DNA of 39,740 nt from Methylococcales bacterium (GTDB lineage: Bacteria > Pseudomonadota > Gammaproteobacteria > Methylococcales > Methylomonadaceae). The stretch spans positions 1 to 39,740 of the forward strand of contig JASMBU010000012.1 of assembly GCA_030753675.1 (NCBI GenBank), in the 5' to 3' direction. This document shows, one piece after another, positions 1-39,740 of the stretch (the first letter of the stretch is position 1; the number at the start of each line of letters is the position of its first letter). A program made the position numbers and the translations under genes. The notes below the pieces were generated by a model. That model was not told where the DNA came from and made no database searches. It was given only the letters and a program-made list of their open reading frames with translations.

Positions 1-210
1 ACATTATATATACCATGTGGTTACTGGCATCACATTGTCTATAATGAGTCTGGCTATTCAGTCTCTCTTCGCTGTAATAATCATACATGGCAAGGAAAAC
101 TACTTGGCTATTATAACCTGCTAATCATGTCCCCTATAGATCGTCTGATGAATATTGTTTCACCACAGCGCTGGTTTGCCTGGAAGGAACAGCAAGCTCT
201 CAAAATGTGA
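1..210 (+). CDS. C-terminal part of a cupin/JmjC-like (cupin_8) protein, cut by the window edge
   Basis: An open frame runs in from the left edge and ends with TGA at 208-210, giving the last 69 residues of a protein. It opens with IPCGYWHHIVYNESGYSVSL, which resembles the last strand pair of cupin_8/JmjC-type 2-oxoglutarate oxygenases, where P-x-G-x-W-H-H carries the distal metal-binding histidine. Family members hydroxylate proteins or small molecules. The first metal ligands lie outside the window, so activity cannot be judged. The C-terminal tail (PIDRLMNIVSPQRWFAWKEQ) is unremarkable. The assignment rests on this short motif only. Confidence 0.5.
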   Translation, partial: TLYIPCGYWHHIVYNESGYSVSLRCNNHTWQGKLLGYYNLLIMSPIDRLMNIVSPQRWFAWKEQQALKM

Positions 211-282
211 ATCATCGTAGAAGATTTACCCGTAGAGTCTACTAGTACAGCCTGTTGTTTCTTCATATACCCGAGACTTTTT

Positions 283-369
283 ATGTCATTTTCAAAACTT
301 AAATTAAGCGATCCTATTTTAAAAGCTGTCGCTGAGGCAGGTTATACCGCTCCTGTTAAAGTGTGCTGA
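283..369 (+). pseudogene. Truncated 5' remnant of an rhlE-type DEAD-box RNA helicase gene
   Basis: A 28-codon frame begins ATG at 283 and reads MSFSKLKLSDPILKAVAEAG, then YTAPVKVC and a TGA stop. The first 24 residues match the usual N-terminus of RhlE-type DEAD-box helicases (MSF..L.LS..IL.AVAE.GY..P), where the Q-motif (PTPIQ) should follow. Homology ends where that motif should start, and no helicase core follows on either strand. The break lies about 97 bp from the 3' end of the neighbouring tRNA gene. This is most likely the scar of a deletion or of an insertion and loss of an element. The remnant is not expected to be functional. Confidence 0.6.
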
Positions 370-465
370 ATTGAGCTCTGTTGTGTGACAAATTTGTGAC
401 AAAAATAAATAACTCAATTTAGCGCTTGTTTTATTTGCTATAAGTTATTGATTTATAAGGGTTTG

Positions 466-543
466 TGGTGGCGATAGGTGGGATCGAACCACCGACCTCA
501 GGGTTATGAATCCTGCGCTCTAACCGGACTGAGCTACATCGCC
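466..543 (-). tRNA. tRNA-Met (anticodon CAT)
   Basis: Read on the minus strand, this folds as a tRNA: acceptor GGCGATG pairs with the complementary TATCGCC side, the D arm contains AGCTCAG..GGTTAGAGC, the anticodon loop is TTCATAA, the T loop is GGTTCGATCC, and the CCA end is encoded. A CAT anticodon also fits the lysidine-modified isoleucine tRNA. The overall sequence looks more like elongator methionine tRNA, but I cannot fully exclude tRNA-Ile2. The anticodon stem has an A-C mismatch next to the loop in my folding. Confidence 0.85.
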
Positions 544-593
544 ATTAATTAGATTTACTGAGCCGCAAATTATAATTTGCCTGTGGGTTATTG

Positions 594-1685
594 TCAAACA
601 TTGAACCTAAAATGCACCACATCACCGTCGGCAACAACATAGTCTTTGCCTTCTAAACGCCATTTACCTGCGTCTTTAGCGCCTTGCTCACCCTGTTGTT
701 CAATAAAATCTTGATAAGAGACTACTTCTGCGCGAATAAACCCTTTTTCAAAATCGGTATGAATTACCCCTGCAGCCTGTGGCGCTAACGCCCCAACGGG
801 AATAGTCCAGGCACGTACTTCTTGAACGCCTGCGGTAAAATAGGTGTATAGATTTAATAACTGGTAGCCTGCTTTAACCACACGGTTCAAACCCGGCTCT
901 TCTAAACCTAGATCGTCCATAAATTCTTGCTTCTCATCCGCGTCTAATTGTGCAATTTCAGCTTCCAACGCCGCACAAACCGGAACCACAATCGAATTTT
1001 CCTTTTCAGCCAAGGCACGAACCTGATCTAACAGATGATTATTTTCAAAACCATCTTCTTGCACATTGGCAATATACATTGTCGGTTTAATGGTGAGCAA
1101 CTGAAAATCGCAGAGCATTAACTGCTGATCGTCAGTTAAGTTCATAGTACGAACGCTTTCACCTTGGTCTAAATGTGCAAAAACCCGTTCAAAAAATTCT
1201 TTTTTCGCTTTCTCTTCTTTGTTGCCAGACTTTGAAGCTTTCGCAGCACGGACAATAGCTTTTTCGATACTGGCCATATCGGCTAAGGCTAATTCGGTAT
1301 TGATTACCTCAATATCGGATATTGGGTCTATTTTACCGGCCACATGCACAACATTCTCATCTTCAAAGCAACGCACTACATGCGCAATTGCATCGGTTTC
1401 TCTAATATTACCTAAGAACTTATTGCCAAGCCCCTCACCTTTTGAAGCCCCTTCAACTAAACCCGCGATATCTACAAATTCAATAGTCGTAGGAATAACT
1501 TTTTGAGGTTTCACAATTGCAGATAATTTATCTAACCGTTGATCTGGAACCGTTACCACACCCACATTGGGATCGATAGTACAAAAGGGGTAGTTTTCCG
1601 CAGCAATAACTGCTTCGGTTAGGGCATTAAACAATGTTGATTTACCAACATTCGGCAAACCGACAATTCCGCAAAAAAGCGCCAT
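594..1685 (-). CDS. ychF: Redox-responsive ATPase/GTPase YchF (Obg-like)
   Basis: This 363-residue protein is full length for YchF, a universally conserved Obg-family P-loop NTPase that binds ATP in most species and associates with ribosomes. The P-loop GLPNVGKST is at residues 9-17 and a G3-like [17 protein letters not shown] follows near residue 73. Family-specific [14 protein letters not shown] lies near residue 31. The C-terminal third ends in the TGS-like domain (about 280-363, ending [14 protein letters not shown]). The start is an ATG at 1685. In many gammaproteobacteria ychF follows pth; here no pth is seen, and the gene stands alone between a tRNA and the YgfX-like gene. Confidence 0.97.
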
Positions 1686-1837
1686 AAAATCCTCTAAACA
1701 ATGAGATAGTTAAATTAGAATCTATAAGATATTTCAGCTCCCTATAGGCTATACCGAGCTGCTTTGGGTCAAATAATTACTGTTTGCTATTATATGCGAA
1801 ATTCATACCGGTAAGGCATAAAATAGTACCGTTTAGG

Positions 1838-2266
1838 TTAATTGAATATTTTCAAGTTAACCCGTAATTGCCTGAAATAATCATCCACTAATGAATCGTA
1901 GCCAATAATAATGGCTTGCCATTGCTTATTTTCATTTAACGCATGAATAATTACCCATCGAGTAGTGATCACCGTTGAAGGCAAGATGGTTATGGGTGTT
2001 AATGGCTGCTCCTCTTGCGCATAGCACCACCCTTGCTCATCACTATATTTTAATTGAGCCCATTGCTGTGGTTTAAACGTGTAATATTTGCGAGTCAAAC
2101 TCACCAAGACCATCATAAAAATCAAACCCTTAATTATCAATGCTACCCCGGTTAAAAAACAGACCATAAGCGCCAAAGCATGGAGCACAATAACCGCGTA
2201 GAACAGGATTCGTGATGGGTAAAATTTAACCTGAAAGAAATAAGTGTCTGATCGATGCGTAAACAT
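1838..2266 (-). CDS. ygfX: YgfX (CptA)-family inner membrane protein
   Basis: This 142-residue protein starts MFTHRSDTYFFQVKFYPS and has a hydrophobic hairpin (about residues 19-60), followed by a soluble C-terminal half with W..I.....LP....T..V, a tryptophan-rich stretch and DSLVDDYFRQLRVNL near the end. This is the pattern of the YgfX/CptA family, small membrane proteins usually encoded beside sdhE (ygfY). I place the start at the ATG at 2266, not at an upstream in-frame codon, because it forms a TAATG overlap with the stop of the small SDHAF4-type gene just upstream, which indicates translational coupling. The toxin role proposed for E. coli YgfX should not be assumed here. Confidence 0.7.
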   Translation of the reverse strand: MFTHRSDTYFFQVKFYPSRILFYAVIVLHALALMVCFLTGVALIIKGLIFMMVLVSLTRKYYTFKPQQWAQLKYSDEQGWCYAQEEQPLTPITILPSTVITTRWVIIHALNENKQWQAIIIGYDSLVDDYFRQLRVNLKIFN

Positions 2267-2424
2267 TAAAAATCTATACAGCGGCCGTTTTTTTCCCAAT
2301 CGCCAAAACGTGTAGGATCAGTTGGTGTTTTATGGTTATCCCCTTCTTTCTTCAGGGCAACCGGTTGTTGGTCTACGCTTGGGGGTGGAGTGGATTTTGG
2401 AGATTGTTTGGTATTATCGGTCAT
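2266..2424 (-). CDS. Small DUF1674/SDHAF4-family protein (succinate dehydrogenase assembly factor 4-like)
   Basis: This 52-residue protein starts at the ATG at 2424 and stops with TAA at 2268-2266. Its N-terminal half is a low-complexity, proline/lysine-rich linker. Its C-terminal end reads DPTRFGDWEKNGRCIDF, the diagnostic motif of the DUF1674/SDHAF4 family (D-P-T-R-x-G-D-W-x-x-x-G-R-x-x-D-F). In mitochondria SDHAF4 binds flavinylated SdhA and promotes complex II assembly; bacterial members are little studied. The stop overlaps the YgfX-like start as TAATG. In enterobacteria that slot is held by the flavinylation factor SdhE. Function here is inferred from family and context only. Confidence 0.85.
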   Translation of the reverse strand: MTDNTKQSPKSTPPPSVDQQPVALKKEGDNHKTPTDPTRFGDWEKNGRCIDF

Positions 2425-2447
2425 GGCTCGCTAATCCTCGCTACATG

Positions 2448-2478
2448 TTGAGAGTTCACTTTACAATATTGGTATAAT
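2448..2478 (+). promoter_or_regulatory. Possible sigma70 promoter of ygfZ
   Basis: A perfect TATAAT (2473-2478) lies 32 bp before the ygfZ start. A TTGAGA (2448-2453) could serve as the -35 box, but the 19-bp spacing is long. It sits in the short divergent gap between the SDHAF4-type gene and ygfZ. Confidence 0.4.
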
Positions 2479-2509
2479 AGCCCCCTCCTTAAAGCGTAGG
2501 TTATAAAAA

Positions 2510-3478
2510 ATGTACGACCATTCAAGCCTTTTTCTTTCTACTTTAGGTTTTAATCGCTCAGCCCCCCCCACTTCAAGCATATCCCCTGCGGTGTATTGCC
2601 TTGACCACCTTGCCGTGCTAACACTATCGGGCCAAGATGCAAGTGCATTATTACAAGGGCAAAGCACCTGTAACGTTTCCGATGCCTCTGACAATTTATC
2701 TTTACTGGGGTCTTTTTGTTCTGTTAAAGGACGCGTCATCAGCACTTTTTTATTAGTTAAACAGGGCGACGAATTTCAATTAATCTTACCGGCTGATTTA
2801 GCTGAAAGTATCTGTAAGCGTCTCAAAATATATGTCCTACGAGCCGATGTAAAAATCCAAATCACCCCACAAGAAATTGGCTTATTTGGCTTTACTGATA
2901 ACCGCGTCGCACCCTATCTACCAGCTAACGATTACCAAACCACAGTCTTTAACGACAACGCCGCTATCGTTAAACTGCCCAGCACTGCAACACTGCGGTT
3001 TATTTTTATCGGTTCACTTGACCGTGCACAAGCATTATTTGAACAAATCGGTACCACAGACCGTAACTTTTACCCTTCTCTTGCTTGGAAATTCTTAGAT
3101 ACCCTTGCAGGGTTACCTAATATAACCCCTGCAACTCGTGAAACCTGGATACCGCAATCCATTAACCTAGATACCTTAGGGGCAATCAGTTTTAAAAAAG
3201 GCTGTTATACCGGACAGGAAATTATTGCCCGTACGCACTATAAGGGCAAAGCAAAAGCGTCCATGCATCATGCTACCCTGAGCGCTAATATTGCGATAAC
3301 CCCGGGCTTAAAATTATTTAAGGTAGACTCTGACAATGACCAGAGTATTGGCGAGGTGGTTAACGCGTTACAAATAGACGCCACTTGGCACTTGTTAGTG
3401 TCTGTTAAAAACGAACAAAAAAATGCTGACCATATTTTTATTGAAGGCCATAAATCAGATTTTATTTCGTGGCAATAA
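2510..3478 (+). CDS. ygfZ: YgfZ/GcvT-fold folate-binding protein for iron-sulfur enzyme maintenance
   Basis: This 322-residue protein is related to the T-protein of glycine cleavage and carries the YgfZ signature KGCYTGQE at residues 230-237, including the conserved cysteine (Cys232). YgfZ binds tetrahydrofolate and supports assembly or repair of certain Fe-S enzymes such as MiaB. N-terminal LSGQDASALLQGQSTCNV (about 39-56) also fits the family (L.G.DA..FLQGQ..ND). It is divergent from the SDHAF4-like and YgfX-like genes across an 85-bp gap. As in E. coli (sdhE-ygfX-ygfZ region), the locus groups factors that maintain respiratory Fe-S and flavin enzymes. Confidence 0.93.
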   Translation: MYDHSSLFLSTLGFNRSAPPTSSISPAVYCLDHLAVLTLSGQDASALLQGQSTCNVSDASDNLSLLGSFCSVKGRVISTFLLVKQGDEFQLILPADLAESICKRLKIYVLRADVKIQITPQEIGLFGFTDNRVAPYLPANDYQTTVFNDNAAIVKLPSTATLRFIFIGSLDRAQALFEQIGTTDRNFYPSLAWKFLDTLAGLPNITPATRETWIPQSINLDTLGAISFKKGCYTGQEIIARTHYKGKAKASMHHATLSANIAITPGLKLFKVDSDNDQSIGEVVNALQIDATWHLLVSVKNEQKNADHIFIEGHKSDFISWQ

Positions 3479-3496
3479 TACTCAAGCCAACCCGCC

Positions 3497-4243
3497 TCAC
3501 CGGTGTGTCTCTAAATAGCGCTGCAGGCCTTTAAAGATTAATTCAGCATCAACCACACAAGAAAAATCTAGCGCTTGTTCTAGCCGAAGCGCATCGCCTC
3601 CGGTTAGAATCAGTTGAAACGATTCTCCTTCTGTCTGCTCAAGATCATGAATGACCTTTTCTACTAATCCAGCCGCCGCCAACACAGAACCGTTCGCTAT
3701 GGCCGCTTCGGTTGCATTACCCAAGGTCGGTTTAAACAGTGCATCGCCCTTCGATAACGCAAAGGTGTTTTCCGAAAGACTACGCTGCATTAATGAAAAT
3801 CCTGGGATAATCACCCCCCCTAAGTGTTGTCCTTTTCGGTTCAGCGCATCGACCGTTATGGCCGTACCACAATCGACCACCACAAGCGGTTTTAAAGACT
3901 GTGTCCAACTCGCAATAAGGACTAACCAGCGATCCACACCGAGTTTTTCAGGGTGTAGGTAACTATTGGTTACCCCACAACACGTTGCCTCTGCACACGC
4001 TGTTACACAGTGCACTTTAGGCCAGAGCCGTTGACACACTTCGATCAGCGCTTGAGTGACCTTAAAACCTGTCACATTGGAGATAACCACCGTATTGACA
4101 ACCTCAAATTCTTGCCATGTTGAAGCAAGCGCCTCGAGATAATATTCTGTCTTAGAGAGCCGTTGGTGTGACAGCGTCTCCTGTTGATAGCTCAACACCC
4201 ATTTAAGCTGACTATTACCGACATCAATTAATAATGTAGTCAT
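3497..4243 (-). CDS. coaX: Type III pantothenate kinase
   Basis: CoaX catalyses the first step of coenzyme A synthesis, ATP-dependent phosphorylation of pantothenate, and belongs to the ASKHA fold. The 248-residue protein shows the phosphate-1 motif LLIDVGNSQLKW at the N-terminus, LGVDRWLVLIA near residue 95, VVDCGTAITVDAL near 119, GGVIIPGFSLMQRSL near 140 and a C-terminal LTGGDALRLEQ. Its ATG overlaps the stop of birA (ATGA), so the two are translationally coupled, a common birA-coaX arrangement. Length is normal. Confidence 0.95.
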   Translation of the reverse strand: MTTLLIDVGNSQLKWVLSYQQETLSHQRLSKTEYYLEALASTWQEFEVVNTVVISNVTGFKVTQALIEVCQRLWPKVHCVTACAEATCCGVTNSYLHPEKLGVDRWLVLIASWTQSLKPLVVVDCGTAITVDALNRKGQHLGGVIIPGFSLMQRSLSENTFALSKGDALFKPTLGNATEAAIANGSVLAAAGLVEKVIHDLEQTEGESFQLILTGGDALRLEQALDFSCVVDAELIFKGLQRYLETHR

Positions 4244-5229
4244 GCGAGATCAACACTTATTTCACCAGAATTATAAACCTGTGTTTCCCCATTGGCCTGA
4301 GTCAATAAGAGATGACCTTGATCATCAACCCCTGAAACAGTACCGCTAATAACATTGTGGCCTAACAGTAACTTAGCCGTTTGCCCAACTAAGCAATCAT
4401 AACGACGCCACTCATTAATTACAGCCGCTATACCCTCTTGTTCAAAGGCCTCCATAAACGGAATGAGTTCATTAATAAGTTCGGCAATGAGTTTATTTCG
4501 GGGTACATTTTTCTCCCCTAAAATACGCTGCAAGTCGACCCACTCTTGGTCAATGGTAGCGCCCTCATCGTCTGATAAGGCTCGATTCAAACCTAATCCA
4601 ACCACAACAGCACAAGGCCCTTCCATATCGCCTGATAATTCAACGAGAATTCCACCCAATTTTTTACCTTGCCAAAAGATATCGTTCGGCCACTTTAAAC
4701 CGACCTCAACACCCGACAAGGCTCTAATGACGCGCACAAGACAAACCCCAATACCCAAGCTCAATCCTGCCAAAGCAGTAACACCACAAAAATATTGCCA
4801 CGATAAAGACAAATAAACATTTTGTCCAAAAGGAGAAACCCATTGCTTACCCCGACGGCCTCGGCCAGCACTCTGAAATTCAGCTAAGCAAATTTGGCTT
4901 AGTGCCGGTTGTACTTGGCCCTGCGTTAATAAATAATTATTTGTCGAATCAATGACATCTAGACAATGAATAGAAGAAATATAATTTACAGACAGAGGAT
5001 TTAAATGCCCTCTAATGGTCGCTTCATCTAGTAATTCAATGGACTGAAGCAGGCGATACCCTTTCCCAGATATGGCCGAGTACTTGAGGCCCAGACCATC
5101 GAATCCATTGATTTGTTTGCAAATAGCCGAACGGCTAATCCCTAAAGCCTCCGACAAATCAGAACCTGAATGAAACTGACCGTCGGAAAGTGCAACAAGA
5201 ATTTTACGTTGCGTTGTTGTAAGTGCCAC
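4240..5229 (-). CDS. birA: Bifunctional biotin--[acetyl-CoA carboxylase] ligase / biotin operon repressor
   Basis: This 329-residue BirA has an N-terminal winged helix (about residues 6-60, with GSDLSEALGISRSAICKQI as the helix-turn-helix), a central ligase domain with GRGRRG at 122-127, KWPND at 179-183 and KLGGILVE at 190-197, and a short C-terminal SH3-like domain. It activates biotin to biotinyl-AMP and transfers it to the carboxylase carrier protein; the HTH suggests it also represses biotin genes, although no target operator was recognised in this window. The start is GTG at 5229; the HTH begins directly after it, so no later start fits. The stop overlaps coaX. Confidence 0.95.
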   Translation of the reverse strand: MALTTTQRKILVALSDGQFHSGSDLSEALGISRSAICKQINGFDGLGLKYSAISGKGYRLLQSIELLDEATIRGHLNPLSVNYISSIHCLDVIDSTNNYLLTQGQVQPALSQICLAEFQSAGRGRRGKQWVSPFGQNVYLSLSWQYFCGVTALAGLSLGIGVCLVRVIRALSGVEVGLKWPNDIFWQGKKLGGILVELSGDMEGPCAVVVGLGLNRALSDDEGATIDQEWVDLQRILGEKNVPRNKLIAELINELIPFMEAFEQEGIAAVINEWRRYDCLVGQTAKLLLGHNVISGTVSGVDDQGHLLLTQANGETQVYNSGEISVDLA

Positions 5230-5261
5230 TGCTTATTAAAATAGTTACCTGTTATAACGAC

Positions 5262-5705
5262 CTAGAAAGGGATATCGTCGTCAAAATCGTCAGGCCCTTG
5301 AAAAGCACCGGGCGCTGATGGTGATGCTGCAGGGGCAGATGATTGCGCGTTATCAGAAAAGTTAGAAGACCCTCCACTACGGCTACCTAACATTTGCATT
5401 TGTTCGGCAATAATCTCCGTTGAATACCGGTCTTGGCCGTCTTTACCTTGGTACTTCTGTGTTTGTATCCGGCCTTCAATATAAACTTGACTGCCCTTTC
5501 TTAAATATTGTTCAACAACTTCCGCTGTACGATTAAAGAAAACAACCCGATGCCATTCAGTATGGTCTCTACGTTCTTGGGTTTGGCGATCAGTCCAACG
5601 CCGCGTAGTTGCCAAACTTATTCTTACTATTTTTGTGCCATTAGGACTGGTACGAACATCAGGATCTTGTCCTAAATTACCAATTAAAGTAACTTTATTC
5701 AGCAT
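5262..5705 (-). CDS. ssb: Single-stranded DNA-binding protein
   Basis: This 147-residue SSB has the OB fold (about residues 1-110, starting MLNKVTLIGNLGQDPDVRTS and including WHRVVFF), a disordered Ser/Ala/Pro-rich linker, and the acidic tip DDFDDDIPF that recruits repair and replication partners. I use the ATG at 5705: it has a GGAG six bases upstream, whereas an earlier in-frame TTG at 5717 does not. It lies downstream of the MFS gene and near divergent uvrA, close to the common uvrA/ssb arrangement of gammaproteobacteria. Confidence 0.97.
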   Translation of the reverse strand: MLNKVTLIGNLGQDPDVRTSPNGTKIVRISLATTRRWTDRQTQERRDHTEWHRVVFFNRTAEVVEQYLRKGSQVYIEGRIQTQKYQGKDGQDRYSTEIIAEQMQMLGSRSGGSSNFSDNAQSSAPAASPSAPGAFQGPDDFDDDIPF

Positions 5706-5766
5706 GGTTTTCTCCAAAAGTTAAGGTTCATTATTTATCATTAAACTTAGTCATCATGATAACAAA

Positions 5767-7158
5767 TCATACCGACTGATTGCGGGTTAAAAAATCTTGC
5801 AGTGCCTTACGGTCTAATATTGAATTATCGACCTTCAAATAAGCTAATTTCTCTTCAACATGCACACGGGCTTCCGCAACGCCGGTAACGCTTACAAGCT
5901 TTTCGTTCAGTTTATGAGGTTGCTCCGAGGCAAGACCTTCTAATGAAACAATTAAATTAGCCAAATAGCAGGGCGTACGCATTTTCATCGCCACTACTAG
6001 CCATAGTAACGTCGCTATAATACAAATTATAAAAACCGCAACCACTCCCCATTGCCCATAACACCAGCCGCCTAAAGTACCTCCTAAAAAAGCACCTAAA
6101 AACTGCGATGTTGAATAAACACCCATCGCGGTACCTTTCATATCACCCGGCGCTGTTTTAGAGATCAACGACGGTAATGTCGCTTCCAATAAATTAAAGC
6201 CACAAAAAAACAATGCTAAAAAAACTATAACGCCGGTAAGGCTGCCATAAAAAAAGGCAAACCCAATAAAGGCAAGACATAGGGCTGCAATCGCACCTAA
6301 AAAAACCGATTTCATCTTATGTTTCTTCTCAGCCAGAATAACAAACGGTATCACAATAGCCATAGACCCCACCAATATCGGCAAATAAACCTGCCAATGC
6401 AAACTTTGATCAAGCCCTGTTGCTCTAAGTTGCAAAGGAATAATGACAAAACTTGCCATCAACACAAGATGTAAAATGAAAATACCAAAATCAAGACGCA
6501 ATAAATCAAAATTTAATAAGACATCTTTAAATTGACTCGGCATAGACTCAGCATCAGGGTGGACTTTTAATTCCAGCGGATTTGGAACCACATATAACAC
6601 CAGTAACAAGGCAATAACCGCCAGCACAGTGGTGACCCAAAAAATTGATTGTATCCCCGCAAAATCGGCAAGAATAGGCCCTGCGACCATTGCAACGGCA
6701 AAAGACAAACCAATACTCACACCAATCATCGCCATAATTTTAGTGCGGTGAACCTCTTGGGTTAAATCAGCAGCCAGCGCCATTACCACCGCAGCAATAG
6801 CACCACAGCCCTGTAGGGCACGCCCTATAAGCACGCCGTATATTGAAGTTGATAACGCCGCAACCACACTACCGGTAATAAAAAGCAACAAGCCCAGGAC
6901 AATCATCTTTTTGCGGCCAAACCGGTCAGACAATAAACCAAAAGGAATCTGAAATAATGCTTGGGTTAAGCCATAAATACTCATGGCCAATCCGATTAAC
7001 AAAGGTGTAGAGCCTTCATAGAAATCTGAAAATAACGTTAAAACAGGCAGGATCATAAATAAACCGAACATTCTCAACGCATAAATAGATGCCAATGAAA
7101 TACTAGCGCGTCGTTCAAACGGTGTAAGTGGACTACTAATATCCTGAATTACAGCCAA
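5767..7158 (-). CDS. MFS transporter, YajR-like, with C-terminal ferredoxin-like domain
   Basis: This 463-residue protein has about 12 hydrophobic segments and the MFS loop motif [14 protein letters not shown] near residue 77. After the last helix (about residue 390) comes a soluble domain of about 65 residues containing [24 protein letters not shown], which resembles the ferredoxin-like YAM domain of E. coli YajR (454 residues). The substrate is unknown; proton-driven drug or metabolite export is the usual guess. The start is TTG at 7158 behind a GGAG. It lies between ssb and uvrA, a position often held by such a transporter in related gammaproteobacteria. Confidence 0.85.
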
Positions 7159-7233
7159 AACAAAAATCTCCTTTGCGTAAGTAATACAAAAACACGTATA
7201 TTATCAGGTTATCTTACTTGTCGGAATTATAGA

Positions 7234-10056
7234 ATGAATACAATTCGTATTCGTGGCGCAAGAACACATAATCTTAAGAATATTGATCTGGACTTACCCC
7301 GAGATTCGTTGATCGTGATCACTGGTATTTCAGGGTCTGGAAAATCTTCCTTAGCCTTTGATACGCTTTATGCTGAAGGTCAACGACGTTATGTTGAGTC
7401 CTTATCGGCTTATGCACGTCAGTTTCTCTCATTAATGGAAAAACCCGACGTTGACCATATTGAAGGCCTATCGCCAGCCATTTCAATTGAACAAAAATCT
7501 ACATCACATAATCCCCGCTCAACAGTTGGAACGATTACCGAAATCTATGATTATTTACGGTTATTGTATGCCCGTGCAGGGACACCTCAATGCCCTGAAC
7601 ACAGCACCTCACTCGAGGCACAAATCATCAGTCAAATGGTCGACAAAGTACTCAGCCATGAAGACGGACAACGCTGGATGCTATTAGCACCCGTTGTCAA
7701 TGAGCGTAAAGGCGAACATGTTCAACTCTTTTATGACCTTAAATCACAAGGATTTATCCGAGCACGCATTAATGGCGAAATTCATGACTTAGATGAAGTC
7801 CCTACACTCGATAGTAATAAAAAACATACCATTGAAGTGATTGTTGACCGTTTTAAAATTCGGGACGACATCGCACTGCGTCTAGCCGAATCATTTGAAA
7901 CGGCTTTACGCATCGCTGATGGAACCGCTATTGCAGCTTCGATGGATGACAAGTCTATCGAGCTCTTATTTTCTGAACACTATGCCTGCAAAATCTGTGG
8001 CTATAGTCTTGCTGAATTAGAACCGCGAATTTTTTCCTTTAACAATCCCAAAGGCGCTTGCTCTACCTGCGATGGCCTTGGCATAAAACAATACTTTGAC
8101 CCTGCCCTTGTTGTTCACAACTCAGAATTGACTTTGGCTGGTGGTGCTATCAGAGGTTGGGACCGACGCAATGGTTATTATTTTCAGTTAATTTCTTCGC
8201 TAGCTGAACATTATCAATTCGATACCGATACTCCCTTCAATTCACTCAGTAAAGAACATCAAGACATCCTTTTATTTGGTAGTGGACGCGAAGCAATAGA
8301 CTTTCACTTTATTACCGCGCGGGGAACAATAAGACGCAAACGTCATTCATTTGAAGGGGTTATTGCCAATATGGAACGACGTTACTTGGAAACCGATTCC
8401 TCTACCGTCCGTGATGACCTGGCTAAATATTTAGCCAATAAACCTTGTCCTAGTTGCAACGGATCACGCTTAAACGAATCGGCCCGAAATGTCTTTATTA
8501 ACAACCATCCGTTACCCGAATTAACCGCCCTATCCATTCAAGACTTATCAACATTTTTTCAAACGCTCAACCTATCGGGCAAAAAAGCTAAGGTTGCAGA
8601 AAAAATTGTTCTTGAAATTCAAGATCGATTAGAGTTTTTGGTGAACGTTGGTTTAAATTATCTTTCCTTAAACCGTAGTGCTAATACTTTATCTGGCGGC
8701 GAAGCTCAACGGATACGTTTAGCCAGCCAAATTGGAGCCGGTTTAGTAGGTGTCATGTATGTTCTTGACGAACCTTCAATAGGTCTTCACCAACGTGACA
8801 ATCAACGGTTACTTAATACCTTGATCCATCTTCGCGATATGGGTAATACCGTTATTGTCGTTGAGCATGATGAAGATGCCATAAGAGCCGCCCAACACCT
8901 TATTGATATTGGCCCTGCGGCAGGTATTCATGGCGGTGAAATTGTGGCACAAGGCTCGCTTAAAGCCATTATGAAAAACCCGGCATCGTTAACCGGCATG
9001 TATCTGTCAGGGAAACAAAAAATCACCATCCCTAAAAAACTTCATTGGCCCACAGATGACCAACAAATCACCATTAAGAATGCGCGCGGTAACAACCTAA
9101 AAAATATCACTGTTTCATTTCCGCTCGGTTTATTCACCTGTATTACCGGTGTGTCAGGATCCGGAAAATCAACACTCATTAATGATACGCTGTATCGCCA
9201 TGTTGCTCGCACACTCAATAACGCCAGTGCTCTTCCTGCAGCCTGTGACCAAGTGCTTGGCCTTAAATTAATTGATAAGGTCGTCGATATCAACCAAAGC
9301 GCTATCGGCCGCACACCACGCTCAAACCCAGCGACTTATACCGGTTTATTCACCCCAATCCGTGAATTATTTGCTGCAACCCCTGAGTCTCGCTCTCGTG
9401 GCTATTCTCCCGGTCGATTTAGCTTTAATGTAAAAGGTGGACGTTGTGAAGCGTGTAAAGGCGATGGGGTCATAAAGGTTGAAATGCATTTCTTACCTGA
9501 CGTCTATGTCCATTGCGATATTTGCCAAGGCAAACGCTACAACCGTGAAACGCTTGAGGTTCGTTATAAAGGCAAAACAATTAACGAAGTGCTTGATATG
9601 ACCGTAGAAGATGCCTTAGATTTCTTCCGTCCTGTCCCTGTGCTAAATAAAAAATTACAAACTTTAATAGAGGTTGGTTTAAGTTACTTAACCTTAGGCC
9701 AAAAAGCGGTCACCTTGAGTGGTGGTGAAGCACAACGCATCAAATTAGCCAAAGAACTGTCTAAGCGTGATACCGGTAAAACACTGTATATTCTGGACGA
9801 ACCAACAACCGGACTACACTTCCATGACATCAAGCAGTTGCTGACGGTCTTGCATACCCTTAGAGACCATGGCAACACTATAATTGTTATTGAACACAAT
9901 CTTGACGTGATAAAAACTGCCGACTGGATTATCGATTTAGGGCCTGAAGGCGGCGATGGTGGCGGTCTTATTATCGCTGAAGGCACACCCCATGACGTTA
10001 GTGAAGTAGAACAATCCCATACTGGATTGTTCTTAAAGAAATACTTTAATAACTAA
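7234..10056 (+). CDS. uvrA: Excinuclease ABC subunit A
   Basis: UvrA is the damage-sensing ATPase of nucleotide excision repair. At 940 residues it matches the E. coli length. Two ABC modules are visible: Walker [10 protein letters not shown] (about 32-40) and GVSGSGKST (about 640), signature LSGGEAQRI in both halves, and Walker [10 protein letters not shown] and ILDEPTTGL. Zinc-binding cysteine clusters are present (CKIC..CSTC near 250-285; CEAC..CDIC near 740-770). It is divergent from the MFS-ssb pair. I looked for a LexA box (CTG-N10-CAG) in 7159-7233 and did not find a convincing one. Its stop overlaps that of the convergent downstream gene by 3 bp. Confidence 0.98.
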
Positions 10057-10382
10057 GCTGATTTAACAGTTTCGACTATTTTATCAAAATCTTTAACACG
10101 TTCTTTACCGGCCGTTACTAGATCCATACCGATACTAATCAACAACTTACCTAGACCTGGTGTTTTGTATACTAACCAACCTAAAAAACCCGCCAATGGA
10201 ACAGCAATTGCTGCACTGATCATTCCATTGAGACCAAAAACACCTAATAATTTTATAAATAAAATCGCAAAATCAAGCGGTAAAATAAGCAACGCACTAA
10301 AATAAACTAGCACGACAAAAGTAAAAACAACAAAAATTACAAATTGCAATAGTCTTACTAGCGCAACATTAACATTCTTCAT
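10053..10382 (-). CDS. Small two-helix membrane protein of unknown function
   Basis: This 109-residue protein has a long hydrophobic hairpin: about residues 12-45 ([19 protein letters not shown]) and about 50-72 ([20 protein letters not shown]). A short charged C-terminus follows ([17 protein letters not shown]). I do not recognise the family. The ATG start at 10382 and residue composition look like a real gene. Its stop (TAG, 10053-10055) overlaps the uvrA stop on the other strand. It is followed on its 5' side by a 123-bp gap and then the rhomboid gene in the same direction, so co-transcription is possible. Confidence 0.65.
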
Positions 10383-10505
10383 AACAATGAATCCTAAAAA
10401 GAAATTTTCTTAAATCAATTAACAATCGAGATGAAACAAGATAAATCGTTCCACAACACTTAAGGTTGATGATTATACTACAGCAAAATTTAACTGGTTG
10501 ATTTT

Positions 10506-11210
10506 TTATTCCTCGGATACAAAAGCGGGCGGTTCTTTCTTTAAGAAAAAAGTGTGCAGAAGCAAACCTGCTATAAAACCACCTAAGTGGGTCCACCATG
10601 CCACCGTTGAGAGCGTTGGCTCTTGAGTCACCAATCCAAATGTCGCCTCATAAATTTGATACATCACCCAAAGCCCTAAAAATGCGATAGCGGGTATTTC
10701 AAAGAAAATAGGTAGAAAAAACAATGGCACCCAAAGTTTAATTCGGGCATAAGGGTATAACAAAAAAAATGCCCCTAATATTCCGGCGATTGCACCCGAA
10801 GCACCCACCATCGGTAAGGTTGACGATGGATTAAAATAATATTGCATAAAAGCTGCAACTAGACCGCATAAAACATAAAAAAAAGAAAACCGAAATCGCC
10901 CCATTCGTTCTTCAATATTCCCTGCAAAAATCCATAAGAACACTAAATTAATTAACAGATGAACCACATCTCCGTGTAAAAACATACTCGAAAAAAATGA
11001 AAAATAACTGTCATCTGGAAAACCTGATTTCAATGCCCACTCAGGAAAACTATAGCGTGCTGCCACCATGCCATAAAGATAAAAGACATAATTATTAACA
11101 TGAACGGGCAAAACAAACATCACAGTAAAGATCGCCGTATTACTAAATATTAAAGCCCACGTGATATAAGGCCGCGTATGTAGTGGGATGTTATTTTTAA
11201 CTGGGATCAT
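10506..11210 (-). CDS. Rhomboid-family intramembrane serine protease
   Basis: This 234-residue protein has six or seven predicted membrane helices. The catalytic pair is visible: Ser138 in GASGA (136-140) and His208 in WWTHLGGFIAG (205-215). The oxyanion-region motif H-x3-H-x3-N is present as HGDVVHLLIN (79-88). Rhomboids cleave transmembrane substrates inside the bilayer; the substrate here is unknown. The acidic loop ERMGRF (101-106) matches the usual E-x-x-x-G L1/L2 region. It starts 7 bp after the stop of the DUF2232-like gene, so the two are likely co-transcribed. Confidence 0.93.
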   Translation of the reverse strand: MIPVKNNIPLHTRPYITWALIFSNTAIFTVMFVLPVHVNNYVFYLYGMVAARYSFPEWALKSGFPDDSYFSFFSSMFLHGDVVHLLINLVFLWIFAGNIEERMGRFRFSFFYVLCGLVAAFMQYYFNPSSTLPMVGASGAIAGILGAFFLLYPYARIKLWVPLFFLPIFFEIPAIAFLGLWVMYQIYEATFGLVTQEPTLSTVAWWTHLGGFIAGLLLHTFFLKKEPPAFVSEE

Positions 11211-11217
11211 CTTTTTA

Positions 11218-12105
11218 TTACCTTCTAGGAGGCGCTTTTGATTCTTGGCGAAAATTCATAATAATATCTAATAAGCCTAACATTGCTAACCCGGTAAACA
11301 TATGCTGTGGAAAGATCATCAGTAATAAATAAACGGGGACCAAAAAACCATGGCTATGGCCCTTCTTCGCCACATTAAAATGGAAAATAGCTAAACCTTG
11401 AAATGCATACATCATAGTCAAAATAGCTAACAAGTCATAAACCAAAAATTCACTAATCAGATAACCCATTAAAAGCATCACGATGCCTCCCATAAAGGCA
11501 GAGCGTGGAATAGATAAATTATAAAACTCGTCCTGAAAGCCTCCTGGATTAAATTGGTAGGATTGTAAATAACGCGCTAATAGCAATGCCATCATCGACG
11601 TCAGGCCTAACATAACCGCCACTAGACCATTAATCAGAAAAAGACTACCATCCGCCTCAAAACTATCAATCGTTGCACCTTGAATGCTGTGCGTCGCTAA
11701 TTCCAACCACTGCTCCCACCATAGCACAGCATCCCCCGTAAAAAGTTGAACGCTCATGGCGACTAGCGTGCAACTTGCAGAAATCACAACCAGTGCATCA
11801 CCCTGTGAAGCAAGACGATATAACACCAGTGCACTCAACCAAACAGGCAAATATATAAACAACGCAATGGGTATTTCCAAACCAACTCTTGGTATAACAA
11901 AAGATTGTGCAAATAAAATAATGATTGCTGAAACAACAAAAACGATAACCCCTTCTTGTGGGTTTTTTCTAAGTGTTACCAGTGCGCCTACAGCGGCACT
12001 AATAATGGCAAATGGTACAAAGAAAATTGAAACCGCACCGAAAACCGCCATAACTAAAATAGCTTGATGACGATTGCTCACTACATATTTAATTAGGAAT
12101 CCCAT
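11218..12105 (-). CDS. DUF2232 (YybS-like) polytopic membrane protein
   Basis: This 295-residue, very hydrophobic protein has about eight membrane segments and a basic C-terminus (NFRQESKAPPRR). Its pattern resembles the DUF2232/YybS family, whose proteobacterial members are usually encoded beside rpsR/rplI; no ribosomal genes are nearby here. I start at the ATG at 12105 (MGFLIKYVVSNRHQ), one codon after an in-frame TTG. It is likely first in an operon with the rhomboid gene. The biochemical function is unknown. Confidence 0.7.
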   Translation of the reverse strand: MGFLIKYVVSNRHQAILVMAVFGAVSIFFVPFAIISAAVGALVTLRKNPQEGVIVFVVSAIIILFAQSFVIPRVGLEIPIALFIYLPVWLSALVLYRLASQGDALVVISASCTLVAMSVQLFTGDAVLWWEQWLELATHSIQGATIDSFEADGSLFLINGLVAVMLGLTSMMALLLARYLQSYQFNPGGFQDEFYNLSIPRSAFMGGIVMLLMGYLISEFLVYDLLAILTMMYAFQGLAIFHFNVAKKGHSHGFLVPVYLLLMIFPQHMFTGLAMLGLLDIIMNFRQESKAPPRR

Positions 12106-12283
12106 CAAATATACTCTTAAAATTAAATTATTACGCTAATCAAGTGACCTTATCTAAGGAAAGTAATTCAACAAATACTTAATTATTCTAGTCCAAAACT
12201 CAATACCTGTATTATCATTAATTTATCTCTATAATTTACTGTCAATATGAAAAAGGGCCAGAGCATCATACAATTTCACAACT

Positions 12284-13546
12284 ATGAAATTTAAACACAT
12301 CGCTGGGGGACTTATTGACCGGCGTTGTTTTCTTAAGAAAGGCCTAGTCTTTTCTGTCGCCGCCACTGTTCCTGCTTCTTTATCTGCTCAAACAGTTCTT
12401 AAACAAGAACGCACACAATGGATGTCTGAACCCGGTATCGGATTTTCTAATTACGGACACCCATCTCCTTTCGAAAAAAAAACTATTCGCTGGACGATGG
12501 CTAATAGTCATGCCCTTGGAAATGGCGTTTCGTGGACCCCGCTACAAGACCTTGATGGTATCATAACACCTTCTGGGCTTCACTTTGAACGTCATCATAA
12601 TGGCGTACCTCAGATAGACCCTGCAACCCATCGCTTAACTATCCACGGCTTAGTCACCCATGCTCTTGAATTTTCCATTGAAAGCTTATTGCAATACCCG
12701 AAAATATCTAGAATCTGCTTTATAGAATGTGGCGGTAATAGTAATGCTGGCTGGCATAAAAATCCCATTCAAACACCCGTAGGTAATTTTCATGGCATGG
12801 TTTCATGCAGCGAATGGAGCGGCATCCCCTTAAAACTATTATTAAATGAAACTCAACCTCATCATGATGCACAGTGGGTTATTGCTGAAGGTGGTGATGC
12901 TAGTCTTATGAACATCAGCCTCCCTTTAAACAAAGCAATGGACGATTGTTTTATTGCCTTATATCAAAATGGAGAAAGAATACGCCCTGAAAATGGCTAC
13001 CCATTACGATTAATAGTCCCTGGCTGGGAAGGTGTCCTTAATGTCAAATGGCTACGACGTCTTCATATTACCAACCAACCTACAATGTCTCGAAATGAGA
13101 CGGCCAAATACACCGAATTACTGCCTAGCGGAAAAGCACAACAATTTTCATTCATCATGGCTGCAAAATCTATTATTACCAACCCAAGTTTTGGCCATCA
13201 ATTAAATCGCTTTGGGCTCTATCAGATTTCCGGTTTAGCTTGGTCCGGTCGTGGAAAAATAACTCGCGTTGAAGTCTCTGCTGATCACGGCCAGACCTGG
13301 TTAGATGCCGAACTACAAGAGCCTATCTTATCCATGTGTTTTACCCGTTTTCGAATCCCTTTAGAATGGCATGGTCAAGCCGTTGTATTATCCAGCCGTG
13401 CAACAGATGAAACGGGATACGTTCAACCCAGCCGAACTGAACTGATCGCCCAACGTGGCCGACACGGCTATTTTCATTACAACGCTATTGTTAATTGGGC
13501 TATCTCGACACAAGGTCATGTCAGCCATGTCTACGATCAAATATAG
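12284..13546 (+). CDS. soxC: SoxC-like molybdopterin sulfite/sulfane dehydrogenase
   Basis: This 420-residue sulfite-oxidase-family protein starts with a Tat-type signal (DRRCFLKKG, then a hydrophobic stretch ending PASLSAQ), so it should fold in the cytoplasm with cofactor and be exported. The molybdenum-ligand region reads CFIECGGNSNAGW, with the likely ligand Cys149; VSCSEWSGIPL and ENGYPLRLIVPGWEG are family blocks of the Moco domain. The C-terminal dimerisation domain follows (about 300-410). In Sox systems SoxC pairs with cytochrome SoxD to oxidise sulfane sulfur; related enzymes oxidise sulfite. The next gene overlaps it and encodes a matching cytochrome. No soxXYZAB is in the window, so the substrate is open. 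Confidence 0.88.
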   Translation: MKFKHIAGGLIDRRCFLKKGLVFSVAATVPASLSAQTVLKQERTQWMSEPGIGFSNYGHPSPFEKKTIRWTMANSHALGNGVSWTPLQDLDGIITPSGLHFERHHNGVPQIDPATHRLTIHGLVTHALEFSIESLLQYPKISRICFIECGGNSNAGWHKNPIQTPVGNFHGMVSCSEWSGIPLKLLLNETQPHHDAQWVIAEGGDASLMNISLPLNKAMDDCFIALYQNGERIRPENGYPLRLIVPGWEGVLNVKWLRRLHITNQPTMSRNETAKYTELLPSGKAQQFSFIMAAKSIITNPSFGHQLNRFGLYQISGLAWSGRGKITRVEVSADHGQTWLDAELQEPILSMCFTRFRIPLEWHGQAVVLSSRATDETGYVQPSRTELIAQRGRHGYFHYNAIVNWAISTQGHVSHVYDQI

Positions 13547-14057
13547 CGTTATTCTTATACTACTTTGGACTTGTCCTGCGTTGGCTCAAGACAATAATGG
13601 ACCACGACTAGGAAAACTTCTGTCTCAAGAAACCATTCAACAGCGTAACTTTACAGTCTTTCCAAATGGACAAGGTCTACCTCTAGGTCAAGGCACAGTT
13701 CAAGCTGGAAGAAAGGTTTATACAACCCGTTGTCTATATTGTCATGGAACCGAAGGATTAGGCGACAGTGCCGAAGAATTGGCCGGTGCCCTTCACCGTT
13801 TAACCGATGACCCACCCGATAAAACCATTGGTACATATTGGCCTTATGCCACAACCCTTTTTGATTTTATTCGACGCTCAATGCCTATGGATTCACCTGG
13901 CAGTCTCACAACACAAAATATATATGATGTAACGGCTTACTTATTGTTTTTAAATGAAATTATCGATTATGAACAAACCATCGACAATAAAACACTCGCC
14001 AACATAAAAATGCCCAACAGGAATGGCTTTATCGATCTTTATTCGACTAAAAAGTAA
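13527..14057 (+). CDS. soxD: SoxD-like periplasmic monohaem cytochrome c
   Basis: This 176-residue protein has a clear signal peptide (MSTIKYSVILILLWTCPALA) and one haem-binding site CLYCH at residues 69-73. SMPMDSPGSL, about 60 residues later, supplies the likely distal methionine. The stretch GLPLGQGTVQAGRKVYTTRC before the haem matches SoxD-type and SorB-type partner cytochromes. I choose the ATG at 13527 because it gives a normal signal peptide; an ATG at 13518 is possible, and a longer in-frame reading to 13455 is only overlap with soxC. The 20-bp overlap with soxC indicates coupled expression. It should accept electrons from the molybdoenzyme and pass them to the respiratory chain. Confidence 0.85.
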   Translation: MSTIKYSVILILLWTCPALAQDNNGPRLGKLLSQETIQQRNFTVFPNGQGLPLGQGTVQAGRKVYTTRCLYCHGTEGLGDSAEELAGALHRLTDDPPDKTIGTYWPYATTLFDFIRRSMPMDSPGSLTTQNIYDVTAYLLFLNEIIDYEQTIDNKTLANIKMPNRNGFIDLYSTKK

Positions 14058-14114
14058 ATACTCGTTTTAATAAGTCTGTGCTTACGATGTGTGAATGATG
14101 ATTCTTGGTTCAAC

Positions 14115-14146
14115 AAAAAAGGCCTAACTATATAAGCTAAGCCTTT
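14115..14146 (-). terminator. Rho-independent terminator after the tRNA-Ala/tRNA-Glu pair
   Basis: On the minus strand, AAAGGCTTAGC pairs with GTTAGGCCTTT (11 bp with two G-U pairs) around a short loop, followed by a run of six T. It may also weakly serve the convergent soxCD transcript. Confidence 0.75.
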
Positions 14147-14154
14147 CATTGAAA

Positions 14155-14230
14155 TGGCGTCCCCAGGGGGGTTCGAACCCCCGTTACCGCCGTGAAAGGG
14201 CGGTGTCCTAGGCCTCTAGACGATGGGGAC
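14155..14230 (-). tRNA. tRNA-Glu (anticodon TTC)
   Basis: The minus strand folds as a 76-nt tRNA with encoded CCA: acceptor GTCCCCA/TGGGGAC, anticodon loop CTTTCAC with TTC, T loop GGTTCGAACC. It lies 28 bp downstream of tRNA-Ala in the same direction, and both are probably cut from one transcript. Confidence 0.95.
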
Positions 14231-14258
14231 TAAGACTGTTTCTACATTGAACCATATT

Positions 14259-14334
14259 TGGTGGAGCCAGGCGGGATCGAACCGCCGACCTCAACACTGC
14301 CAGTGTTGCGCTCTCCCAATTGAGCTATGGCCCC
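14259..14334 (-). tRNA. tRNA-Ala (anticodon GGC)
   Basis: The minus strand folds as a 76-nt tRNA with encoded CCA: acceptor GGGGCCA pairs with TGGCTCC (one G-U, the 5' third position), anticodon stem CAACA/TGTTG, loop CTGGCAG with GGC, and T loop GGTTCGATCC. Confidence 0.95.
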
Positions 14335-14416
14335 TACAGGAAAAAAGTATTATACAATTTTTTTTAAACTTGTCTATAGCTAGATAGAACTTTTTAAAAC
14401 TCTATCTATACTTTTG

Positions 14417-14941
14417 TTACAGATAAAGTTCTTGAAAACTTTTTTCAGTCACAATATCATGACTTGATTCAACACGGTCAAGATAGACATGACCGATAAG
14501 ATGGTCAAATTCATGTTGAAAAACTCGAGCAATAAACCCACTCAGATTAAGCTGCTGCCATGAACTGTTTGTGCCTTGAAAGTCCACTTGAATGTTCGTA
14601 TAGCGCGGCACTAAGGCTCTAATACCCGGAATACTCAAACAACCTTCCCAATCTTTTTCACAATGCTCACTAGTCGCTATAAACTTAGGGTTCAGCATCA
14701 CTATGGGGTCCATCTGTGGCGCCAAAGGATATCGCCCAGTGGGCCGTGAACCTATAATCATAATCTGATAAGACTCCCCAATCTGGGGTGCTGCGAGCCC
14801 AACGCCATCAGTAGAAGTCAGCGTTGCTTTCATATCTGAAATGATATTAATAACCGTATCCTCTAAAACACACTGCACGACTTCAGCTTCTTGCCTAAGT
14901 CTTGGATCACCTAGCTCAACAATCGGTCTAATTTGGTTCAT
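14417..14941 (-). CDS. def: Peptide deformylase
   Basis: This 174-residue metalloprotease-fold enzyme removes the formyl group from nascent proteins. All three motifs are intact: GVGLAAPQ (46-53), EGCLS (99-103, metal-ligand Cys) and QHEFDH (142-147, two metal-ligand His and the catalytic Glu). It stands alone, without fmt, between the tRNA pair and divergent glnS, so it may be one of two def paralogues in the genome; that is inference. Confidence 0.96.
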   Translation of the reverse strand: MNQIRPIVELGDPRLRQEAEVVQCVLEDTVINIISDMKATLTSTDGVGLAAPQIGESYQIMIIGSRPTGRYPLAPQMDPIVMLNPKFIATSEHCEKDWEGCLSIPGIRALVPRYTNIQVDFQGTNSSWQQLNLSGFIARVFQHEFDHLIGHVYLDRVESSHDIVTEKSFQELYL

Positions 14942-15073
14942 AAAAAATATACCTATTTAATGCAGCACCCTTAATCTATTCCTTCTGACTACATAGAATA
15001 ATTAGCGACTATCTAATAAACTAAGCAACATGATAAAATCATACTTTTAATTTTTCACAGGAACTTTCTGGCA

Positions 15074-16732
15074 ATGTCGAGTAACGAAGCTACTACCCCC
15101 GAGAACTTTATTCATCATAAAATCACCCATGATATTAATCAAGGTCTCAATAACAGTAATGTTATTACCCGCTTCCCTCCCGAACCCAATGGCTATCTCC
15201 ATATAGGACACGCCAAATCTATCTGCCTAAATTTCGGCACGGCCATTAAATTTAATGGCCACTGCAATTTACGATTTGATGACACTAATCCAGAAAAAGA
15301 AAGTGTTGAATTTATGAACGCCATTACTGAAGATGTAAAATGGCTCGGCTATTCATGCCATGAAGTCAATTACGCTTCTGATTATTTTGAACAACTATAC
15401 AACTTTGGCGTACATCTTATTCAAAAAGGTTCTGCCTATGTAGACAGTCTCAGTGCCGAAGAAATTAGAAAATTCCGAGGCACATTAACAGAACCCGGTA
15501 TTGACAGCCCGGACCGTAGCCGCTCTATAGATGAAAACATGACGCTATTTGAACAAATGAAAAACGGTGAATTTGCAGATGGCAGTTATATTCTACGTGC
15601 AAAAATTGACATGAATTCTCCCAATCTTAATATGCGCGACCCTGCACTCTATCGTATTCGAAGAGCGCATCATCCGCGTACTGGAGATAATTGGTGTCTA
15701 TATCCTATGTACGATTTTACCCATTGTATTTCTGATGGTATTGAAAATATTACCCACTCACTATGTACCCTTGAATTTGAAGATCACCGACCGTTGTATG
15801 ATTGGGTGTTGTCTCAATTAGAATTCCAACATCACCCCCAACAAATAGAATTTGCGCGACTTTCATTGGAATATACTATTGTGAGTAAACGTAAACTGAA
15901 TCTATTAGTGGAACAAGGCCATGTTACTGGTTGGGATGACCCGAGAATGCCTACGCTTGCTGGATTACGACGTGCTGGTTTCACCCCTAAATCTATCCGA
16001 GACTTCTGTGAACGTATTGGTGTGACTAAAAAAGATTCTTGGATCGAAATGGGGGTTTTAGAACACTCCATAAGAGAAGACCTTAACACCCACGCCACCC
16101 GAAGAATGGCTGTCTTAAACCCAATACGCGTGGTATTAGAAAACTATCCTGACGATGATTGTGAATATTTAACTGCCAGCAATCACCCTCAAAATGACCA
16201 ATTGGGTACTCGCACACTCCCTTTTGACAAAACTATTCTTATCGAACAAGACGATTTTGCTGAAATTCCCCCGGCTAAATTTAAACGCCTCATATTCAAT
16301 GGCGAAGTGCGACTCCGCAATGCCTATGTGATTAAATGTCACGATATTGTTAAAAATAATCAAGGCGACATTATTGAATTAAGATGTACCTATGATCCTA
16401 ATACCCTCGGTAAAAAACCAGAAGGACGTAAGGTAAAAGGTGTTATTCACTGGGTTAGCGAAAAACATTCACGCACTGCTGAAATACGCTTATATGATCG
16501 ATTATTCAACGTTCCTCAACCTGAATCAGAAGAAGATTTTACTACCGCTTTAAACCCTAATTCACTCCAGGTCATTAAGGGTGCTAAAGTTGAAAATTCT
16601 TTATCAGACCCTTCCGCAGGTGAACAATATCAATTTGAACGAATAGGATATTTCTGTGTCGACTCAAAAGACAGTCAACCAAATCAACTGGTCTTTAATA
16701 GAACCGTAACCCTAAGAGACACCTGGACTTAA
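15074..16732 (+). CDS. glnS: Glutaminyl-tRNA synthetase
   Basis: This 552-residue class I synthetase charges tRNA-Gln. The HIGH motif is in [15 protein letters not shown] (about 36-50) and the KMSKS equivalent is [10 protein letters not shown] (about 273-282). The C-terminal anticodon-binding beta-barrels are complete, with [12 protein letters not shown] near residue 455. Length matches E. coli GlnS (554). It is a single gene ending in a terminator shared with convergent fba. Confidence 0.98.
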
Positions 16733-16750
16733 TCAGCGCTTTATTTTAGG

Positions 16751-16784
16751 CAAAAAAAAGACTGATAACGTATCAGCCTTTTTA
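16751..16784. terminator. Bidirectional terminator between glnS and fba
   Basis: CTGATA/TATCAG pair around a 3-base loop, extended after one mismatch by an A-run on the left and a T-run on the right. The A/T runs on both sides suit termination of both convergent genes. Confidence 0.75.
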
Positions 16785-16803
16785 ACAACTCACTGTAAAG
16801 AAC

Positions 16804-17883
16804 TTACAAAGAATTAACCGCATTCAGATCCGCGAAAGCTTGCTCTAAACGTATCGCCATACCCACTTCTCCAGCACGTTGCCATGCTCTTGGGTCATAG
16901 TATTTCTTGTTCGGACTATCGTCACCATCTGGATTACCAATTTGGCCTTGTAAGTAACCTTCATTTGTTTGGTAATAATCTTTAATACCCTCCCAAGTAG
17001 CCCACTGCGTATCAGTATCGATATTCATTTTAATGACACCGTAACCAATAGACTCTGAGATTTCTTCTTGTGAAGAACCCGATCCACCATGGAAAACAAA
17101 ATCAAGTGTATTTGAAGGAACACCAAATTTCTCAGAAACAAATGCTTGAGAATTTGACAAGATTGTTGGTGTTAATTTAACGTTACCTGGCTTATAAACA
17201 CCGTGAACATTACCGAATGAAGCAGCAATAGTAAAACGATGGCTAATTTTGCTTAGAAGCTCATAAGAGTAAGCAACGTCTTCAGGTTGTGTATATAACA
17301 ATGAAGAATCCATATCGCTGTTGTCAACACCGTCTTCCTCACCACCCGTACAACCTAATTCAATTTCAAGCGTCATGTCCATTTTTGACATACGTTCTAA
17401 ATATTCTGCACAAGTACCAATATTCTCTTCAAGACTTTCTTCTGAAAGATCTAACATATGAGAACTAAAAAGTGGCTTCCCTGTAGCTTCAAAATTAGCT
17501 TCACCAGCATCTAATAAACCATCGATCCAAGGTAATAATTTCTTAGCGGCATGATCGGTATGTAGAATAACCGGTACACCATAATGTTCTGCAACATTAT
17601 GAACATGTTGAGCACCTGAAATAGCACCAATAATAGCCAACTGATGTCCGTCTAGCTTTAAACCTTTACCTGCAAGGAACTGCGCACCACCAAATGAAAA
17701 CTGAATGATAACAGGCGATTTAACCTTAGCAGCGGCTTCTAATGTTGCATTAATTGAGCCTGTGCTAATTGTATTGACAGCAGGTAAAGCCATTTTATTG
17801 GCCTTACAATAATCAAATACTTTTTGTACATCATCACCGGTAACGACACCTGGGTTGACGATATCTAATATTGAGTTTGACAT
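16804..17883 (-). CDS. fba: Class II fructose-bisphosphate aldolase
   Basis: This 359-residue FbaA-type enzyme splits or forms fructose-1,6-bisphosphate from DHAP and glyceraldehyde-3-phosphate. The zinc-site motif is HTDH (108-111), ELGCTGGEEDGVDN follows near residue 175, GNVHGVYKPGNVKL near 223 and HGGSGSSQEEI near 264. KMNIDTDTQWATW (about 283) is typical of the E. coli-type subgroup. In the RuMP cycle it cleaves the hexose bisphosphate to triose phosphates. It is the last gene of the minus-strand RuMP block; a terminator after tal suggests it also has its own promoter. Confidence 0.97.
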   Translation of the reverse strand: MSNSILDIVNPGVVTGDDVQKVFDYCKANKMALPAVNTISTGSINATLEAAAKVKSPVIIQFSFGGAQFLAGKGLKLDGHQLAIIGAISGAQHVHNVAEHYGVPVILHTDHAAKKLLPWIDGLLDAGEANFEATGKPLFSSHMLDLSEESLEENIGTCAEYLERMSKMDMTLEIELGCTGGEEDGVDNSDMDSSLLYTQPEDVAYSYELLSKISHRFTIAASFGNVHGVYKPGNVKLTPTILSNSQAFVSEKFGVPSNTLDFVFHGGSGSSQEEISESIGYGVIKMNIDTDTQWATWEGIKDYYQTNEGYLQGQIGNPDGDDSPNKKYYDPRAWQRAGEVGMAIRLEQAFADLNAVNSL

Positions 17884-17935
17884 TTAAAATCCTATCTATT
17901 GTTCTAACCCCTAATCAAAATTATCAGGGGGCTTA

Positions 17936-17970
17936 ATAAAAAAAGAATCTGTTGAAAACTCAACAGATTC
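17936..17970 (-). terminator. Strong rho-independent terminator after tal
   Basis: On the minus strand an 11-bp perfect stem (GAATCTGTTGA/TCAACAGATTC, loop of four) is followed directly by a T run (A run on the plus strand from 17938). It lies 21 bp after the tal stop. Confidence 0.88.
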
Positions 17971-17991
17971 TTAATTGAATACCGGAATTAA

Positions 17992-18972
17992 TTAACTTTC
18001 TAAACTACTTAACCGGTCAGCTAATAATGTTTCTAATGTTTCTAATGCCGCCGTAAAACCAGCAATACCCTCTGACAATTTATCACTGGCCATTCTGTTT
18101 TCAGCATGCATTGCATCAAAGACTTCCTTATCAACAGAAATTCTTTCGATATCAGCATTCAGTGCATCAGCAGCATTCAACTTCTGCGGCAATTCGCCTT
18201 CTGTTGCTGCCAATTCATTAATTAACCCTGGTGAGATCGTTAACAAATCAACACCTGCTAGCTCAGTGATTTCGCCTAGGTTTCTGAAACTTGCACCCAT
18301 AACCTCAGTTTTATAGCCGTAACGTTTATAGTAGTTATAAACATCCGTTACAGAAAGAACACCTGGATCTTCAGCTACAGGGTATGAATCACGACCGGTA
18401 TCTTTCTTATACCAATCTAAAATACGACCTACAAAAGGTGAGATAAGCGTAATATTATTGTCACCACAAGCAATCGCCTGGTGTAATCCAAATAATAAAG
18501 TTAAATTACAACTAATTCCTTCCGCTTCTAATACTGCAGCAGCTTGAATGCCTTCCCAAGTTGAAGCAATTTTAATTAAAATACGATCACGCGAGATACC
18601 CGCTGCTTCATACTGAGCAATAATTTCACGCCCTTTAGCAATAGTCGATTCTGTGTCATAAGATAAACGCGCATCTACTTCAGTTGAAACACGACCCGGA
18701 ACAAGGTCTAAAATCTTAAGACCAAATGCAACGGCTAAACGATCAAAAGCAAGGGTTACGACCTCTGCTGCTGACGCTTTAGCGCCTAATGTTTCTCGTG
18801 CGCCTGTCAATGTCTCATCAACAATTCCTTGATATTCAGGCATCTGTGCTGCAGCCGTGATTAACGAAGGATTTGTTGTTGCATCTTGTGGCTTACAATC
18901 CTCAATAGCTTTAAGGTCGCCCGTGTCTGCAACAACTACTGTCATTTCTCTAAGTTGCTCTAATAAATTCAT
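17992..18972 (-). CDS. tal: Transaldolase
   Basis: This 326-residue TalB-type enzyme transfers a dihydroxyacetone unit between sedoheptulose-7-phosphate and glyceraldehyde-3-phosphate, part of ribulose-5-phosphate regeneration in the RuMP cycle. Motif DATTNPSL (30-37) and the Schiff-base lysine Lys134 in [11 protein letters not shown] are present, as is [27 protein letters not shown] (about 231-251) is the C-terminal family block. It lies between terminators on both sides (one after the GVDRYL gene, one after tal), so it is probably its own transcription unit. Confidence 0.97.
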
Positions 18973-19100
18973 TGATATACCTACTGATTTAAAATAATTA
19001 ATAATCTAAAAAATTGTATTACTTAAGGTGCCAAGGTCAAAACAAAAGACTTCCGCCTTTTATCGGACTCTTTAATTCATAAAATAATCCCCAGAAATGC

Positions 19101-19133
19101 AAAAAGAATCGAGCGTAAAACACTCGATTCTTT
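19101..19133 (-). terminator. Rho-independent terminator after the GVDRYL gene
   Basis: On the minus strand AAAGAATCGAG pairs with CTCGATTCTTT (11 bp, nine-base loop), followed by a T run. It lies 73 bp after the stop of the upstream small membrane protein gene. Confidence 0.82.
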
Positions 19134-19205
19134 CGTAAACAGGAAGGTTAAACCCTAAGGATTCTAGAGTAAAATTTGACCTTAAATAACTCTAAACAGT
19201 TTTTC

Positions 19206-19589
19206 TTAGCTGTTTAAATAACGATCAACGCCTGTTTGTCCTGCAGCAACCGTCTCAGTAGCACCACCTTGTGCTGCTAAATAACGATCAACTCCTGTGC
19301 TACCACCTGCGGCTCTTGCTGAACCGCCACTCGAACGACCTTTTCTTAAAAAGAAAACACCACCAGCAATTGCCACTAGTAGACCTAACTCAACAACACC
19401 CAGGCCGCCTTCTTCTTTCTTAACAGCTGCAGACGCTGCTTTTACAACTTTAGGCTTAGCAACAGCAGATTTATCTTGATAAACAATAATTGGTTTAAAG
19501 TTATATGCTGGATACTCTTCAGCACCCACAATAGGGCTTGTAACGAGTAACGCTGTGATTAAACCAGTTGCTAATTTTAATTTTTTCAT
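19206..19589 (-). CDS. Unrecognised small exported membrane protein with two C-terminal TGVDRYL motifs
   Basis: I do not recognise this 127-residue protein. It has a signal peptide (MKKLKLATGLITALLVTSPI, ending VGA), a short Lys/Ala-rich stretch (about 25-60), one membrane helix (about 64-81, VVELGLLVAIAGGVFFL) followed by the stop-transfer RKGR, then a Gly/Ser/Ala-rich tail with the same heptapeptide TGVDRYL at residues 98-104 and 119-125, the second two residues from the end. If the signal peptide is cleaved, the tail should lie in the cytoplasm. It sits 29 bp downstream of tkt and before a terminator, so it is likely co-transcribed with tkt. A structural, docking or sorting role of the repeated motif is only a guess. 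Confidence 0.8.
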   Translation of the reverse strand: MKKLKLATGLITALLVTSPIVGAEEYPAYNFKPIIVYQDKSAVAKPKVVKAASAAVKKEEGGLGVVELGLLVAIAGGVFFLRKGRSSGGSARAAGGSTGVDRYLAAQGGATETVAAGQTGVDRYLNS

Positions 19590-19618
19590 TTTACCTTCCT
19601 ATTTATTTAAGCTAATAA

Positions 19619-21604
19619 CTAAAGTGAAGATTCTACACGATTCACAACATTTTCAACAGTAAAACCAAAGTGTTTCATGACATCGCCACCTGGTGCAGAT
19701 TCACCGAAAGTATCAATACCTACAACATCACCTTCTAAGCCAACGTATTTACGCCAAAAATCAGAAACACCCGCTTCAACAGCAATACGCTTAACACCAG
19801 GCGTTAATATACTATCTTTATAAGCTTGGTCTTGACGATCAAATACACTTGTTGACGGCATAGATACAACGCGTACATGCGTACCTTTGGCGGCTAGTTC
19901 TGCTTGAGCCTTAATAGCTAAATTAACCTCAGAACCTGTTGCAATAATAATTGCTGCTGCTTGGCCTACGGCTTCAGAAATAACATAAGCGCCTTTGCGT
20001 ATAGCTGCAATTTGATCATCGGTACGCGCAATAAAAGGAAGACCTTGACGACTAAGTACTAAACTCGTTGGTCCGTCCATACGCTCTACTGCCATGATCC
20101 ATGACACTGCAGTTTCTGTACTGTCTGCAGGACGCCATACATCCATATTTGGAATAAAACGCATTGCTGACGTGTTTTCAATCGGTTGATGAGTCGGACC
20201 GTCTTCACCTTGACCAATTGAGTCATGTGTTAAAACTGCAATGGTACGAATCCCCATCAATGCAGACATACGGAAAGCACTTTTAGCGTAATCAGAGAAC
20301 ATATGAAATGTTCCACCGAAAGGCAGTAATCCACCATGAAGAGCCATGCCATTCATAATGGCATACATACCAAACTCACGCACACCATAAGAAATGTAAT
20401 TACCCATTTCACTACCGCTAACGTGTTTAAAATCGGCACAACTAGTTAAGTTTGAGCCTGTCAAATCTGCTGACCCACCTAAAAATTCAGGTAATGTTGA
20501 TGCTAAACCAGCAATTGTTTTCTGAGAGGCTTGACGGCTCGCTAAGTTCTCTTGTTTAGAATTTATTTCTGCTATCAATGCATCAGATGCTTCTTGCCAG
20601 TTCGCAGGTAAATCCCCATCCATTCGACGTGTAAATTCAGCGGCTTCTGCAGGATATTCTGCTGCATATGCTGCAAATTTATCGTTCCATGTGTTTTCTA
20701 CCCGTGCGCCTTTTGCTTTTGCATCCCAACCGGCATATACGTCGTCAGGGATTTCAAAAGGTGCATAATCCCATCCTAGTTCTTTCCGCGTTAATGCAAC
20801 TTCTTCATCACCTAATGCGGCGCCATGACAATCATGACTACCACTTTTATTTGGTGAACCAAAACCAATAATCGTTTTACAACAGATTAATGACGGTTTA
20901 TCCGTAATTGATTTTGCTTCAGTGATCGCAGCAGAAATAGCACCGGCATCATGTCCATCTACAGACACAACATGCCAATTGTAAGCTTCAAAACGCTTTA
21001 CAGTGTCATCTGTATACCAACCATCAATATGCCCATCAATAGAAATATTATTGTCGTCCCAAAATGCTATCAGATTCCCTAATCCCCAAGTCCCTGCAAG
21101 TGAACAAGCCTCATGGGAAATACCTTCCATTAAACAACCGTCTCCCATGAACACATAAGTGTTATGGTCTACAATTTTATGTCCTGGTTTATTGAACTGA
21201 TCTGCCATCAACTTTTCAGCCATAGCAAAACCAACACCATTGGTGATCCCTTGTCCTAAGGGCCCCGTTGTTGTTTCAATACCGGGTGCAAAGCCATATT
21301 CCGGATGGCCAGCACATTTCGAATGTAACTGACGAAATGAAGCCAATTGCTCCATAGGCAAGTCGTATCCTGATAAATGCAATAATGAGTAAATCAGCAT
21401 GGAGCCGTGTCCATTTGACAAGACAAAACGATCACGGTCTGCCCATTCAGCATTCGTTGGGTTATGTTTTAGATGATCATTCCATAATACTTCAGCAATA
21501 TCTGCCATACCCATGGGTGCACCCGGGTGACCTGATTTAGCTTTTTGCACAGCGTCCATGCTTAGTGCTCTTATAGCGTTCGCTAGTTTTCTACGCGAAG
21601 ACAT
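19619..21604 (-). CDS. tkt: Transketolase
   Basis: This 661-residue thiamine-diphosphate enzyme exchanges two-carbon units among C3-C7 sugar phosphates to rebuild the RuMP acceptor. The substrate-binding histidine is in [10 protein letters not shown] (23-32), the diphosphate-Mg motif is GDGCLMEG (154-161), and DLTGSNLT and GREFGM-type ([13 protein letters not shown]) blocks mark the pyrimidine domain; a C-terminal domain with [14 protein letters not shown] is present. Length matches bacterial Tkt. It follows hps-phi after a hairpin and precedes the GVDRYL gene by 29 bp. Confidence 0.98.
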
Positions 21605-21690
21605 ATAATTCTCCTGATAATATTTATATTCTATGCCTCAACAAAGGCATAAGTGATTCTTTAAATAATATTAAAAATGAAGAATAACTG

Positions 21691-21733
21691 ACAAGCAAAA
21701 TCGGCTCACACCTTAAAGCGGAAGCCGACTTGT
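21691..21733 (-). terminator. Hairpin between phi and tkt, possible (partial) terminator
   Basis: On the minus strand ACAAG-TCGGCT pairs with AGCCGA-CTTGT, with an internal bulge of TTTTG before the last segment. The T run is short on the minus strand and longer on the plus strand (TTTTTT after 21733). It lies 7 bp after the phi stop and could attenuate, separating hps-phi from tkt expression. Confidence 0.5.
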
Positions 21734-21739
21734 TTTTTG

Positions 21740-22273
21740 TTATTCCATATTAGCGTGTATTGCTCGCATACCTTCTTCAGTGAGGTTTTTCTCATGAATA
21801 ATGTATGAAACCACTGCTTCTAAAAATATCAACGTTGATAATTCAAAAACTGATCCCATTGGCATTCCATGTACTTTCTCATACATATCAGGACGACCAA
21901 TATTAAATACTGCGTCAACCATACTACCTATAGTTGATTCTGATTTAGATGAAATCAAAATAGCTTTGGCACCAACATCTTTAGCTTTCTGCGTAAACGC
22001 TGCTAATTGTTGTGTTTCACCGGAACCTGATATGACGATAAGTAAGTCACCTTCTTTAATACTCGGTGTCACGGTTTCGCCAACTAAATTCACGGTATAA
22101 CCAGCATGCATTAAACGCATTGCAAAATTTTTACAAACCAGTGCAGAACGACCTGCCCCTGCTAGAAAAACCCCATTAGCTTCATCAACAAGTCCTGTTA
22201 ACTGACTGTCATAGTCATGCTCAGTCGCAGCTAATATGGTCGAAATTTTCTCAATAATTAACTGTTGATGCAT
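21740..22273 (-). CDS. phi: 6-phospho-3-hexuloisomerase
   Basis: This 177-residue SIS-domain enzyme converts D-arabino-hex-3-ulose-6-phosphate to fructose-6-phosphate, the second step of formaldehyde fixation in the RuMP pathway. GAGRSALVCKNFAMRL (39-54) and VISGSGETQQL (about 87) are the two sugar-phosphate loops of SIS isomerases, and the C-terminal FELSTLIFLEAVV is typical of PHI. I place the start at the ATG at 22273, one base after the hps stop (TAATATG), not at an earlier in-frame codon inside hps. This spacing indicates translational coupling with hps. Confidence 0.95.
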   Translation of the reverse strand: MHQQLIIEKISTILAATEHDYDSQLTGLVDEANGVFLAGAGRSALVCKNFAMRLMHAGYTVNLVGETVTPSIKEGDLLIVISGSGETQQLAAFTQKAKDVGAKAILISSKSESTIGSMVDAVFNIGRPDMYEKVHGMPMGSVFELSTLIFLEAVVSYIIHEKNLTEEGMRAIHANME

Positions 22274-22274
22274 A

Positions 22275-22922
22275 TTATGCGCCTGCTGTGTCAACAAGTT
22301 GACGAATTTCACGAGCTGAATCAGCAGGTGACGGTGCACCATAGATTGCTGCGCCAACTACAACGATATTTGCACCCGCTTGTACAACACTTTGTGCTGT
22401 AGACTGGTTAATACCGCCCGCTACTGAAATTCTCACTGGTAAACCTAAAGCAGCGATGTCACTCAAATCACCAAAAGGTGTAGCACCTGCCGCTTGTGCG
22501 TCAAGACCTGTATGAATACCAATGATTTGTGCGCCTAAATCAGCTGATGCACGTGCACATTCAACCTTATCAGGAACGTTAATCAAATCAATTTGTGCTT
22601 CTGCACCGTGCTCGTTTGCTGCTTTAACAACACCCGCAATAGTTGGAAGACCCGATACACCCAATACTGTACAGATATCTGCACCAGCTGCATAAAAAGG
22701 TGTCGCTTCATATTCACCCGCATCCATAGTCTTTAAATCAACTAACAATAATTTGTCAGGATGACTTCTTCTTAGTTCTGAAACTAAGTTAACACCATTG
22801 TGTTTAATACACGGCGTACCAATTTCAATAATGTCAATGTAAGGGGCAACTTGATCAGCAAGAGCTATACTTGCATCAAAATCTAGTGCGTCTACTGCCA
22901 GTTGGATAAGTGTTCTAGCCAT
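22275..22922 (-). CDS. hps: 3-hexulose-6-phosphate synthase
   Basis: This 215-residue protein of the orotidine-5'-phosphate-decarboxylase suprafamily condenses formaldehyde with ribulose-5-phosphate, the key step of RuMP methylotrophy. The metal/substrate motif DLKTMDAGEYEA (62-73) is diagnostic, with EIGTPCIKHNGV (33-44) and VAGGINQSTAQSV near residue 167. I use the ATG at 22922 (MARTLIQLAVDALDF), which has GGAG nine bases upstream and matches family N-termini; an in-frame codon at 22979 would add a non-conserved leader. It is the first gene of the block and has a promoter-like sequence upstream. Confidence 0.97.
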   Translation of the reverse strand: MARTLIQLAVDALDFDASIALADQVAPYIDIIEIGTPCIKHNGVNLVSELRRSHPDKLLLVDLKTMDAGEYEATPFYAAGADICTVLGVSGLPTIAGVVKAANEHGAEAQIDLINVPDKVECARASADLGAQIIGIHTGLDAQAAGATPFGDLSDIAALGLPVRISVAGGINQSTAQSVVQAGANIVVVGAAIYGAPSPADSAREIRQLVDTAGA

Positions 22923-23255
22923 GTTTTTATACTCCGGTTTGCTGTTAGGTGAATTGCCTAACTTTAATAAAAAAATCAAAAAAACGTCTTACAACTTGAA
23001 GGACTTTAAAACATAAAGTAGACCTCTGTCAATTTTAAAGTTACTTAGAAAACAATCACTATTCTATAAAATCTTTAATAAATCATTATATTACCCTTAT
23101 AACTTAGTACCTTACATTAGACTTAAAAAGACTAAAAACCACACAACAAACACCCCGGGCGAACACTAGCTACTTTACACACACATAAAATCTAACAATA
23201 ATGCACTCTCAAACACACCTTTTTCGCTCTTAGCATTCAAACCAAATTAAACGCC
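22923..23255. other. 333-bp AT-rich intergenic region upstream of hps and the HAD gene
   Basis: This divergent spacer carries the hps ribosome-binding site and the promoter listed next. The rest is AT-rich, without an ORF, tRNA, hairpin terminator or long repeat that I could find. I saw no convincing promoter boxes for the plus-strand HAD gene, whose ATG also lacks a clear Shine-Dalgarno. Confidence 0.6.
23003..23032 (-). promoter_or_regulatory. Probable sigma70 promoter of the hps-phi operon
   Basis: On the minus strand a perfect TTGACA (23032-23027) is followed after 18 bp by TAAAGT (23008-23003, four of six to TATAAT). The distance to the hps ATG leaves a leader of roughly 75 bases. High expression would be expected for this step; no operator could be identified. 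Confidence 0.5.
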
Positions 23256-24119
23256 ATGCCCCCATTCACCAACATCAAGGCACTTATCATTGACATGGAC
23301 GGCGTATTATGGCGTGGAGAGCAACCCATAACCGGTCTAAACGATTTCTTCGACACCCTAAGAAAAATCAATATCCCCTTTATTCTTGCCACCAACAATG
23401 CCAGCCTAACCCAGACGCAATACACTGAAAAGCTTGCTCGCATGGGCGTTACCATTAAGCTGAAAGAGATTTTAACTTCCGCAATGGCAACGGCGCTTCA
23501 CCTTTCTAAACAATACACACCTAATACTACACGTATATTTGTCATTGGCGAACAAGGCTTAAAAAAACCCTTACTTGAGAAAGGTTTCACACTAACCGGT
23601 CTTAATGAAATCAATGATGGTAACGGCATTCACTCTAAAACTGGGCCGCATATTGTGATTTGCGGATTAGACAGAAAGGTTTCGTGGGAAAAAATGAGCA
23701 CTGCAACGCTGAACATAAATGCAGGCGCTGCGTTTTTTGGAACCAATGGCGACACGTCCTTTCCCATCGAACTGGGCGAAACACTGGGTAACGGTGCTAT
23801 TTTAGCCGCACTTACCGCAGCAACCCATGCCACCCCGACTATTATAGGAAAACCCGAACCGATTATTTATCAACAAGCCATGGCACTCCTTAAATCAAAA
23901 CCCGAAGAAACCATTGCCATTGGAGATCGTTTAGATACTGATATTTTAGGTGCTATAAAAAGCAACATCAGAAGTTTAATGGTTTTAACCGGGGTTTCTA
24001 ACCACAAAGATGTGGCAGAAAGTCCTTTTAAGCCCACCTGGATCATGAACAGTATAAGCTCAATAACCTTGGCTCTAACAGACTCACGACCCAATATTCC
24101 AACAAAAATAATCAACTGA
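23256..24119 (+). CDS. NagD-like HAD-superfamily (IIA) phosphatase
   Basis: This 287-residue HAD hydrolase has all four motifs: nucleophile DMDGVLW (13-19), ATNNAS (motif II, about 45), GKPEP (motif III lysine, about 197) and GDRLDTDI (motif IV, about 222). The large cap inserted between motifs II and III is type C2a, as in NagD and phosphoglycolate/p-nitrophenyl phosphatases. The substrate is unknown; small phosphate esters such as phosphoglycolate or sugar phosphates are likely. It lies 21 bp before dhaK in the same direction, so the two are likely an operon. A role in removing phosphate from a C2-C3 by-product is inferred from this context. Confidence 0.88.
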   Translation: MPPFTNIKALIIDMDGVLWRGEQPITGLNDFFDTLRKINIPFILATNNASLTQTQYTEKLARMGVTIKLKEILTSAMATALHLSKQYTPNTTRIFVIGEQGLKKPLLEKGFTLTGLNEINDGNGIHSKTGPHIVICGLDRKVSWEKMSTATLNINAGAAFFGTNGDTSFPIELGETLGNGAILAALTAATHATPTIIGKPEPIIYQQAMALLKSKPEETIAIGDRLDTDILGAIKSNIRSLMVLTGVSNHKDVAESPFKPTWIMNSISSITLALTDSRPNIPTKIIN

Positions 24120-24140
24120 CTAACCCGCCACCCTCTTGCT

Positions 24141-25130
24141 ATGAAAAAACTTATCAACAACCCCGACGACCTTTTACCTGATAGCCTTACTGGATTTGCT
24201 AATGCGCATGCTGACATTATTCAACTGCAACGTAATCCCTACGTTATCCATAGGACAAACCAACCCGCAAAACCTAAAGTTGCCTTGATTTCAGGCGGGG
24301 GATCGGGTCATGAACCACTACACTCTGGATTCGTAGGCACCGGTATGCTTGATGCAGCCTGCCCTGGTCACATCTTTACCTCACCCACACCCGACCAAAT
24401 GATAACCGCAGCAACAACCGTCGAAAATGGTGCAGGAATCCTATTTATTGTAAAAAATTATGCTGGCGATATCATGAATTTTGAAATCGCCTCAGAACTA
24501 GTCACCTCACCCAACGAAACGGTGATCGTTGCCGATGATATTGCCTTACCCAAAGATCACAGCATGGGTCGCCGTGGCGTTGCGGGAACATTAATTATTG
24601 AAAAGATGGTCGGTGCTGCTGCCGAACGCGAGCACAACTTGGCTTACTGCAAATCTTTAGGTGACCGAATTAGCGCAAACACAGCCTCTATCGGTGCTGC
24701 CTTAACAAGCTGTACTGTTCCAGCCCTCGGAAAACCAACTTTCGACATTAATGAAACCGAAATAGAAATGGGCGTCGGCATCCATGGTGAACGCGGCTGT
24801 TCCACACAACAATTTACCGATGCAACGACGCTCACTCACAATCTAGGCGACGCTATTTACGATGAGCTGAAACCTAAAAATGGGCAAGAAATACTCTTAC
24901 ATATCAATGGTTTAGGTGCTACTCCTCTCATTGAGCAATATTTAGTTTATGAGATAGCACAAAAATATTGGAAACAAAAAGGCATCACTATTACCCGGTC
25001 TCTCGTTGGCAATTACACGACCTCCCTTGACATGGCAGGTTGCTCAATGACAGTCACCCTGCTAGATCCTGAACTCACGACACTATGGGACCATCCCGTC
25101 CATACCGCTAATTTACGCTGGGGATGTTAA
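24141..25130 (+). CDS. dhaK: Dihydroxyacetone kinase subunit DhaK
   Basis: DhaK binds dihydroxyacetone covalently through a histidine and works with the nucleotide-binding DhaL. The 329-residue protein has GGGSGHEP (52-59), CPGHIFTSPTPDQM near residue 74, KNYAGDIMNFE (105-115) and GVGIHGERG (211-219), whose His215 is the expected hemiaminal-forming residue. It is a stand-alone K subunit, without the fused L domain of ATP-type enzymes. dhaL is adjacent but on the opposite strand, and the two stop codons overlap. No dhaM is in the window, so either PTS-type phosphoryl transfer with a distant DhaM or direct ATP use is possible. Confidence 0.95.
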   Translation: MKKLINNPDDLLPDSLTGFANAHADIIQLQRNPYVIHRTNQPAKPKVALISGGGSGHEPLHSGFVGTGMLDAACPGHIFTSPTPDQMITAATTVENGAGILFIVKNYAGDIMNFEIASELVTSPNETVIVADDIALPKDHSMGRRGVAGTLIIEKMVGAAAEREHNLAYCKSLGDRISANTASIGAALTSCTVPALGKPTFDINETEIEMGVGIHGERGCSTQQFTDATTLTHNLGDAIYDELKPKNGQEILLHINGLGATPLIEQYLVYEIAQKYWKQKGITITRSLVGNYTTSLDMAGCSMTVTLLDPELTTLWDHPVHTANLRWGC

Positions 25131-25768
25131 GCTTCATCGACTAAAAAGTCCGTTAAGGCGCACAGCATCACTTGGCTCGACTTAGCGCCTGCATCTATGT
25201 GCCCCACAGAACGATCACCCATGTAAGCAGCGCGCCCTTTCGTTGCGACCATATTGCGCGTTGACTCAACACCCTCAAGCGCCACGCTAGCAATAGCGTC
25301 CAATAACACGTTTCTTTCAGCACCTTCATCCAACAACTGTGTTAAACACTGCGCAACGGGGACCAACACATCAAGCATGGTCTTCTCACCCACATCAGAC
25401 TTCCCTCGCGCTTTCATTGCATCCACACCTTGATTAAAGGCGTCAGCCATTCCACGGGTCGTTAATTCATTATCTTTCAACACACTGCTCATTTTAAGAA
25501 ACAAGGTGCCATACAACGAACCAGAAGCCCCGCCCACCGAACTCATTAACGATAAGCCAATAACCTGAAATGCCCCCGACCAATCTGTACGCGCTAAATC
25601 ATCCGCCTTAGCTTGCAAAACAGCCAGACCACGCAACAAATTGACCACATGATCACCATCACCCAATATACGGTCTAACTCTTCCAACTCATCAGAGTTA
25701 TTTGAAATCGTTCCATGCAAAAGCACAATTACATCCGGCAATATTTCAGGTTTACCGACCATATTCAT
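25127..25768 (-). CDS. dhaL: Dihydroxyacetone kinase subunit DhaL
   Basis: This 213-residue all-alpha DhaL subunit carries the nucleotide-Mg motif DRILGDGDH with the three expected aspartates, GGASGSLYGTLFLKM near residue 79 and the C-terminal GRAAYMGDRSVGHIDAGAKS block. It transfers phosphate to dihydroxyacetone held by DhaK. The start is an ATG at 25768; a second ATG two codons later is also possible, since both lie behind one GGAG. It is convergent with dhaK, with stops sharing two bases, and is divergent from the PfkB gene. This split orientation is unusual, because dhaK and dhaL are normally co-directional. Confidence 0.95.
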   Translation of the reverse strand: MNMVGKPEILPDVIVLLHGTISNNSDELEELDRILGDGDHVVNLLRGLAVLQAKADDLARTDWSGAFQVIGLSLMSSVGGASGSLYGTLFLKMSSVLKDNELTTRGMADAFNQGVDAMKARGKSDVGEKTMLDVLVPVAQCLTQLLDEGAERNVLLDAIASVALEGVESTRNMVATKGRAAYMGDRSVGHIDAGAKSSQVMLCALTDFLVDEA

Positions 25769-25913
25769 TCACTCCAATTCATTTTAAAATCGCAAAGAAG
25801 CATCATATGACCAATTCACCTTCCGACACAACCACGAACTTATCGCCAAAAAATAGTAGACTAACCCACTAGGAGCATTTTACTGACCTTTTACACTACC
25901 AATACAATCACTT

Positions 25914-26825
25914 ATGCAACCCAAGCCCATTCCCGTTGATGTCTTATGTGTTGGCCACGCCTCTTTTGACATGGTTTTTTCCATCCCTAAGCACCCTTTA
26001 AGTGATGAAAAAATGTCAGCATCTAATTTTCAGCAATCCGGCGGTGGTCCAGCAGCTAATGCCTCATTACTGATTTCAAAACTGGGGCTTAGATCTGCCT
26101 TTGCCGGTTATTTGGGTTTAGATGCCTATGGCGAACAACACTTAGCTGAATTTAAAAAAAACCATGTCAATTGCACCCTTTTAATCCAAGGACAAAACCC
26201 CACCCCTATCACCACCATTCTGGTTAAGCCCAATGGACAACGCGCACTCATAAATTTTAAAGGAGAAACACAGGCTTTACCGGTTAACGCAATCAATTTT
26301 GAACGGATAAGACCACGCGTCATTTTAGTCGACGGTCATGAGCCGCATATTTCCCTCCCTCTCATCCAAAAAGCTAAAGACTATAATATCCCCACCGTTC
26401 TTGATGCCGGCTCACTACACGAAGGAACTGAAAAACTAATGCCTGTTGTTGATCACTTAGTGTGCTCACAAAAGTTTGCCCGCCAATTTGCACAAACCGA
26501 ACAACAGGCCTTTACTCTTTTATCCAAAATAGCGCCCAATCTAATCATTACTTTAGGCGAACAAGGCCTGCTCTGGAAAACGCCCGAACAAACAGGTCAG
26601 CTATCCGCTTTCCCTATCACTGCAATTGATACCACGGGAGCAGGCGACGCATTCCATGGTGCTTTTGCCGCTGGACTTTCCCAGCAAATGCCTTGGCCAG
26701 CATTATTACGCTACGCCAGTGCGGCCGGGGCGTACTGTTGCATGCATATAGGCGCCCGACAAGGACTCCCCTCTAAAGAACAACTTAAAAAATTTCAAAC
26801 CCAAAAAAAGAACGTCTTAATTTAA
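25914..26825 (+). CDS. PfkB/ribokinase-family sugar kinase, substrate unknown
   Basis: This 303-residue PfkB-family kinase has the N-terminal sugar-binding GGGPAANASLLISKLG (43-58) and the catalytic DTTGAGDAFHGAF (239-251), where Asp245 is the base. It most resembles the ketohexokinase/fructokinase/sulfofructose-kinase branch, but I cannot assign a substrate. It starts with ATG at 25914, 145 bp from divergent dhaL, and follows the HAD-dhaK/dhaL set, so a role in phosphorylating a free ketose or ketose phosphate is plausible. It could also be an unrelated ribokinase-like enzyme. An AGGAG at 25870-25874 is too far upstream to serve as its ribosome-binding site. Confidence 0.88.
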   Translation: MQPKPIPVDVLCVGHASFDMVFSIPKHPLSDEKMSASNFQQSGGGPAANASLLISKLGLRSAFAGYLGLDAYGEQHLAEFKKNHVNCTLLIQGQNPTPITTILVKPNGQRALINFKGETQALPVNAINFERIRPRVILVDGHEPHISLPLIQKAKDYNIPTVLDAGSLHEGTEKLMPVVDHLVCSQKFARQFAQTEQQAFTLLSKIAPNLIITLGEQGLLWKTPEQTGQLSAFPITAIDTTGAGDAFHGAFAAGLSQQMPWPALLRYASAAGAYCCMHIGARQGLPSKEQLKKFQTQKKNVLI

Positions 26826-26928
26826 CACCATGGGACGGCATATAATCCTATTATTAACTCCCTTGAAGCAGACTCCATGAGTTTTTTATAAAATCATACA
26901 AAGAAAAAAGACACTTAATTACAACAAG

Positions 26929-26965
26929 AAGGTTATTTAAGAGATAATAAAGGGTTGGTAACCTT
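26929..26965 (+). promoter_or_regulatory. Weak candidate stem-loop in the leuC leader
   Basis: AAGGTTA (26929-26935) can pair with TAACCTT (26959-26965) in the 215-bp gap before leuC. There is no T run and no recognisable leader peptide rich in Leu or Ile codons, so this is only a possible regulatory structure. I see nothing else in the gap except a GGAAG ribosome-binding site just before leuC. Confidence 0.25.
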
Positions 26966-27040
26966 TGATTAGGTCGTAAAATACTGGGTCATTAACAAGC
27001 ACATATTGAAAATATCAGCTTGTCAATTTTGGAAGAAATC

Positions 27041-28438
27041 ATGAAAAAAACAATGTACGAAAAAATTTGGGATAGTCATCTTGTCTGTGAGGCTGCAGGG
27101 CAAGCACCTCTGCTGTACGTAGATCGCCACCTCATGCATGAAGTTACTAGCCCTCAAGCTTTTGAAGGCCTACGAAATGCAAACCGCAAGATTCGCAATC
27201 CACACAGCATTCTGGCAACGATGGATCATTGTGTGCCCACAAAAAACCGTGAATTACCCATCGCCGACCCCATTGCTAAAAAACAAATTGAAACCATGGC
27301 GGATAACTGCCGCGAGAATGGTCTCAACTTATATGACATCAAAAATCCAAACAATGGTGTTATTCACATCGTCGTCCCAGAACACGGCTTCGTGCATCCG
27401 GGTATGATTACTGTTTGTGGTGATAGTCATACGGCTACTCACGGTGCATTTGGTGCATTGGCTTTTGGTATTGGTACCTCTGAAGTAGAACATGTCATGG
27501 CCACTCAGACACTCCCTCAAACAAAGTCTAAAACGATGCTAGTGAAAGTTAACGGCAAACTTCCTAAATACTCTTCTGCCAAAGATATTGTTCTGGCCGT
27601 TATCGGAAAAATCGGCACTGCAGGTGGAACCGGGCATGTTATTGAATTTGCCGGCGAGGCTGTTATGGACCTCACAATGGAAGGCCGTATGACGCTGTGC
27701 AACATGGCTATTGAAGGCGGTGCCCGCGCTGGACTCGTGATGCCTGATGAAAAAACCTATGAATACCTAAAGGGTCGAGAATTTACGCCATCAGGTTCAG
27801 AATGGGATACGGCCTTAGTTTACTGGAAAACACTACCCAGCGATGAGGATGCTGAATTTGACACTGTAGTCACCCTGACGGCGGACGATATTGCACCACA
27901 GGTGACCTGGGGAACATCTCCAGAACAAGTCGCTCCGGTTTCAGGCACAGTACCTTCACCTGAAAATTTTAACGATGAGGGAAAACGTCAAGCCTGCATT
28001 AGCGCTTTGAACTACATGGATTTAAAACCTAAAACCAAAATCACGGATATCCCCGTCAATTTAGTATTTTTAGGGTCTTGTACAAATGGCCGTATTGAAG
28101 ATTTCCGTATTGCCGCTGAAATTACTAAAAGCCATAAAGTTGCTGACGGCGTAACCGCTATTGCTGTACCCGGATCTTATAAGGTTAAAGAACAAGCCGA
28201 ACAAGAAGGCCTTGATCAAATCCTAATCGATGCTGGTTGGGAGTGGCGTGACCCCGGATGCTCTATGTGCCTCGCTATGAATGGCGATGAACTCACACCA
28301 GGCCAAAGAAGTGCTTCTACCTCGAATCGAAATTTTGAGGGCCGCCAAGGTAAAGGCGGACGCACACATTTAGTTTCCCCTGCCATGGCTGCTGCCGCTG
28401 CAACTGCTGGGCATTTTGTTGATATTCGTAACCTTTAA
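27041..28438 (+). CDS. leuC: 3-isopropylmalate (and citramalate) dehydratase large subunit
   Basis: LeuC, with LeuD, isomerises 2-isopropylmalate or citramalate through a [4Fe-4S] cluster. The 465-residue protein has GSCTNGR near residue 346 and CSMCLAMN near 406, which hold the cluster cysteines, and [20 protein letters not shown] at the N-terminus. I use the ATG at 27041 ([10 protein letters not shown]): it aligns with E. coli LeuC MAKTLYEKL and has GGAAG five bases upstream, whereas an earlier TTG at 27020 does not. leuD follows after 8 bp, then a CimA-type gene, so the operon may serve isoleucine, leucine or both. Confidence 0.97.
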
Positions 28439-28446
28439 AAAAACTT

Positions 28447-29058
28447 ATGGAACCTTACAAAAATCACACAAGTACTGCTGCTTTAATGAACCGCAGCAAT
28501 GTTGATACAGATCAAATCATACCTAAACAATTTCTTAAAAGAGTTGAGCGTAGTGGTTTTGGAGCGCACCTTTTCCACGATTGGCGTTTTAACGACGATG
28601 GCAGTGACAATCCTGACTTCGAACTCAATAAAGCGGAATTTCAATCTGCTACGATTTTAGTTACAGGCGATAATTTTGGCTGCGGTTCTTCTCGAGAACA
28701 TGCACCTTGGGCCATTGCTGATTATGGGTTCAACACCATCATTTCTTCCAGCTACGCTGATATTTTTTATAACAACTGTTTTAAAAATGGCATATTGCCT
28801 ATTCGTGCAACGCAGGAACAACTTCGACTCATTGCCGAAGAGATTGACGCTCATGAAGGCTGTAGCCTTACCATCAATCTCGAAATGCAAACAGTTGAAA
28901 CACCTTTAGGCAACAATTTTGCTTTTGAACTTGACCCCTTTCGCAAAGAGAACTTATTACACGGTCTCGATGATATCGGATTAACAATGAAACAAACCGA
29001 TAAAATTGATGAATATGAACAAAAACACCGACGCCTCTACCCTTGGCTTTGGACTTAA
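28447..29058 (+). CDS. leuD: 3-isopropylmalate (and citramalate) dehydratase small subunit
   Basis: This 203-residue LeuD is the swivelling small subunit of the LeuCD isomerase. Diagnostic blocks are NRSNVDTDQIIPKQFLKR near residue 15 and GDNFGCGSSREHAPWAI near residue 74. Length is normal. It starts 8 bp after leuC and is followed by a 40-bp gap to the citramalate-synthase-type gene, so all three are probably one operon. Confidence 0.97.
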   Translation: MEPYKNHTSTAALMNRSNVDTDQIIPKQFLKRVERSGFGAHLFHDWRFNDDGSDNPDFELNKAEFQSATILVTGDNFGCGSSREHAPWAIADYGFNTIISSSYADIFYNNCFKNGILPIRATQEQLRLIAEEIDAHEGCSLTINLEMQTVETPLGNNFAFELDPFRKENLLHGLDDIGLTMKQTDKIDEYEQKHRRLYPWLWT

Positions 29059-29098
29059 AGCCCGCTACCACATTAAATCATAAGGCAACATAATTGTC

Positions 29099-30640
29099 AT
29101 GACGCAAGAATCACGAACCATTCAAATCATGGACACGACGCTTCGTGATGGCGAACAAACACAAGGCGTATCGTTCTCACCTGATGAAAAAGTGAACCTC
29201 GCTAAGACACTGCTAGATTCACTTCAAGTTGACCGGATTGAAGTTGCTTCTGCCCGTGTTTCAGATGGTGAAAAACAAGCCGTAACTGATATTAATACGT
29301 GGGCAAATCTAGTAGGCTACCCCGGTCAAGTTGAAGTACTCGGTTTTGTCGATCATACCAAGAGTGTTGACTGGATCAAAGAAACAGGCGGCAGTGTCAT
29401 CAACCTACTGACCAAGGGAAGCGAAAAACATTGCCATGAACAATTACGCAAAACCCTAGAACAACACAGTGATGACATTCTACAGACCGTCGAATATGCT
29501 CAAAACCAAGAACTTAGCGTTAACGTCTATTTAGAAGACTGGTCCAATGGTTTTAACGATAACCGTGATTATGTTTATCAATTAATGGATCGTCTCCAAC
29601 ACGCTGGTATTAAGCACTTTATGCTACCGGACACCTTAGGTGTAATGTCACCAGAAGAAGTATTCGACAGCTTAAGTGCCATGTGTAACCGCTACCCTAC
29701 ATTGCATTTTGATTTCCACCCACACAATGATTATGGGCTTGCCACGGCTAACGTGATGGCCGCTGTTAAGGCGGGCGTTAATTCTATTCACTGTACGGTA
29801 AATTGCTTAGGCGAACGCGCAGGCAACGCGTCACTAGCCGAGGTAACCGCAGTATTACGTGACAAAATGGCTATGAATTTATCTATTAATGAAAGTCATA
29901 TTGTTCGCACTAGCGCCATGGTAGAAAATTTTTCAGGTAAGCGGGTATCCGCCAACACCCCTATTATTGGCGCTGATGTTTTTACACAAACCGCGGGGAT
30001 ACATGCTGATGGCGACCACAAAGGCGGCCTTTATGAAACCATACTAAGCCCTGAACGCTTTTCACGCACTCGTAGTTATGCATTGGGGAAAATGAGCGGC
30101 AAAGCCTCACTATTAAAAAATCTAGAAAAACTAGGCCTTGATCTACCGCCCGAGATACAGCAAAAGGTTTTAACTAAAATCGTCCAACTCGGTGACTCAA
30201 AACAAACCATCACTACCGATGACTTGCCCTTTATCATTGCCGATGTTCTAGAAAATGATAATTACCAGCATATCCAACTCATTAACTGCTCTATTACCAG
30301 CGAACTTGACTCCATCTCAACGGCAATGCTCTGCGTTAACATTAAGGATAGAGAACATTCCGCTACAGGTTCAGGTAATGGTGGCTTTGATGCCTTTATT
30401 AACGCTATAAATAAAATAATGGCTCAGTATAACTATACCCTTCCAGAACTAGTTGATTATGAAGTTAGGATTCCTAAAGGCGGACACACCAACGCCCTAA
30501 CTGAATGCTTAATTACTTGGGAATATGGTACAGAGGATGTCCGAAAAACGCGCGGCGTTCATGCCAATCAAGTCTTTGCTTCGGTCTTAGCAACCTTAAA
30601 AATTATTAATATCCATCTGCAAGAGCTTAATTCCGCTTAG
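29099..30640 (+). CDS. cimA: (R)-citramalate synthase, Leptospira CimA type
   Basis: CimA condenses pyruvate and acetyl-CoA to (R)-citramalate, the first step of the threonine-independent route to 2-oxobutyrate and isoleucine. The 513-residue protein has the DRE-TIM barrel motif TLRDGEQ with Arg16 and Asp17, metal-binding FHPHNDYG, the GERAGNASL block and a complete C-terminal regulatory domain (about 390-513). It aligns without gaps through at least residue 146 with what I recall of the Leptospira enzyme. The three residues reported there to select pyruvate (Leu81, Leu104, Tyr144) are all present at the same numbers. Isopropylmalate synthases of a related subgroup may share them, so a leucine role is not excluded. 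No other leuA is in the window. Confidence 0.8.
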   Translation: MTQESRTIQIMDTTLRDGEQTQGVSFSPDEKVNLAKTLLDSLQVDRIEVASARVSDGEKQAVTDINTWANLVGYPGQVEVLGFVDHTKSVDWIKETGGSVINLLTKGSEKHCHEQLRKTLEQHSDDILQTVEYAQNQELSVNVYLEDWSNGFNDNRDYVYQLMDRLQHAGIKHFMLPDTLGVMSPEEVFDSLSAMCNRYPTLHFDFHPHNDYGLATANVMAAVKAGVNSIHCTVNCLGERAGNASLAEVTAVLRDKMAMNLSINESHIVRTSAMVENFSGKRVSANTPIIGADVFTQTAGIHADGDHKGGLYETILSPERFSRTRSYALGKMSGKASLLKNLEKLGLDLPPEIQQKVLTKIVQLGDSKQTITTDDLPFIIADVLENDNYQHIQLINCSITSELDSISTAMLCVNIKDREHSATGSGNGGFDAFINAINKIMAQYNYTLPELVDYEVRIPKGGHTNALTECLITWEYGTEDVRKTRGVHANQVFASVLATLKIINIHLQELNSA

Positions 30641-30735
30641 ATTCCCTATACCCTGAAAAAGTTAGGTCATAACACGAAAACACCTCAAGAACGCTAAAAA
30701 ATGCGCTCAATAAGGCATTGTTGCAAGATGTTATC

Positions 30736-31845
30736 TTAACTGACAACCGGCATGGCGCGTAATTTCTCGACCACTTTATCACCAAATTCATCAGTGCCAA
30801 TCATTTGCACACCTGAACCAGGTTTTGATAGATCAGCCGTCGAATAGCCGTCCGCAAAAACACCTTGCATCGCGGTCCAAACATTTTTGGCTTCTTCTTC
30901 CATCGCAAAGCTATTTTCTAACATCATTGCGACTGACCCGATCATCGAATAAGGGTTGGCAATATTCTTACCTGCAATATCAGGTGCTGAGCCGTGAGAA
31001 GGCTCATAATAAGCTTTTTCATCCCCTAAACAAGCCGATGGCATCAACCCGAGAGAACCTAAAATACCACCACCTTGATCACTCAAGATATCACCAAACA
31101 TATTTTCCATCACCATGACATCAAATTGCGTAGGGTTTAAACAAAGCAATGTTGCTGCCGCATCGACCAAAATATGAATAACTTCCACCTCAGGGTAATC
31201 CACTGCAACTTCACCCAACACTTCATTCCATAAAACACTCGACTTTAATACATTACTTTTATGAATATTATGAAGGACCTTTTTCCGTTTACTGGCTAAC
31301 TTAAAGGCTTGATGCAAAATTTGTTGAATTTGATTTTCATCATATTCCAACGACTCCTTAACATAACGTAAACCCGCTTCATTCACACCAGCTATTTTTT
31401 CACCAAAATAAAGCCCTCCAACAAGTTCACGCACCATCACTAAATCAATACCTTCGCCAATCACTTCAGGCTTTAATGGTGAAAAATGCGCTAAGTCCTT
31501 AGGCAAAGAAACCGGACGAAAATTAGCGTAAGTATTATACCGACGACGTAAGGGCAGTAATGCGCCTCGTTCGGGTTGCTTGTCGATTGGAATGCGCTTA
31601 GAGTCTTCATGATTTAAACCAATAGGTCCCTTTAAAATCGCATCGGCTCGATCGCAAATATCAATCGTCGATTGTGGAAACGCATCACCAAACTCAAAGT
31701 AAGCACAGGCACCAAAAGCCGCAGGCAACAATTCAAACTTTACATCATTACGCTCTTCGATAAGTTCGAGCACCTTAATGGCTTCACGGGTTATTTCGGG
31801 ACCGATACCATCACCGGCAAGCACAGCAATTGAAAAACTTTTCAT
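30736..31845 (-). CDS. leuB: 3-isopropylmalate dehydrogenase family enzyme (possibly also methylmalate dehydrogenase)
   Basis: This 369-residue beta-decarboxylating dehydrogenase oxidises 3-isopropylmalate, and in the citramalate route 3-methylmalate, with NAD. GDGIGPEI (11-18), the LeuB-type VRELVGGLYFGEK (about 138), catalytic lysine in HKSNVLK (about 194) and ENMFGDILSDQGGGILGSLG near 245 are present; EPSHGSAPDIAGKNIANP near 285 binds NAD. It is convergent with cimA across a 95-bp gap in which I saw no clear terminator. Its opposite orientation to leuCD-cimA means separate control. Confidence 0.93.
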   Translation of the reverse strand: MKSFSIAVLAGDGIGPEITREAIKVLELIEERNDVKFELLPAAFGACAYFEFGDAFPQSTIDICDRADAILKGPIGLNHEDSKRIPIDKQPERGALLPLRRRYNTYANFRPVSLPKDLAHFSPLKPEVIGEGIDLVMVRELVGGLYFGEKIAGVNEAGLRYVKESLEYDENQIQQILHQAFKLASKRKKVLHNIHKSNVLKSSVLWNEVLGEVAVDYPEVEVIHILVDAAATLLCLNPTQFDVMVMENMFGDILSDQGGGILGSLGLMPSACLGDEKAYYEPSHGSAPDIAGKNIANPYSMIGSVAMMLENSFAMEEEAKNVWTAMQGVFADGYSTADLSKPGSGVQMIGTDEFGDKVVEKLRAMPVVS

Positions 31846-31976
31846 TTTTTACCTTAAATTTTAGTGAGCGGCCAACATTCAGCCATTAAAAAACTACTTA
31901 TAGATACATACAGGCAAAACAAATGATAATGACCTGTGATCTGATTGAAAAATAATTAATGTCTAAGAAAAACGCA

Positions 31977-32534
31977 CTATTTCCATTTGATATTACAACC
32001 GATACTTGGAATTTGTTCTTCACTAACAGTATCACCAGCGACACAATCGTTCAGCGCATTACGCAAATCGACTCCCGTTACTGGGATATTATTTTTGGGT
32101 GTAGACTCATCAAGCCGACCACGATAAATACAGCGTAAAGAATCATCAAACAAATAAAAATCGGGCGTACAAGCCGCTTGATAACGACGAGCGACTAATT
32201 GTGATTCATCAAACAAGTACGCGTCAAAAGGAAAAGCCCAATCCGCCATTAATGCTGCCATTTTATCAGGCGCATCTTGTGGGTAATGAACAATATCATT
32301 TGAACTTATTGCCACTGAATTAATCCCTTCCGCCCTATATTCGTTAGCTAGAGCAATTAATTGTGACTTAATATGGATAACATAAGGACAATGATTACAA
32401 ATAAACATAATCAATGTGCCTCTACGCCCTTTCAATCCATCCAAATTCATCACAGAACCGGTCACCGTATCCAACAATCTGAAATCCGGTGCGCTAGTGC
32501 CTAAAGGCATCATTATTGAATTGGTTGCTGCCAT
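31977..32534 (-). CDS. Thioredoxin-fold (AhpC/TSA-like redoxin) family protein
   Basis: This 185-residue protein has a redoxin N-terminus (LGTSAPDFRLLDT...LDGLKGRRGTLIMF) and an active-site CNHCPYV with Cys46 and Cys49. This C-N-H-C-P-Y-V signature marks a widespread subfamily of thioredoxin-like proteins often annotated as thiol-disulfide oxidoreductase or alkyl hydroperoxide reductase-like. ACTPDFYLFD (cis-proline region) and YRGRLDEST follow. I see no signal peptide, so it is probably cytoplasmic. It stands alone and is divergent from rpe. The physiological substrate is unknown. Confidence 0.85.
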   Translation of the reverse strand: MAATNSIMMPLGTSAPDFRLLDTVTGSVMNLDGLKGRRGTLIMFICNHCPYVIHIKSQLIALANEYRAEGINSVAISSNDIVHYPQDAPDKMAALMADWAFPFDAYLFDESQLVARRYQAACTPDFYLFDDSLRCIYRGRLDESTPKNNIPVTGVDLRNALNDCVAGDTVSEEQIPSIGCNIKWK

Positions 32535-32658
32535 CTTGATTTAACCATTATTGTAAATACAATCGAATTGATCCACTAAGCCCAACATTATAAATTGTTA
32601 TTTCAATCAAATAAAGATTATCCAACGGTCATTATCCACAAAAGCACTGAAAAACGTT

Positions 32659-32664
32659 ATAATA
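32659..32664 (+). promoter_or_regulatory. -10 box of a probable rpe-rpiA promoter
   Basis: A perfect TATAAT lies about 30 bp before the rpe start. TCCACA 18 bp upstream (32635-32640) is a weak -35 match. An AAGGA ribosome-binding site precedes the rpe ATG. Confidence 0.5.
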
Positions 32665-32691
32665 CAAAGTTTTATTTATAAGGAATTTAAA

Positions 32692-33363
32692 ATGACTGAG
32701 AACTGGATAGCACCCTCAATTCTTTCAGCTGATTTCGCTCGATTAGGCGAAGAAGTTGACAATGTTTTGGCTGCTGGCGCTGACGTCGTGCATTTTGACG
32801 TTATGGACAATCACTTTGTTCCCAACTTAACAATCGGGCCACTTGTGTGTGATGCGCTAAGAAAACATGGCGTCACGGCACCTATCGACGTTCATCTCAT
32901 GATCGACCCGGTAGACCGAATTATTCCTGACTTCGCTAAAGCCGGTGCAGACATCATTACCTTCCATCCAGAAGGTTCAGTTCATATTGATCGAACTCTA
33001 CAACTCATTCACGATGAGGGTTGTAAAGCAGGTCTTGTATTTAATCCTGGCACCCCGCTTCACCACCTTGAATATGTCATGGATAAATTGGATATGATTC
33101 TACTGATGTCTGTTAACCCTGGTTTTGGCGGTCAATCCTTTTTACCATCTGCCCTCGACAAACTACGTCAAGTTAGAAAGATGATCGATGACAGCGGCTA
33201 TGATATACGCCTTGAAATTGATGGCGGAGTCAAAATTGACAATATCCGTGAAATTAAAAAAGCCGGTGCAGATACTTTTGTTGCGGGTTCTGCCATCTTT
33301 AGCAAACCTAATTACCGTGACACTATTGACCAAATGCGCTCTGAACTTGCTCAGGCTGAATAA
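32692..33363 (+). CDS. rpe: Ribulose-phosphate 3-epimerase
   Basis: This 223-residue TIM-barrel enzyme interconverts ribulose-5-phosphate and xylulose-5-phosphate, needed to rebuild the formaldehyde acceptor. [11 protein letters not shown] (9-19), [13 protein letters not shown] near residue 34, VHLMI near 67, [10 protein letters not shown] near 139 and EIDGGV near 176 give the metal and phosphate sites. It starts 61 bp before rpiA in the same direction, with a strong terminator after the pair, so the two form an operon serving the RuMP cycle. Confidence 0.98.
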
Positions 33364-33424
33364 TTAGACACTTTACATATAGGCTACTTACAGCCTAAAT
33401 TGCTCATTCTTATTAGGTATTATT

Positions 33425-34084
33425 ATGACACCACAGGATCAAAAAAAACGTAAAACAGCTGAGGCTGCAATTGATTACATCAAAGGTGCCCGCGTCATTG
33501 GCGTAGGCACCGGTTCAACGGTTAAACACTTCATTGATTGTTTAGTTGATTATAAAATTGATATCGACGGTGCCGTCTCTAGCTCTGAAGGCACAACACA
33601 AAGACTTAAAGACGCTGGAATTCCTATCCTTGATCTCAATGATGTTAATGAGGTCAAAGTCTATATTGACGGTGCAGATGAAGTTGACCCGCACAAGCGA
33701 CTCATTAAAGGTGGTGGCGGTGCCTTGACCCGCGAGAAAATCATTACCGATGCCTGCGAGCAATTTATTTGTATCGTGGATGAATCAAAAATGGTTAATA
33801 ACTTAGGCACTTTCCCACTTCCCATTGAAGTCATACCCATGTCACGTAGCTACGTCGCTCGGCAAGTGATGTCAAGATTTGGCGGACAACCAGAATGGCG
33901 AGAAAACTTTATCACTGATAATGGCAACCAAATCATAGACATTCACAATTTGGACATCAGCGATCCAGTTGCGATGGAAAAAGAAATTAACGATATTCCC
34001 GGTGTCATTACCGTTGGATTGTTTGCCATTAAACCGGCTGATATTGTTTTAATCGCATACGACGATGAAACTAAAGTGATGTAA
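33425..34084 (+). CDS. rpiA: Ribose-5-phosphate isomerase A
   Basis: This 219-residue enzyme interconverts ribose-5-phosphate and ribulose-5-phosphate. VIGVGTGSTVKHFID (about 25-39), DGADEVD (about 83-89) and LIKGGGGALTREKI (about 93-106, catalytic Glu) are the hallmark loops; CIVDESKMV follows. Length matches E. coli RpiA (219). It is second gene of the rpe-rpiA operon. Confidence 0.98.
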   Translation: MTPQDQKKRKTAEAAIDYIKGARVIGVGTGSTVKHFIDCLVDYKIDIDGAVSSSEGTTQRLKDAGIPILDLNDVNEVKVYIDGADEVDPHKRLIKGGGGALTREKIITDACEQFICIVDESKMVNNLGTFPLPIEVIPMSRSYVARQVMSRFGGQPEWRENFITDNGNQIIDIHNLDISDPVAMEKEINDIPGVITVGLFAIKPADIVLIAYDDETKVM

Positions 34085-34111
34085 TGAACCATCCTTAATA
34101 AAAAATCTATC

Positions 34112-34140
34112 GGCCAGCGCTATTTAGCTGGCCTTTTTTT
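34112..34140 (+). terminator. Rho-independent terminator after rpiA
   Basis: A 7-bp G/C-rich stem (GGCCAGC/GCTGGCC) with an eight-base loop is followed by seven T. It lies 28 bp after the rpiA stop. Confidence 0.9.
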
Positions 34141-34165
34141 GCTTATGCCCACAAGGGCACAAACA

Positions 34166-34930
34166 TCACATAAGCAATAAAAGTTGATCCAAAAGCTTAC
34201 CGTTGGTTACTAATATTTGTTCTGGAAACAAACCTTTATGCCCTTTAAAATCGGTCAATGAACCCCCGGCTTCTTGTGCAATCAGAGCGCCTGCCGCCAC
34301 ATCATATAAATTAAGTGCCTGCTCCCAAAATGCATCCACTTGGCCATCAGCCACTAAACATAGATCTAATGCTGCTGAGCCAAAGCGCCTTTGCCCCGTT
34401 GTCGATCGTGCAACACGGCAAAACCGATCTAAATTATTATCGTCCATGTAATCTCTCAAACAAGCAAAACCCGTTGAGATCATAGCATTTGCCAAATCTT
34501 CCTCGGAAGAAACCTTTATCGGTTGATTATTTTTCCATGCGCCTAGCCCTTTTTGAGCTCTATAGTAATCATCTAAAGCAGGTGCATACACAGCGCCAAA
34601 AACAATTTCTCCATCAATCTCGAGCGCCACACTAATACCCCAAAAATACTGTCCTTTAGAAAATGAATGCGTTCCATCTATAGGGTCAACAACCCAACGT
34701 TTTGATTGATTATTACTCTTGCCACTTTCTTCCCCCCAAAAACCAAATTGAGGATAATGGAGTTGCAGTTTTTTATGTAAAAAGGATTCAACAGCAACAT
34801 CAGCTTCTGTCACCAAATCACGTGGGCTTTTTTTACTGATTGCAAGATCATTTAAATTGGAAAAATAATCCATTGCAATTGCACCTGCCTCACGAATTTC
34901 CTTTTCAATGAGTTCTGGGGACAAGTTCAT
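34166..34930 (-). CDS. Inositol monophosphatase-family phosphatase
   Basis: This 254-residue lithium-sensitive-type phosphatase has the metal motifs GEES (about 66-69) and DPIDGTHSF (about 82-90), the core GSAALDLCLVADGQVDAFWE (about 186-205) and LYDVAAG (about 209) in place of the usual WDxAAG. Family members hydrolyse inositol phosphates, 3'-phosphoadenosine phosphate, histidinol phosphate or fructose-1,6-bisphosphate; the substrate here cannot be chosen from sequence. I use the ATG at 34930; an in-frame TTG at 34945 would add five residues. It faces rpiA and lies downstream of the large PPi-PEPCK-like gene, past a long hairpin. Confidence 0.85.
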   Translation of the reverse strand: MNLSPELIEKEIREAGAIAMDYFSNLNDLAISKKSPRDLVTEADVAVESFLHKKLQLHYPQFGFWGEESGKSNNQSKRWVVDPIDGTHSFSKGQYFWGISVALEIDGEIVFGAVYAPALDDYYRAQKGLGAWKNNQPIKVSSEEDLANAMISTGFACLRDYMDDNNLDRFCRVARSTTGQRRFGSAALDLCLVADGQVDAFWEQALNLYDVAAGALIAQEAGGSLTDFKGHKGLFPEQILVTNGKLLDQLLLLM

Positions 34931-34965
34931 ATCAGGCGCATTCAATTAAATCAAAAAAGTAACCA

Positions 34966-35003
34966 TTTACACTGTCATTCAATACCTTGAATGACAGTGT
35001 AAA
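34966..35003 (-). repeat. 17-bp perfect inverted repeat, possible terminator of the large upstream gene
   Basis: TTTACACTGTCATTCAA (34966-34982) and its exact reverse complement (34987-35003) are separated by TACC. On the minus strand it starts 26 bp after the stop of the large gene; a run of six T comes about ten bases after the stem, which is late for a standard terminator. It may act as a transcript-end stabiliser, a terminator or a regulatory site for the phosphatase gene. It could also be a copy of a dispersed palindrome. Confidence 0.85.
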
Positions 35004-35028
35004 CTAACGAGTCATGGCTAAGAATAGC

Positions 35029-38000
35029 TTAAGAAGACATTGATGGCCGCAATAGATCGGCACCAATCGTTCCTTGTAAAAATATCAAATAATCAGGACT
35101 ACTCACAACGGCTAACTTTTCTTGGGCGATTGACAACAACTCTTGCGTATTAATCGGATTACTACCATTTAAGCTATGAGTTTGTTGAGCATAATTTTCA
35201 ATACTCTCAAGATGACGTTGCCATAGAATAATATCTTTACGCTGTTTCTCTTCAAGACGCTCCTGATACCAACCAGAAGCAAACAGATATTCTTTGGTAA
35301 ACAATTGCCGAATCTCAGGATCATGAATGGTTTTACCCTCATAGGTGCCAGTAGCCATAATAGTTAACAATGCTTTTAAAGGAGGACAAGCATCCTCAAT
35401 ACTGCCATCATCAATATATTGTTGCGCCACACGCTCATGTGTTTCAACAATATTATTGATCCCATCCACATAATCGTCAAGGTCTTGTAATTCGGGTTTT
35501 AGAATCTCATCGGTAAAAACAACAACAGGATTATCAAATAATTTTCCAAAAAAATCATGCACAAAATGCTCGGTAATCCGGTAGCCTAAGCGACTCCCTA
35601 AGACTGGCTCGCCGTTATACTCAAAATCTTCTACTAACTCCAAATATTGATTTTTAATCATATACTCGGAGTCTCTCTCTTCAACACTAAGTCGTGTCCA
35701 GATCTCAGGAATGAGTAGACTTACATCATGATCTACACGCATATTAGTACCAATATAACCTGCTGAACTTGAAAACCCTGCATAGCCGGTCACAATAAAA
35801 GAAACCAAGGCGTTATTTAGGTCAGCGGTCGTTCTCAGCGCATTAAAAGGACCTTTTGTTAAGGCACCTTCACTGCCCGCTCCAGTTGTTGATGGCGATT
35901 TGCCTGTTAATGAACTAACAAAATCCATAAACAATTCTGGCAACTCCTGAAAATGAATCGGATTATAAACGGCCAAAGGTCTAATACCAGGTTCACGCGG
36001 GTTATTTCGACGCCCCGTTAACACCGCATCGACTGGATGACAAATAGGCGTATCAAGTGCTATTTTTCGGTGCAATCGAATACCCATTTCAGCAATATAT
36101 TTTCTTGAAGGATCAAGAATATCAACACGAGTCTCTAAATAACGCGGGTTCTTTGATGGCGCACCATCCACTATCCGAGGATGGGCCGATGAACAGACAA
36201 ATCTATCCGATTTTTTAACACTATCGGTTAAGAGTGAGTGCATTGGCTCCGTAAACTTAGTGAACTTAATCACATCACTAACGACTTCAGATAAACTGTC
36301 CCCGACAAGTGGTTCATAATTAGCCAAAAAATTTCCCTTTTGAGCTAAATTAAATTCTGTTTGCTTATCATAGCCTGGAATGATCGCATCATCTGGGCGC
36401 TGAAATAATCTAAACTCACAATTCTCTATTAATTTCACACTCTCATTAGGAATGGTCTGTGCGCAAAAATCATTAATAATCTCTTTGGGCACAACCACGG
36501 AAGCACTTATATCATCTTCCATTTGGATCTTTTCAGCGGCCATAAAATCTTGGCGCAATTTAAATGTCCGCCAACCACCATTCTGATCAAATCCAACACG
36601 TAAATAGGAGGCTAATATTTTGTGGTAATTCATCCGTAACTCATGAGCCGGCGCACCATCTACCGTATCTACTGAAAAGAACTGCCGCCAATCGTCACCC
36701 CACTCAGACCGGTAAAAACGTTTAACCACAAACACTAATGCTAGGATATAAGGCGGTATAGATTTTAGCCACGCATTATATTCATCTGTATGACTAGAAG
36801 ATCCCGATAATAGCTTAATGACAGAACCTAAACTTCGCTCATCGCTTAAAGGCATACGACTTGAATCGTGATCCTCATACTCATGCCCTGACTTAAAGCG
36901 CCCAGTATAATCTTTATCAAAGATCTCCTGAACGCTATCCAAATCTTGTTGCAAATCATTAACAAACAAGGGGTTATATAAAATAGCATCCTCAATTGAT
37001 TTAGAGATTTCAGATTTCCCTCCACCAGATACCGTACAGGGTTTATGACAAAACGTACCTTCAGGATCAGTTCCAACTAGATACCAACTGTCTACGCCAG
37101 GGTGTTTCTCCATTTCGATTTTATAACCATTGGGCTGCATATAAATAAAACCAGGTTGAAGTCGAATAGAGTGCTTATCACGCCCTTTAAACCAAGTGAT
37201 GGTTTGTGCATTTAAATCCATACGCAAATCTTGCGGCACATAGATTAATTGAGGATATCTTTTATCAATCCCGTATCCTTCGGACAAAACATCAATAACA
37301 TCACTAAATTGCATCGCAACATTCTGGAAATCATACCCAGACTGACGAGTAGGGCTCCCAATGCCATACTCTTCACCATGATTTCTACGGCAAAAAGCCA
37401 ATGCTCCACCTGCATGCTCTTCTTCAGCTAATCCGTATAAATTAGCGGCATAAGTAATTTGAGTTTTAACTTCTTTCTTACAATAACCAAAATAATTATC
37501 GGCTATCAGTGTAATAATGACACCTTGATCAGTCCGTGCTGTAATTTTAAATGCTTGCCCGCCATTGTAGAGTTCATCCTCTGTCTGCCAACACATCTCA
37601 TCACGACGTTGCCGCTCAGTTGCTTCATTCCAATGCGGTAAACCAAGTTCTTGTTTAGTAAAATTAACTAAATGCGGCGCCAGAATCACACAACCGGTAT
37701 GACCACTCCAGTGCTTTATATCCAAGGCAGCATCATTATCAGGTAAAGCAGGGTTTCCAGCATTTCCAAAAATACTCTCAACAAAATCTAAGTTACTCAC
37801 TAGACTACCAGGTGCAAAGAAACGCACTTCCATCGATTTTTTGTAATCAAAACCTGGGACTTCTGGGCAAACCGTCGGTCTTAAAAGTAATGATGCAAAG
37901 AGTTGAGCCGTTTCGGGCTGATTTGAACAAAAAGGTATAGATAACAGATCAGGTGTTGAATCAATCGCATGCTTTAATAGCCAGGCAAAAGTCTCTTTTG

Positions 38001-38496
38001 GAACTTCTTTTTTATCACCGGCAACGGGTAATCCTCCAGATGCCACATGAAATGAGCCTTTAGTTGTTCTGCGATCACTGGCAGGATTATGTAAAACACC
38101 TTGGTTTATTTTGTAACTAGTCACATAATCTGACTTAAAAGTTTGTTCACCTTTAGTGATCGATAACTCTCTGGCGATACCATGGCGATCCAATTCAAAA
38201 CTAATCGTAGGTAACTGCGGAATCTGTTCTAAATTTAGATCTGACAAATAATCATTTAAAAAATCTTGAATCCGTTGATCTACAGGGTAACGCGTAGAAG
38301 CCAATTGACGGCTCTTTTCAAGATAATTACGCATCATATCCTGAGTTGTTAAAGAAATCCCCGATATATCATCATTAGCGTAAACAGGTTGCCCACAAGA
38401 CGCTAATTTTAGATTTATATATTCATGCAATTCTTCTTGATCTAATACAGACTCACTTTCTCTACCAGATATACCTAAAGCTTGTGACAAATCCAT
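35029..38496 (-). CDS. Probable PPi-dependent phosphoenolpyruvate carboxykinase
   Basis: This 1155-residue cytoplasmic protein has no signal peptide or membrane segment. Its length and conserved blocks fit the PPi-type PEP carboxykinase family (first described in Entamoeba and Propionibacterium, about 1100-1150 residues), which interconverts oxaloacetate plus PPi with PEP, CO2 and phosphate. GYCKKEVKTQITYAAN (about 337-352) followed by EEEH (about 358-361) resembles the substrate/metal region of GTP-PEPCK. CHKPCTVSGGGKSEISKSI (about 483-501) is P-loop-like. Further conserved-looking blocks are TGKSPSTTGAGSEGALTKGP (about 864-883) and NMRVDHDVSLLIPEIW (about 918-933). I start at the ATG at 38496 behind GGTGA; a TTG at 38508 is in frame. 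Central-carbon neighbours support the call, but it rests on recall of the family. Confidence 0.6.
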   Translation of the reverse strand: MDLSQALGISGRESESVLDQEELHEYINLKLASCGQPVYANDDISGISLTTQDMMRNYLEKSRQLASTRYPVDQRIQDFLNDYLSDLNLEQIPQLPTISFELDRHGIARELSITKGEQTFKSDYVTSYKINQGVLHNPASDRRTTKGSFHVASGGLPVAGDKKEVPKETFAWLLKHAIDSTPDLLSIPFCSNQPETAQLFASLLLRPTVCPEVPGFDYKKSMEVRFFAPGSLVSNLDFVESIFGNAGNPALPDNDAALDIKHWSGHTGCVILAPHLVNFTKQELGLPHWNEATERQRRDEMCWQTEDELYNGGQAFKITARTDQGVIITLIADNYFGYCKKEVKTQITYAANLYGLAEEEHAGGALAFCRRNHGEEYGIGSPTRQSGYDFQNVAMQFSDVIDVLSEGYGIDKRYPQLIYVPQDLRMDLNAQTITWFKGRDKHSIRLQPGFIYMQPNGYKIEMEKHPGVDSWYLVGTDPEGTFCHKPCTVSGGGKSEISKSIEDAILYNPLFVNDLQQDLDSVQEIFDKDYTGRFKSGHEYEDHDSSRMPLSDERSLGSVIKLLSGSSSHTDEYNAWLKSIPPYILALVFVVKRFYRSEWGDDWRQFFSVDTVDGAPAHELRMNYHKILASYLRVGFDQNGGWRTFKLRQDFMAAEKIQMEDDISASVVVPKEIINDFCAQTIPNESVKLIENCEFRLFQRPDDAIIPGYDKQTEFNLAQKGNFLANYEPLVGDSLSEVVSDVIKFTKFTEPMHSLLTDSVKKSDRFVCSSAHPRIVDGAPSKNPRYLETRVDILDPSRKYIAEMGIRLHRKIALDTPICHPVDAVLTGRRNNPREPGIRPLAVYNPIHFQELPELFMDFVSSLTGKSPSTTGAGSEGALTKGPFNALRTTADLNNALVSFIVTGYAGFSSSAGYIGTNMRVDHDVSLLIPEIWTRLSVEERDSEYMIKNQYLELVEDFEYNGEPVLGSRLGYRITEHFVHDFFGKLFDNPVVVFTDEILKPELQDLDDYVDGINNIVETHERVAQQYIDDGSIEDACPPLKALLTIMATGTYEGKTIHDPEIRQLFTKEYLFASGWYQERLEEKQRKDIILWQRHLESIENYAQQTHSLNGSNPINTQELLSIAQEKLAVVSSPDYLIFLQGTIGADLLRPSMSS

Positions 38497-38753
38497 CAGT
38501 TCACCCAATTTCCCACTCTAATTTAACTAAAAAATACTTATATAAAAATAAGACGTAAGCTTTAAAGACTACATCAGCACGACCTGTATTTCAAGGTAAC
38601 TCAGACAATAATTCTGTACTACCCCACAACCCAATCCGGTGAATTAAAACAAAATCAACTTGTGACATAAAACTTTATCTAAAAAAACCTGTACGAACAA
38701 AACGTTAACTAATTGACTAAAAATATTCATTAGAAGATTTTAACAACAAACCG

Positions 38754-38774
38754 TATAATCTAATAAAAAGGAGG
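38754..38774 (+). promoter_or_regulatory. -10 box and strong Shine-Dalgarno of the TIGR02647-like gene
   Basis: A perfect TATAAT (38754-38759) has no good -35 at 16-18 bp. AAGGAGG (38768-38774) lies four bases before the ATG at 38779 and is the strongest ribosome-binding site seen in the window. The rest of the 282-bp gap from 38497 is AT-rich and holds no ORF or hairpin I could support. Confidence 0.5.
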
Positions 38775-38778
38775 CTAT

Positions 38779-39024
38779 ATGATATTTTCGCAAGAAGAAA
38801 TAATAGAATTAAACTTACTTCTTAAATTTAATTTAGATTCCAGACAACTGGGCATTAAAATTCATTCGTCAGCCACCACCGAAGAAATTTCTGGCATTAA
38901 ACGATTATTTGACAAAGGCTTAGTAACGGTCCCCGATGGTGGCTACCTTACTGATTTAGGACACACCAGTGCTGAACACGCCCAATTACTTTTCGGACTA
39001 CTTTCACTGCAAGCTGAGCCATAA
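38779..39024 (+). CDS. Small TIGR02647-family conserved protein
   Basis: This 81-residue protein begins MIFSQEEIIELNLLLKFNLD and contains IHSSATTEEISGIKRLFDKG and GGYLTDLGHTSAEHAQLL. This pattern matches the TIGR02647 family of short gammaproteobacterial proteins, possibly a winged-helix DNA-binding fold (LFDKGLVTVPDGGYLTDLG would be helix and wing). The function is unknown. It has a very strong ribosome-binding site and lies 61 bp before a partial gene in the same direction. Confidence 0.75.
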   Translation: MIFSQEEIIELNLLLKFNLDSRQLGIKIHSSATTEEISGIKRLFDKGLVTVPDGGYLTDLGHTSAEHAQLLFGLLSLQAEP

Positions 39025-39085
39025 ACCACACCCTTTGTTCACCAATGCGCTATAGCGCATCCACAATCTGAATTCACTAAAGTAA

Positions 39086-39740
39086 ATGCCCACTATCAAT
39101 AACACGACAACTACGCATAAAAGACAACTTAAAAAATTACGTCGTGCACTAGGTATTTTTCAAGGCACTAAATTACTCGCTACATTACAACGTGAAACCG
39201 AAGGCACGGTATCTCATGATCAAGCTAAGCGTGTTACTTACTTGACAGAATTATTTTATAGAATTCACCGCGAAATCCACCATGACTGGCAAGGACAAGC
39301 GACTGCTAGTCACCGCCCTGGCTATATGCCTCATGCTCACAAAAGACGTGTTTTCAGAGAAGTCATACAGGGCCTGGTCTTAGAAAATGATCTTAATGAA
39401 AATTCTGCGCTATTTGACAACAACGGCTTTGTCATCAGAACCGATAACATCGCTGACAGACTCGCTAACTTTTACCATAAAATGCGCTCTGTTCGTCCTT
39501 TTGATTATGGCAACAGGATTACTCTAAATTACTTTATTATTACCCTTGGGAAAATCCCTGCTTTTAAAGCCGTTTACGAGCAAGGCATTGATTTCCGTCG
39601 CTTAAAAGAAAAGGATACCGCTGTATTACATCACCCTGACAGTTCAATTGCTGAAGTCACTGTTGCCTTTAAACATGCACTCAACCCAACACTAACCAAG
39701 ACGCTTGAAAACATAGCAAATCAATATGGGCAATGGCCTG
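39086..39740 (+). CDS. Partial protein of unknown function with a degenerate Fic-like motif
   Basis: An open frame starts at ATG 39086 and runs past the right edge (218 codons visible, no stop). A basic N-terminus (HKRQLKKLRRAL) precedes a helical region. RLANFYHKMRSVRPFDYGNR (about 133-152), then ITLNYF, resembles the core of Fic AMP-transferases (H-P-F-x-[D/E]-G-N-G-R-x-x-x-x-x-F), but the catalytic histidine is arginine, the acidic residue is followed by tyrosine and one glycine is missing. If related, it would be inactive or divergent. I do not recognise the full family. No clear Shine-Dalgarno is seen. Confidence 0.55.
   Translation, partial: MPTINNTTTTHKRQLKKLRRALGIFQGTKLLATLQRETEGTVSHDQAKRVTYLTELFYRIHREIHHDWQGQATASHRPGYMPHAHKRRVFREVIQGLVLENDLNENSALFDNNGFVIRTDNIADRLANFYHKMRSVRPFDYGNRITLNYFIITLGKIPAFKAVYEQGIDFRRLKEKDTAVLHHPDSSIAEVTVAFKHALNPTLTKTLENIANQYGQWP

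Follow-up and report, generated by a model that had tools for sequence, protein, structure and literature searches.

What is a short membrane protein ending in two copies of the same heptapeptide doing in the middle of a RuMP operon? The question is raised by a gene that we call X, in a window of 39,740 nucleotides from a Methylococcales bacterium (contig JASMBU010000012.1 of assembly GCA_030753675.1), which is contig C3 of its own genome (G000, 1.72 Mb in 85 contigs). We propose that X and a soluble companion protein, M, are probably multivalent docking scaffolds that hold and cluster 3-hexulose-6-phosphate synthase (Hps) at the inner membrane, a reading built on sequence comparison. The initial annotation had described an open reading frame with a signal peptide, a single helix, an RKGR stop and two TGVDRYL copies 21 residues apart, and all of these are present in the sequence. 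The features of X are as follows.

19206..19589, minus strand: X, candidate membrane-anchored docking protein, 127 aa with an ATG start, its family known from homologue searches
19521..19589, minus strand: signal-peptide-like N-terminus, residues 1-23 (sequence, and helix 3-16 of the model)
19473..19514, minus strand: periplasmic motif YPAYNFKPIIVYQD, residues 26-39 (homologue comparison)
19335..19397, minus strand: membrane helix, residues 65-85 (sequence, and the same helix in the model)
19278..19298, minus strand: putative docking motif 1, TGVDRYL, residues 98-104 (sequence; short helix 99-107 in the model)
19215..19235, minus strand: putative docking motif 2, TGVDRYL, residues 119-125 (sequence; short helix 120-126 in the model)

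The putative signal peptide is probably cleaved, with the predicted site after GA. RKGR follows the membrane helix on its C-terminal side, and this side was taken as cytoplasmic according to the positive-inside rule; X would be a single-pass inner-membrane anchor of type I topology. The AlphaFold2 model, which is indicative only (mean pLDDT 59.7), contains the helices 3-16, 65-85, 99-107 and 120-126 with low confidence between them. Two motif matches occurred in none of 20,000 shuffles of the X protein (mean 0.0002 matches per shuffle). The YPAYNFKPIIVYQD-type motif is present once in this X and twice in most of its named relatives.

On the minus strand of the window the gene order is hps, phi, tkt, X, tal and fba.

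22275..22922, minus strand: hps, 3-hexulose-6-phosphate synthase, 215 aa from the ATG at 22922 (TIGR03128, 240.9 bits against a cut-off of 200)
21740..22273, minus strand: phi (hxlB), 6-phospho-3-hexuloisomerase (TIGR03127, 187.1 bits); start inferred from the family match, the ORF list placing it at 22357
19619..21604, minus strand: tkt, transketolase, directly upstream of X (TIGR00232, 964.2 bits)
19102..19134, minus strand: strong terminator-like hairpin with a T run between X and tal (-21.6 kcal/mol, z -4.3)
17992..18972, minus strand: tal, transaldolase, downstream of X (TIGR00874, 461.6 bits)
16804..17883, minus strand: fba, class II fructose-bisphosphate aldolase (family match)

X had been placed between tkt and a terminator, and its surroundings bear this out, as X starts 29 bases past the end of tkt and the hairpin with its T run lies downstream. 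The hairpin was equalled by 1 of 200 shuffles. It was not among the calls of a simple terminator scan, which we infer to be due to the loop limit of that scan. A promoter-like site before tal (19040-19013) is weak, because the scan gave fewer such sites than it did in shuffles. The operon in the window contains no M gene. Genes for a HAD-IIA phosphatase, dhaK and dhaL adjoin hps (window 23256-25768) and recur near the operon in a few relatives.

X protein matches were found in 26 of the 41 genomes searched, its own included, a count that takes in short proteins sharing only the YPA part. The closest named relatives of X are Methylococcales MAGs, OPU3 among them, so the window very probably derives from a marine type I methanotroph of that group. 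All four same-genus genomes searched carry two motifs in X, TGVDRYL twice in G001, G002 and G003, and TGVDRYV with TGVDRYL in G004. Outside the genus, full-length relatives are about 200-270 aa long and consist of a signal peptide, one or two YPAxxFxPxVxYxD stretches, a membrane helix and C-terminal [TS]GVx[KR]Y[LM] motifs, of which X homologues hold two to four copies. The X family is present in much of Methylococcales (families f1, f3, f4 and f5) and was not seen in families f6-f8. The motif is thus kept in close homologues, and the gene is not peculiar to one strain, a possibility that the initial annotation had raised against its own reading.

The companion M is a soluble protein with 4-17 copies of the motif, usually encoded immediately after X. 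For synteny we kept 80 loci of named genomes out of 166 relatives. X lies after tkt and before tal in 66 of the 80 (55 with M in between and 11 without; one of them, L146, has a tkt piece at a contig end that was called on the opposite strand), which upholds the conservation beside tkt that had been proposed as a check. The typical operon is hps-phi-tkt-X-M-tal-fba. The other loci comprise two with tkt-X-M and tal unseen, four with a contig edge before X, one with X before hps, four with a motif protein directly before hps-phi, and three of other kinds. Where the next open reading frame is M, the distance between the end of X and the earliest start available to M ranges from -3 to 8 positions and is mostly 4. 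Within the genus of the window, M was found in G004, before hps; the contigs examined from G001-G003 end before reaching past hps. In G034 a short X-like frame between tkt and tal has a membrane stretch and two motifs without the YPA part, suggesting that the motif tail is the part that matters there. In Methylotuvimicrobium buryatense 5G (L073, L200), a tandem repeat takes in M, hps, phi and tkt, and M precedes the hps copies.

The periplasmic motif of X also exists on its own, since two or three YPAxxFxPKVxY repeats constitute the small secreted proteins encoded at L098:8186-8440, L100:8911-9156 and L101:7855-8151, those in L098 and L100 adjoining an ABC transporter operon. A paralogue of X in the genome of the window (L102:7113-7574, G000:C44) has a YPA-like motif and a membrane stretch, no TGV motif, and ends in KRKRYGYQGR. 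G032, a genome with no hps over the cut-off, encodes a YPA-type protein with a membrane stretch and without the TGV tail (L219:1004-1648).

The repeats in X and M are not due to chance. In the named loci the strict motif was counted 259 times in 73 X and 577 times in 70 M proteins (836 in total), against 0.0 and 0.02 expected from shuffles, and it was absent from 324 RuMP-enzyme frames and from 875 other frames of the same loci. The motif logo, in which V and Y are fixed by the search pattern, shows G at 78% in M and 94% in X, L at 62% and 61%, and K over R; K/R and Q often follow, and the flanks are variable. The motifs are loosely spaced, their distances peaking at 15, 16 and 20 in M and at 12, 15 and 22 in X. 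The median pI is 9.57 for M and 4.82 for Hps.

A DNA form of the motif matched in 60 of 61 genomes of the family, mostly well above the reversed control. A strict DNA pattern, which also misses the motifs of the X in the window, matched in 18 of 369 genomes of the class, more than once only in G014 and G027. The notion drawn from this pattern, that the repeat is limited to Methylococcales, proved wrong, as an R-type repeat, TGVERYI, was found via hps in another family, f10.

The initial annotation had asked whether the motif marks a set of proteins. It does, the set comprising X, M and two further types, Z and W. Z-type proteins are soluble, with 3-9 motifs and a C-terminal Cys/His domain (CQAxTxxGxQCk...CxQHxxD); their loci (L087, L091, L092, L093, L096 and L097 in full, L090 in part) have no neighbourhood common to all. 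W-type proteins are Sel1-repeat proteins with a membrane stretch and TGVERYI or TGVGRYL near the C-terminus (L086, that is, G000:C7 around 11232; L103; L104). The Sel1 repeat, scored on L103, reached 37.8 bits against a cut-off of 30.7, with the motif tail outside the match. The W-type gene at G000:C7 is the only other match to the TGV DNA pattern in the genome of the window. A ChpA-like hybrid kinase of f10 (L385:3477-9176, G556), with Hpt, HATPase, CheW and receiver domains, has motif-like stretches, at least five of them, between its Hpt domains, as if a chemosensory kinase were docking on Hps.

Which protein does the motif recognise? We compared Hps, Phi, Tal and Tkt between motif-bearing and motif-lacking Methylococcales. 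Genomes were classed as motif-bearing by the presence of X or M at the locus, by counts of the pattern or by a match to a tail profile, rather than by reading each one. The motif-lacking set comprised family f6 (with G040), four genomes of genus g40, G089, G111, G083 and, after a check, G099, which was set motif-lacking after its Hps had been seen to lack the residues described below, though on separate DNA evidence. G040 was put in this set because the X and M found there appear to be contaminants: they are identical between L222 (G040) and L236 (G026), which belong to two families, so contamination of the G040 bin is probable.

Conservation among motif-bearing genomes reaches 95% or more in 112 columns of Hps. 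Numbered from the ATG, R164, L58 and E108 (positions 183, 77 and 127 of the alignment script) are altered in 6, 5 and 4 of the 6 motif-lacking lineages, and the next columns reach 3. Before G099 was moved, 3 columns were changed in at least 4 of 5 lineages, against 0.01 expected under independence. L58, E108 and R164 occur together in 94 of 94 motif-bearing Hps and in 0 of 20 motif-lacking Hps. The 94 include Hps-Phi fusions, which have this LER triad in 11 of 11 cases. In the motif-lacking G083, represented by one sequence, the only changes among the 112 columns are at these three residues. Within genus g40, the motif-bearing G132 has LER, and G089, G104, G130, G139 and G143 are without it. 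Taken singly, the triad residues are not absolute switches: G099 and one of the two G111 copies retain E108, one G111 copy keeps L58, and the Hps of G143 keeps L58 and R164 with E108 lost. When one lineage at a time was left out, p values for Hps, which treat columns as equal and are rough, ranged from 0.0005 to 0.005, except for G111 (0.31, non-significant).

An order-wide table of 121 genomes (A1 profile match with hps, 85; A1 match only, 4; hps only, 7; neither, 25) was considered as proof of a link between scaffold and hps and was dropped, because the first cell holds motif-less genomes, namely eight f6 genomes and G099, which are without a clustered motif (within f6, the A1-match loci read were those of G029 and G084). 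Fisher's p was not used because the genomes are related. Among the genomes with an A1 match only, G032 has its YPA protein without TGV, the hps of G049 and G125 is seemingly cut at contig ends, and the fourth is G100.

A second family gave an independent set of Hps sequences, for which the triad positions had been fixed beforehand from Methylococcales. Hps over the cut-off (E up to 1e-40) was found in 6 of 369 genomes of the class, three of Methylococcales and three of f10, which is probably Methylophilaceae. The three f10 genomes agree in their gene order, namely hps1, a soluble motif protein with 4-7 TGVERYI- or TSVERYI-like motifs, tal, hps2 and phi. A search for motif proteins in f10 matched in 49 of 57 genomes, some only in long frames of up to about 2,000 residues, the one such frame read being the ChpA-like kinase. 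Of the 49 genomes with a match, 31 were read, and hps1 adjoins the match within the stretch in 30. This hps1 encodes L, E and R in 30 of 30 genomes, in two of which (G534 and G556) no motif frame was called at the match. Complete hps2 genes encode K, I or T, then E, then K in 15 of 15 cases and LER in none. Among the 112 columns, only 2, 5, 58 and 164 are kept by hps1 and lost by hps2, and none shows the reverse; position 2 is at the ragged N-terminus and position 5 is the first residue of strand 1. With both sets combined and only distinct sequences counted, LER occurs in 121 of 121 cases on one side and 0 of 35 on the other. Taken together, these data establish a family of motif proteins, show where it sits in the RuMP operon and link it by covariation to a site on Hps. 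The earlier idea of a tag that docks soluble enzymes at the membrane is thereby supported, in that the tag covaries with a three-residue site of one such enzyme. Hps is likely the partner of the motif, as judged from this covariation, and the repeated heptapeptide very probably serves as a tag that docks the formaldehyde-capturing enzyme.

The three residues give the following proposed sites (covariation and model).

22749..22751, minus strand: L58 of Hps, at the start of strand 3, proposed docking site
22599..22601, minus strand: E108 of Hps, at the start of strand 5, proposed docking site
22431..22433, minus strand: R164 of Hps, at the start of strand 7, proposed docking site

In the AlphaFold2 model of the Hps in the window (pLDDT 91.6), which has the HPS fold and matches the solved Hps structures 3f4w and 3ajx (TM 0.88), strands occupy residues 5-10, 58-62, 108-112 and 164-168, so that strands 1, 3, 5 and 7 begin with L5, L58, E108 and R164, respectively. 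In such barrels the strand starts cluster on the face opposite the active site. By this general layout, the four residues would lie together at the bottom of the barrel, opposite the catalytic end. As read from alignments, 3ajx, 3f4w and 9lj9 do not have all three triad residues.

Could the motif dock elsewhere, on Phi, Tkt, Tal, a cytoskeletal protein or itself, with the Hps triad following a third factor gained or lost together with the scaffold? X and M also adjoin tkt and tal, the motif occurs in proteins unlinked to hps (the Z type, the W type and the ChpA-like kinase), and one weak column of Tkt, M582, is changed in 4 of the 6 motif-lacking lineages. However, the changes at Tkt 582 are conservative (M to L, I or V), and the column is not invariant in motif-bearing genomes. 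In Phi, compared across 4 lineages, changes at any one column are confined to 2 of them at most. The same holds for Tal, in a thin comparison of 4 lineages, since f6 and four g40 genomes gave no Tal match. Moreover, the f10 paralogues differ at the triad sites within one genome, according to adjacency to M, and at five loci (L141, L142, L159, L198 and L202) the motif gene lies directly before hps-phi with no tkt or tal in line. We therefore regard a partner other than Hps as unlikely.

It is a slightly slimmer prospect that the triad is an internal network at the barrel bottom, concerned with stability or oligomer state, which merely tracks the lineages that have the scaffold. Residues at the first position of a strand often pack in the barrel core, and replacements within the triad seem to go together (K with Q or W, then M, T or K), as such a network would have it. 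Against it, a tree of 88 rows built without columns 5, 58, 108 and 164 has at least four label changes forced by well-supported branches, and both types of f10 paralogue share one cytoplasm. Finally, the basic repeat tails might act on the shape of the membrane, with membrane lipid, polyphosphate or nucleic acid as their ligand and no enzyme docked, which we consider very improbable. It is true that most M and the tails of X are basic, and that the N-terminus of M is amphipathic-looking in some cases. However, the motif shows a strong preference for G and L between variable flanks, a code that a purely charge-based role would not need, and one M has a net charge of -49.

Under the Hps scaffold reading, we infer direct binding, clustering, membrane tethering and a benefit for formaldehyde capture. 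X would be anchored in the inner membrane, with its disordered, mostly basic cytoplasmic tail exposing two to four short helix motifs. Each motif would dock on the bottom of the Hps (beta-alpha)8 barrel, at L58, E108 and R164 together with L5 of strand 1, and Hps held in this way would keep its active site free. In most named relatives M, made alongside X, would cross-link Hps through its 4-17 motifs, and several motifs per scaffold with more than one Hps per oligomer would give a network tethered by X. Hps would thereby be concentrated in a layer or condensate lining the cytoplasmic side of the (intracytoplasmic) membrane. Methanol dehydrogenase makes formaldehyde on the periplasmic side, and formaldehyde entering the cell would be condensed immediately with ribulose 5-phosphate at the Hps layer.

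A more far-reaching possibility, which we put forward as speculative and rather doubtful, is that a metabolon for handling formaldehyde is linked across the membrane by X. The YPAxxFxPxVxYxD repeats of X on the lumen side would engage the methanol-oxidising side and the TGVxKYL tail of X would hold the cytoplasmic Hps layer or condensate, so that formaldehyde would be caught while crossing the membrane; other proteins (the ChpA-like kinase of f10 and the Sel1 and Cys/His proteins of methanotrophs) would use the same docking code to read or place the Hps assembly.

If the scaffold reading is correct, it bears on how methanotrophs take up extracytoplasmic formaldehyde without being poisoned, and it would provide a natural pair of tag and receptor for synthetic methylotrophs. 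The Hps of Methylococcus capsulatus was reportedly described in the 1970s as particulate, unlike the Hps of other methylotrophs, and X would explain this.

X gave nothing over the cut-off in Pfam (best 10.7 bits against 33.5) or NCBIfam (best 12.6 against 84); three M proteins (best Zein, 20.9 against 24.6) and two Z proteins likewise had no Pfam match over the cut-off. A match of Z to Diatom pyrenoid component 2 (E 0.028, 15.3 bits against 70) was taken as chance, as was the single hit of the X profile among PDB sequences, a designed repeat protein (E 0.098). The motif strings had no match in a search of open-licence papers, and among the matches listed from that literature no title or abstract opening mentions a native Hps scaffold in a methylotroph. 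With no named family for X, M or Z and no literature report found, we judge the motif, the client and the membrane anchor to be new.

How does such a scaffold compare with known systems? One paper (PMC8879981) describes Mdh-Hps-Phi fusions and complexes engineered for synthetic methylotrophy; like these, X and M would bring formaldehyde and Hps close together, but the engineered systems are man-made enzyme fusions, whereas X and M would be natural, separate scaffold genes in the operon. As in the cohesin-dockerin system, a repeated module would recruit enzymes to a scaffold fixed to the cell. Unlike that system, the proposed scaffold presents short linear motifs, for which a surface of the enzyme itself would serve as receptor, and family searches with X, M and Z gave no cohesin or dockerin match.

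EPYC1 is the linker of the algal pyrenoid, and CsoS2 and CcmM are scaffolds of carboxysomes. These are mostly disordered repeat proteins whose short motifs make many weak contacts that cluster a carbon-fixing enzyme. None of their families appeared among the family matches of X, M and Z. X and M fit the multivalent pattern of EPYC1 and CsoS2, with a short conserved motif repeated in a variable, low-complexity chain and genes linked to that of the proposed client enzyme, hps. They differ in that the proposed client is Hps and not Rubisco (in the loci read, X and M sit in RuMP operons and not near Rubisco) and in that X is a predicted single-pass membrane anchor with a signal peptide, with no shell seen. 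By analogy, the way of working would resemble that of the Rubisco linkers, and RuMP methylotrophs would own a motif-based scaffold for Hps as algae and cyanobacteria do for Rubisco, here anchored in the membrane.
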